A DNA stretch of 44,944 bases from Acidobacteriota bacterium (GTDB lineage: Bacteria; Acidobacteriota; Terriglobia; Versatilivoradales; Versatilivoraceae), in the NCBI GenBank assembly GCA_009841055.1, contig VXMN01000139.1, forward strand, positions 1-44,944, written 5' to 3'. This document shows, one piece after another, positions 1 to 44,944 of the stretch. The notes beneath the pieces were generated by a model that did not search any database, was not told the DNA's origin, and worked only from the letters and a program-made list of their open reading frames with translations. Position numbers and translations under genes: made by a program. Every line of letters starts with the position of its first letter. The stretch's first letter is position 1.

Positions 1-345
1 GCCGGCGGTGGTATCAACCTCACGCCCGCCCGCGTCGGTGTATTTACACCGGCGGTTAAAATCCTGCGCGACGCCTCTAAGGGCGGGATTCCGTGCTGGG
101 TGGGAGGGATGCTGGAATCGGCGGTGGGGGCCTGTCACTGCATTGCCCTGGCCACCCTCGCCAACATCGGCTATCCCGCCGATATCTTCCCCTCCAGCCG
201 CTTCTACCGGAAAGACCTTTCCGTTCCGGAAATCGAGCTTTCGGCTCCCGGGCGGATCCGGGCCCTGCCGGGGCCGGGAATCGGCTGCGTCCCCAACCGG
301 GGCGAGCTGGAGAGGCTGGTGGTGGAGTCCTGTCGGTTAGGTTGA
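1..345 (+). CDS. Enolase-superfamily enzyme, C-terminal part (OSBS / N-acylamino acid racemase-like)
   Basis: The frame is open from base 1 and stops at TGA 343-345, so only the last 114 residues are in the window. The visible part starts AGGGINLTPARVG and carries GGMLESAVG, the typical C-terminal barrel signature of o-succinylbenzoate synthase / N-acylamino acid racemase proteins. It ends in the usual GPGIGCVPNRGELE tail. The family uses a divalent metal to stabilise an enolate intermediate, in menaquinone synthesis or in racemising N-acyl or dipeptide substrates. The metal ligands and the catalytic KxK lysines lie upstream of the window, so the substrate cannot be inferred. The ORF track's ATG starts inside this frame are internal. 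Confidence 0.8.
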   Translation, partial: AGGGINLTPARVGVFTPAVKILRDASKGGIPCWVGGMLESAVGACHCIALATLANIGYPADIFPSSRFYRKDLSVPEIELSAPGRIRALPGPGIGCVPNRGELERLVVESCRLG

Positions 346-382
346 GTGTCAGCCCTTCGTCGGCAAACTAAGGAACGGTTTC

Positions 383-1327
383 ATGAACAGTACCGATCTC
401 CGAGTGGTCCTGGAGCCCGAAATACCCGATTACGATCCCGAGCTTTACCGATACCAGACGGTGGCCGAGGGAATCACCGGTTTCGAATCCGTCAGTGAGG
501 AGGAGTTGGCCCGCTTTCGGCAACGCGGGTACCTGGTGGTTCACCAGGCTTTTTCGATGGCCCGGGTGGAGGCGGCCAGGCAGGAGCTCTATCGATTGGG
601 GACCAGCCCGCGGCCGGATTGCGAGTCGGTCTATTTCGAGGGTGCCGTCAGGCAGCAGTTGCCGGCTCTGAAGGGGAAGTCGGTTGCCGCGCCCAAAGGC
701 CGGCGATTCGTCGATCTGGCCCTGGGGCACACGGACAACCACTTGCCGCCGCTCGAACCGGCAACCCGAATGCGTTTTGTTCGCAAGTTCATGGGCTTCA
801 CCCGGGAGGAGAACCCTGCCCTCAAGGCCGTGGCGGAGGATCCCGCTCTCATGCGGGTGGTCGGCCGGATTCTGGGAGGTAAGCCGGGGCTCTACCAGGA
901 TATGGCGCTGATCAAGCCTCCCGGCGGCCGGGAGAAGCCGTGGCACCAGGATCGCGCCTACTTCAACCTCACGCAAACCACCCGGATCGTGGGCGTCTGG
1001 ATCGCGCTGGACCGGGCCACTCCCGAAAACGGCTGCATGCAGGTGGTCGAAGGGGGACATCGACAAGGCCCCCGGGTGCACTTCATGAGGCGTGACTGGC
1101 AGATCTGCGACAGCGAGGTGGCGCGGCTTCCCCGGGTGGCGATTCCCATGAGGGCCGGCGGCTGTCTGTTGTTTGACGCGCTCTTGCCGCACGGCACTCC
1201 AGCCAACCGCACCGACCGGCAGCGCTGGGCCGTGCAGTACCACTACGTGTCGTCCGACAGCCGGGAAACCGGAGACGAGGATCGCCTGGCCGTGTTCGGG
1301 TCGGAGGGCAAGGGTGTGAGCTGCTGA
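383..1327 (+). CDS. Phytanoyl-CoA dioxygenase (PhyH) family protein
   Basis: A 314-residue Fe(II)/2-oxoglutarate dioxygenase of the PhyH family. The double-stranded beta-helix holds the iron triad: H188 and D190 in WHQD, and H270 in DALLPHGTPANRT. The downstream arginine (about R281 in RQRWAVQYHY) is the likely 2-oxoglutarate anchor. Length and motif spacing match the family. These enzymes hydroxylate very varied substrates (fatty acyl-CoAs, ectoine, small metabolites), so the substrate is unknown. The gene starts 37 bp after the enolase-superfamily gene and precedes an HpaI-type aldolase on the same strand, which suggests a catabolic cluster. The 381-residue ORF on the opposite strand (368-1513) is a shadow. 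Confidence 0.85.
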   Translation: MNSTDLRVVLEPEIPDYDPELYRYQTVAEGITGFESVSEEELARFRQRGYLVVHQAFSMARVEAARQELYRLGTSPRPDCESVYFEGAVRQQLPALKGKSVAAPKGRRFVDLALGHTDNHLPPLEPATRMRFVRKFMGFTREENPALKAVAEDPALMRVVGRILGGKPGLYQDMALIKPPGGREKPWHQDRAYFNLTQTTRIVGVWIALDRATPENGCMQVVEGGHRQGPRVHFMRRDWQICDSEVARLPRVAIPMRAGGCLLFDALLPHGTPANRTDRQRWAVQYHYVSSDSRETGDEDRLAVFGSEGKGVSC

Positions 1328-1528
1328 TCCACGAAGGGCCACGAAGGACGACAAAGGGCCACGAAGGGGTTGGAGGAAGCTCAAGAGGAATTCGCCAAAG
1401 GTCGGGAAGGGGTTCAACAGATTAATCGCAAAGGGACTCCAAGGGGTTGGAAAAGGCTCGAAAGGGATGCGTAAAGGGCCACCGGGAAAGACAACAAGGG
1501 ACATGGATTTCAAAGAAAGGCAAGGTCG
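1328..1528. repeat. Intergenic region with a 'CACGAAGGGCC' dispersed repeat
   Basis: This gap holds short direct repeats of CACGAAGG and AAGGGCC. Read on the minus strand, 1328-1395 closely matches 32563-32620 (both run from a CCTCTTGAG-like start through CTCCAACCCCTTCGTGGCCCTT to CTTCGTGGAT). It is therefore one copy of a dispersed repeat also found near 2480-2545 and 37716-37765. No coding frame was recognised. Confidence 0.6.
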
Positions 1529-2332
1529 ATGAGAGTTAATCTGGCTCGCAAGAAGCTGCTTGAAGGGGGCATCATTTCCGGCCCCTCCCTCTACTATCCC
1601 TCACCCGAAATCGCCGAGGAGGCGGTCCAGCACGGATTCGACTTCGTGTGGATCGACTGGCAGCACGGGGCCTGGTCGGAGTCGAGCATCAACGCCTCCA
1701 TGGCGCCCTTCGTCCACAGGGACACGGTTCCGCTGGTGCGGCCGCTGGGACCCGATCCGGCCTGGATCGGGAGGGTGCTGGACCTGGGGGCGCTGGGGGT
1801 CATCATCCCCATGGTTGAGACGGCCGAGCAGTGCGAAAGCATCGTGCGGGCCGCCAAGTTCCCGCCCAGGGGAAACCGCTCGGCCACCGGGCTGCGGACG
1901 GCCTACCATGCCGGCCACAGCTACTTCGATTACACCGAGAACGCCAACGACCAGATCCTGACGGTGGTGATGGTGGAGACGCCGCGCGGGGTCCGGAACG
2001 TGAGGGAGATGATGGCGGTGCCGGACGTGGACTGCGTCCTGATCGGTCCCTACGACCTGGAGCGGGCGGTGGGGGCCGAATCCCTGGGCGGGCAACCGAC
2101 CCGGGAGTTCAGGCCCTCGGAGGAGGCCGAGGCGCTGGTGCGGGAGGTGTTGAAGGCTTCCGGGGAGACCGGGGTGGCGGCGGGATACGTCACCAACAGC
2201 CCCAGCGAAGCGGAAGAGCGGGCCGCCGAGGGCTTCCGCATGGTCTGCCCCGGCCACGACATCACGGACATGATCGAGGCCTTCAAGCGGATGAAGCGCT
2301 GCTCGGAGGGGCTGGACCGGTTCCTGCCCTGA
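1529..2332 (+). CDS. HpcH/HpaI aldolase/citrate lyase family protein
   Basis: A 267-residue class II pyruvate aldolase-like TIM barrel. Visible family motifs are DWQHG (catalytic His region near residue 45), VIIPMVETAEQ, VMVETPRGVRN (metal-binding Glu) and LIGPYDLE (metal-binding Asp). Such enzymes split or form 2-oxo-4-hydroxy acids from pyruvate and an aldehyde. Several members act on deoxy sugar acids or aromatic-pathway acids, and the substrate here cannot be told. A second, divergent member lies at 19932-20723. The gene follows the PhyH gene by about 200 bp of repeat-containing spacer, so co-transcription is uncertain. Confidence 0.88.
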   Translation: MRVNLARKKLLEGGIISGPSLYYPSPEIAEEAVQHGFDFVWIDWQHGAWSESSINASMAPFVHRDTVPLVRPLGPDPAWIGRVLDLGALGVIIPMVETAEQCESIVRAAKFPPRGNRSATGLRTAYHAGHSYFDYTENANDQILTVVMVETPRGVRNVREMMAVPDVDCVLIGPYDLERAVGAESLGGQPTREFRPSEEAEALVREVLKASGETGVAAGYVTNSPSEAEERAAEGFRMVCPGHDITDMIEAFKRMKRCSEGLDRFLP

Positions 2333-2337
2333 GGGGG

Positions 2338-2397
2338 TTGTCCCCGGCATTCGGGTTGGCGCCTGCCTTTACCAGAGCGGCGATGACTTTAGGGGGG
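2338..2397 (-). pseudogene. Orphan ankyrin-repeat fragment
   Basis: On the minus strand this stretch reads PPKVIAALVKAGANPNAGDN, nearly the same as repeats in the ankyrin gene just upstream (for example PAVIAALVKAGA). No ankyrin frame continues on either side. It lies about 210 bp beyond that gene's stop codon. It looks like a leftover of an earlier, longer ankyrin gene or of repeat recombination. Confidence 0.6.
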
Positions 2398-2399
2398 CG

Positions 2400-2545
2400 C
2401 CTCCTCCCATCACTCTTGCTCCTCGAGGGGGCAGGCGCCGGCCTGCCGGGCCGCAGCCCTGCCGACGCGGCACAGCCGTCACGCTTGGTGGCCGTTCCTG
2501 GCCCTTCGTGGATCACTCTTTTTCGTTTGTTTCAGGTAACTCCTC
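2400..2545 (+). repeat. Dispersed repeat, about 140 bp (second copy at 37632-37765)
   Basis: The sequence from CACTCTTGCTCCTCGAGGGGG to CTTCGTGGATCACTCTTTTT matches 37632-37765 along its length by eye, with scattered substitutions. Its right end (CTTCGTGGAT) also recurs at 1328-1395 (inverted) and 32563-32665. The rest of the 2333-2605 gap shows no gene. Confidence 0.55.
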
Positions 2546-2605
2546 CTCGGTCGGGACGCCCGCTGTTCCGACAGCCCTCCTCGACATAGGAACACCCACC
2601 AGCCT

Positions 2606-4531
2606 TCACTGCGCCGCCTTCAACTTCCGATAGGCCGCGGTCCCCATGAGCCCGGGGTTGTCCTCGGCGAGGTCCAACGGCGTCTTGCCATCCTTGTCCT
2701 GAGACTTGGGGTTCGCCCCCGCCTCCAGAAGAAACGACACAATTTTCGGATCGAAATTGGAATCAGCGGCGAGGTGCAGGGGGGTCCGGCCGCGAGCGGG
2801 CTCGGGTGCGTCGAGGTCGGCGCCGGCCTCCAGCAAGGCGCCGATGATCTCGGGATTTTCGCTGAGTCTGGCTGCCAGGTGGAGGGAAGTGTTGCCATGT
2901 TTGTCTTGAGCATTCGGATCTGCGCCCCGCTCGATCAGGACATTGATGACCTCCGGATTGCTGTTGGATCCGGCCGCCAAGTGCAGGGGAGTCCAACCGA
3001 GCTCGTCCTGCAGTTTCAGGTCGGCCCCTTGCTCGAGCAGGAAAGCAAGAACGTCAGGACTGGTGTTGGACCTGGCGGCCCAGTGCAGGACGGTTCTGCC
3101 GCGGCTGCCCCGTGCCTGGACATTGAGGGTGATGCCCTCCTTGACCAAAGCAGCCAGGATTTCCGGATTGGTGTTGGACATGGCTGCCGCATGCAGGGGA
3201 GTGAAGCCGTTTCTGTTCGTGGCCTCGGGATAGGCGCCGGCCTTGACCAGGGCGGCGATCACGGCGGGATTGGTGTTGGACGCGGCTGCCGAATGGAGTG
3301 GAGTCCCGCCGCCTTCTGTCCCGGCGTTGGGATCGGCTCCCCCTTTGAGGAGCTCAGCGATCTTGGCAAGATTAGCAGCTGCCTTGGCCTCGGTCGCGTC
3401 CCTGCCCGCCTGGGTCAACCTGGAGACGATCTGAGGATCATCGGTGGACTTGGCGATGGCCGGATCCGAAAATACTTTGGCCAGTGCGAAAAAGTAGGAG
3501 GGATCCCTGAGTTGGGCGAGGGCGGATGGATCTTCCAACATCTCCAAGGTCTCCGCGATCCTCTCGGGATGGTCCCTGAAATCGCGCAGAAAGTGTTTGG
3601 ACAGCCTCTCGGTTGGATCTTCGATCCTGTCGGGTCTTAGGGAATAAGCTCTGGCAGCCTCATGCAGGGGAGAGTTTCCATATTGGTCCTTGGCATTGGG
3701 GTTGGCACCCGCCCGGATCAGTTCGGCGATGAGCCGGGAATTGTCGTTGAATCCGGCCGCCTGGTGCAGGGGAGTCGCACCGTTCTCATCCCGCGCATCG
3801 GGGTCGGCGCCCGCCTTTGCCAGGACGGCGATGAATTCGACGTTCTGGTTGAGCATGGCCGCACGGTGCAGTGCGGTAGAACCGTCCTCATCCTGGGCTT
3901 TGGGGTCTACCCCGGCTTTCAATAGAGCTGTGACGATTGCAGGCGTGCTGGCGGCCGAGGCCGCCGTGTGCAGGGGCGTCTTCCCGTCTTCATCCCGGAC
4001 CCCGGGATCGGCGCCGGCCTCCACCAGTGCAGCGATGACGGCGGGATTCCTGGCGCCGTACCAGGCAGCCTTGAACAGAGGAGTCTCCCCACTTGAATCC
4101 CGAGCGTTGGGATCGGCGCCTGCATCGATCAGTGCCGGGATGATGTCGGGACTGCCGGTTTCCATGTTGGCGGCGGACAAGGCGGCTCCATGCAAGGGAG
4201 TCCAACCGCGACTTGCCCGAGCATTGGGGTCGGCGCCTGCCTGAACCAGCGCGGAGACCATGGAGGAATTGGCGATACCACGGGCGATGTGGTGCAATGG
4301 TGTCTCGCCGTCTTCATCCCGGGCCTTGGGATCGGCGCCGTTTTGGAGACAGGTGGTGACGTCCTCGAGCGAAGCCGTCTTGAAGAATTCGGGTGTATTC
4401 CAATGAGTGCAGTCTTGACCGGTGTCTTTTTCCGAGGTCCATCCAGGCGTCGCCGGTATGACCGTAAACCCTGCGACGGTGCCGATGAGCATCAGGACAA
4501 CCCGCCGTGGCCCATTCCCTTTACGCTTCAT
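2606..4531 (-). CDS. Exported ankyrin-repeat protein (downstream paralogue)
   Basis: A 641-residue protein starting at ATG 4531, where GGGAGA sits just upstream. The ORF track's 4564 start is a TTG without support. An N-terminal signal peptide (MKRKGNGPRRVVLMLIG...) is followed by CTHWNTPEFFKTASLEDVTTCL, with Cys about 41 and 61, perhaps a disulphide. About seven ankyrin repeats follow, of the pattern DExGxTPLHxAAxxNxNPxVIxALLxAGADPNA. A charged, non-ankyrin helical spacer spans about residues 296-385, then a second block of about seven repeats runs nearly to the C-terminus. It lies 36 bp downstream of a paralogue with the same N-terminal plan, probably in one operon from a tandem duplication. 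Ankyrin repeats bind proteins; no catalytic domain is present and the partner is unknown. Confidence 0.88.
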   Translation of the reverse strand: MKRKGNGPRRVVLMLIGTVAGFTVIPATPGWTSEKDTGQDCTHWNTPEFFKTASLEDVTTCLQNGADPKARDEDGETPLHHIARGIANSSMVSALVQAGADPNARASRGWTPLHGAALSAANMETGSPDIIPALIDAGADPNARDSSGETPLFKAAWYGARNPAVIAALVEAGADPGVRDEDGKTPLHTAASAASTPAIVTALLKAGVDPKAQDEDGSTALHRAAMLNQNVEFIAVLAKAGADPDARDENGATPLHQAAGFNDNSRLIAELIRAGANPNAKDQYGNSPLHEAARAYSLRPDRIEDPTERLSKHFLRDFRDHPERIAETLEMLEDPSALAQLRDPSYFFALAKVFSDPAIAKSTDDPQIVSRLTQAGRDATEAKAAANLAKIAELLKGGADPNAGTEGGGTPLHSAAASNTNPAVIAALVKAGAYPEATNRNGFTPLHAAAMSNTNPEILAALVKEGITLNVQARGSRGRTVLHWAARSNTSPDVLAFLLEQGADLKLQDELGWTPLHLAAGSNSNPEVINVLIERGADPNAQDKHGNTSLHLAARLSENPEIIGALLEAGADLDAPEPARGRTPLHLAADSNFDPKIVSFLLEAGANPKSQDKDGKTPLDLAEDNPGLMGTAAYRKLKAAQ

Positions 4532-4567
4532 GATTTCTCCCGATTCGCAGGCAAGTCCGGGCAACGA

Positions 4568-5899
4568 TCACTGACCTTGGTTCAAGCGGCCGGAGATGTC
4601 GGTGTCCTTGAGCTGGTCGTTTTCTTCCAGAAGGCTCACCGGCGTCCGGCCTAGCTCGTCTTTCACCCGCGGATCGGCCCCTGCCTCCAGCAACACGGTG
4701 ATCACGTCGGGATTGCCGTTGGACTGGGCTGCCTCGTGCAGGGGTGTCTCGCCCAATTCATCCTTGGCTCTTGGGTCGGCTCCCGCCTCGAGCAGAACAG
4801 AGATGATGGCTGGATTCTTGTTGTAGCCGGCTGCTTTGTGCAGGGGAGTCGCGCCATCCTCATCCCGTGCCTTGGCATCAGCCCCCTTCTCCAACAGTGC
4901 TTTCAGGATTCCGGGGTCGGTACTATGAAAAGCGGCCCTGTGCAGCGGAGTATCGCCATCTTCGTCGCGCGCATTGGGATCGGCTCCCGCCTCGATCAGG
5001 GCCGTCACCGTTTCAGGATGGGTACAGGTCGGAGCTATCTGGTGCAGGGGAGTCTGCCCGTCTTCATTCCGCGCGTTGGGATCGGCTCCCGCCTTCACCA
5101 GGGTGGCAATGACCTCTGCATAGTGGTTTCCGTAACTGCCCACCATGAACAGAGGCGTGTGACCGGATTCATCCCGCGCGTTGGGATCGGCCCCGGCCTT
5201 CAGCAACCGGGTCAGGACTTCGAGGTTGGGGTTGCGCTGGGCGGCCCAATGCAGGGGCGTGGAGCCGTGGTTGCCTCCCTCGTTGGGGTCGGCGCCGGCC
5301 TTTAGTAGAACGGTGATGATGGCGGGATTGACGTTGGACATGGCCGCTCTTTCCAACGGAACCCGGCCATAAGGACCGGCTCCCCGCGCCTTGGGATCGG
5401 CGCCGGCGTCTATCAGGGCTGACATAATTTCAGGATTAGGGTTGAAGGATGCCGCCGCCTCCAGCGGGACCAATCCCCGCCTTTCCTGCGCCTTGGGATC
5501 GGCGCCGGCGCCGATCAGGGCTGAAATCACTTCAGGATTGGCGTTGAAGGATGCCGCCACTCCCAAGGGCGTCCATCCCTGCTCGTCCGGCGCGCCGGGG
5601 TCGGCGCCGGCCTTTACCATAGCCGTAATGACGCCAGGGTCGGGGCTGTGGCGGGCCGCGGTGTGCAGCGCGGTCTGTCCATACTGGTCGGCTCCAGTGG
5701 GGTCTGAGACCTGCTTCATACATGCATTTACGTCCTCGACGGCGGCGACCCGGAAAAACTCTTCGGTGTTCCATTGGTCGCAGCTTGCGCGTTCGTCGGC
5801 AGCCGCATGGGCACCCGGAGGGGCCGGCACCGATAGCGTCCCCATCGCCAGCGTGAGGAGCAGGGTGACCTGCCGGATTGTCGGTCGTTTCGGTTTCAT
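4568..5899 (-). CDS. Exported ankyrin-repeat protein (upstream paralogue)
   Basis: A 443-residue protein. I place the start at ATG 5899 because GGAGG lies 4-5 bases upstream; the longer ORF to 5944 has no such site. A signal peptide (MKPKRPTIRQVTLLLTLAMG...) ends near GAHAAADERA, so export past the inner membrane is likely. The mature N-terminus CDQWNTEEFFRVAAVEDVNACM matches that of the next gene, including both cysteines (about 40 and 60). Roughly eleven ankyrin repeats then follow without an insert. The two genes look like the product of tandem duplication followed by repeat gain or loss. A binding or scaffold role in the periplasm or at the cell surface is inferred from architecture only. 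Confidence 0.87.
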   Translation of the reverse strand: MKPKRPTIRQVTLLLTLAMGTLSVPAPPGAHAAADERASCDQWNTEEFFRVAAVEDVNACMKQVSDPTGADQYGQTALHTAARHSPDPGVITAMVKAGADPGAPDEQGWTPLGVAASFNANPEVISALIGAGADPKAQERRGLVPLEAAASFNPNPEIMSALIDAGADPKARGAGPYGRVPLERAAMSNVNPAIITVLLKAGADPNEGGNHGSTPLHWAAQRNPNLEVLTRLLKAGADPNARDESGHTPLFMVGSYGNHYAEVIATLVKAGADPNARNEDGQTPLHQIAPTCTHPETVTALIEAGADPNARDEDGDTPLHRAAFHSTDPGILKALLEKGADAKARDEDGATPLHKAAGYNKNPAIISVLLEAGADPRAKDELGETPLHEAAQSNGNPDVITVLLEAGADPRVKDELGRTPVSLLEENDQLKDTDISGRLNQGQ

Positions 5900-6216
5900 C
5901 ACGCCTCCGCATGGCCGAGCCTGCCGCCACGGATCCGGCCCCATTGGGTTTCCCGAATCTCAGGCCCAAGGCGGTTTGCCGCTGTCCGGACGGTCGTTGA
6001 GCTTTAGGATGAGAACATTCTACTTGTTAATTATAGCCGACATGGGGACAACCCCGAAAAACCTGCCACTGGGACAAGTCAGCGCTGCGCAAGCGCAGAC
6101 CGGGGAAGCGGCGGCCGGTACCCTCGTTGACCTCGAACATCCGGAACAGATAGCAGCCTCCCGCGGATTCCCGTCGTCCTCGTTACGAAAATGCGCAGGT
6201 CTTTCCAAAATATTCG
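5900..6216. other. Divergent intergenic region between the ankyrin pair and the gntR operon
   Basis: This gap carries the 5' regions of both divergent units. It holds a perfect TATAAT on the minus strand at 6030-6035 and a small GC palindrome, TGCGCAAGCGCA. I see no gene. The 428-residue ORF on the plus strand (5391-6677) reads antisense through the ankyrin gene and only its last 141 codons are real. Confidence 0.5.
6030..6035 (-). promoter_or_regulatory. Candidate -10 box for the ankyrin operon
   Basis: A perfect TATAAT on the minus strand, about 130 bp before the ankyrin ATG at 5899. No convincing -35 box lies 16-18 bp upstream, so this is a weak prediction. Confidence 0.3.
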
Positions 6217-6251
6217 TTGACATCATGTGTACTAGTATTCATAGTACACAT
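6217..6251 (+). promoter_or_regulatory. Promoter and palindromic operator of the YtrA-type ABC operon
   Basis: TTGACA at 6217-6222, a 17-bp spacer and CATAGT at 6240-6245 would put transcription start at about 6252, the first base of the regulator's ATG. A perfect 10-bp inverted repeat ATGTGTACTA-N7-TAGTACACAT (6225-6251) covers the spacer and the -10 box and ends at the base before the ATG. GntR proteins bind such palindromes as dimers, so autorepression by the first gene product is the likely use. No Shine-Dalgarno sequence precedes the ATG, in keeping with a leaderless transcript. Confidence 0.75.
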
Positions 6252-6677
6252 ATGTTGCCATTCACCGTACAGTTCCGAACGGGCCTGTCGATCTACCAGC
6301 AACTGGTCTACGCCGTCCAGAAGGCCATCATCTCCGGCCAGTTGCTTCCGGGAGACCGTTTCCCTTCGGTCCGCAAGCTGAGCCAGGAACTGCGGATCAA
6401 TCCCAATACGGCCCAGAAGGTGGTGACGCGCCTGGTGGACCAGGGACTGCTGGAGGTCAAGCCGGGAGTCGGTACCATGGTGGCCCGCCTGCCGGAGGCC
6501 TCTCCAAGGGAGCGCTCCGCGCTGCTGGACCATGAAGCGGAAGCGCTGGTGGTGGAGGCCAGAAGGCTCTCGCTGACTCTGGATCGAGTCCTGGAAGCCG
6601 TTCAGGACCACTGGAACGGCCTTTCGGAAGTTTCGGTCAACGCCCGGGAGAACCCCGGCAAGGAAGGCTCGAAATGA
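6252..6677 (+). CDS. GntR family transcriptional regulator, YtrA subfamily
   Basis: A 141-residue protein starting MLPFTVQFRTGLSIYQQLV. The N-terminal winged helix-turn-helix (about residues 10-78, with GDRFPSVRKLSQELRINPNTAQKVV) is typical GntR. The short C-terminal tail of about 60 residues, with no large ligand-binding domain, is the YtrA subfamily layout, whose members normally repress an adjacent ABC transporter operon. The stop overlaps the start of the ATPase gene (ATGA at 6674-6677), which supports translational coupling. The start at 6252 is chosen because homology begins there and the operator ends at 6251. The effector is unknown; members of this subfamily often respond to cell-envelope stress or antibiotics. 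Confidence 0.88.
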   Translation: MLPFTVQFRTGLSIYQQLVYAVQKAIISGQLLPGDRFPSVRKLSQELRINPNTAQKVVTRLVDQGLLEVKPGVGTMVARLPEASPRERSALLDHEAEALVVEARRLSLTLDRVLEAVQDHWNGLSEVSVNARENPGKEGSK

Positions 6678-7579
6678 ACGCCATCATTGAGACCCAGGAA
6701 CTGACGCGGCGATTCGGCAAGACGATGGCCGTGCGCAACCTGTCGCTGCAGGTCCCCGAGGGAAGCGTCTTCGCCTTGCTGGGACCCAACGGAGCCGGCA
6801 AGACCACCGTAATCAAAATGCTGATGAACATGATCCGCCCCACCAGCGGCACGGCGCAGATGATGGGCGTCGATTCGCTGCGGCTGAGTCCGGCCCAACT
6901 GGCCAGGATCGGCTACGTTTCCGAGAACCAGCAAATGCTGGAATGGATGACGGTCCAGCAGTTGATCGACTACTGCCGCCCCATGTATCCCACCTGGGAC
7001 CCGGATTTGTGCCGGCAACTGATCCGCCAGTTCGAGCTGCCCCTGAACCGGAAGATCAAGACCTTTTCCCGGGGCATGAAGGTCAAGGCCTCGCTGCTTT
7101 CCTCGCTCTCCTACCGGCCCGAGCTGGTCATCCTGGACGAGCCCTTTACCGGCCTGGACGCGCTGGTGCGGGACGAGTTCATTCGGGGCTTGCTGGAGTT
7201 GAGCGGCCGCAGCCAATGGACCATTCTGGTGGCCTCCCACGACATCGACGAGGTGGAGCGCCTGGCCGACTGGGTGGGCGTGATCGACAAGGGCGAGAAA
7301 CGGCTGGCGGAGACCACCGCCTCGCTGCAGGCCCGCTTCCGTCAGTGCGAGGCCACCCTGGAGCCGGGCCGGGAAATGCCGGAGACCCTGCCCGATTCCT
7401 GGCTGCTGGCGGAGAGGGCGGGGCAGGTGGTTCGGTTCGTGGACAGCCGCTACCGGGAGGAAGCCGGCGACCAGGCCATTCGGAGCTCTCTGCCGGGTCT
7501 CAAGGACTTGACGGTGCGTCCAATGTCCCTGAAGGCCATCTTCATGGCGCTGGCCCGAACGTATCGGCTGTACGAATAA
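6674..7579 (+). CDS. ABC transporter ATP-binding protein (YtrB-like)
   Basis: A 301-residue nucleotide-binding subunit. Walker A is GPNGAGKTT (about 38-46), the signature is the variant FSRGMKVK instead of LSGGQ, Walker B is LVILDEP, and the switch histidine is in ASHD. The SRGMK form is common in ATPases of ABC-2-type exporters next to YtrA regulators. A C-terminal extension of about 80 residues follows the ATPase core. It overlaps gntR by 4 bp and is followed after 10 bp by the first permease gene, so regulator, ATPase and permeases form one unit. The cargo is not evident from the sequence. Confidence 0.92.
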   Translation: MNAIIETQELTRRFGKTMAVRNLSLQVPEGSVFALLGPNGAGKTTVIKMLMNMIRPTSGTAQMMGVDSLRLSPAQLARIGYVSENQQMLEWMTVQQLIDYCRPMYPTWDPDLCRQLIRQFELPLNRKIKTFSRGMKVKASLLSSLSYRPELVILDEPFTGLDALVRDEFIRGLLELSGRSQWTILVASHDIDEVERLADWVGVIDKGEKRLAETTASLQARFRQCEATLEPGREMPETLPDSWLLAERAGQVVRFVDSRYREEAGDQAIRSSLPGLKDLTVRPMSLKAIFMALARTYRLYE

Positions 7580-7589
7580 GAAGCGGGAA

Positions 7590-9404
7590 ATGAACCTGAC
7601 GCGACACCTCATTGCCAACGACTTTCGCTACCTGCGGTCTTATCTGAGCGTGTGGTGGGCTCTGTTGATCTTGCAGGCCGTCTTGATGGGATCTTACGCC
7701 CAATTGTTTTCCGCCGAAGGGATGTGGCTATTCAGCCCGTCTTTCCTGGGGTTGCTGGTCGCAGTACTCAAGCTCTGTATGTTGACGCTGATCGTATCGG
7801 AGGCGGTACGGAAGGATGCCACCACAGGCACCACTGCCTTCTGGTTGAGCCGCCCCTTTTCCAAGGGTCGGCTGCTGGCGAGCAAGTCCCTCTTCCTGGC
7901 CTTGGTTGTCTTGCTTCCGGACCTTCTGGTGCAGGTCGTTTTGCTCCTGGTCCGTGGCGTCGCCCTGGAGGATACCGTCCGCTCCATTCCGCAGATCGTC
8001 CTTCTGACCCTGTTCACGATCGTCGTTCTAACGATGCTGACGGTTTTAACCACCAGCCTTCCCCGACAGATCTTCTTTGGGATCACTGCGCTGGTCGCCC
8101 TGCCGCCGCTTTGGTTCATCTTGTTTCAGCTTTTTTCCATGTCTTTTTCCCTGGTCCTGAGCACTCTGCAATTTCCGGGCCAAGACCTTCCCGTTGTGAT
8201 GCCTGTTCCCACTCCCAGTTTCAGTCTGCACGTGATGGGCATGCTTCCGGTCCTTCTGGGAATAGCCGCGATCGTCGTTGTCCATCAGTATCTGACGCGA
8301 CGGACGTTACGCAGCAGGATCCTCCTCTTCTCGGCCCTCTCCCTTGCGTTGATGTCCATGGGATTCTGGAACCCGGATTGGCGGGCAACGGCGCCCAAAC
8401 TCGACACGGGGATTCTGGATCCGACCCGGGTCGCGGCCTGGATCGAGAAAAAGAGTCTGATCATGGCTCCAGTCACAACGTCTCGTCCGGACTTCGACCC
8501 GGCAGGGAAAAAAGGGCTGCTCCTCAAAGGCAGCATAGCGCTGGACAATCTGCCTCCGGGCGTGGTTGTGCTCCCGGCTCAGATCTCCGCCAGCCTCCTC
8601 CTGCCCTCCGGAGAATCCCTGGCCCACCATGTCAGTCGCAGCTTCTATGCGTTCCAGGCCATGAAACCCATTCATTCTTCCGGTCGACTGCTTGACGAGG
8701 ATAGAGCCGAATTGCTCGGTCAGGCGTTGGACGATGTCGCATTCCTGGACGGTGAGAGTTTGTCGGGGGAAGGACCTCCGGAGCTGTTTGAGATCAGCAA
8801 GGATCTCTATGAGCGTTATGGAGAGGACAGATTGCAATATTCGGCCCAGGTGGATTTTCTGGTCCAAAGGGACGAAATCGCCACCATACGGTTGGAAAAG
8901 GGGGCTCGTTACCATCGAGGCTCGGACCAGGTGGAGATCCTATCGATTGACCGATACTATTCGGACGGGTCAAACACCTTTCAATTTGAGATCCCCGCAA
9001 GTGAACGACTCGATCACAACGGCTTGTCCATCCGCTTCATGGAGTTTACCCACAGGCTCCTTGTGGACGACCGAAACGTCATCACCTATCTCTTGATCAA
9101 CCCGTCCCGGCGGGAAGCGATGATCGGCTGGAAGGGCCGTCCGGCAGGTAGCTCCCTTCGGACTCCCCCCCTGCTGTCATTGGTCTTCCCGATGCTGAAG
9201 GTTGGACAGGGGCTGCTGAATTTCGGTCCATCATTGTTTGGGGGGCCTCCCCTCGACCCGGCCTGGATGGACGGTGCCGAGCTGATTCGGGTTGAAACAA
9301 CGGATCTGGGTTGGTTCTCCAAGTCCATCCGCCTGGAGGACCTCGTCCTAAGACGCATCGCCCGACCTCCTGCTGCATTATCACAGCCCGGGAATGAGAG
9401 TTGA
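7590..9404 (+). CDS. ABC-2-type permease with large C-terminal domain, paralogue 1
   Basis: A 604-residue membrane protein, start MNLTRHLIANDFRYLR. About seven hydrophobic segments lie in the first 262 residues, the last two flanking the conserved HQYLTRRT motif. A hydrophilic C-terminal domain of about 340 residues follows, starting near ILDPTRVAAWIEKKS and ending with DLGWFSKSIRLEDLVLRRIA. If the N-terminus is cytoplasmic, seven segments put this domain outside the inner membrane. I do not recognise the domain. The two following genes encode the same architecture in the same order, so this is one of three tandem copies. The start is 10 bp after the ATPase gene. Confidence 0.85.
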   Translation: MNLTRHLIANDFRYLRSYLSVWWALLILQAVLMGSYAQLFSAEGMWLFSPSFLGLLVAVLKLCMLTLIVSEAVRKDATTGTTAFWLSRPFSKGRLLASKSLFLALVVLLPDLLVQVVLLLVRGVALEDTVRSIPQIVLLTLFTIVVLTMLTVLTTSLPRQIFFGITALVALPPLWFILFQLFSMSFSLVLSTLQFPGQDLPVVMPVPTPSFSLHVMGMLPVLLGIAAIVVVHQYLTRRTLRSRILLFSALSLALMSMGFWNPDWRATAPKLDTGILDPTRVAAWIEKKSLIMAPVTTSRPDFDPAGKKGLLLKGSIALDNLPPGVVVLPAQISASLLLPSGESLAHHVSRSFYAFQAMKPIHSSGRLLDEDRAELLGQALDDVAFLDGESLSGEGPPELFEISKDLYERYGEDRLQYSAQVDFLVQRDEIATIRLEKGARYHRGSDQVEILSIDRYYSDGSNTFQFEIPASERLDHNGLSIRFMEFTHRLLVDDRNVITYLLINPSRREAMIGWKGRPAGSSLRTPPLLSLVFPMLKVGQGLLNFGPSLFGGPPLDPAWMDGAELIRVETTDLGWFSKSIRLEDLVLRRIARPPAALSQPGNES

Positions 9405-9526
9405 ACAGGAGATTGGGAGGCAGGATGTGCTCGGGCTGAAGGCTGGGAGCGTAAGTCCAATCTTGGTATTGCCATCTCGCGGTCTTTAGTCCTGATCCGC
9501 CGGTTGCAGGACGGTGGGGAACGCCA

Positions 9527-11317
9527 ATGAACCTGACTCTTCACCTCATTGCCAACGACTTTCGCTACCTGCGGCTCTATCTGAGCTTGTGGTCGGGCCT
9601 CGTCATCCTGCAGGCCGTATTGATCGGGGCATTCCCACAGCATGCTCCGGGTGAATGGAGAGGGATTATGTCCCTGTCCTCCTTGTCGTGGCCGCTGGCG
9701 ATCCTGAAGGTCTGCCTTTTGACCGTGATCGTCTCGCAATTGGTGCAGAAGGACTCCACCGTAGGAAGCACCGCCTTCTGGCTGAGCCGCCCGATTGCCG
9801 CAAAGCGTTTGCTGGGAAGCAAGTTGATTTTCCTGCTGGTGGCTGTGGTCCTTCCGGTCCTTGTCGTGGAAATCCTGCTGCTGTCTGTTCGTGGAGTCAT
9901 CCCGGAAGACATTCTCCGCTCCATTCCCCAGATCGTCTTTCTGCAGATCCTGCCGGTTGCCGTGGCGATGATGCTGGCATCCGTGACTTCCAACCTGCCG
10001 AGACTGATTTTCCTGGGGGTAATTGCCCTGGTGGCGCTGCCCCTGCTCTGGTTTATCTTGTCGTATCTGTTCACCGCTGTGTCGGGAACAGTCACCGTCG
10101 AGAACGACGACGTCCCTCTCACAATGCCGATTCCCCCTCCCAGCTATAGCTCATTCCTGATAGGCATTCTTCTGGTCCTGGTTGGGACTTCCGGGGCCGT
10201 CGTCGCGCACCAGTATCTGACCAGGCGAACGATGCTCAGCAGAGCACTTTTCTTTTCGGGAGTTTTGGTTGCGCTGCTATCCATGGGGTTCTGGAGCAGA
10301 CATATTTGGGAGACGGAATCCGGATCCGATTCCGGGATCCTCGATCCGACACAGGTTACGACCAGGATTGAGGGAAAGAGCCTGGTCTTCGCTCCAGTGA
10401 CGGAATCGCTTCCGGTCTTTGACCTGGCCGGAGAAAAAAAGATGCTCCTCAGAGGAGATATAGCCCTGGACGATTTTCCACCGGGTGTCGTTGTGCTCCC
10501 GGCTCAGGTCTCTGCGAATCTCGTTCTTCCGTCGGGAGAATCCCTGGCCCGCCATGTCAGTCATGGTTCGTATGCGTTCATGGCTACGTTCCCCTTTGGA
10601 CCTGATCGACGATTGACCAGGGAGAAGGCCGAGTCTCTCGGTCAGACCCTGGGGGATGTCGAATTCCTTGACGGTGGACAGATGTGGGGGGACGGGCCTC
10701 CGGAGCTGTTTGCCATCAGTGACGACCTGTATGAGCGTTACAAGGGTGTCAGGACCGTCTATTCCGCCGAGGTGGACTACCTGGTGCAGAAAGACGAAAT
10801 CACAACCATGCGGCTGGAAAAAGGATATCGCTTTGAACGAGGCTCCGACCGGGTTGAGATCCTGTCAGTTGACGAGTCCTATCGTGGGGGGCTGACCGTT
10901 CTCATCAGCGAGTCTACCCACAAGCTCATGGGAGACGGCCGCAAAGATGTCGTGTACCTTTTGATCAACACGTCCAGAGGGCAAGCCCTCCTGGACTTGT
11001 GGTACAGCACGGATAGCGACTCCATGTCCAGCCCTCCTCTTCTGTCGTTTATCTTCCCGATGCTGGCGGTCAGGCGATTGAAACTCCAGTTCGACCCACC
11101 AAGGGACGGTCCTCCAATCGATCCCGGCTGGTTTCAAGGGGCCGAGCTGATCCGAGTCGAGACCAGGGACTTGGGTTGGTTCTCCAAATCGATCCAACTG
11201 GAAGGCTTCGTCATGGAACGAATTGCCCACCCGGCGGCTGCAGCATTGCAGCCTGGAGAAGAAGGCCACCAGGAGTTCTCAGAGCGGACCCGCCGGGGCT
11301 CAAGACCTGGTGAGTAG
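9527..11317 (+). CDS. ABC-2-type permease with large C-terminal domain, paralogue 2
   Basis: A 596-residue paralogue of the preceding gene. The first 40 residues are close to identical to paralogue 1 (MNLTLHLIANDFRYLRLYLS), and the DNA around both start sites is also very similar. It shares the membrane region, HQYLTRRT, ILDPTQVTTRIEGKSLVFAPV and the terminal DLGWFSKSIQLEGFVMERIA. The 122-bp spacer before it holds no recognised promoter; GGTGGGG lies upstream of the ATG. It may form heteromeric permeases with its neighbours or serve as an alternative subunit for the single ATPase encoded upstream. Confidence 0.83.
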   Translation: MNLTLHLIANDFRYLRLYLSLWSGLVILQAVLIGAFPQHAPGEWRGIMSLSSLSWPLAILKVCLLTVIVSQLVQKDSTVGSTAFWLSRPIAAKRLLGSKLIFLLVAVVLPVLVVEILLLSVRGVIPEDILRSIPQIVFLQILPVAVAMMLASVTSNLPRLIFLGVIALVALPLLWFILSYLFTAVSGTVTVENDDVPLTMPIPPPSYSSFLIGILLVLVGTSGAVVAHQYLTRRTMLSRALFFSGVLVALLSMGFWSRHIWETESGSDSGILDPTQVTTRIEGKSLVFAPVTESLPVFDLAGEKKMLLRGDIALDDFPPGVVVLPAQVSANLVLPSGESLARHVSHGSYAFMATFPFGPDRRLTREKAESLGQTLGDVEFLDGGQMWGDGPPELFAISDDLYERYKGVRTVYSAEVDYLVQKDEITTMRLEKGYRFERGSDRVEILSVDESYRGGLTVLISESTHKLMGDGRKDVVYLLINTSRGQALLDLWYSTDSDSMSSPPLLSFIFPMLAVRRLKLQFDPPRDGPPIDPGWFQGAELIRVETRDLGWFSKSIQLEGFVMERIAHPAAAALQPGEEGHQEFSERTRRGSRPGE

Positions 11318-11394
11318 ATCCGATGGCACTGAGGGCTGCCTGTCTGACTCTGATGCGGTGTGCTCGTGTCAGGGACAGGGTGTGAGGAGCAAGA

Positions 11395-13141
11395 ATGAAC
11401 CTGACGCTTCACATGGTCGGCAAGGACTTTCGTCGTTTGCACCTCCTTCTCCCACTCGTCGGCTGGTGGGCACTGGTCATCCTGCAAGGATTCTTGATCT
11501 CAACCTTTGCGCGTCTTCCTCATCAACCACCTCCGGCCGATATGATGCTCGAATTCTCCATCAGCCTGCTGGCATGGCTGGTCGCATTGCTGAAGATTGG
11601 CCTATTGGTATTGATCGCTTCTCAATTAGTGCAGCAGGACTCGACGGTAGGCAGCACCGCCTTCTGGTTGAGCCGTCCCATCTCCGGGAAGCGGCTCCTG
11701 GCCGGCAAGTCTCTCTTCCTGGCATTAACGGTGATTCTCCCCGCTTTTCTCACCGAAGTTCTGCTCCTCCTTCTCCATGGAGTCACGCTGTACGACACGG
11801 TCCGCTCCATTCCACAGATTTTGCTATTTCAGTGCCTGGTGCTGGCACTGCTCATGATGCTGGCGGGTTTGACCCGTGACCTTGCTCGTATGATTTTTCT
11901 CGGCATCCTCGGGGCTATTGGCCTGCTGCTGGTTCAATACACGTCTTTGCAGCTCCTGCGCTGGCTGGACCCCTATGTCTTTCAACCCCCCCCAAAATGC
12001 ATTGATGCAGGCCATCGCCGAAACGGTCAAAGTGGTCAGGCGGATCAGATGGGACGACTCCCTCTATTTTTCAGGTTTGATCGGGTTCTTGCTGTTCCTT
12101 CTTGTAGTGGCCCTGGTTGTTGTGTGCCATCAGTATCTGACCCGGCGGACGGGAAAGAGCATGATCCTCGCCTCGTCGGTGTTTCCCGGGGTACTGCTGT
12201 TCATGACCTTCTGGACGTGGGACTTTTGGCCGGACGAGTATCCTCTGGCCGAGGGAATCCTGGACCCGGAACAGGTCACGGCCCGAATCCAGGAAAAGAG
12301 TCTCAAGTTTCGTCGTTGGCACAAACCTGGACGTGAAGAAAGGCGGATACTGCAAGGGGGAGTCGTGTTGGACAATCTACCCGCGGGCCTGGCGGCATTG
12401 CCGGGACGGTTCACCGTGAGCCTCTTCTCGAAATCCGGCGAAGCCCTGGACCAGTATCAGGGTGGTACTTCATACGCTCGCCGTGATCGGTCGCCGCGAT
12501 TTCAGCGTTACCGTGAGCGGGACTTGGACACGAAGAAGGCCTCATTGCTGTCAAAGTCGCTTGGAGGCGTGGATTTCCTGAATTCCGGGCAATTTGAGGG
12601 GAAACCTCATCTGGAACTGATATGGATCAGCCAGGAGATACATAACCGTTATTCAGGTGACGAATTAGTCTATGAGGCAGAGATGCATTTTCTGGTTCAG
12701 AGAGACGCAATTACAAGGATGCGGTTGGAACCCGGTGTTCGTTATGATCGAGGCTCCGACCATGCAGCAATCCTTGCCGTCACCTCTCAAAATGACGCCT
12801 GGATCGTTCACCTCAGTGAGTCCTCCCACAAACTCACGCTGGATGACTGGAAGACCGTACGGTACTTCCTGGTCAACTCCTCAAGGAAAGAAGCGCTTTT
12901 CGGCCAAAGAGACTTTGGCCTCGACTCTCTTTCCAGCCACTTGCTGTTCTCGGACATCTACCAGGTGCTGGAGGTCAGACGGCCAGCTCTGTCTTTCGAA
13001 TTACCGTCAGAGACTTTCCCCATCGATGCAAGCTGGCTGCGGGGAGCCAAGCTGGTTCGTGTCGAGACCAGGAACCTGGGTTGGTTCTCCAAGACCCTCC
13101 GCATCGAGGACTTCGTCATGGATCGCATACCGGGACCCTAA
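11395..13141 (+). CDS. ABC-2-type permease paralogue 3, frameshifted at a run of eight C
   Basis: The third tandem paralogue starts at ATG 11395, preceded by GAGGAGCAAGA. The first frame (11395-12336) encodes the membrane segments up to LDPYVFQPP and then turns into unrelated sequence. The second frame (within ORF 11918-13141) continues the family sequence from QNALMQAIAE through CHQYLTRRTG to RNLGWFSKTLRIEDFVMDRIPGP. The frames meet at CCCCCCCC (11986-11993). Removing one C gives a 581-residue protein, in line with 604 and 596 for the paralogues. This may be a true pseudogene, a phase-variable gene, a programmed frameshift or an assembly error. Apart from this site both parts are intact, which argues against old decay. 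Confidence 0.8.
11986..11993 (+). repeat. Homopolymer C8 at the frameshift of permease 3
   Basis: Eight consecutive C inside the coding region. A change to seven (or ten) restores the full reading frame shared with the two upstream paralogues. Such a run is prone to slipped-strand change. Confidence 0.85.
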
Positions 13142-13503
13142 CAGGGGAGACCCCCTCCTGACTTTGTTTCCGCCTCCCCTGGCCGGACACGCCTCTCGCC
13201 AACCACGCCAACCATGCCCCGGACCAAATCCCGAGCAACAGCCCCAATCCAAAAAGGCTCGACTTGGGGGACGGCTTGGGGCATTCTGGGGCGGGCTGAT
13301 TCGAGCGGCCATTTCAGTTAGCTGAATCGGAGGCACTGACGGGGAAGCGAAGCTGGCAGGGAGAGAATGCGGGCGAGACGCCCGCGCTCCCGGGAGTGCC
13401 CATCAAGCCCCCCTGAGCTACAGAACGAAACGCCCAGCGATGGGCGAACGCTCTTGCTGAGGCAGCGCTAACCCACACACTTCCAGGATACTTCCATCAA
13501 TCC
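13142..13503. other. Intergenic region, 362 bp, with a GC-rich hairpin repeat
   Basis: I see no gene here. At 13368-13395 lies TGCGGGCGAGACGCCCGCGCTCCCGGGA, whose GCGGGCG and CGCCCGC arms form a strong hairpin. It recurs inverted at 37419-37445 and in a worn form at 37598-37623. Because it follows the permease operon it could act as a terminator-like structure, though no T-run follows. Confidence 0.5.
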
Positions 13504-14673
13504 ATGACTCCATCCCTCCAATGGAATCCTGCGCTGTCGGCGCTGCCGGTTTCGGGAATTCGCCGGATGTTCAACCTGGCGGCCACCATGGAGGACGTCA
13601 TCCACCTCTCCATCGGGCAGCCCGATTTTCCCACGCCCCCGCACATCGTCGAGGCCCACGTGGAGGCCCTGCGCCAGGACAAGACCCACTACACCCTGGA
13701 TGCCGGCCTGCCGGAGCTTCTGTCGGCCCTGGCGAGAATCTATGGAAGAGTCAGCGGCCGGAAGCTGGTGGAGGAGAACCTGCTGGAAACCACCGGCGCC
13801 GGGGAGGCCATCTTCCTGGCAGTTACCAGCCTGGCCGCGCCGGGGCGCGAGGTGATCGCCATCGAGCCCAGCTTCGTGCTCTTCCAGCCGCTGGTGGGTC
13901 TGGCCGGAGGCAGCGTCCGGCGCATCGTCACCACTGCCGAGCAGGGCTACCAGGTGGATCCCCAGGAAGTGATCGACGCCATGCGCCCCCGGACCTGCGC
14001 CGTCATCCTCAACTCCCCCGGCAATCCCACCGGCACCGTCTATCCTGCCTCGACTCTGGAGGCCATCTGTCAGGCCGCCGCCAGGCGGGGGATTACCGTG
14101 ATCAGCGACGAGGTCTACGACCGCCTGGTCCTGGACGAGATGGAATCCTCCAGCGTCCTGAACTGCGACGTGGACCTGGACCACCTGATCGTGGCCAGCA
14201 GTGTTTCCAAGACCTACAGCATGCCGGGCATGCGGGTGGGCTGGCTGATCTCCAGCCGCAAGAACCTCCAGACCTTGAGGCGTTATCACACCTATACCAC
14301 CACGGTGGGGAACACGCCGGGACAGTGGGCCTCGGTGGCCGCTCTGCAGGGTGACCAGAGCTGCGTCGATCGCATGGTCGGCGAGTACCGCAAGCGCCGG
14401 GACCGCATCGTGGAGCTGCTGGAGCAGTGCCGCCACCTGCAGGGCTACCGGCCGCAAGGCGCCTTCTACATCATGCCTTCGCTGCCCGCCGGGGAAGACG
14501 GGTCCGGGTTCACGCTCAGGATGCTGCAGGAGATCCGGGTCTGCGCCATCCCGGGAGACACCTTCGGGGAATCCTGCCGCAACGGCCTGCGGTTGAGCTA
14601 CGCCACCTCGCTGGAGCGGATCGAGGCTGCCTTTGAAAGGATGATTCCATGGCTAGAGAAACAATCGTTCTGA
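13504..14673 (+). CDS. Class I/II PLP-dependent aminotransferase
   Basis: A 389-residue fold-type I aminotransferase of the AspC-like family. Motifs in order: SIGQPDFPTPP near 36-46 (N-terminal substrate region), NSPGNPTG at 170-177, the SDEVYD PLP pyridine-N region (about 201-206), and SSVSKTYSMPGMRVGW with the Schiff-base lysine K236. The C-terminal arginine in GLRLSY is the usual substrate carboxylate anchor. It overlaps the next gene by 25 bp and a flavoenzyme gene follows, so the three probably work on one amino-acid-like substrate. The amino donor cannot be determined from sequence. Confidence 0.9.
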   Translation: MTPSLQWNPALSALPVSGIRRMFNLAATMEDVIHLSIGQPDFPTPPHIVEAHVEALRQDKTHYTLDAGLPELLSALARIYGRVSGRKLVEENLLETTGAGEAIFLAVTSLAAPGREVIAIEPSFVLFQPLVGLAGGSVRRIVTTAEQGYQVDPQEVIDAMRPRTCAVILNSPGNPTGTVYPASTLEAICQAAARRGITVISDEVYDRLVLDEMESSSVLNCDVDLDHLIVASSVSKTYSMPGMRVGWLISSRKNLQTLRRYHTYTTTVGNTPGQWASVAALQGDQSCVDRMVGEYRKRRDRIVELLEQCRHLQGYRPQGAFYIMPSLPAGEDGSGFTLRMLQEIRVCAIPGDTFGESCRNGLRLSYATSLERIEAAFERMIPWLEKQSF

Positions 14674-15629
14674 CCCGCGGGGAAGTGGCGGCGCAGATCG
14701 ACCTGCAGGAAATCGTGCCGGCCATCGAAGAGTGCCTGGCCCGTTTCGAAAAGGGAGAGGACCTGCTTCCCCCCAAGTGCATCGTGGATCTGCCCGGGGG
14801 CATCGCCGCCTGCCTGACCGGCTACACCAAGGCCACCCACAAGTTCTCCATGAAGATGGGGCAGGAGCGCAAGGGCAACGTCGAGCGGGGGCTGCCTACC
14901 ATCTTCAGCACCATGAACCTCTACGATCCGGACACCGGCGAGCTGCTGCTGATCGTGGAATCGGTGCTGGCGACCATGTACCGCACGGCGGCTGCCGCGG
15001 CCGTGGCCGCCAACCGTCTGGCCCGCCGGGACGCCGCCGTGCTGGCGGTCATCGGCTCGGGCCAACTGGGGCGCCAGTGCGTGCGTGCCCTGAGCCGAGT
15101 GCGGCCCTTCCGGAGCATCCTGCTCTTCGATATCCGGCAAGAGCAGGCCGAGCGGCTGGCCGCGGACCTGGCCGCGGAGACGCCGGCCCCCATCGAGGTG
15201 ACCGGTGCCGAACGAGCCTGCCGGGAGGCCGACGTGATCTGCACGGCCACCAACAGCACCCAGCCGATCGTGCGGAGCGAATGGGTAAGGGAGGGGACCC
15301 ACCTCTCCTGCATGGGGGCCGACCTGCACACCAAGATCGAGTGCGAGCCGGAGCTGTTGCCGCGCTGCCGACTCTTTGCCGACAAGGTGGAGCACTGTCT
15401 GCAGCGGGGCGAGGCCAGCCAGGCGGTGGAGCGGGGCATCCTGGGAAAGGACTGCTACGCCGGCAGCCTGGGGCAGGTGATCCTGGGCCAGGTGGAGGGC
15501 CGCCGCGGCCGGGACGAGATCACCCTCTTTGACGGGATCGGGCTGGGCGTCCAGGACACCACCGTGGCCGCCAGCATTTACGAGCAGGCGCTGGCCAAGG
15601 GACTGGGCCAACGAGTGACCTTCAGCTAG
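14649..15629 (+). CDS. Ornithine cyclodeaminase / mu-crystallin family protein
   Basis: A 326-residue member of the OCD/mu-crystallin family, which includes NAD(P)-dependent cyclodeaminases, ketimine reductases and alanine dehydrogenase-like enzymes. The dinucleotide-binding motif is VIGSGQLGRQ. Other family marks are MYRTAAAAAVAA upstream of it, GADLHTKIE, and LFDGIGLGVQDTTVA near the C-terminus with the usual catalytic aspartate. It starts inside the end of the aminotransferase gene (25-bp overlap), so the two are translationally coupled. Together with the downstream sarcosine-oxidase-like gene it suggests handling of imino or N-alkyl amino acids. Confidence 0.88.
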   Translation: MARETIVLTRGEVAAQIDLQEIVPAIEECLARFEKGEDLLPPKCIVDLPGGIAACLTGYTKATHKFSMKMGQERKGNVERGLPTIFSTMNLYDPDTGELLLIVESVLATMYRTAAAAAVAANRLARRDAAVLAVIGSGQLGRQCVRALSRVRPFRSILLFDIRQEQAERLAADLAAETPAPIEVTGAERACREADVICTATNSTQPIVRSEWVREGTHLSCMGADLHTKIECEPELLPRCRLFADKVEHCLQRGEASQAVERGILGKDCYAGSLGQVILGQVEGRRGRDEITLFDGIGLGVQDTTVAASIYEQALAKGLGQRVTFS

Positions 15630-15664
15630 CGCCAAGAAAGCCGGGAGCCGAAAAGACAGCGAGC

Positions 15665-16807
15665 ATGCCAGGTTACGACGTGGCCATTATCGGTCTGGGG
15701 GCGATCGGAAGCTTCACCGCCCTGGAACTGGCCGGACGGGGAGCCTCGGTGATCGGCTTCGACCGGTTCTCCCCTCCCCATGAGAAGGGCAGCCACGGAG
15801 GCGAGACCCGGGCCTTTCGCACCATCTACACGGAACATCCCGATTACGTGCCGCTGATGAAGCGGGCCCTGGAGCACTGGGAGCGTCTTGCCGAAGAGAG
15901 CCGCCCCGACCTGCTGACCTGGACGGGGGTGCTGAGCCTGGGAGAGCCCGACAGCCCGCTGGTCGACGGAGTCCAGCAAAGCGCCGAGGTTCACGGATTG
16001 CCGGTTCAGGTCCTGTCGGCGGATGAGGTCCGGCGGCGCTTTCCCGCCTTGAATCCCCCGGAGAACTTTACGGGACTGCTGGACGCCCGGGCCGGTCTGA
16101 TCGACGTGGCGGCCGCCCTGGGCTGCGCTCTGCAGGGAGCCCGCCGCCTGGGAGCCGAGCTGCGGCTCGACCAGGAAGTCCAGGGGTGGTCGGTCGAGGG
16201 GCGGGAGGTTCAGGTAAGTACCCGCGCAGAACGTATCCGGGCCAAGCGGCTGGTGGTCGCCGCCGGGGCCTGGAGCGGCGCCATCCTGAAGGCCTTGAAG
16301 CTGCCACTGGTGGCGCGGCGGCAGGTGCTGACCTGGTTCAGACCTCACCGGCCGGAATGGTTCCGGCCCGGCGCGGCCCCCATCTTCGTCTTTGCTCCCG
16401 GCGGCTTCTATGGTTTTCCCGAGATCGCCGGCGCCGGCGTCAAGATCGCCTATCACGAGAAGGGCGACCCCCTGTCGGAATTTCCCGTGCAGGTTCCTCC
16501 GCCATCCGAAGCCGACCTGGACCCCCTGGTGCGGGATATCGCCCGGTTTGTCCCGGGCCTGCTGGACTCCCGCCGTCCCCCGCTGGACCAGATGCTGGCC
16601 GCCAGGACCTGCCTCTACACCATGACCCCCGACGGCCACTTCATCCTCGACCGCCATCCTCGATACGAGCAGGTGCTGTTCGGGGCAGGATTTTCCGGCC
16701 ACGGGTTCAAGTTCGCGCCCGTGATGGGAGAGGTCCTGGCCGATCTGGCCCTGGAGGGAAATACCACCCAGCCCGCCGATTTCCTGAGGCTGGAGGGGAG
16801 ATTCTGA
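15665..16807 (+). CDS. Monomeric sarcosine oxidase-like FAD-dependent oxidoreductase
   Basis: A 380-residue DAO-family flavoprotein. The N-terminal Rossmann motif is IIGLGAIGS, followed by GSHGGETRAFR, the sarcosine-oxidase form of the second FAD-contact region. C316 in AARTCLYTMTPDGHF matches the position of the cysteine that covalently binds FAD in monomeric sarcosine oxidase. GAGFSGHGFKFAP closes the FAD site. The family oxidises N-methyl or secondary amino acids, giving the imine and hydrogen peroxide. It starts 35 bp after the OCD gene and ends the three-gene unit. The substrate may be sarcosine, N-methyltryptophan, pipecolate or another amine. Confidence 0.88.
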   Translation: MPGYDVAIIGLGAIGSFTALELAGRGASVIGFDRFSPPHEKGSHGGETRAFRTIYTEHPDYVPLMKRALEHWERLAEESRPDLLTWTGVLSLGEPDSPLVDGVQQSAEVHGLPVQVLSADEVRRRFPALNPPENFTGLLDARAGLIDVAAALGCALQGARRLGAELRLDQEVQGWSVEGREVQVSTRAERIRAKRLVVAAGAWSGAILKALKLPLVARRQVLTWFRPHRPEWFRPGAAPIFVFAPGGFYGFPEIAGAGVKIAYHEKGDPLSEFPVQVPPPSEADLDPLVRDIARFVPGLLDSRRPPLDQMLAARTCLYTMTPDGHFILDRHPRYEQVLFGAGFSGHGFKFAPVMGEVLADLALEGNTTQPADFLRLEGRF

Positions 16808-16814
16808 GTGGGGG

Positions 16815-17465
16815 TGGGTGCTCTCTATGCGCCGCATTCGCGGCTGGGTTGGAGCGGGCCCAGACGACCCCGGGTTGCCATCCGGGGCTACCCTGAGCCG
16901 CAGCTTCGCAGCTCTATAAGGATGGCTTGTCGCCGGCGTTAGCGTGGCCTACCCACGGCAACCGCAGCTTCGCAGCTCTTCCCTAACCCACAACACTGCA
17001 AGGGGAAACGTGCTTATTTATTGGAATATTTTTCCGGGTGGGGGATCAATGGGCCGGTCCAGCGCTGGGCTCGGGCAGAACCTCCATGAGAGCTTTCAGC
17101 GTCTGGTCCAGGTCGGCGTCGGTGTGGGCGGTGGAGACGTACCAGGTTCCCCGGCCGGTGGTGCGGATCCCCTTGTAGACCAGGTCGGTGACTTCCCCAC
17201 GCGACGTTTCCCGATAGCTCGCCCCGGGCTCGTGACAGGGGCATTTTCTAAATAGAAAAGCACGTTTCCTCTTGCAGTGTTGTGGGTTCGGGGAGAGCTG
17301 CGAATGCAGCGGTTGACGTGGGTTACCCGGCGAGACGTCACCTACGGGCCATCCTTACAGAGCTGCGTAGCTGCGGCTCAGGGTAGCCCCGGGCGGCAGC
17401 CCGGGGTCGTATGGGTTCAGCACCCACCCAGCCGCGAATGCTGCGAATAGGAAGCACCCGTACGG
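16815..17465. mobile_element. Inverted-repeat cassette carrying an aminotransferase gene fragment
   Basis: Two arms of about 215-220 bp (16815-17033 and 17241-17465) are inverted copies of each other. They share the ordered blocks GGCTGGGT, CGACCCCGGG, GGCTACCCTGAGCCGCAGCT, GGATGGC, CCACAACACTGCAAG and GAAACGTGCTT. Between them lies 17046-17192, a copy of the 3' end of the neighbouring aminotransferase gene. A third arm copy stands alone at 25322-25532. No transposase is present. The structure looks like a non-autonomous element or the product of recombination between inverted repeats. Confidence 0.6.
17046..17192 (-). pseudogene. Copy of the 3' end of the adjacent class III aminotransferase gene
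   Basis: Read on the minus strand it gives TDLVYKGIRTTGRGTWYVST and on to a TGA stop. The first 31 residues are identical to the C-terminus of the gene at 17555-18877, with six changes in the last 16. Both copies are 147 bp from stop to breakpoint (17046-17192 and 17555-17701). Upstream of the breakpoint the reading frame no longer matches well. Confidence 0.8.
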
Positions 17466-17554
17466 GAACGCAATGCCTCTCCAATCAAACGCAGCCCGCA
17501 ATCGAGCCGGAGGGAGCAAACGCGGCGCCACAATAATGACTATCAGGCGGAGAA

Positions 17555-18877
17555 TCAAAAGGCCATCCCCGCGCTGGGCTCGGGCAGAACCTGCGCAAAA
17601 GCATCCAGCGTCTGGTCCAGGTCGGCGTCGGTGTGGGCGGTGGAGACGTACCAGGTGCCCCGGCCGGTGGTGCGGATTCCCTTGTAGACCAGGTCGGTGA
17701 CCAACTGCTGGTAGGTGCGGTCGTCGCGGGTGGCCCATTCGCGGTAGTCGTGGAGGGCCTCCCGGTCGGTGAGGCTGACCTGCACCACCGGTCCCAGGCC
17801 GCCCACCAGGGCAGGGACTTCAGCGATTCGCAGCCGCTCCGCCAGTCCTTCGCGCAAGCGGCCACCCAGGCGGTTGAGGTGGGAATAGACGGCTTCCCGG
17901 TCTCCGGTGAGGGTCTGAAGGGTGGCCAGGCCGGCGGCGATGACCACCGGATTGCTGTTGTAAGTGCCGGCGTGCACCACCTGGCCGCTGGAGATCAGGT
18001 CCATGAACTCGGCCTTGCCCACCACGGCGCTCAAGGTGAATCCGCTGGCGATGCCCTTGGCGTAGGTGGCCAGGTCGGGGGTAACGCCGAAGATCTCCTG
18101 GGCCCCTCCCAGGGCCAGGCGGAACCCGGTAATCACTTCGTCGAAGATCAGGACGGACTCATAGCGGTCGCAGAGGCTGCGCAACCCCTCCAGGAAGCCG
18201 GGACGAGGCATGAGGCTCCCCGAGTTGCACATCACCGGCTCGGTCAGGATGGCGGCAATCTCGCTGCCGCGCCGGGCGAACAGGTCCTCCAGCAGCTCCA
18301 GGTCGTTCCAGGGCATGATGATCAGGTTGTCGGCGGCGTTGGCCACCTGGCCCTTGCTGGGCAGGACCGGGTCGGGGCTGCTGCGGTCGCCCCGCTGATC
18401 GGCTCCCGGAGCCGTCGAGACGAAGAGACTGTCGTACCAGCCGTGCCATTGCCCCTCGAACTTGACCACCAGGTTGCGCCCCCGGTAGGCCCGAGCCGCC
18501 CGAAGGGCCGTGATCACGGCCTCGGAGCCGGTGCTGTTGAACCGGACCCGCTCGGCGCAGGGAATCGCCCGGATCAGAAGCCGGGCCAGTTCGACCTCGG
18601 CCTCGTGTTGACCGGCGAAGACCAGGCCCCGGTCCAACTGCCGGTGGACAGCCTCCAGAACCTGTCGGGGACTGTGGCCCAGCAGCAGCGGCCCCTGTCC
18701 CAGGACATAGTCGATGTACTCGTTGCCGTCCACGTCGCGGATCCGGCTTCCCGAGCCCGACTCGAAGTAGAGGGGATGGGGGAGCTCGGCCTTGCGCACG
18801 TCGCTGCTGACCCCTCCGGCCAGAAATTCTTTGTTGTCTTCAAACCAGCGGGCGGATTTTTCCAGGGTCATGGGCAT
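17555..18877 (-). CDS. Class III aminotransferase, glutamate-1-semialdehyde 2,1-aminomutase-like
   Basis: A 440-residue fold-type I PLP enzyme. Features in order: RDVDGNEYIDYVLGQGPLLLGH, FNSTGSEAVITALRAARA (phosphate-binding region), EGQWHGWYDS, LIFDEVITGFRLALGGAQEIFGV with the PLP-contacting Asp, and TYAKGIASGF with the Schiff-base lysine K274. The layout and the GxxHAGTYNSNPV region match the HemL branch. Many HemL-like proteins outside heme operons are ordinary aminotransferases, and no heme gene lies near. It is followed on the same strand by a displaced copy of its own 3' end. Start ATG 18877 has only a weak upstream site; ATG 18871 is also possible. Confidence 0.88.
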   Translation of the reverse strand: MPMTLEKSARWFEDNKEFLAGGVSSDVRKAELPHPLYFESGSGSRIRDVDGNEYIDYVLGQGPLLLGHSPRQVLEAVHRQLDRGLVFAGQHEAEVELARLLIRAIPCAERVRFNSTGSEAVITALRAARAYRGRNLVVKFEGQWHGWYDSLFVSTAPGADQRGDRSSPDPVLPSKGQVANAADNLIIMPWNDLELLEDLFARRGSEIAAILTEPVMCNSGSLMPRPGFLEGLRSLCDRYESVLIFDEVITGFRLALGGAQEIFGVTPDLATYAKGIASGFTLSAVVGKAEFMDLISSGQVVHAGTYNSNPVVIAAGLATLQTLTGDREAVYSHLNRLGGRLREGLAERLRIAEVPALVGGLGPVVQVSLTDREALHDYREWATRDDRTYQQLVTDLVYKGIRTTGRGTWYVSTAHTDADLDQTLDAFAQVLPEPSAGMAF

Positions 18878-18900
18878 TTCCGTGGGGATGGACGGGTGGG

Positions 18901-19683
18901 CTACAGGGTGGTCCAGCCTCCGTCCAGCATGAGGTTGATTCCGGTGACGTAGGCCGAAGCGTCGGAGGCCAGGAAGACCACCGCTCCCTTGATGTCCTCG
19001 TTGTCGAGCAGGCGCCCGATGGGAACCCGCTTGGTGTAATTGTCGAGAAAGGGCTTGGGCTGGTGGTTGAAGTAGCCTCCGGGGGAGATGCAGTTGGCCC
19101 GCACCCCCTGTTTCCCGTAGTAGTTGGCGATGTGGCGGGTGAAGTTGATCATGCCCGCCTTGACGAAGTTGTAGGTCGGCGCCTGCAGCATGTCGGTGCC
19201 TTCATAGAGGCTGGGATCGTTGGCCACCACGCCGTAGATGCTGGAGATGTTGATGATCGAACCCCGCTTCTGCCGGACCATGTCCGGTACGAAGGCCCTG
19301 CAGATGGTGAACAGACCCACCATGTCTCCCTTGGCGCTCTCCAGCCAGTCCTCCGAGGTCTGGGTTTCGAAGCCGCCGCCCACCCTGGCCAGGGCGCTGT
19401 TGACCAGGATGTCGAGGCGGCCGAACTGCTCCAGGATGCGGTCGTGCAGGCGCTGAATGGAGTCGGTCTCGCAGATGTCGACCTGCATGCCGTGGGCGTC
19501 GTAGCCCCGCTCCTTCAGCCCCTGGGCGAAGTCCAGGTTGCGCTGCAGGGAGCGGGAGGCCGTGATGACCGTGGCTCCGGCTTCGGCCAGGCCTTCCGAC
19601 AGGCTGCTGCCGAATTGGGGACCGGCTCCGGCGGTCACCAGAGCGATCCGGCCCTTGAGGGAAAATTGTTCCAGCACGGCCAT
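18901..19683 (-). CDS. Short-chain dehydrogenase/reductase (SDR) family oxidoreductase
   Basis: A 260-residue classical SDR. Start ATG 19683 follows GAGGAGGTGACC; the ORF track's 19689 is a GTG. The cofactor motif is the atypical TAGAGPQFGSS instead of TGxxxGxG, and NSAL replaces NNAG. Catalytic serine (NISSIYG) and the YNFVK motif (Tyr, Lys) are present, so activity is likely. The C-terminal VTGINLMLDGGW is standard. It ends 24 bp before the aminotransferase start on the same strand, so the two are probably co-transcribed. The substrate is unknown. Confidence 0.87.
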   Translation of the reverse strand: MAVLEQFSLKGRIALVTAGAGPQFGSSLSEGLAEAGATVITASRSLQRNLDFAQGLKERGYDAHGMQVDICETDSIQRLHDRILEQFGRLDILVNSALARVGGGFETQTSEDWLESAKGDMVGLFTICRAFVPDMVRQKRGSIINISSIYGVVANDPSLYEGTDMLQAPTYNFVKAGMINFTRHIANYYGKQGVRANCISPGGYFNHQPKPFLDNYTKRVPIGRLLDNEDIKGAVVFLASDASAYVTGINLMLDGGWTTL

Positions 19684-19931
19684 GGTCACCTCCTCGAAAG
19701 GGTCCTCAGTGTACAGGATCTCTCAATCGTTCCCAACATTGTATTTCACTGGAATGTCGCCGGACAAACTCGGTAGAATACGGCCTTTTCAGCCTGCCTT
19801 CGGTTACGGAATCCGCCCGGCTCCGCAGGGGACTGCCGGACCGGCGCCGTTCCGGCGGCCCCCGGAATCGTCCCGGGCTGGCGCCACCTCACCGCAGCTT
19901 GTCTCAAAGTCCTGAACACCAAGGAGGACCC

Positions 19932-20723
19932 TTGCTGGCCACCCGTTTGAAATCCAAAGTTCACCAAAGAGAGCTGACTCTGGGAATTCTGTTGACCTTC
20001 GATCACTGGGCGGGATACCTGGAGATCTTCAAGTCCGAAGGCCTGGATTTCGCCGTGCTGGACATGGAGCACAGCTCGGCCGACCTGCGCACCGCCGAGG
20101 AGCTTTGCCGGACCGCGCGGCTGCTCGATTTCCCGCTCTTGATTCGTCCCGAAGCTGCCCTCTATCACCTGATCCGGAAATACATGGACATGGGCGCGGC
20201 CGGCCTGATGATTCCCTGGACGGAGAGTCAAGACCAGATCCGGGCCATTCGCGAGGCGGCGTTCATTCCCCCCAAGGGGCGCAGAGGCCCCGGCGGACCC
20301 TCCATTTTCGCCAATCGTGGCCTGGACCGGCCGGGTTGGGATGAAGTGGAGTCCAGCCTGTTCATCACGACCCAGTTCGAAAGCCCGGCCGGGATCGACG
20401 ACATGGCCTCGCTGATCCCCCACGACTGGATCGATGCGGCCATGCTGGGCCCCTACGATCTTTCGCTGAACATGGGCCGCTGGAGCCATATGGATCATCC
20501 CGAGGTTGTGGCGGCCATCGAACGGGTGTGGCGCCAGGCCCGGGACATGGGCAAGAACTGCGGCATGGTGGTGGGAACCCTGGAGCAGGCCGGCTTCTGG
20601 ATCGATCGAGGATTCTCCTTTCTGATCTGCTCCGAGATCTCGGGCATGGTGCGGCACCGCGCCCGCGAGTTGGTCGGTCGGATTCGGGAGGTCCATGCCG
20701 AAGCCCGCGCCAGGCAAATCTGA
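19932..20723 (+). CDS. HpcH/HpaI aldolase family protein (second copy)
   Basis: A 263-residue aldolase-like TIM barrel. I place the start at TTG 19932 because AAGGAGG (19921-19927) is 4 bases upstream; the ORF track's start at 19899 is another TTG without such a site. Motifs are LDMEHSS (catalytic His region), MIPWTESQDQI, TTQFESPAGI (metal Glu) and MLGPYDLSLNMG (metal Asp). It is clearly different in sequence from the aldolase at 1529-2332. A sodium/solute symporter gene starts 45 bp downstream, suggesting uptake and cleavage of the same oxo acid or sugar acid. Confidence 0.87.
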   Translation: MLATRLKSKVHQRELTLGILLTFDHWAGYLEIFKSEGLDFAVLDMEHSSADLRTAEELCRTARLLDFPLLIRPEAALYHLIRKYMDMGAAGLMIPWTESQDQIRAIREAAFIPPKGRRGPGGPSIFANRGLDRPGWDEVESSLFITTQFESPAGIDDMASLIPHDWIDAAMLGPYDLSLNMGRWSHMDHPEVVAAIERVWRQARDMGKNCGMVVGTLEQAGFWIDRGFSFLICSEISGMVRHRARELVGRIREVHAEARARQI

Positions 20724-20768
20724 CAGTTTGAACGATGCGCGGCCGAGGCGCGACCGAAAGGGCGAACG

Positions 20769-22301
20769 ATGCAACTGACGACACTGGACCTGGTGGTGGT
20801 GGTCGTCTACATGGCGTTGCTGTCGGGGATCGGCATCTATTTCTCCCGCCGCCAGACCTCCAGGGAGGAATATCTGCTGGGGGGCCGCAGCATGCACTGG
20901 ATGCTGCTGGGCGGCAGCATGATGGCCACCCTGCTCTCCACCATCACCTTCCTGTCGGTGCCCGGCGAGATGATGCGCTACGGCATCGCCTACCTGTCCG
21001 GAATCATCGCCATGCCTCTGTTCGTCCCGGTGGCCAACCGCGTTCTGATACCGGTGCTGCGGCGACTTCCCATCACCAGCGTCTACGAGTACCTGGAAAA
21101 GCGCTTCGACGTTAGCTTTCGAAGCCTGGCCTCCTTTCTCTTCGTGCTGCGGACCATCATCTGGATGGGACTGATCATCTACACCTGCAGTTTCGCCGTG
21201 GCCGAGATCACCGGTTGGGACCTCTACTTCACCATCATTGCCACAGGCCTGGTGACCACCTTCTATACCACTGCCGGCGGTCTGCGCACGGTGGTCTGGA
21301 CCGACAACCTGCAGTTGATGATACTGCTGGGCGGCGCCCTGGCCATTCCGGTGCTGATCGGTTTCTCGCTGGGGAGCGGTCCGGCGACCTGGTGGCAGAC
21401 CTTCTCCGAGGCGGGGAGGACCGAAATTCAGACCTTCAGTTGGGACCTGACCGTTCGCATCACCGTGGTCGGCATCGTCATGGGTAATTTCTTCTGGAAC
21501 ATCTGCACCCTGGGAGGGGACCAGGTGGCGGTACAGCGCTATCTGAGCTGCCCCGATCTGTCGGCCGCGCGCAAGAGCGTGTGGATGTTCGCCGGCTTCA
21601 ATTTTGCAGTGATGCTGGCGCTGCTGTTCTGCGGATTGTCGCTGTTCGCCTTCTATGCCAGCCAGTCGACTGCGCCGGTTCAGGCCTTTCAGGAAGAGAT
21701 TGCAGCCAGGGCCGATCGGGTGATGCCGATATTCATCGTGGAAGAGCTGCCGGCCGGGGTTTCGGGGCTGCTGCTGGCGGCGCTGCTGGCGGCCGCCATG
21801 TCCAGCTTGAGTTCCGGCATCAACTCCATCTCGGGAGTGGTGGTCTCCGACTTCTTTCAGAGATTCGGACTCTTCAAGGCCCAGGTGCGGACCCTGTGGG
21901 CCGACCGGGCGGTGTCGCTGCTGGCGGGGCTGGTGGGAATCGCCACCGCGATCGGCACCGCCGTGATGGCCACCCGCACCGACTGGAACCTGGTCGAGCT
22001 CACCGGACGGCTGAACCATATTTTCGTGGGGCCCCTGGGGGTGCTGTTCTTTGCCGGCATCCTGTTTCGCCGGGCCGGCAAACAGGCGGCCCTGCTGGGT
22101 TTTCTGGCCGGGACGCTGGCGAGCCTCTTCATCTGTTTCGGGAAGGAGTGGTTCGGCATGGAAAAGAGCCTCTCCTTCGTGTGGGTGGTCCCCCTGCCGT
22201 TTCTGGTCGGACTGGCCCTGGCGGGGCTGCTGGCTTACTGCTTTCCCCGGCCGCCGAAGTCATCCGTGCAGGGCCTGACTTTAGTGAAGAGTGGAGAGTG
22301 A
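20769..22301 (+). CDS. Sodium:solute symporter (SSS) family protein
   Basis: A 510-residue membrane protein with about 13 hydrophobic segments, the length and topology of SSS family carriers. Visible family features are GGRSMHWMLLGGSMMATLLS in the first two helices, TTAGGLRTVVWTDNLQLMILLGG in the middle, and AAAMSSLSSGINSIS in the sodium-site helix. It would import a small organic solute with sodium across the inner membrane. Substrate specificity cannot be read from sequence. It lies 45 bp downstream of the aldolase gene on the same strand. A 757-residue ORF on the opposite strand is a shadow of these two genes. Confidence 0.92.
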   Translation: MQLTTLDLVVVVVYMALLSGIGIYFSRRQTSREEYLLGGRSMHWMLLGGSMMATLLSTITFLSVPGEMMRYGIAYLSGIIAMPLFVPVANRVLIPVLRRLPITSVYEYLEKRFDVSFRSLASFLFVLRTIIWMGLIIYTCSFAVAEITGWDLYFTIIATGLVTTFYTTAGGLRTVVWTDNLQLMILLGGALAIPVLIGFSLGSGPATWWQTFSEAGRTEIQTFSWDLTVRITVVGIVMGNFFWNICTLGGDQVAVQRYLSCPDLSAARKSVWMFAGFNFAVMLALLFCGLSLFAFYASQSTAPVQAFQEEIAARADRVMPIFIVEELPAGVSGLLLAALLAAAMSSLSSGINSISGVVVSDFFQRFGLFKAQVRTLWADRAVSLLAGLVGIATAIGTAVMATRTDWNLVELTGRLNHIFVGPLGVLFFAGILFRRAGKQAALLGFLAGTLASLFICFGKEWFGMEKSLSFVWVVPLPFLVGLALAGLLAYCFPRPPKSSVQGLTLVKSGE

Positions 22302-22552
22302 AGTTTGAAGTGTGAAGTTTGAAGTTTGAAGGGTGGAGAGTGGAGAGTGAGGAGTGGAGAGTGGAGAGTGGGGAGTGAAGAGTGGGGAGTGAGGACTGGA
22401 GGGTGATCAGCCGAGGGTGTCGGGAACAGTCAATCGCCTGACGGGCTGGTTGCGCTAATTTGAAGGCCTGCGCCGAAACCGACACGATGCTACGCGTGCC
22501 GATCAAATAGCTCTTCAAACTTCAAACTTCACCCTTCACACTTCTCGAGCTG
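22288..22552. repeat. Low-complexity GAGTGAAG/GAAGTTTGAAG repeats in inverted arrangement
   Basis: 22288-22403 is made of short variants of AGTGGAGAGTG and GAAGTTTGAAG. 22512-22550 holds the complementary TTCAAACTTCAAACTTCACCCTTCACACTTC. The two could pair across about 110 bp of unique sequence. Similar CTTCACACTTCACACTTC occurs at 35015-35045. No gene is seen here. The repeat units vary and no spacers are regular, so this is not a CRISPR. Confidence 0.6.
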
Positions 22553-22563
22553 GAGGTAGATCG

Positions 22564-23349
22564 ATGGCTGCTCACGACGCACCCCTGCCCTCGATGCGGG
22601 TTGACGGCCGGGTGGCCCTGGTGACCGGTGCGGGATCGGGGTTGGGACGCAGCATCGCCCTGGCCCTGGCTCAGGCCGGAGCCGACCTGGTGGTGACCGA
22701 CCTGCCGGGCAGGATGGGGAACGCGCGTCAAACCGGAAAAGGGATCCGGGACCTGGGCAGGGAGTGCCTGGCGGTGTCCCTGAACGTGACCTCGCTCAAG
22801 AGCATCGAACGCATGGTCGAGAAAGCGACCGAGCGGTTCGGAGGGATCGATATTCTGGTCAACAACGCGGGCATCAATATCTCCAAGCCCGCCCTGGAGG
22901 TGACGGAGCAGGACTGGGACCGGGTGTTGGCCGTCAATCTCAAGGGGGTTTTCTTTTGCTCCCAGGCGGTGGCTCGTGGGATGATTCGGAGAAAGTCCGG
23001 CAAGATCGTCAACATCGCCTCCCAGAACGGGGTCATCGGCTATTACAACCGCGCGGCCTACTGCTCCAGCAAGGCCGGGGTAGTCAATCTCACCCGTGTG
23101 CTGGCGATCGAATGGGCCGAGCAGAACATCAATGTCAACGCCGTCGGACCCACTTTTGTGCGGACGCCGTTGACCGAGAAGCTGTTTCAGGACGAGAGCT
23201 TCAGCAGTGAGGTCCTGCGCCGCATTCCGCTCGGCCGCCTGGGGAAGCCGGAAGACGTTGCCGGAGCCGTGGTTTTTCTGTCCAGCCCGGCCGCGGATCT
23301 GATCACGGGGCACACATTGCTGGTGGACGGCGGCTGGACAGCGATCTAG
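22564..23349 (+). CDS. SDR family oxidoreductase
   Basis: A 261-residue classical SDR with all standard parts: TGAGSGLG cofactor motif, NNAG, catalytic Ser in NIASQNG, YCSSK with the active Tyr and Lys, and the C-terminal DGGW. GGAGG lies 8 bases upstream of the ATG. The acidic VTDLPG after the second strand suggests a preference for NAD over NADP. It lies alone between repeats and the nuclease/PDZ lipoprotein gene. Family members of this kind oxidise sugar acids, polyols or hydroxy acids; which of these applies cannot be said. Confidence 0.9.
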   Translation: MAAHDAPLPSMRVDGRVALVTGAGSGLGRSIALALAQAGADLVVTDLPGRMGNARQTGKGIRDLGRECLAVSLNVTSLKSIERMVEKATERFGGIDILVNNAGINISKPALEVTEQDWDRVLAVNLKGVFFCSQAVARGMIRRKSGKIVNIASQNGVIGYYNRAAYCSSKAGVVNLTRVLAIEWAEQNINVNAVGPTFVRTPLTEKLFQDESFSSEVLRRIPLGRLGKPEDVAGAVVFLSSPAADLITGHTLLVDGGWTAI

Positions 23350-23416
23350 ACGAGACTGCCGCCGGGATCCGGTTGCATCGCTACGTTGGGAAGCGCCAAC
23401 CAGACTGGGGTTGAAC

Positions 23417-24262
23417 ATGAACGGGTTTGTCGACGGCGGGGACAGAGGGTGGCGGGCGAAACGGGGGGTGTGGCGCGTCTTGCTCCTGCTGGTGCTGCTG
23501 AGCCAGAGCATCATGGGCTGCCAGGCCGAGGAGGCGGATCAGGAACCCGTGGTCGTGGAGGTCATGAGAGTGGGCTTCGACCGTACTACCGACATGCCGG
23601 TGGTCATCCTGCGGGACAAGGGAGATACGCGGGCGATTCCCATTTGGATAGGCCCCTTCGAAGCCCGGGCCATCGCCATGGAGCTGGAGGGTGCGGCGGC
23701 TCCCCGTCCCCTGACCCATGACCTGTTGAAGTCCATCCTTCAGGGGGCCGGAGTGGTCTTCGAGAAAGTGCTGGTCAGCGAGCTCAAGGAGGGAACCTAC
23801 TACGCCCGCATTTTCCTGACCTCGGCCGGCAAGGATTTCGAAGTGGACAGCCGCCCCAGCGACGCCATAGCCCTGGCCCTTCGCTTCGGCAAGCCCATCC
23901 TGGTGGCCCGGTCGCTGATGGAAGGGGACACGGCGCTGGATCTGAAAGACCGGAGCGAGCCCGAAGACGGGAGCGAGCCCCTGGTCAAGAGCGTTCGGGG
24001 AATCACCGTGCAGGAGATCAGCCAGGGACTGGCCGCATCCCTTGGCCTGTCCAGCACGGATGGGGTTCTGGTCTCCGACGTCAGCGGCAGTGAGAATGCC
24101 GGTCTGAAGCGGGGAGATGTCATTTTGGCCGTCGATTCGAACCCCGTCACCGGCGTCGGCATTTTCCAATCCATGCTGGCCGGAATGGAGGGGCAGACTG
24201 TCCGACTGCGGGTAAGCCGGGACGGCGAGGAGCAGGTGGTGGAGCTTCCGCCGGCGCAGTGA
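23417..24262 (+). CDS. Predicted lipoprotein with bifunctional nuclease (DUF151) and PDZ domains
   Basis: A 281-residue protein from ATG 23417; the ORF track's 23411 is a TTG. The N-terminus has a basic stretch, a hydrophobic core (VWRVLLLLVLLSQ) and a lipobox-like SIMGC with Cys about 35. Residues about 45-155 match the BFN/DUF151 fold: VILRDKGDTRAIPIWIGPFEARAIA, HDLLKSIL, and RPSDAIALALRFGKPI. Residues about 190-281 form a PDZ domain (GVLVSDVSGSENAGLKRGDVILAVDSNPV). BFN proteins are usually plain and cytoplasmic, so export and a PDZ fusion are unusual. Nuclease activity is known only for some members and is not assumed here. Confidence 0.85.
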   Translation: MNGFVDGGDRGWRAKRGVWRVLLLLVLLSQSIMGCQAEEADQEPVVVEVMRVGFDRTTDMPVVILRDKGDTRAIPIWIGPFEARAIAMELEGAAAPRPLTHDLLKSILQGAGVVFEKVLVSELKEGTYYARIFLTSAGKDFEVDSRPSDAIALALRFGKPILVARSLMEGDTALDLKDRSEPEDGSEPLVKSVRGITVQEISQGLAASLGLSSTDGVLVSDVSGSENAGLKRGDVILAVDSNPVTGVGIFQSMLAGMEGQTVRLRVSRDGEEQVVELPPAQ

Positions 24263-24278
24263 GGGGTGGGTTCCTGTC

Positions 24279-24866
24279 ATGGCTGCTCCCTCTCAACGTG
24301 AATACTTCAATGAACGGGTAGGGGACTTCGATGTGCCCCAGCCGGCGCCCGTAATCGAAAGGCTGGCGGAGGTGGTCGGTGCTGCCGAATTGGGCACCGG
24401 CGAAGTGGTGCTGGATATCGGAACCGGCGTGGGAGTTCTGATTCCCCTGATCCGGTCCTTCAATCCCTCCCATATAGTCGCCTGCGACATCGCCGAGAAA
24501 ATGCTGCAGCGGTTGCAGCTCAAACACCCCCAAGTCCAAACCGTTCACTCGGACGTGGCCGATCTTCCCTTGCAAGACGCCTCGGTCGACGTCGCCTTTC
24601 TGAACGCCATGTTCGGAAACATCGCCGACAAACCCCGAGCCTGCAGGAACCTCAGCCGCATTCTCAGGCCAGGAGGCCGGATGGTGGTGAGCCATCCCGA
24701 GGGCAGGGCATTCGTGGAGGAGCTCCGCCGGACCAGTCCCCTGGCCATCGAATCGCTCCCCCAACGCACCCAGTTCCAATCGCTGCTCCAGCCCCTGGGT
24801 CTGGAGGTAATCGCCTATCGGGACGAACCCAAGCTCTACCTGATGGTGGCCCGGAAAGAACGTTGA
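24279..24866 (+). CDS. Class I SAM-dependent methyltransferase
   Basis: A 195-residue protein with a Rossmann-type methyltransferase core. Motif I is VLDIGTGVGVLIPL, the acidic end of strand 2 is VACDIAEKML, motif II is near SDVADLPLQDASVD, and the post-motif loop is RILRPGGRMVVSH. A short C-terminal part completes the fold without an added domain. It starts 16 bp after the BFN-PDZ gene on the same strand and is likely co-transcribed with it. The acceptor (small molecule, lipid or other) is unknown. Confidence 0.87.
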   Translation: MAAPSQREYFNERVGDFDVPQPAPVIERLAEVVGAAELGTGEVVLDIGTGVGVLIPLIRSFNPSHIVACDIAEKMLQRLQLKHPQVQTVHSDVADLPLQDASVDVAFLNAMFGNIADKPRACRNLSRILRPGGRMVVSHPEGRAFVEELRRTSPLAIESLPQRTQFQSLLQPLGLEVIAYRDEPKLYLMVARKER

Positions 24867-24887
24867 CGGTAAAGTGCAGCGGGTCGG

Positions 24888-25232
24888 TCAGGGATCGAGG
24901 CGGGCCAGGATGCGCAGGGGGCCTCCGCTGCCGCCCTTGATTTTCATGGGAAGGGCCAGGATGGTGAAACCCCTGGGAGGCAGCTCGCCGATTCGGGCCA
25001 CGTTCTCGAAGATGGGGATGCTCTGTTCCGAATAGAAGTACCCTCCCGGAGTGACGCCGTGGAAGGCCCGCTCCAGGGAAAACCCCTCTTCGGTGGGCCA
25101 GAAGATGGTGTGCTCGTCAAAAGGATGGGTCAGATCGATATAGGTGGGCTGCCCAACCGAAAGCGAGCCCGCACAACCACTCAGTCCCCAAACCAGGATC
25201 ATCGATAGAACGATTGCGGCTGAACTTCTCAT
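24888..25232 (-). pseudogene. Cyclase-family lipoprotein with large internal in-frame deletion
   Basis: A 114-residue frame from ATG 25232; the ORF track's 25247 is a TTG. A lipoprotein signal (VLSMILVWGLSGC) leads into PTYIDLTHPFDEHTIFWPT, the start of cyclase / kynurenine-formamidase-like proteins. After YFYSEQS the sequence jumps directly to IPIFENVARIGELPPRGFTILALPMKIKGGSGGPLRI, the usual C-terminal end of that family. About 130 residues are missing, including the HxGTHxDxP metal-binding motif, so the product cannot be catalytically competent. The reading frame is kept across the junction. The family-length comparison is from general knowledge and not a computed alignment. Confidence 0.75.
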
Positions 25233-25247
25233 GCCATGCGGTTTCAA

Positions 25248-25671
25248 TCGGCCCGCGTCAATGAATTTTTGCGAGCCCCATACCCGCGTTTAACCGGACT
25301 CCCAAGGCCAAGGTCCGAGGAACATTCAAAAAAATCCCATACCCCGGCAGTATCGTGGGTGAGGCGAGAGCTGCGAAGCTGCGGTTGGAGTGGGTAACCT
25401 GGCAAGACGCACCTTACAAGCCATCCTTATAGAGCTGCGAAGCTGCGGCTCAGGGTAGCCCCGGGTGTCAACCCGGGGTCGTTCCGGTTCCGCACCAACC
25501 CAGCCGCGAATGCGGCGAATAGGCAGCACCCGTCCCGTCACGCACAGCCTTTCCAGAACAGCAATCCCGGTAGCAACGGATTAGCTACTTCCCTCCGAAC
25601 CGCGCTGCCCCTTCCCCAACCCCTCCAAACACGCCGTTCTTCTCTACAATTCAACACCCCGTCCCCCAAAA
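25248..25671. repeat. Intergenic region with a third copy of the 210-bp repeat
   Basis: 25322-25532 is a stand-alone copy of the arm repeat found twice at 16815-17465. It contains GAGCTGCGAAGCTGCGG twice and two hairpins: CCCCGGG-tgtcaa-CCCGGGG and GCCGC-gaat-GCGGC. The remaining 140 bp towards the aminotransferase stop codon hold no recognised feature. The 71-residue ORF track frame here is part of the repeat. Confidence 0.65.
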
Positions 25672-26943
25672 TCACCCCTGACCCATCATGGGGCGCATTT
25701 CCCGAAGGGCCCCAATGCCCCGATCGATGTGGGCCATGGTGTTGTAAATGTGGGGGCACAGGCGCAAGCCCCCAGCGGTAGATCCGGCAATGCCGTTCCG
25801 GGTGTAGAGTCGGTCAAGTATTTCCCCGCGCTTTTCCGCCGGTACCTGGATGATACAGACCCCTCCGCTGAGTGTTGGGTCCTCCGGCGTGACCAGTCGG
25901 AAGCCCTCGGCCTTCAATCCCGCCTTGAGCGTCCCGGCAAGCTCGAAGATCCGGGCCTCGACTCGATCGAAGCCGATGCGGCGGTGGAAATCGACAGTGG
26001 TGGCGATCGCGGCCAGCCGAGCATCGTCCCTCTGGCCGAACGACTCGAACTTCCTGGCGCCCTTCACGTCCGGCTCCACGTCGCTCCCCCAGCCGGGAGA
26101 GACCAGGCTGGGCCAGATCTCCGCAATGCGGCTCCGCTTGACGTAGAGCAGCCCGACTTCCTTGGGGCCGCAAAACCACTTGTGGCTGCTGGCTGCAAAG
26201 GAGTCGCACTGAAGCTCCCGCAGGTTGAGGTTGAAGGCTCCCCAGGTCTGCGCGCCGTCGACATGCACGTGAATATTGCGCCGGTGAGCCAGTTCACAGA
26301 GTTCGCGGATCGGAAGCCGCACCCCGCTGACGTTGGAAACGTGAGTCAGGGCCAGGACTCTGGTTCGGGGTCCCAGAGCCGCCTCGAAGGGCGCCACCAG
26401 TTGATCGATGCGGGTGGGCTCGGTGGGGGTCTCGACCCGTCTGACGCTTGAGTGGAAGCGGGCGGCCCGCACCTGCCAGGCCACATTGTTGGTGGGGTGG
26501 TTCTGGCCCCACAACAGGACCTCGTCTCCCGCCTTGAGCGGAAGGCCGTTGTTGATGATGTTGTTGGCCTCGCTGGTGTTGCGAACCAGGGCCACCTCGT
26601 CGCTGTCCACCCCCAGTTGATCGGCGACCTGCGTGCGGGAGAGTTCCAGCATGGTCTTGAACTTCCGGCGATTGTTGAAGGAGCAGTCGACGTCAATGTC
26701 CTGGGTGAGTTCCACGACCGCTTCCGCGACCACCCGGGGAGCCGGGCACAGGTTGGCGGCGTTCATGGGGACCCGCGCTTCCTGAAAGGGGAACTGTCTC
26801 CGCACCATCTCCCAATAGGCCTCAGGGTTGGGAGCGGCTCCCAGCCTGGAGGACAGGGCGGAAAGGGAGGGAAGGCCGGCCGAAAGGAAGGCGGTTCCCT
26901 GGGCCAGCCTGCGCAGGACCGAGCGTCGGGACAAATCGGTCAT
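25672..26943 (-). CDS. Tat-exported class V aminotransferase-like PLP protein
   Basis: A 423-residue protein whose N-terminus MTDLSRRSVLRRLAQGTAFLSAG is a twin-arginine signal. The rest is a class V fold-type I PLP enzyme like cysteine desulphurases and isopenicillin-N epimerase-like proteins: RNTSEANN (phosphate site), HVSNVSG, HVDGAQTWG with the PLP-contacting D229, and SSHKWFCGPKEVG with the Schiff-base lysine K255. Export through Tat would fit a protein that folds with its cofactor in the cytoplasm. The desulphurase catalytic cysteine loop is not evident, so another reaction is likely. The start has only a modest GGGGTGA upstream. Confidence 0.86.
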   Translation of the reverse strand: MTDLSRRSVLRRLAQGTAFLSAGLPSLSALSSRLGAAPNPEAYWEMVRRQFPFQEARVPMNAANLCPAPRVVAEAVVELTQDIDVDCSFNNRRKFKTMLELSRTQVADQLGVDSDEVALVRNTSEANNIINNGLPLKAGDEVLLWGQNHPTNNVAWQVRAARFHSSVRRVETPTEPTRIDQLVAPFEAALGPRTRVLALTHVSNVSGVRLPIRELCELAHRRNIHVHVDGAQTWGAFNLNLRELQCDSFAASSHKWFCGPKEVGLLYVKRSRIAEIWPSLVSPGWGSDVEPDVKGARKFESFGQRDDARLAAIATTVDFHRRIGFDRVEARIFELAGTLKAGLKAEGFRLVTPEDPTLSGGVCIIQVPAEKRGEILDRLYTRNGIAGSTAGGLRLCPHIYNTMAHIDRGIGALREMRPMMGQG

Positions 26944-27042
26944 GATGGGTTCACCCCGTTTTAGCCCCCTGGCGGCGAACGGGACGGCTTTGGCGGATCA
27001 GCCGGTCAGCTTGTCCCGGAGGGCGTCCGCCATTCAGTCCGG

Positions 27043-27816
27043 TCAGAGCGTATTGATCATCACCCCGCCGTCGACCACCAGGGTTTCTCCGGTGATGTAG
27101 CTGCCGGCCTCGGTGGCCAGCAGCAGGGCCGGACCGATGAGCTCTTCGGACTCGCCCCAGCGCCCCAGCGCCGTTCGACGGGCGAAGACGGCCTTCTGGT
27201 CCTCGTTGAGCAGCGACGCCGGCAGATCGGTCCAGAAGGGACCGGGAGCGATGCAGTTGACGGTAACGTTGTAGGGACCCAGGTCCAGCGCGTTGGCCTT
27301 GGACAGACCGATCAGCCCGTGCTTGGTGGCGTTGTAGACGTTGCGGGTGGACTTGCCTCCCAGCCCCATGATGGAGGAAATGTGGATGACCCTCCCCCAA
27401 CGGCGTTCCTTCATCTGGGGGACCAGGGCGCGGGTCAGCACCATGCAGGAACTGAGGTTCAGTTCTACGATCCGGTCCCAGTCCTCGTCCCGGATCTCGT
27501 CGATGAGCGAGGGAGTATTGGACCCGGCATTGTTGACCAGGACATCCACACGGCCCATTGCATCCAGGGTGCGGCGGGCCAGGTCCTCGGCCTCCTCCCG
27601 CCGGGTCAGGTCCGCCACCAGCGACAGGCCCTTGCTGTCGGTTCCCTCCAGGATCTCCACCAGGGCCCTGTCCAGCTCGTCCTGGTGACGGCTGCTGATG
27701 ACCACGTCGGCGCCGGCCCGGGCGAATCCCCGCGCCATGGCCTTGCCCAGACCCTTGCTGCCCCCGGTCACCAGGGCCACCCGTCCCGAAAGGTCGAACA
27801 ACGACTGATTGCTCAT
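27043..27816 (-). CDS. SDR family oxidoreductase
   Basis: A 257-residue classical SDR starting at ATG 27816, where AAGGAA is just upstream; the longer ORF (27864) adds a basic leader without similarity. TGGSKGLG, NNAGSN, HISSIMG (Ser), YNATK (Tyr and Lys) and VVDGG are all present. It resembles gluconate 5-dehydrogenase-type and 3-oxoacyl-reductase-type SDRs, which cannot be separated by eye. It lies on the same strand as the exported class V aminotransferase, about 100 bp upstream of it. Confidence 0.88.
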   Translation of the reverse strand: MSNQSLFDLSGRVALVTGGSKGLGKAMARGFARAGADVVISSRHQDELDRALVEILEGTDSKGLSLVADLTRREEAEDLARRTLDAMGRVDVLVNNAGSNTPSLIDEIRDEDWDRIVELNLSSCMVLTRALVPQMKERRWGRVIHISSIMGLGGKSTRNVYNATKHGLIGLSKANALDLGPYNVTVNCIAPGPFWTDLPASLLNEDQKAVFARRTALGRWGESEELIGPALLLATEAGSYITGETLVVDGGVMINTL

Positions 27817-27936
27817 GTTTGGTTCCTTTCCGTTGCGTGGTCGGTTCGACTGCCGCGGCCGCACCGTTTACCGGCCGCATGGTATCACAGGCGCGCGGTT
27901 GCGCCGCCGCCGGGCCGTTGCCCCGGCGGGAAGGGA

Positions 27937-30900
27937 TCAGTCCGCCCGCAGGGCCGGCGCCACGGGCGAGCGGGTCACCGCCCGGACAGCGGCCAGCGAT
28001 GAGACGAGGCCGGCGGCCAGGACCGCCAGCAACAGCCATGCCAGGGCCGTCAGACTGAGGTGTCCTCCGGTGGATCGCCAGGCGGGAACGATGGCCACCG
28101 CGGCCGAGAAGACCCCGAACAGCAGGCCCCAACCGAGCAGAAGCAAGTTCTCCGAGATCACCAGCCGGGCCAGGTGGCCGGAGTGGTAGCCCACGGCCGT
28201 CATCAGCGCGAATTCCCTGCGTCGCTCCAATACGTTTCTCAGCAGCACGACGCCCAGGCCGAAGGTGCCCAGCAGGAGCCCCATGCCGCCCAGGGCCTGG
28301 AAGGTGGAGAGATAGGTGTTGTTCACCCGATGAAAGGCAGCCAGCCTCACGGCCGTGGGCACCACGTCGAATCCGTAGTCGGACAGCCGGTCTTCCAGCG
28401 TCGCCGTAACTTCCTCACCGGTTCCGGGGGGCGTATCCATCAGAAAGAAACGGAATCCCTCGATTCGCGGAAAGACTCTGAGGAAGTGCTTTTCCGACAT
28501 GATCAGCTCAGACTGGAACAGGCTGTCCTGCAGGGCTCCCACCAGGCGAAGGCGCAGGGGAGCCTCTCCCTGAGGGTTGAGCACCAGTTCCTCTCCCAGT
28601 TGGCGGTGGAGGACGTACTGCATCGAGTTGGCATCGGCGATGACGGGGATGGCGCCGCCGGGCAACTCCTGGTGCAGGAGCCGCCAGGGGTTGTCGAGCT
28701 CATGGGGGCTCGAAAGGCTGGCCTGAAACCGGAATCGGGACTGGGAGAGAAAGGAGTCGGGAGCGCCCAGGATTCTGGGGCTGGACGGTTGATAGAGATT
28801 GAGGCAACTGGCGTCGTCGCCCGGCCGCAGCCGGAAGGCGCTGAAGGCGAGGTCGGCCAGGGTGGGCGTGTCGTCCGAAGACAGGTTCAGCGCCTCCCGG
28901 CCCGAAGGGGAGTTGGGGTCGTCCTGGATGGGCAGCAGGGATTCCGCCACCAGGGAAAACCCTCCGGTTCCCGACTGGCGGTCGTGAGGGCTGGAACGAT
29001 CGGTGCGGCGAAAGGCTTCGACCGTGACGATGATGAAGGTGGCCGAGGCGATCAGGGCGATGCACAGCAGGCTGCGGCCCGGTCGGACGGTGGCGTTGCG
29101 GAATCCCAGCCGGGACACCGCCCAGCCACTCTGGGGCTGCAGGATCGGACGTCGCGTCCGTCGCAGCCATCCCGACTGCCAGGCGAGCAGGGCCAGCAGG
29201 CAGAGGGTGCCGGAGGCGAAGAAACCCAGCTCCTGGCTGAGTCCGCCGGCCAGGCTGGCCAACAGGAAAGCCACGGCTGCAGCGGCCAACAAGAGGGCGG
29301 ATCGGCTCCGGTCCGGGCTGCTCGGGCGGCCCCGGGGCCTCCACCGTGCCGCCATGCCGCCGCTCTTCCCGCTCTTCCTGCCGGATGCCGGTGAGGCAGC
29401 CGTCGCCCCCGCCTCCTCGTAGAGCCAGGAACCCGTCAGCAGGCTGCGCGGACTGATGGACACCATCCTCCTCAGACTCCAGGCGATGCAGATCAGGGCG
29501 GTCAGGATCCCTCCCAGCCCGCCGGCCAGCAAGGAAAGTCCCGAGACATGAAGCCTCAACTGGGTGGTGCCCACGGCATCCACCCACCAGGTGCGCAGTC
29601 CCAGCATGATCAGGGCGGTGTAGCCCAGAGCCCCCGCCAGGCCCAACAGAGTGCCCAGCCCCGCCAACAGGGCTCCCTCCCTGAGAAACAGGCGGCGGAT
29701 ACCGGCAGGATCGAACCCCAGGGCTCGAAGCAATCCGATCTCCTGGACGCGCTGCTCCACCCCCAGCTTGAAAAAGAGGCTGGTGAGCAGCAGAGCCGAA
29801 ACCACCAGGAAAAAGCTGAAGTAGACGAAATACTGCCCGAAGTCGGTGACTCCCCGCGAGGCCTGCTCGGCTTGAGTTCCGACCGCGCGCAGCGAGAATC
29901 CGAATTGGGCGGGACCGGCGGTGCGCTTGAGCTCCGATTCCAGGCGGGAGCGAAGGCCCTGGAGCGTCTCCGGTCCAGCGGCCGGGACCTCGGCGGAGGG
30001 GTAGACCCGGATCGAGGACAGGCGGCCATGACGGGACCGCCACAGTTCCTGGCCGACTTCGAGGGGGATGAAGGCCTTCGGGGTGGTGCGGTATTCCTCC
30101 CAGTAGTCTTCGTCCCGAGGACGAATGCGTCCCAGCTCCATGGGAAAGGGAGGATCCCAATCCACCAGGGTCCTGGATTCGGTGATGCCGGGGTAGGCGG
30201 GAGCCAGGTTCCTGTCGGCCAGCGAGCCTTCCATGGGGACCACCTCGCTCAGACGAAACCTGGCGGACCGGGTCAACAGCCGGCCCTGCTCGGCCCAGAG
30301 GTAGTATTCCATCTCCAGCAGATCGCCGGGGCGCGCCTGCAGGTCCCGCGCGGCCCACCGGTTCAGCGCAACCGGAGGCAGCTCGCCGCCGGGTGCTGTC
30401 GGCGGCAGGCCGAAGGATGGGAAGTCGAGTGCGGTCACCAGGGAATAGGGGATCTCGCGGCCGCCGGTCCGGATGGTGTTGGCCAGGTAGGTGAACAGGA
30501 AGCGGGTGCGAAGTCCCAGGGTTTCTGCAGCATTGCGAACCCGGACGGCCAGTCCCTCGCCGATGAGAGTACCCTCGGTTTCGACCGACAGGCACTCCTG
30601 CCGGTCCAGAACCCGGAGCTTCAGATCGGTGTCTTCCAGCGAATAGATGTCCTGGAGGATCCCCGCCAGTTGGTCCGGCCGCGCCGGGTCGGAGGCCGGC
30701 TGCCGGCCCGGCGCGGCTCGGCTGACCAGCAGGGCGTTGATTCGGTTCGGCACCTCCAGATCCCGCTGCAGGCGACGCAAGGGGACGAAAACGGCCCGTA
30801 CCGGACCCTGCCGGGGGCTCAGCGAGAACTCGCCCATGCGGGAAGGTTCCAGGATGCCGCTGACCGAAAGGCGCAGGGTTCGTCCCACCCGGTCGCGGCG

Positions 30901-31428
30901 GCCGTGCAGGGAGTCGCGGGGCACATTGGAGGGTTGCTCCAGCCGCAGCAGAACCGGGCTGCCGGCCTCGGCCCCCAGGTCTCTGGCGGCCTCCGGGCTG
31001 AGCAGGACCCGACGGCCCGACCGCGGGCCGGAACCGAAGTCCGGATCGGGCTCCACGCCCTGAAATCTCCAGAATCGTTCATCCACTCCGTATACCGAAA
31101 CCCCCGCGGCGCGCCGCCCTGTCTCGGGCTGGGTCAGCCAACCCTCCTGAACCAGGAGGGGGCACACGGCGCCGAACTGCCGGGAGAAATCCGGATGGGC
31201 GGCCATCTCCCCGGCCAGGGCCTCCCTGAAGAAAACGCTGGAGGTAATCACCCAGTGGGCGGCCCCCAGCCTCTGCAGGGCCAGCCGCCTCAGGCTTCCG
31301 CGCACGGAATCTCCAACCAGCAGCGAACCGGTCAGGACCGCCACGGCTACGGCCACGCCCACCACCACCGCCAGGTGGGTGCGCCGGTAGTGGGCCAGGC
31401 TGCGTCGCGTCAGGGGGATGGAAGCCAT
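27937..31428 (-). CDS. FtsX-like (MacB/LolCE-type) ABC transporter permease
   Basis: A 1163-residue permease with two FtsX-type modules. An N-terminal transmembrane helix (about 18-43) leads to a long extracytoplasmic region. The first module has YFVYFSFFLVVSALLLTSLFF followed by GLLRALGFDPAGIRRLF. A middle pair of helices lies around LLLAAAAVAFLLASL. A second large loop precedes the last module (STFQALGGMGLLLGTFGLGVVLLRNV, then REFALMTAVGYHSGHLARL). The EIGLLRALG / EFALMTAVG motifs are the usual contacts with the ATPase. Its partner ATPase lies upstream on the same strand (31754-32419). Such systems move or extract lipids, lipoproteins or peptides by mechanical action; the cargo is unknown. 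Confidence 0.88.
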   Translation of the reverse strand: MASIPLTRRSLAHYRRTHLAVVVGVAVAVAVLTGSLLVGDSVRGSLRRLALQRLGAAHWVITSSVFFREALAGEMAAHPDFSRQFGAVCPLLVQEGWLTQPETGRRAAGVSVYGVDERFWRFQGVEPDPDFGSGPRSGRRVLLSPEAARDLGAEAGSPVLLRLEQPSNVPRDSLHGRRDRVGRTLRLSVSGILEPSRMGEFSLSPRQGPVRAVFVPLRRLQRDLEVPNRINALLVSRAAPGRQPASDPARPDQLAGILQDIYSLEDTDLKLRVLDRQECLSVETEGTLIGEGLAVRVRNAAETLGLRTRFLFTYLANTIRTGGREIPYSLVTALDFPSFGLPPTAPGGELPPVALNRWAARDLQARPGDLLEMEYYLWAEQGRLLTRSARFRLSEVVPMEGSLADRNLAPAYPGITESRTLVDWDPPFPMELGRIRPRDEDYWEEYRTTPKAFIPLEVGQELWRSRHGRLSSIRVYPSAEVPAAGPETLQGLRSRLESELKRTAGPAQFGFSLRAVGTQAEQASRGVTDFGQYFVYFSFFLVVSALLLTSLFFKLGVEQRVQEIGLLRALGFDPAGIRRLFLREGALLAGLGTLLGLAGALGYTALIMLGLRTWWVDAVGTTQLRLHVSGLSLLAGGLGGILTALICIAWSLRRMVSISPRSLLTGSWLYEEAGATAASPASGRKSGKSGGMAARWRPRGRPSSPDRSRSALLLAAAAVAFLLASLAGGLSQELGFFASGTLCLLALLAWQSGWLRRTRRPILQPQSGWAVSRLGFRNATVRPGRSLLCIALIASATFIIVTVEAFRRTDRSSPHDRQSGTGGFSLVAESLLPIQDDPNSPSGREALNLSSDDTPTLADLAFSAFRLRPGDDASCLNLYQPSSPRILGAPDSFLSQSRFRFQASLSSPHELDNPWRLLHQELPGGAIPVIADANSMQYVLHRQLGEELVLNPQGEAPLRLRLVGALQDSLFQSELIMSEKHFLRVFPRIEGFRFFLMDTPPGTGEEVTATLEDRLSDYGFDVVPTAVRLAAFHRVNNTYLSTFQALGGMGLLLGTFGLGVVLLRNVLERRREFALMTAVGYHSGHLARLVISENLLLLGWGLLFGVFSAAVAIVPAWRSTGGHLSLTALAWLLLAVLAAGLVSSLAAVRAVTRSPVAPALRAD

Positions 31429-31753
31429 GCTGCGGATGTCTGGGGGCGATCAGATTAGTGGATAGTGGTTAGCCGGGACCCCGCCCTGCCGTACGGGTCA
31501 TTCGAGGAAAAACGCCCAATCGTCAACAAAGACGAACCACGAATGAACACGAATAGACACAAATACACTTGGACCTCCTTTAACCATAAGAGGAACCAAA
31601 ATGGCTCTGCAACCTTGTTGCCCTGGTATGATTTCGAGTCATTCGTAGATACCTCTTTCAATATCGGTTTGCCCACCCCCCAATTGACAATTCATCATTC
31701 CGTTAATTGGTGTTCATTTGTGTCCATTTGTGGTTCGTCGTTTTCCTGCGTGG
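31429..31753. repeat. Inverted-repeat element between ABC permease and ATPase genes (copy 1)
   Basis: The gap holds an element of about 275 bp (31475-31750). Its ends carry CCACGAATGAACACGAATAGACAC on the left and the complementary TGGTGTTCATTTGTGTCCATTTGTGGTTCG on the right. The same ends, outer sequence (CCCTGCCGT) and size occur at 35960-36255. No coding frame in it looks real. A short GATTAGTGGATAGTGGTTAG motif precedes it, like 34914-34945. Confidence 0.7.
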
Positions 31754-32419
31754 CTAAGCTCTGTGGAGCTGCCGGTCGGTCAACCGGTACTGCACCGGGA
31801 AGCGGGCGGCCAGGGTCGGGCTGTGGGTCACCACCAGCAGAATGGAGCCGTGCTGACGGTGTTGCTCCACCAGCAGGTCGGCCACCGAGGCCGACGAGCG
31901 GCTGTCCAGGTTGCCGGTCGGCTCGTCGCACAGCAGCAGCGAGGGGTTTCGAATCATGGCGCGAGCCATGGCGGCCCGCTGTTTCTCGCCTCCCGACAGC
32001 TCGGCGGGACGGTGGTCCATGCGATCCTTGAGGCCCACCTGGTCCAGCAGCTCCAGCGCCCGCTGCCGGTAGTCTTCGGCTGCATTCTCGATCAGGGTCG
32101 GGGCCAGCACGTTCTCCAGCACCGAACACTGGGGCAGCAGGCAGTGGTCCTGGAAGATGAAGCCGATGTGGCGGTTTCTGAACCTGGCCAGTTCCCGCTC
32201 CGCCAGTTGGAAGGGACGGCATCCCTCCAGCACCACCTCCCCGGTGGTCGGAGGCTCCAGCGTCCCGAGAATATAGAGCAGGGTGCTCTTGCCGCTGCCG
32301 GAGGGTCCCATGATGGCGGCGGCTTCGCCCCGATTCAGGGAGAACGAGACGTTCTCGAGCAGTTGGAGCGGGCCCCGCGGCGTCGGATAGTCCTTGGAGA
32401 GCCGGCTGACTTCGAGCAT
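31754..32419 (-). CDS. LolD-like ABC transporter ATP-binding protein
   Basis: A 221-residue ATPase of the LolD/MacB type. Walker A is GPSGSGKST, the Q-loop is in IFQDHCLLP, the signature is LSGGEKQR, Walker B is [12 protein letters not shown] and the switch is VVTHS. The GFIFQ and GNLD wording is typical of ATPases that pair with FtsX-type permeases. The long permease at 27937-31428 lies downstream on the same strand, separated by 325 bp that is mostly a repeat element. The element may lower or change expression of the permease relative to the ATPase. Confidence 0.92.
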
Positions 32420-32562
32420 GGGTCAGGTGGACAGGATAAGAAAGACGTAACGCTACGAAGCGGACAGCGGACCGGCTCGATGACCGAGTGCGCCTTTGTG
32501 GAGAACCTCAGTGCCCTTGGTGGAAATCTTCTCTCCCTTCCCGACCGTTGGCGGGTCCCTCT

Positions 32563-32665
32563 TGAGTATTCTCCAACCCCTTCGTGGCCCTTCGTGAATC
32601 TTCGTGTGTCTTCGTGGATAACTCTGTTTAAGCTTTTGCGGATAGCCCGCAGTTGTTTCAGGAAG
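32563..32665 (+). repeat. Copy of the CTTCGTGG dispersed repeat
   Basis: CTCCAACCCCTTCGTGGCCCTTCGTG, CTTCGTGTGTCTTCGTGGAT and AGTTGTTTCAGGAA are shared in order with 1328-1395 (inverted), 2480-2545 and 37716-37765. It overlaps the very end of the glycosyltransferase gene. Confidence 0.5.
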
Positions 32666-33998
32666 CTCGCTGCACGATGGCTCGATAGGCCTCCACCGCC
32701 GCTTCGGCCATGCGGGACAGGCTGTAGTGATCCTGCACTCCCTGCCGGCCGTTGTGGGCCAGGCGATCGGCCAGGCCCGGATCCCGATAGACGGCATGGA
32801 GCCCTTCGGCCAGGCCGTGTTCCTGGTCCGGATCGGTGAGCAGTCCCCCCGAAGTCTTCTCGATCATCTCGGTGAAGGCGCCGCGCCGGGGTTGGACCAC
32901 CGGAATGCCGCTGGCCATGGCTTCCAGGATGGGTATCCCCTTGTGCTCGTCGTGGGTGGCCGGCACCGAGAGCACGTCCAGGTTCTCCAGGAAACGCAAC
33001 TTGGCCGGGCGATCCAGGGAGCCATGATAGCAGAATTCTCCCTCCAGTCCCCACCGGCGGATCTGCTTGCGGATCTGCTGCAGATAGGCGCGGTGTTCCG
33101 GCCCCAGGTAACCCGCCACCTCCAGCCGGGTCGCACCGACGTCCTTTAGCTGCTTCAGCCGCCGGTAGGCCCGGCACAGCTCGTGCAAACCCTTCTCCGG
33201 AGCGATTCGCGACAGATAGCCGACACGAAAGGTGTCTGACCGCGGCGACCGCCGGTTTCCATAGTCCCCGGACCGGACTCCCAGCGGTATCAGGTGCATT
33301 CGGTCCGGTTCGATTCCCAGCAGCTCCTGCATGATGCCGGCGCAGTACCGGCTCACCGGGGCGAATCCGTCCACCCATCGGACCTGTCGCCGTATCGAAT
33401 CCAGGGCCTGGCCGCGGTAGGGCTCCGGTAGTCCCTTGAGAAACAGGTCTTCTCCCTGGAGGGTGCAGCACACCGGTCGCTGAAGCGCGGCCCGTAGCGG
33501 CTCGGCCAGTCCGATCAGCAGGGAGTTGGGCAGAACGATGACATCGGGCGGAGGCTGTTGCTGCAGCCAGGAGATCAGCTTGAGGAGTTCCTTTTTCTGA
33601 TGGCCTGACTCCCCCTGCAGCATGGAAAGGGTCAAGGCTCCCAGTTGACGGGGATCGGTCTTGACCCCCAGTCCCGAGAAGAACTTCAGCACCGGCCGGG
33701 AATCCCAGACCCTGTCGAGGAGCCAGGGAGTTTTCCGAAAGAGGGGGTGGAGTTGCTGGAGATAGACGCTCAGCCCACCGAAAAATACCCGGTCCTGGCT
33801 CACGTTGGGTTCGTCGGTCAGGGTGGGGGTATAGACGGGCAGGAGGGTAACGTCGTGCCCCAGCCGCGTCAATTCCGCGGCCAGGGAATTGTCTCTCAGG
33901 CAGCTGCCGCAATACATGCCGGCTGCACCTGCGGTGATCGAGAGGATCTTCACGAAATCAATGGGCCCGCTTTCGGGGAGTCGCCGCCCGATGAGCAT
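32658..33998 (-). CDS. Glycosyltransferase family 4 protein
   Basis: Up to 446 residues. ATG 33998 is the longest start, but family similarity begins at VKILSITAGAAGMYCGSCLRDN, so GTG 33953 is a fair alternative; neither has a clear ribosome site. The N-terminal half has the glycine-rich acceptor-side loop GAAGMYCGSCLRDNSLAAEL. The C-terminal half has the GT-B nucleotide-sugar site: GYLSRIAPEKGL, the HDEHKGIPILEAMASGIPVV motif with the EX7E-type glutamates, and a C-terminal helix typical of GT4. It probably builds a cell-surface polysaccharide or glycolipid. Donor and acceptor are unknown. It is upstream of the LolD-like gene on the same strand. Confidence 0.87.
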   Translation of the reverse strand: MLIGRRLPESGPIDFVKILSITAGAAGMYCGSCLRDNSLAAELTRLGHDVTLLPVYTPTLTDEPNVSQDRVFFGGLSVYLQQLHPLFRKTPWLLDRVWDSRPVLKFFSGLGVKTDPRQLGALTLSMLQGESGHQKKELLKLISWLQQQPPPDVIVLPNSLLIGLAEPLRAALQRPVCCTLQGEDLFLKGLPEPYRGQALDSIRRQVRWVDGFAPVSRYCAGIMQELLGIEPDRMHLIPLGVRSGDYGNRRSPRSDTFRVGYLSRIAPEKGLHELCRAYRRLKQLKDVGATRLEVAGYLGPEHRAYLQQIRKQIRRWGLEGEFCYHGSLDRPAKLRFLENLDVLSVPATHDEHKGIPILEAMASGIPVVQPRRGAFTEMIEKTSGGLLTDPDQEHGLAEGLHAVYRDPGLADRLAHNGRQGVQDHYSLSRMAEAAVEAYRAIVQRAS

Positions 33999-34293
33999 GG
34001 CTCGGTTGGGCTGTCCTCGCTGAAACCGAGGCGATTGTGGCTGTCGCCCGGACGGCTGTCAAGTTCAATACCGCAGGGGTGGCCGCCTTCCCGCCCGCAC
34101 ACTCACGTCGGAAGATCCGCTCCTTTCGGCAGTGCCGCTCACCCATTGAGCGGTGAGCGGTCCGGAGCAGGGAAAAGGGTTCCGCAATGGTGGCCGCTTG
34201 GGGTAGACTGAGCGCTTGCTCAAGCGGCCTTTCGGGCCCTCGCCAGGCCGGATGCCTTCGGCCTCCCGGCCGAATTTCAAGAGGTCGACCACG

Positions 34294-34911
34294 ATGAATA
34301 TCGCTGTTCTCGGCCCGCCGGGATGCGGCAAGGGAACCCAGTCGAAGCTCCTGGCGGCTCACTTCGGTCTCAAGCACTTCTCCCTGGGGGAGATGCTGAG
34401 AATGGAGGTGGGCAAGGGAACGGAACTGGGGAAGAAGACCGAGGTCTATCTCAAAGCGGGCAAGCTGGTCCCCGAACCCATCGTCCTGGACCTGTTCGCA
34501 TCATACGTCAGCAGAAGCGGCGATCAAGGGCATATTCTGGATGGCTACCCCCGTACCCTGGTTCAGGCCGAGGCGTTGGACTCCCTCCTGAGTCTGTCGG
34601 CAGTGGTTCTCTTCGAGATCACCGAAGAAGACGTGCTGTCCCGTGTGGCCGGCCGGGTGGTGGACGCCGAGGGACGGACCTACAACCTCAATAGCAATCG
34701 CCCTCCCGCGGGGGTCCAAACGAAGCGCCGGGACGACGACCGCCCCGAGGTCGTCCGGGGGCGTTTTCGGGGATATCTCCTGGAGATCGAACCCATTCTC
34801 GGTTACTACCGCCGGAAGGACATGCTGGTCACGGTCAATGCCTCCGGCAGCATCGGCTCGGTCCTGGATCAACTGCTGGCCGACCTGGGACGGACGGCGG
34901 AAGCCGTCTGA
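34294..34911 (+). CDS. adk: Adenylate kinase family protein
   Basis: A 205-residue nucleoside monophosphate kinase. ATG 34294 is preceded by GAGGT; the ORF track's extension to 34216 lacks similarity. The P-loop is GPPGCGKGTQ (7-16), the AMP-site motif is HFSLGEMLR (in place of the usual STGDMLR), DGYPRTLVQAEAL replaces DGFPRTxxQ, and the LID runs from GRVVDAEGRTYNLNSN to KRRDDDRPEVVRGRF. It makes two ADP from ATP and AMP. The LID carries no zinc-type cysteines. The gene is not in a ribosomal-protein operon. Because of the STGD change, another NMP kinase role is possible. Confidence 0.85.
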   Translation: MNIAVLGPPGCGKGTQSKLLAAHFGLKHFSLGEMLRMEVGKGTELGKKTEVYLKAGKLVPEPIVLDLFASYVSRSGDQGHILDGYPRTLVQAEALDSLLSLSAVVLFEITEEDVLSRVAGRVVDAEGRTYNLNSNRPPAGVQTKRRDDDRPEVVRGRFRGYLLEIEPILGYYRRKDMLVTVNASGSIGSVLDQLLADLGRTAEAV

Positions 34912-34913
34912 GT

Positions 34914-35049
34914 GATTAGTGATCAGTGACTAGTGGATAGTGATTTGAACAGGTGCTTGCCTGTTCCCGAAATCCTCCGCTGACAGCTCCCGACTCCCCA
35001 CCCTTCCCCCTTCGTCCTTCACACTTCACACTTCACACTTCACTCACCC
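34914..35049. repeat. AGTGATTAGTGATCAGTG and CTTCACACTTCACACTTC low-complexity repeats
   Basis: After adk lie AGTGATTAGTGATCAGTGACTAGTGGATAGTG (34914-34945) and CACACTTCACACTTCACACTTCACTC (35015-35045). The same types of unit occur at 22288-22550 and 31455-31475. The segment ACAGGTGCTTGCCTGT between them can form a small hairpin. No gene seen. Confidence 0.5.
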
Positions 35050-35883
35050 CTATCCACCGCCGGACTCTGGCCAGAATTCGTGGAAATGGTGCAGTGGACC
35101 ACCGGCTTGGCCTGCCTCACCGGAGGATGGCCAGGCCCCGCTCAGGTACTCCCGGGCCGCGCCTATTGCTTCCAGCTCCGAGCGCCCTTTGGCCAGGAAG
35201 GCCGCGATGGCCGCCGAAAGAGTGCATCCCGTACCTCGCTTGGGCCCGCCTTGCAGGTAGGGACCGCTGACCCTGTGAACGCGGCTGCCGTCGTAGACCA
35301 GGTCGACCACCTGCCGGTCGCCCTCCGGACCCGACTCGATATCCCGCCGATGCCCGCCTTTCAGCACGACCCATCCCGGACCCATGGCATGGATTTCCCG
35401 GGCGGCGCGGATGCAATCGGATTCGTCCCTCAATCGGCTCCCGACCAGCGCCTCGGCTTCCGGCAGATTGGGAGTGACGATCCGTGCCAGGGGCAGGAGT
35501 TGGCCGCGCAGTTCCTTCAGCGAGCCTTCCTCGAGGAGGACGGAGCCGCTGGTGGCTGCCATGACCGGGTCCACCACCAGCGGAATGCCGGGGTAGCGGC
35601 TCAGAGACGAGGCCACGCCCCGGATGATGTCCGGGCTGCCGAGCATCCCGGTCTTGACGGCCCCAACCCCGATATCGGTAAGAACCGACCGGATTTGCGA
35701 GACCACCAGGCTCGCCGATAGGCAGGTCAGGGCATCGATGCGGAGAGAGTTCTGAGCCGTCACCGCCGTAATGGCCGAAGTGCCGTAAATCCCCAGGGCG
35801 GCAAAGGTTTTCAGGTCGGCCTGGATCCCGGCTCCGCCGCTCGAGTCCGAGCCGGCAATGGTCAAGGCTTTCAGGAAGGGCAT
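35050..35883 (-). CDS. thiD: Hydroxymethylpyrimidine/phosphomethylpyrimidine kinase
   Basis: A 277-residue ribokinase-fold enzyme of thiamine synthesis that phosphorylates HMP and HMP-phosphate. Family landmarks are [26 protein letters not shown] at the N-terminus, [33 protein letters not shown], and [17 protein letters not shown] with the anion hole and catalytic base region. Length matches the family. It is a single gene with no other thiamine gene in the window and no TPP riboswitch seen upstream. The last codons run into the repeat-rich spacer next to adk, which is convergent. Confidence 0.93.
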
Positions 35884-36322
35884 GGCCCGGACAGATTAGC
35901 CCAGATCGCCGAGGCTGTAAACCGGGTGGTCCCAAGGCCATGTCCGGGACGTTCTTGGTCGAGCCTCGGCCCTGCCGTGCGGTCGATTCGGTTGGCAACG
36001 TCCTATCAGTCGTCAAGAGAAACCACCAAAAGAGAACCACAAATGAACACGAATAGACACGAATACTCAATATCGGGTACGACTTGGTGAAAAATGCTTT
36101 CCAACCACAAAAAGCACAAAAGGCACAAATTGTGTTTTTGTGCCTTTTGTGGCCATTCCCGGTAAACGTCCCGCTGCCGAATTTTGCAAGAGGCTCATCA
36201 ATCAGTCTATTGGTGTTCATTCGTGTCCATTCGTGGTTCGTCTTTTTCCTTTTTGGATATCTCTCTTCCCGTCTCTCCACTCCGTAAATGAATCTTTGCC
36301 CCTATCCGCAGGGTAAAAAAGC
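35884..36322. repeat. Inverted-repeat element between thiD and the radical SAM gene (copy 2)
   Basis: 35960-36255 repeats the element at 31475-31750. It runs from CCCTGCCGTGCGG through ACCACAAATGAACACGAATAGACACGAATAC to the inverted end TTGGTGTTCATTCGTGTCCATTCGTGGTTCG. Its middle differs from copy 1 and contains a perfect 15-bp hairpin, CACAAAAGGCACAAA / TTTGTGCCTTTTGTG (36115-36129 and 36137-36151). No gene was seen. Confidence 0.7.
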
Positions 36323-36356
36323 TTGACAAAGGGCGAATAAAAAGCGAATATATAAT
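36323..36356 (+). promoter_or_regulatory. Candidate promoter of the radical SAM gene
   Basis: TTGACA at 36323-36328 and an AT-rich TATATAAT at 36349-36356. The perfect TATAAT is 22 bp from the -35, but TATATA two bases earlier is 20 bp away. The box ends one base before ATG 36358, so a transcript from it would begin inside the annotated start, which suggests the true start codon is further in. Confidence 0.45.
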
Positions 36357-36357
36357 T

Positions 36358-37395
36358 ATGGTCACGGAGCACGGCAAACTGGTGGGGATCGCCCGGCTGG
36401 CGGCGGAGAGCACCCCGTTGCTGCGCAAGCGGCGTGCACGCTATTTGTCCATCGAGGTCAAATCGGTGCTGAACCGCTGCTCGAACCCGGAAATGCCGTT
36501 CTACTGGACCATCAATCCCTACCGGGGCTGCGAGTTCGGCTGCAAGTACTGTTACGCTCGCTATACCCACGAATACATGGGCCGGGAAGAGGCCGGCCAG
36601 TTCGAGTCCGAAATCTACGCCAAACGCAACGGGGACTCCGTCCTGGAGAAGGACCTGTTGTCCTCCCGGCTGCGAGACCGGCCCATTGCCATCGGCACCG
36701 CCACCGATCCCTATCAGCCCGCCGAGAGGCGCTTCAAGCTGACGCGGGCGATTCTGGAGAGGCTGGCCGAGTGGCGCGGGCTTCGAATCTCGCTGACCAC
36801 CAAGTCCGACCTGGTCCTGCGGGACCTGGAATTGTGGAAGGATATTGCCTCCCGCAACGAGGTGCACCTCAATATCACTCTCACAACCCTCTCCTCCCAA
36901 TTGGCCAGGGCTTTGGAACCGCGGGCAGCCACGCCGCGGCGGAGGCTGTTCGCCCTGAAGGAGCTGTCGCAAGCCGGCCTGAGCACAGGGGTTCTGGTGA
37001 TGCCGGTGCTTCCCCGAATTACCGACGGTCCCGGAGAGTTGGAGGCGCTGGTGAGAAGCGTCAAGCGCCTGGGTGCGGGATACCTGGCTGCCAGGGTCCT
37101 GTTTGTCACCTCCTCCATCGAGAAAGTCTGGATGCCCTTTCTGCGGGAGCGATTTCCGGAGCTGGTGCCGGTATACCGGGATCTCTATAGGCCCCCGCCG
37201 GGCAGACTGAAGGTCTATCGCGAGCGGATTTCCGATCTCATCCGCCAGTTGTGCGACCGGTACCAGCTCGGAAGAAAGCCGCCTTCAGCAGGGCCGTCGC
37301 TGGAGCCGGGACTGTGGCGACAATCCCTGCTTCCGCTGGACTGGAGCGGTGACGGTCCGCCTCTCCGGCCTCGGTCCGCCGCCGGGCCAGGTTGA
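36358..37395 (+). CDS. Radical SAM protein, Rv2578c / spore photoproduct lyase-like family
   Basis: A 345-residue radical SAM enzyme. The iron-sulphur motif is CEFGCKYC (C58, C62, C65) inside NPYRGCEFGCKYCYARYTHEYM, the hallmark of the Rv2578c/PA0069 family. GTATDPYQPAERRFKLTR and TTKSDLVLRDLELW are other family blocks. The barrel core ends near residue 300 and is followed by a variable proline-rich tail. The family is common but its reaction is not established; the name photoproduct lyase-like reflects distant similarity only. ATG 36358 lies almost on top of the TATAAT box, so a start such as GTG 36382 (before GIARLAAES) is possible. Confidence 0.88.
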   Translation: MVTEHGKLVGIARLAAESTPLLRKRRARYLSIEVKSVLNRCSNPEMPFYWTINPYRGCEFGCKYCYARYTHEYMGREEAGQFESEIYAKRNGDSVLEKDLLSSRLRDRPIAIGTATDPYQPAERRFKLTRAILERLAEWRGLRISLTTKSDLVLRDLELWKDIASRNEVHLNITLTTLSSQLARALEPRAATPRRRLFALKELSQAGLSTGVLVMPVLPRITDGPGELEALVRSVKRLGAGYLAARVLFVTSSIEKVWMPFLRERFPELVPVYRDLYRPPPGRLKVYRERISDLIRQLCDRYQLGRKPPSAGPSLEPGLWRQSLLPLDWSGDGPPLRPRSAAGPG

Positions 37396-37972
37396 ATCTG
37401 CCGGCGCCTAGACGTCCACCCGGGAGCGCGGGCGTCCCGCCCGCACAGATCCTGGCATAGCCTCGGCCATCTCCTCCACCCGGCTCGACCGGCAACGGCT
37501 CCGGAACTCTGCTTCGGCCAAGCCCATGGCCTTCCCGCCGGCACAGTGGCCGGCTGCCCCATCGCAGGGAGACCGAGCGGCACGCAACGGGAGTGCATGC
37601 GGCGGGACGTTCGCGCTCCCGGGTGGGCCCTCCTTCCAATCGCTCTTGCTCCTCGAGGGGGTACGCGTCGCCTTGCCCGGCCGCGGCCCTTCCGATACGC
37701 CGGAGCTGTTACGCCTGGTCCTTCGTGTCACTTCGTGGATCGCTCTTTTTTCGATGGTTTCAATAGAGCGAACATGATCAAGGCGCCGGGCTTTTTCCAG
37801 TGCGTGCTCGCCAGCGAAGAGCGTAGCCGTGGCCAAGGTCGAGACTCCACGTGCGCGCAGAGCGAACAAGACAATCCAGGGCATGCCCGGCACAGTCTGT
37901 TCCCCTCCGATCTCGAAACAGAATCAATATGCTGCTGAAAATAAACAGTCTTTTGCGGTTTCGGTAGCGACC
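37396..37972. repeat. Repeat-rich intergenic region between the radical SAM gene and rnpB
   Basis: It holds CCCGGGAGCGCGGGCGTCCCGCCCGCA (37419-37445, inverted copy of 13368-13395), a worn copy of it (37598-37623), and the 135-bp repeat shared with 2400-2545 (37632-37765). The ORFs listed by the track in this stretch overlap one another in several frames and resemble nothing, so I do not call a gene. Confidence 0.55.
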
Positions 37973-37995
37973 TGGCGAGAAATGCGGGCTAAAAT
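37967..37995 (+). promoter_or_regulatory. Promoter of rnpB
   Basis: TAAAAT at 37990-37995 lies seven bases before the first base of the RNase P RNA helix P1. A weak -35 match, GCGACC, is found at 37967-37972 with 17-bp spacing. Confidence 0.6.
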
Positions 37996-38001
37996 GCCGT
38001 C

Positions 38002-38367
38002 GGGCAGGTCGAACGGTCGCCGGCTCAATGCCAGTGCATTGGGCGGGAGGAAAGTCCGAACTCCACAGGGCAGTGTGCCCCGTAACTCGGGGGGCTCATG
38101 GAGTTTCTCCATGGGTACGGAAAGTGCAACAGAAAAGACACCGCCCCGCAAGGGGTAAGGGTGAAATGGTGCGGTAAGAGCGCACCGGGTGTCCGGCAAC
38201 GGGCATGCCTGGCAAACCCCACATGGAGCAAGTTCAAATAGGGATGGAGGCGTGACCCGCGCCGCTTGACATCCGGGTAGAATGCTGGATCCGGGAGGCA
38301 ACTCCCGGGCTAGAGGAATGACCGTTGCCCTCTACGAGGGAACAGAATTCGGCTTACAGACCTGCCC
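38002..38367 (+). ncRNA. rnpB: RNase P RNA, bacterial type A
   Basis: The 366-nt RNA is bounded by P1: GGGCAGGTC at 38002-38010 pairs with GACCTGCCC at 38359-38367. Conserved blocks appear in order: GAGGAAAGTCCG with CTCCACAGGGCAG, ACAGAAAAGACACCGCC, GGTAAGGGTGAAATGGTGCGGTAAGAGCGCACCG, GGCAA-CCCC, GGAGCAAG-TTCAAATAGG, AGAGGAATGACCGTTG and ACAGAATTCGGCTTACAGACC. These are the universal core of the ribozyme that cuts tRNA 5' leaders. The plus-strand orientation is fixed by the block order. Overlapping ORFs (37829-38158 and minus-strand ones) are not genes. Confidence 0.97.
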
Positions 38368-38433
38368 ATCACTCCCCCATCGAAGAGGGTTCGCCGAGCC
38401 ACAGGCGAAGGTTGATTCAGGGGGGACTGGCCG

Positions 38434-38868
38434 CTAGTTGCCCACCGGTGTGCTGGTAGCATTGGCCTGGGACCCGATGGCGAACCGGATCACCTGAGTT
38501 TCGTCGGTAAAAAAGGTCCTGGTCCCGGTGGCGGTGGCCCCTTCGGGGATTTCGGGAACACCCGTCACGGTAAACTGCTGAGCCGGGATTTCGCCCGGTT
38601 CACTGGTGAATTTGTAGCCGCTCTTGGTCCCGGATCCCAAATCGGCGGGAATCACGCCGTCCGCCGCCAGCCCGGCCAGGTTGGTGAAGGTGCCGTGGGT
38701 GGAGCGGTACATGAGTTGGCCGGTACCGATCGTCCTCATGGAAGCGGTGGCGGAGGCTTCGTTGGCCGAACGTCTTGCCCGGAGGAGGTTCGGGACCGCT
38801 ATGGCGGCGATGATCAGGATAATCGCCACCACGATCAACAGCTCGATTAGAGAAAATCCCTTTCGCAT
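38434..38868 (-). CDS. Type IV pilin-like / pseudopilin with N-methylation motif
   Basis: A 144-residue protein from ATG 38868, preceded by GAGGG, giving the very short leader MRKG before the prepilin peptidase site G|FSLIELLIVVAIILIIAAIAVPNLLRARR. The Glu at mature position 5 is present. The alternative ATG 38910 would give an 18-residue leader, less typical. A globular domain of about 110 residues follows, with SANEASATASMRTIGTGQLMYRSTHG as in many type II/IV filament subunits of Acidobacteria and Deltaproteobacteria. It contains no cysteine. It is a lone gene; no pilus assembly genes lie nearby, so it could be a minor pilin or a T2SS pseudopilin. Confidence 0.88.
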   Translation of the reverse strand: MRKGFSLIELLIVVAIILIIAAIAVPNLLRARRSANEASATASMRTIGTGQLMYRSTHGTFTNLAGLAADGVIPADLGSGTKSGYKFTSEPGEIPAQQFTVTGVPEIPEGATATGTRTFFTDETQVIRFAIGSQANATSTPVGN

Positions 38869-38918
38869 CGCGCCCTCGCAACCTGCCTTGCCTGGATCGG
38901 TATCTTTCATTGGCTAAC

Positions 38919-38946
38919 AGACTACCACCGCCTCGGTTTCTGTCAA
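38919..38946 (-). promoter_or_regulatory. Candidate sigma-70 promoter of the pilin-like gene
   Basis: On the minus strand TTGACA (38941-38946), a 16-bp spacer and TAGTCT (38919-38924). Transcription would start near 38912, about 44 bp before ATG 38868, which supports that start codon over 38910. Confidence 0.4.
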
Positions 38947-39050
38947 TGCCGATTCGTCCGGCCACACCGGGGTAGGAGATCGAGGGCGAGAGATGGCTGC
39001 CCCGGTGTGGGCCGGGGGGTGATTCATATTGCCCGCAAAGGAGGAATTCG

Positions 39051-40082
39051 ATGGAACAGAACCCGCCCGGCGGAGACCCGGTCATTGCCGCAGGCGATTC
39101 CGAATCGGACTCGAACTCCGGCCAGGTCAGGAAGCTTCGCTTTCACGGAACGGGAGGAAGCCTGTTCGGCATCCACATCGTCAACATGCTTCTGACCGCA
39201 TTGACCCTGGGAATCTACTATTTCTGGGGAAAGGTCAAGGTTCGGAACTACGTCTACAGCCAATCCGAATTCGAAGGAGACCGCTTTGCCTACCACGGCA
39301 CCGGGAAGGAACTCCTCATCGGTTGGCTGAAGGGAGCGGCGATTCTGGCGGCGATCTATGGGATCAGTTTCGGCATCCTCTATCTTCTGGATGAAAGATC
39401 GGTGTGGCGCCAGGTGTTGTACTTGCTTTTTCTTCTGCCGCCCCTTTTCTTCGGACTCATCCCCATAGCCATTGCCGGGGCCTGGCGCTACCGATTGAGC
39501 CGTTCTTCCTGGCGCAATATTCGATTCTCCTTCCGGGGTCACACCCGGGAATTCATGAAGCTCTATGCGCCCGGCCTGCTGCTCACCATGATCACTCTCG
39601 GTTTTTACGGTCCGATTTTCTCTTGCAGGATACGAAAATTCCTGTTGGATCGAACCTTCTTCGGGAACGCTCCCTTCAGCTTCGACGGCGACGGAAAAGA
39701 GCTCTTGGGACCGTATGCGGTCGCCTTTTTCCTCGGCCTCCCGACCCTGGGTCTGTCCTGGTTCTGGTATGCGGCCCGCCAGCATCGATACCTCTGGAGC
39801 CATACCCGGTTTGGAGGGGCGGACTTTGGTTGTTCAATCACCGGCGGAAGTCTGTTTTGGTTGGAGTTCGTCAATGGAATCCTGGTGGTGGTCACTCTGG
39901 GCTTCGCCCAACCCTGGGTGCTGGTACGCACGGTGAGGTTTATGTTCGAGAGGATCTCTCTACACGGTTCCCTCGACCTGGCGGTCATCGAACAGGAGGC
40001 ACGGGAAGCCGGAGCCACCGGAGAGGGCATCGCGGACCTGCTGGATACCGAGCTTCTGGACATGGACCTGGGGATCCTGTGA
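39051..40082 (+). CDS. DUF898 (YjgN-like) inner-membrane protein
   Basis: A 343-residue membrane protein preceded by a strong AAAGGAGG. After a soluble N-terminus come repeated units of the DUF898 type: FHGTGGSLFGIHIVNMLLTALTLGIYYFWGKVKVRNYVYSQSEFEGDRFAYHGTGKELL and, later, SITGGSLFWLEFVNGILVVVTLGFAQPWVLVRTVRF. About seven to eight hydrophobic segments are visible. Function is not established for the family. It is followed after 10 bp by an M48 peptidase gene; this pair is recurrent in bacteria, which suggests a joint role in the membrane. The C-terminal tail is acidic. Confidence 0.9.
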   Translation: MEQNPPGGDPVIAAGDSESDSNSGQVRKLRFHGTGGSLFGIHIVNMLLTALTLGIYYFWGKVKVRNYVYSQSEFEGDRFAYHGTGKELLIGWLKGAAILAAIYGISFGILYLLDERSVWRQVLYLLFLLPPLFFGLIPIAIAGAWRYRLSRSSWRNIRFSFRGHTREFMKLYAPGLLLTMITLGFYGPIFSCRIRKFLLDRTFFGNAPFSFDGDGKELLGPYAVAFFLGLPTLGLSWFWYAARQHRYLWSHTRFGGADFGCSITGGSLFWLEFVNGILVVVTLGFAQPWVLVRTVRFMFERISLHGSLDLAVIEQEAREAGATGEGIADLLDTELLDMDLGIL

Positions 40083-40092
40083 CACGCTGACG

Positions 40093-41229
40093 ATGATGGC
40101 TGCAAATCCCCCCCAAATGGAGTGGCAGGGGCGCTATTTCGACGGCCGCACCGCCTTGGCCCAACCGGTTCGGATCACCATCGGGACCCGGGGCCTTCAG
40201 ATTATCAGACCGGACCGCAGCACCCTCTGGTGGGACTACGGAGAGGTTCGCCAGACTCAAGGGGCTTACGCCGGAGAACAGGTTCGCCTGGAAAGAGGGG
40301 CTCCGTTTCCCGAGGCCCTGCTGGTCGATGACACGGGTTTCCTGGGGGCCATCCACGCCATTGCCCCCGAACGCACTGCCTTTCACAATCCCGCCAGGCG
40401 TTCCCTTCGCCTCAAGGCCACGCTGGTTGCCGCCCTTTGCCTGCCCCTTCTGGGCGGTGCCCTCTACCTCTGGGGAATTCCGACTCTCGCCGAGGCCCTG
40501 GCCGGCCGGGTTCCGGTTGCCTGGGAGGAGCAGCTGGGCCGGTCGGCCGTAAGTATGCTGGTGTCGCCGGAGGACCGCCTTGAGGACCCGGTCTGCACCG
40601 ACGTGCTGGAGGGGATCGGCAACCGCCTGCTGGAAGCCGTTCCACCCCATGGCTACCGCTTTCGCTACGTGATGAAGAGTGACCGCTCGATCAACGCCTT
40701 TGCGGCGCCGGGCGGCTTCGTGGTGGTGCACACGGCGCTGTTGGCACAGACCGGGTCCGCCGAGGAGTTGGCCGGGGTGCTGGCCCACGAGATGCAACAT
40801 ATCCTGAAACGCCATTCCACCAAGGCGCTTTTGCAGGACCTTTCCCTCCAGGTCCTGATCGCGGCCTGGACGGGCGACGCAGGCGGCCTGGAAGTTGCGC
40901 TGGAGACGGCGGGAACCCTCGGCAAGCTGCGTTTCAGCCGGCAGGCCGAGACTGAAGCCGATCTCGAGGGCATGAAAATGCTTCAGGCAGCCGGCATCGC
41001 TCCAGACGGGATGGTGGCCTTTTTGAAGTCCCTGGAGGGAACGGATGTTCCCGAGGGGCTGACCTATCTGTCCACCCATCCGAGGGGTGAAGACCGGATT
41101 CGGCAGCTGGAACGGCTCGCCGTCGGGATGGGGTTCGCTCCGGTTCCCCTCTTTCCCGGCGTTTCCTGGGAAGAGGTGAAATTGAGGTGCGCCCCGGGCG
41201 GAACTGCTACCCGCCGGCCGGCAGAATAG
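40093..41229 (+). CDS. M48 family metallopeptidase with N-terminal DUF7092-like domain
   Basis: A 378-residue protein. Residues about 10-90 (WQGRYFDGRTALAQPVRITI...LWWDYGEVR) look like the small domain often found before M48 peptidases that neighbour DUF898 proteins. One transmembrane helix follows (about 108-130). The peptidase domain has SDRSINAFAAPGGFVVVHTALL, HEMQH (232-236, zinc and catalytic Glu) and ETEADLEGM with the third zinc ligand near E288. The active site should lie outside the cytoplasm. Its 3' end overlaps the convergent lactonase gene by 23 bp. The substrate is unknown; a quality-control role by analogy with other M48 enzymes is inference. Confidence 0.9.
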   Translation: MMAANPPQMEWQGRYFDGRTALAQPVRITIGTRGLQIIRPDRSTLWWDYGEVRQTQGAYAGEQVRLERGAPFPEALLVDDTGFLGAIHAIAPERTAFHNPARRSLRLKATLVAALCLPLLGGALYLWGIPTLAEALAGRVPVAWEEQLGRSAVSMLVSPEDRLEDPVCTDVLEGIGNRLLEAVPPHGYRFRYVMKSDRSINAFAAPGGFVVVHTALLAQTGSAEELAGVLAHEMQHILKRHSTKALLQDLSLQVLIAAWTGDAGGLEVALETAGTLGKLRFSRQAETEADLEGMKMLQAAGIAPDGMVAFLKSLEGTDVPEGLTYLSTHPRGEDRIRQLERLAVGMGFAPVPLFPGVSWEEVKLRCAPGGTATRRPAE

Positions 41230-42085
41230 GTAGTCCCGGAACGCCCACATCCAGACGAACCAGGCCGCCGGGGCTGGGTTCCCCGTCGCCGCCGGTGACG
41301 AAGGCCGTTGCCAGGTCGGGGCCGGCGAAGCAGATGTTGCTGGTGCAGCGCATGCCGGTGTCATAGCTGGCCAGCAGCCGGCCCTCGGGAGACAGCACCT
41401 GCACCGCCGCCATGCCGTAGTGGGCGACCCAGAGACGCTTGTCCCGGTCCAGGGCCATGCCGTCCGGCAGGTTCTTTCCGTCCGCTTGACTGTCGGGATG
41501 GCGGGGAAGGTCGGCGAAGACCCGGGGAGGTCCCGCGGCCCGGCCCGGCCCGGCCATGGGAATGAGGGTCACCCGGTTGGGGAGGCTTTCGGAGACAAAC
41601 AGGCTTCGAGCGTCGGCCGACAGGACGATACCGTTGGGGGTATCCAGGTGCCGCGCCACCACGCTTTGCTTTCCCTCCAGGTCCACGAAGATGACGGCGC
41701 CCTTTCCGGGAAGGCAGTCGGTAAAGTAGAACCCCTCTCCGGGGTGAAGGCAGATGTCGTTGGGGCCGTCGATCTCCAGGTCCTGGCAGCGCCCCCCGGC
41801 GGCCCGGCCCAGCCGCCCTCCCTCCGGATCGAATCGCAAGACGCCGTGCTCCGTGCCGTCGCAGACCAGGTGCTCTCCATTGGCCAGGACCTTGTGGCCG
41901 TTGGGGGCCGCGGAGGTGGCCCAGACCGTGGGCTCGCCGCCGGGGGCCACCCTGGAAATCGAAGTTCCGTGGGAAAAATAGAGGTTGCCCTCCAAATCGA
42001 TCACCGGGCCTTCGGAGTAGTGTTCGAGGGTGAGCGCCCGGATCGGCCGGACAGTATCAGGCAGGGGCAAGGGAAACGAGGTCAT
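41207..42085 (-). CDS. SMP-30/gluconolactonase/LRE family protein
   Basis: A 292-residue six-bladed propeller protein of the SMP-30/gluconolactonase family. Metal-site motifs are EGPVIDLEGNLYFS (first ligand Glu), APNGHKVL, LDTPNGIVLSAD (Asn ligand) and NLPDGMALDRDKRLWVAHYG (Asp ligand). GGAGG lies 7 bases before the ATG. The family hydrolyses sugar or other lactones with a divalent metal. No signal peptide is seen, so it is probably cytoplasmic. It is convergent with, and overlaps by 23 bp, the M48 peptidase gene, so it is not part of that unit. Confidence 0.89.
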   Translation of the reverse strand: MTSFPLPLPDTVRPIRALTLEHYSEGPVIDLEGNLYFSHGTSISRVAPGGEPTVWATSAAPNGHKVLANGEHLVCDGTEHGVLRFDPEGGRLGRAAGGRCQDLEIDGPNDICLHPGEGFYFTDCLPGKGAVIFVDLEGKQSVVARHLDTPNGIVLSADARSLFVSESLPNRVTLIPMAGPGRAAGPPRVFADLPRHPDSQADGKNLPDGMALDRDKRLWVAHYGMAAVQVLSPEGRLLASYDTGMRCTSNICFAGPDLATAFVTGGDGEPSPGGLVRLDVGVPGLPILPAGG

Positions 42086-42112
42086 TGAAATCCTCCGTGA
42101 AATAGAAACAAG

Positions 42113-42160
42113 ACAGACAGGATAAACAGGATGTCCCGGAAATTCATCCTGTCCTTCCCG
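42113..42160. repeat. ACAGGATAAACAGGATG element
   Basis: GACAGGATAAACAGGATG followed shortly by CATCCTGTCC gives a small inverted repeat in the 5' flank of the lactonase gene. Elements of this wording are common in intergenic DNA of environmental bacteria. Only one copy is in the window. Confidence 0.4.
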
Positions 42161-42298
42161 AAAGGTGCCGTTTTCGGCCGAGTTGGGCTATAATCCGCCT
42201 CTCGCCGCCATCGATACAGGGACGGCGCCCGCATTGGAAGACCCACTGGCTGAACCGCCAGGGTCCGAAGCAGTTTCGCTTAACCCCCACACAGGCCT

Positions 42299-43405
42299 AT
42301 GAGCGCTGCTACCCGTGAATCCGACCGGGAAAAAATCGAGGAAGCCCGGAAGGGGCTGGATGACCACGTGGTGGAGATGGTCCAATGGCACTTCGATCCC
42401 GCCACCGGCTGTCCGTTCTGGCTGGAGTGGGCTGCTTCGGCCGGTTGGGACCCCCGCCGGGAGGTGCGGGGCTTTGCCGACCTGGCCCGGTTCGGGCATT
42501 TTCAGGACGAGTGGCTGCGAGGAGGCCCGGTGCGACGCTGGGTGCCCAAGGCCCTGGCCGACCGTCCGGTCTACGTCTTCGAAACCGGCGGCACCACCGG
42601 CATTCCCAAGAGCCGGATCAATATCGAAGATTTTCGCATCGACTACGAGCTTTTTTCAGAGACCCTTCCGGACGAATACTTTCCCAGAGGCTCCAACTGG
42701 CTGATGCTGGGTCCCAGCGGTCCCCGGCGTCTGAGGTTGGCCGTCGAGCATCTGGCCCACTTCCGCGGGGGCATCTGCTTCTGCGTGGACCTGGACCCGC
42801 GCTGGGTGATCAAGCTGATCAACAAGGGCTGGATGGATCATCTCAAGGCCTACCAGGACCATGTCATCGACCAGGCCATGAGCCTGCTGGGCGCCGGCCA
42901 CGATATCCAGTGCCTGTTCACCACGCCCAAGCTTCTGGAGGCCCTGGCCAACCGCCTGGAGGAGGAGAATTCCAGCCTGGAGCAGTCCGGAATCAAGGGG
43001 ATCTTCTCGGGAGGGACCGAGTTCACCCCCCAGTGGCACCGCTTCGCCAGAGAGGAGTTGCTGGGAAGCGTCTACCTGACTCCCACCTACGGCAACACGC
43101 TGATGGGGTTGGCGGCCAGTGGTCCCAGCGGTCCCGAGAACGGCTACAAGATCACCTACTACCCGCCCCAGCCCAGGGCGGTGATCCAGTTGGTGGATTT
43201 CGACGACAACTCGCGGCTGGTGGACTACGGTGAGACCGGCCGCGTCATGCTGACCACGCTGACCAGGGAGTTCTTCCTGCCCCGGTTTCTGGAACGGGAC
43301 GAGGCGGAGCGGGAGCCGCCCTGCCAGGCCTGGTCCTGGGACGGGGTCAGCGGGTTGCGGCCCTACAGCCGCTTCGCCACCGCCACCACGGTGGGGGTTT
43401 ATTGA
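42299..43405 (+). CDS. LuxE-like AMP-dependent acyl-activating enzyme
   Basis: A 368-residue protein of the short adenylate-forming type. The ATP/AMP site is VYVFETGGTTGIPKSR, and the later GIFSGGTEFTP and YLTPTYGNTLMGL follow as in adenylating enzymes. It is much shorter than ordinary acyl-CoA ligases (no large C-terminal domain) but equal in length to LuxE acyl-protein synthetases, which hand an acyl group to a partner reductase. The only C-terminal cysteine is C342 (PPCQAW), a candidate for the acyl-carrying Cys of LuxE. The next gene encodes a LuxC-like reductase. Phenylacetate-CoA-ligase-like proteins are the main alternative. Confidence 0.75.
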   Translation: MSAATRESDREKIEEARKGLDDHVVEMVQWHFDPATGCPFWLEWAASAGWDPRREVRGFADLARFGHFQDEWLRGGPVRRWVPKALADRPVYVFETGGTTGIPKSRINIEDFRIDYELFSETLPDEYFPRGSNWLMLGPSGPRRLRLAVEHLAHFRGGICFCVDLDPRWVIKLINKGWMDHLKAYQDHVIDQAMSLLGAGHDIQCLFTTPKLLEALANRLEEENSSLEQSGIKGIFSGGTEFTPQWHRFAREELLGSVYLTPTYGNTLMGLAASGPSGPENGYKITYYPPQPRAVIQLVDFDDNSRLVDYGETGRVMLTTLTREFFLPRFLERDEAEREPPCQAWSWDGVSGLRPYSRFATATTVGVY

Positions 43406-43469
43406 CAAAGGCGTCCTCGGGGCCCTCGGAGAAAGGGCAGGGCGGTCCCGGGATGAAATGGAGGACGGC

Positions 43470-44888
43470 GTGATTCACTTTCCGGTCCTGCGCTGGGGAG
43501 AACCTTACAAGAGCCTGGAAGTGGAGAAGGTGGTTCACTTCGCCACCGGAGAGCCCGTGGCCGAGGTGAGCCAGGCCAATCCCGGCCTGGTGGCCAGGGA
43601 CATGCGCCGTGCGGAACGGGCCCGCCAGGTCTTGCGCGAGATCCCGTCCAAGGAGCTTCTGAGCAGAATCCAAAAGGCCGGGAGCCTCTTCTCCTCGGCT
43701 GAGCTGCCCTTGGGAGAGGGGACTCAGACCCCCGAGGAGTTTGTTCGGCAGCAGTCGGCGACCACGGGCCTGCCCGAACACATGTGCCGCATGAACATGG
43801 CCAAGCTCAGGTACGTCCTGGACGAGATCGGCAATATCCTGCGCTCGCTGACGCGAGGTCTGGATCTGGATCTGCTGGGTCGCGGCTATGGAGAAGAAGA
43901 GGGACTGATGCGCAGCTATCAGGCCAACACTCCGGTGCTGGGCATGGTGCTGCCCTCCAATTCGCCAGGCGTCCACAGCCTCTGGCTCCCGGTGATCCCG
44001 CTTCAGATCGGCCTGGTCCTGAAGCCCGGCCCCCAGGAGCCCTGGACGCCCTGGCGCATGGCCCAGGCCTTCTTTCAGGCCGGAATCCCCAAGCAGGCCA
44101 TCGCGCTCTATCCCGGCGGCGGGGAGGTGGGGGCCGCCGTGGTCGGCCACTGTCCCAGAAGCCTGATTTTCGGCGGGACCCCCACGGTGGAGCGGTACCA
44201 GGCCAATCCGGCGGTACAGGTCCACGGTCCCGGATTCAGCAAGATCCTGATCGGCGACGACCAGGTGGACAACTGGGAAGACGTCCTTGATCTGTTGGTG
44301 GACAGCGTCCTGGTCAACAGCGGCCGCAGCTGCATCAACTGCTCCGGCATCTGGGCATCCCGCCATACGGAGGAAATCGCGGAGGCCCTGGCTCGCCGGC
44401 TGGGGCCCATCGAGCCGCTGCCGCCCCAGGATGACAGGGCAGCGCTGGCCGCCTTTACCGTGCCCGGACAGGCGGAAGCCATCTCAATCGACATCGATTC
44501 CGGGCTGCAGCAGGAGGGGGTCGAGGAAGTGACCCGCCGGTTCAGGGAGGGGGATCGCCTGGTGCGCATGCAGCGGTGCGACTACCTTCGGCCAACGGTG
44601 GTGCATTGCCAGTCACCCGACGCCGCGCTGGCCGGCAAGGAGTACATGTATCCCTTCGTCTCGGTGGTGCGGTGTCCCCAGGCCAGGATGATCGAATCCA
44701 TCGGCCCCACCCTGGTGGCCACCGGGATCACCGGCGACGAGTCCTTTCGGCGGACCCTGGTGGATGCCCGCAACATCGACCGCCTCAATCTGGGTCCGGT
44801 TCCCACCATCCGCCTCAACTGGCATCAGCCCCATGAAGGCAATATCGTCGACTTCCTGTTCCGGGCCCGTGCCTTTCAGATGGCTTGA
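43470..44888 (+). CDS. LuxC-like acyl reductase / aldehyde dehydrogenase superfamily protein
   Basis: About 472 residues from GTG 43470, which has GGAGG five bases upstream; the ORF track's ATG 43458 lies at that ribosome site. The ALDH fold is seen in VLGMVLPSNSPGVHSLWLPVIPLQIGLVLKPGPQEPWTP (dinucleotide side) and in VLVNSGRSCINCSG, with C288 or C291 as the catalytic cysteine. It follows the LuxE-like gene by 64 bp on the same strand. A LuxE/LuxC-like pair would reduce a carboxylic acid to an aldehyde through an acyl-AMP and a thioester. No luciferase genes are present. A plain aldehyde dehydrogenase reading is possible. Confidence 0.78.
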   Translation: MIHFPVLRWGEPYKSLEVEKVVHFATGEPVAEVSQANPGLVARDMRRAERARQVLREIPSKELLSRIQKAGSLFSSAELPLGEGTQTPEEFVRQQSATTGLPEHMCRMNMAKLRYVLDEIGNILRSLTRGLDLDLLGRGYGEEEGLMRSYQANTPVLGMVLPSNSPGVHSLWLPVIPLQIGLVLKPGPQEPWTPWRMAQAFFQAGIPKQAIALYPGGGEVGAAVVGHCPRSLIFGGTPTVERYQANPAVQVHGPGFSKILIGDDQVDNWEDVLDLLVDSVLVNSGRSCINCSGIWASRHTEEIAEALARRLGPIEPLPPQDDRAALAAFTVPGQAEAISIDIDSGLQQEGVEEVTRRFREGDRLVRMQRCDYLRPTVVHCQSPDAALAGKEYMYPFVSVVRCPQARMIESIGPTLVATGITGDESFRRTLVDARNIDRLNLGPVPTIRLNWHQPHEGNIVDFLFRARAFQMA

Positions 44889-44944
44889 GGGAAAGCCCTG
44901 ACTCTTAAAAACATATGCACTCAGCCCACGATCTTACGCGTGTA

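Follow-up and report, generated by a model that had tools for sequence, protein, structure and literature searches.

Inverted copies of a Y1 transposase-linked repeat family flank a duplicated aminotransferase gene end in an Acidobacteriota bacterium

The window, i.e. the whole analysed stretch of 44,944 nucleotides, originates from a draft genome of 4.32 Mb in 374 contigs (G000) and contains a gene encoding a class-III aminotransferase (Pfam Aminotran_3) next to which two inverted arms, here named L and R, enclose a second copy of the end of that gene (Table 1). Self-comparison of the window aligned the left arm at 16816–17022 with the inverted sequence at 17251–17459 with 83% identity (E about 1e-49), and the two arms of ~210 bp, 83% complementary to each other, thereby agree with the ~220 bp given in the original prediction. 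The right element is longer than claimed there, its homology to the repeat family described below starting at 17191–17193 and reaching about 17490–17497 (matches spanning 492–798 of the sub-window 16700–18900). The enclosed copy, A, matches the end of the intact gene, B, over 156 bp with 88% identity and zero gaps; 147 bp of it are coding and make up 49 codons, the stop counted, while the remaining 9 bp are non-coding, confirming an indel-free duplicate of the last 49 codons. The drift predicted for the last 16 residues was also found. On the protein level the 32 initial residues are identical and six of the last 16 differ (KALMEVLPEPSAGPAH versus DAFAQVLPEPSAGMAF), and on the nucleotide level A and B differ at 16 of the final 60 positions compared to 2/96 in the body (Fisher p = 4e-6). 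The combination of inverted arms and a gene-end copy is far above what is expected by chance.

Table 1. Position of the features at the aminotransferase locus (window coordinates).
Feature	Position	Strand	Remark
L, left arm	16814..17039	-	copy of the transposase-associated repeat; nhmmer 4.6e-68
A, putative former 3' end of the aminotransferase gene left stranded, L-occupied allele	17037..17192	-	gap-free match to 17546–17701
A/R junction, GGTCGGTGAC/TTCCCC	17183..17198		~2 bp shared sequence
R, right arm, long repeat copy	17193..17497	+	nhmmer 17223–17489, 1.2e-85
GTAG foot and CCCCGGG..CCCGGGG hairpin in R	17384..17408	+	inverse copy in L
Spacer, putatively of the L-empty allele	17498..17545		resembles the G003 sequence downstream of the same gene
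Intact class-III aminotransferase gene, 3' end = B (17546–17701)	17555..18877	-	PF00202, 1.3e-60

The outer end of L is truncated, 8 bp past the stop of the upstream gene, and R is truncated at its inner end, at the junction with A, and intact at its outer end. R is also devoid of a GCCGC..GCGGC block which complete copies elsewhere carry inward of the junction point. When all seven genomes of the genus were searched, the 16-mer across the A/R junction was present in G000 alone. The outer end of R is adjoined by a short motif, GCCCGCAATCGAGCCGGAGGG (17494–17520), which may be a separate small repeat and which has similar motifs at the locus in G002 and G003.

A search of G000 with the region gave 109 matches at ~50 places, and the same repeat family occurs in many copies in all six congeners (G001–G006) and practically not at all in other genera. 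A marker sequence of the family was also found in the genome records Acidobacteriota bacterium RHO1_bin_34 and Candidatus Versatilivorator vitaminiformans; the host genus accordingly belongs to Acidobacteriota and is probably sponge-associated. The copies have ~210–300 bp in common and in nearly all complete copies GTAG is located directly 5' of a CCCCGGG..CCCGGGG hairpin, in which two stem pairs carry compensatory changes with the pairing kept, lending modest support to a conserved hairpin. On some neighbouring hairpins a CnGA foot could be seen, by eye only. A third copy in the window (25306–25557, plus strand) has a counterpart at the corresponding site in G003, in G005 and probably in G002, and none in G001, which means that copies have been gained or lost one at a time. 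L and R are independent copies of a dispersed, REP-like family of long inverted repeats.

Among the copies examined six head-to-head inverted pairs were identified. One of them, on contig C243 (L109), consists of arms at 1–212 (minus strand) and 801–1059 (plus strand) surrounding an intact Y1 transposase gene, in accordance with the suggestion that a matching transposase should be sought. The encoded protein of about 154 aa matches Pfam Y1_Tnp (2.3e-25) and passes the NCBIfam IS200 model NF033573 (77.8 bits, cut-off 55), while its 26.3 bits against the RAYT model NF047646 are below the cut-off of 80; its matches in PDB are Y1 transposases, e.g. that of ISHp608. G000 contains no other close homologue. 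A second, weaker Y1 transposase match is located at 367–690 of contig C177 (L138), and the head-to-head pair on contig C41 holds a transposase remnant. The same layout of arms around the transposase is present in G003 (L127), where it is syntenic and aligns with the C243 locus over about 1.5 kb, and G006 and G001 harbour one homologue each in what seems, judged by eye, to be the same gene neighbourhood. Close homologues are therefore limited to one per genome where present. From this association it is inferred that the transposase moves, or has moved, the arms.

The arms and the transposase constitute a REPtron/TIRtron-like system, a term preferred to RAYT since by protein model the transposase resembles IS200 and does not reach the RAYT cut-off. 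REPtrons consist of one Y1 transposase gene, kept in position between relatives and with inverted repeats on both sides, and REP-RAYT repeats are dispersed in many copies of 20–40 bp having a GTAG foot and a GC-rich hairpin (PMC2817692). The transposase described here, in both C243 and G003, likewise lies between two inverted family repeats with a GT(A/G)G foot (here GTAG) before a GC-rich hairpin (CCCCGGG), but the repeats are about 210–300 bp and the protein falls outside the RAYT model and inside the IS200 model. In TIRtrons, which include an acidobacterial group with e.g. Koribacter versatilis, a Y1 gene (TIRYT) is situated between long inverted repeats that are sometimes themselves a moderately abundant dispersed family (PMC3733652). 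The long inverted repeats beside the Y1 gene form such a family here as well, although in another genus and with another repeat, and the long arms also hold the GTAG-footed hairpin. TnpAY1 class 3, found in Acidobacteria, shares the IS200-like protein, the REPtron-like setting and the high-copy hairpins (PMC6006769). The transposase is of the IS200 type, but IS200/IS605 elements have no terminal inverted repeats and move as a unit, whereas here the arms are inverted and the one close homologue per genome is syntenic between G000 and G003. The study identifies the arms as a repeat that is abundant in this genus of Acidobacteriota and tied to one transposase gene, and extends the REPtron/TIRtron idea to repeats of 210–300 bp that still bear the GTAG foot.

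When comparing the locus between relatives, no arm was found in G003, G006, G001 and G004, while in G002 and G005 the gene end runs straight into L, at an inner boundary identical to that in G000, and R is absent; R is present at this place in G000 only. This distribution implies that L and R came to the locus independently, and the junction between gene end and L in G002 and G005 that A next to L is the native gene end and not cargo. The 3'-most 46 nt of A differ at three positions from G002 and at nine from B. The last 60 nt of B are closest to G005 (9/60), the sequence downstream of the stop of B resembles the L-empty locus of G003, and the working gene has its closest counterpart in G002 throughout the body except the final ~130 bp. 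Taken together, these comparisons suggest that A and B represent two alleles of one locus, A appearing to be the L-occupied allele with a G002-like tail and B the L-empty one. In G005 (contig C91, L058) a reading frame, by eye similar to the start of a tyrosine integrase, abuts the truncated outer end of L.

Most likely, two versions of one gene recombined on a single occasion and left the gene end behind between the arms. The history that we favour, with a confidence somewhat better than even, is that the arms are independent REP-like copies tied to the single Y1 transposase per genome and that A was left behind when haplotypes within the genus recombined. The resident aminotransferase gene would originally have ended in the L-occupied A, and the incoming DNA would have been a congeneric haplotype carrying the B tail, the spacer and the repeat copy R. 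Homologous joining may have taken place within the conserved terminal portion of the gene, and a second, illegitimate join presumably at A/R, where ~2 bp are shared, which would leave the resident end stranded between L and R and the working gene ending in B followed by the L-empty spacer. Exchange with DNA from a relative would be the simplest history, but a donor with B, spacer and R was not found. Two further findings speak against it. A and B share one base found in G000 only (ccaGgtcgg) and differ by just 2/96 in the body, which makes a duplication within the lineage followed by gene conversion possible, and the contig belongs to a 374-contig draft in which a repeat of about 300 bp could conceal a false join.

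The latter would be the case if the assembly had joined, within R, two metagenomic strains, of which one had R inserted into the gene next to A-L and the other carried B, spacer and R. R is long relative to short reads and several contigs (C357, C40, C276, C1, C243 and C339) end within copies of the repeat, but dozens of copies have been assembled through, the mere ~2 bp shared at the A/R junction demands real spanning reads, and an insertion of R in the gene of some strain is still required; such a chimera is regarded as unlikely. The shared base and the similar bodies would also be accounted for if the gene end had been duplicated locally and in tandem within one lineage, with R later inserted in between and A decaying as a pseudogene. 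Simple tandem duplication, named in advance as the alternative that would overturn a cassette, nevertheless fits poorly with two copies that look like different alleles: the differences are unevenly concentrated in the tail, the tail of A is closer to G002 than to B, and A is found beside L while B is followed by L-empty sequence like that of G003. An additional exchange with another haplotype would be needed, and we judge this explanation improbable. An insertion of the L-A-R unit accompanied by a 156-bp target duplication was considered and rejected, as A and B differ in their tails and downstream sequences.

The original prediction spoke of a non-autonomous mobile element or a recombination scar that could capture and shuffle gene ends. 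The scar and, through the Y1-tied repeat family, the link to mobile elements hold, but the capturing and shuffling cassette does not. That the arms and A form a non-autonomous cassette, mobilised by the Y1 transposase and with a captured gene end, is favoured by a head-to-head geometry that is the same as at the transposase loci of C243 and G003, but in G002 and G005 A and L lie in synteny at their native position, and ends acquired together, clean ends and an empty site lacking both arms would be expected, instead of L alone in these two genomes and truncated ends in both L and R. Neither did the arm search of the genome reveal pairs around other gene fragments; in the other head-to-head pairs checked the content is the transposase, a remnant of it or non-coding repeats, with no recognisable host gene piece, no second copy of the L-A-R unit was found, and of about 100 loci surrounding copies the window alone shows a gene end duplicated across an arm. 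The cassette is already largely refuted and now seems very improbable. Equally hard to credit is the idea that head-to-head long repeats serve as ends for the Y1 transposase, moving or duplicating their content, and that L-A-R is an early REPtron-like capture of a gene end. If recombination between haplotypes is taken as the origin, the locus suggests that such repeats can mark junctions at which close relatives exchange gene ends, with a decoy end remaining that an annotator could mistake for a captured gene.

Elsewhere in the window, 2606–5944 (minus strand) encodes two adjacent ankyrin-repeat proteins of 652 and 458 aa with numerous internal DNA repeats. The regions 8409–8951 and 10334–10873 are 74% similar and lie within adjacent long reading frames of 604 and 596 aa, for which a Pfam search gave no match.
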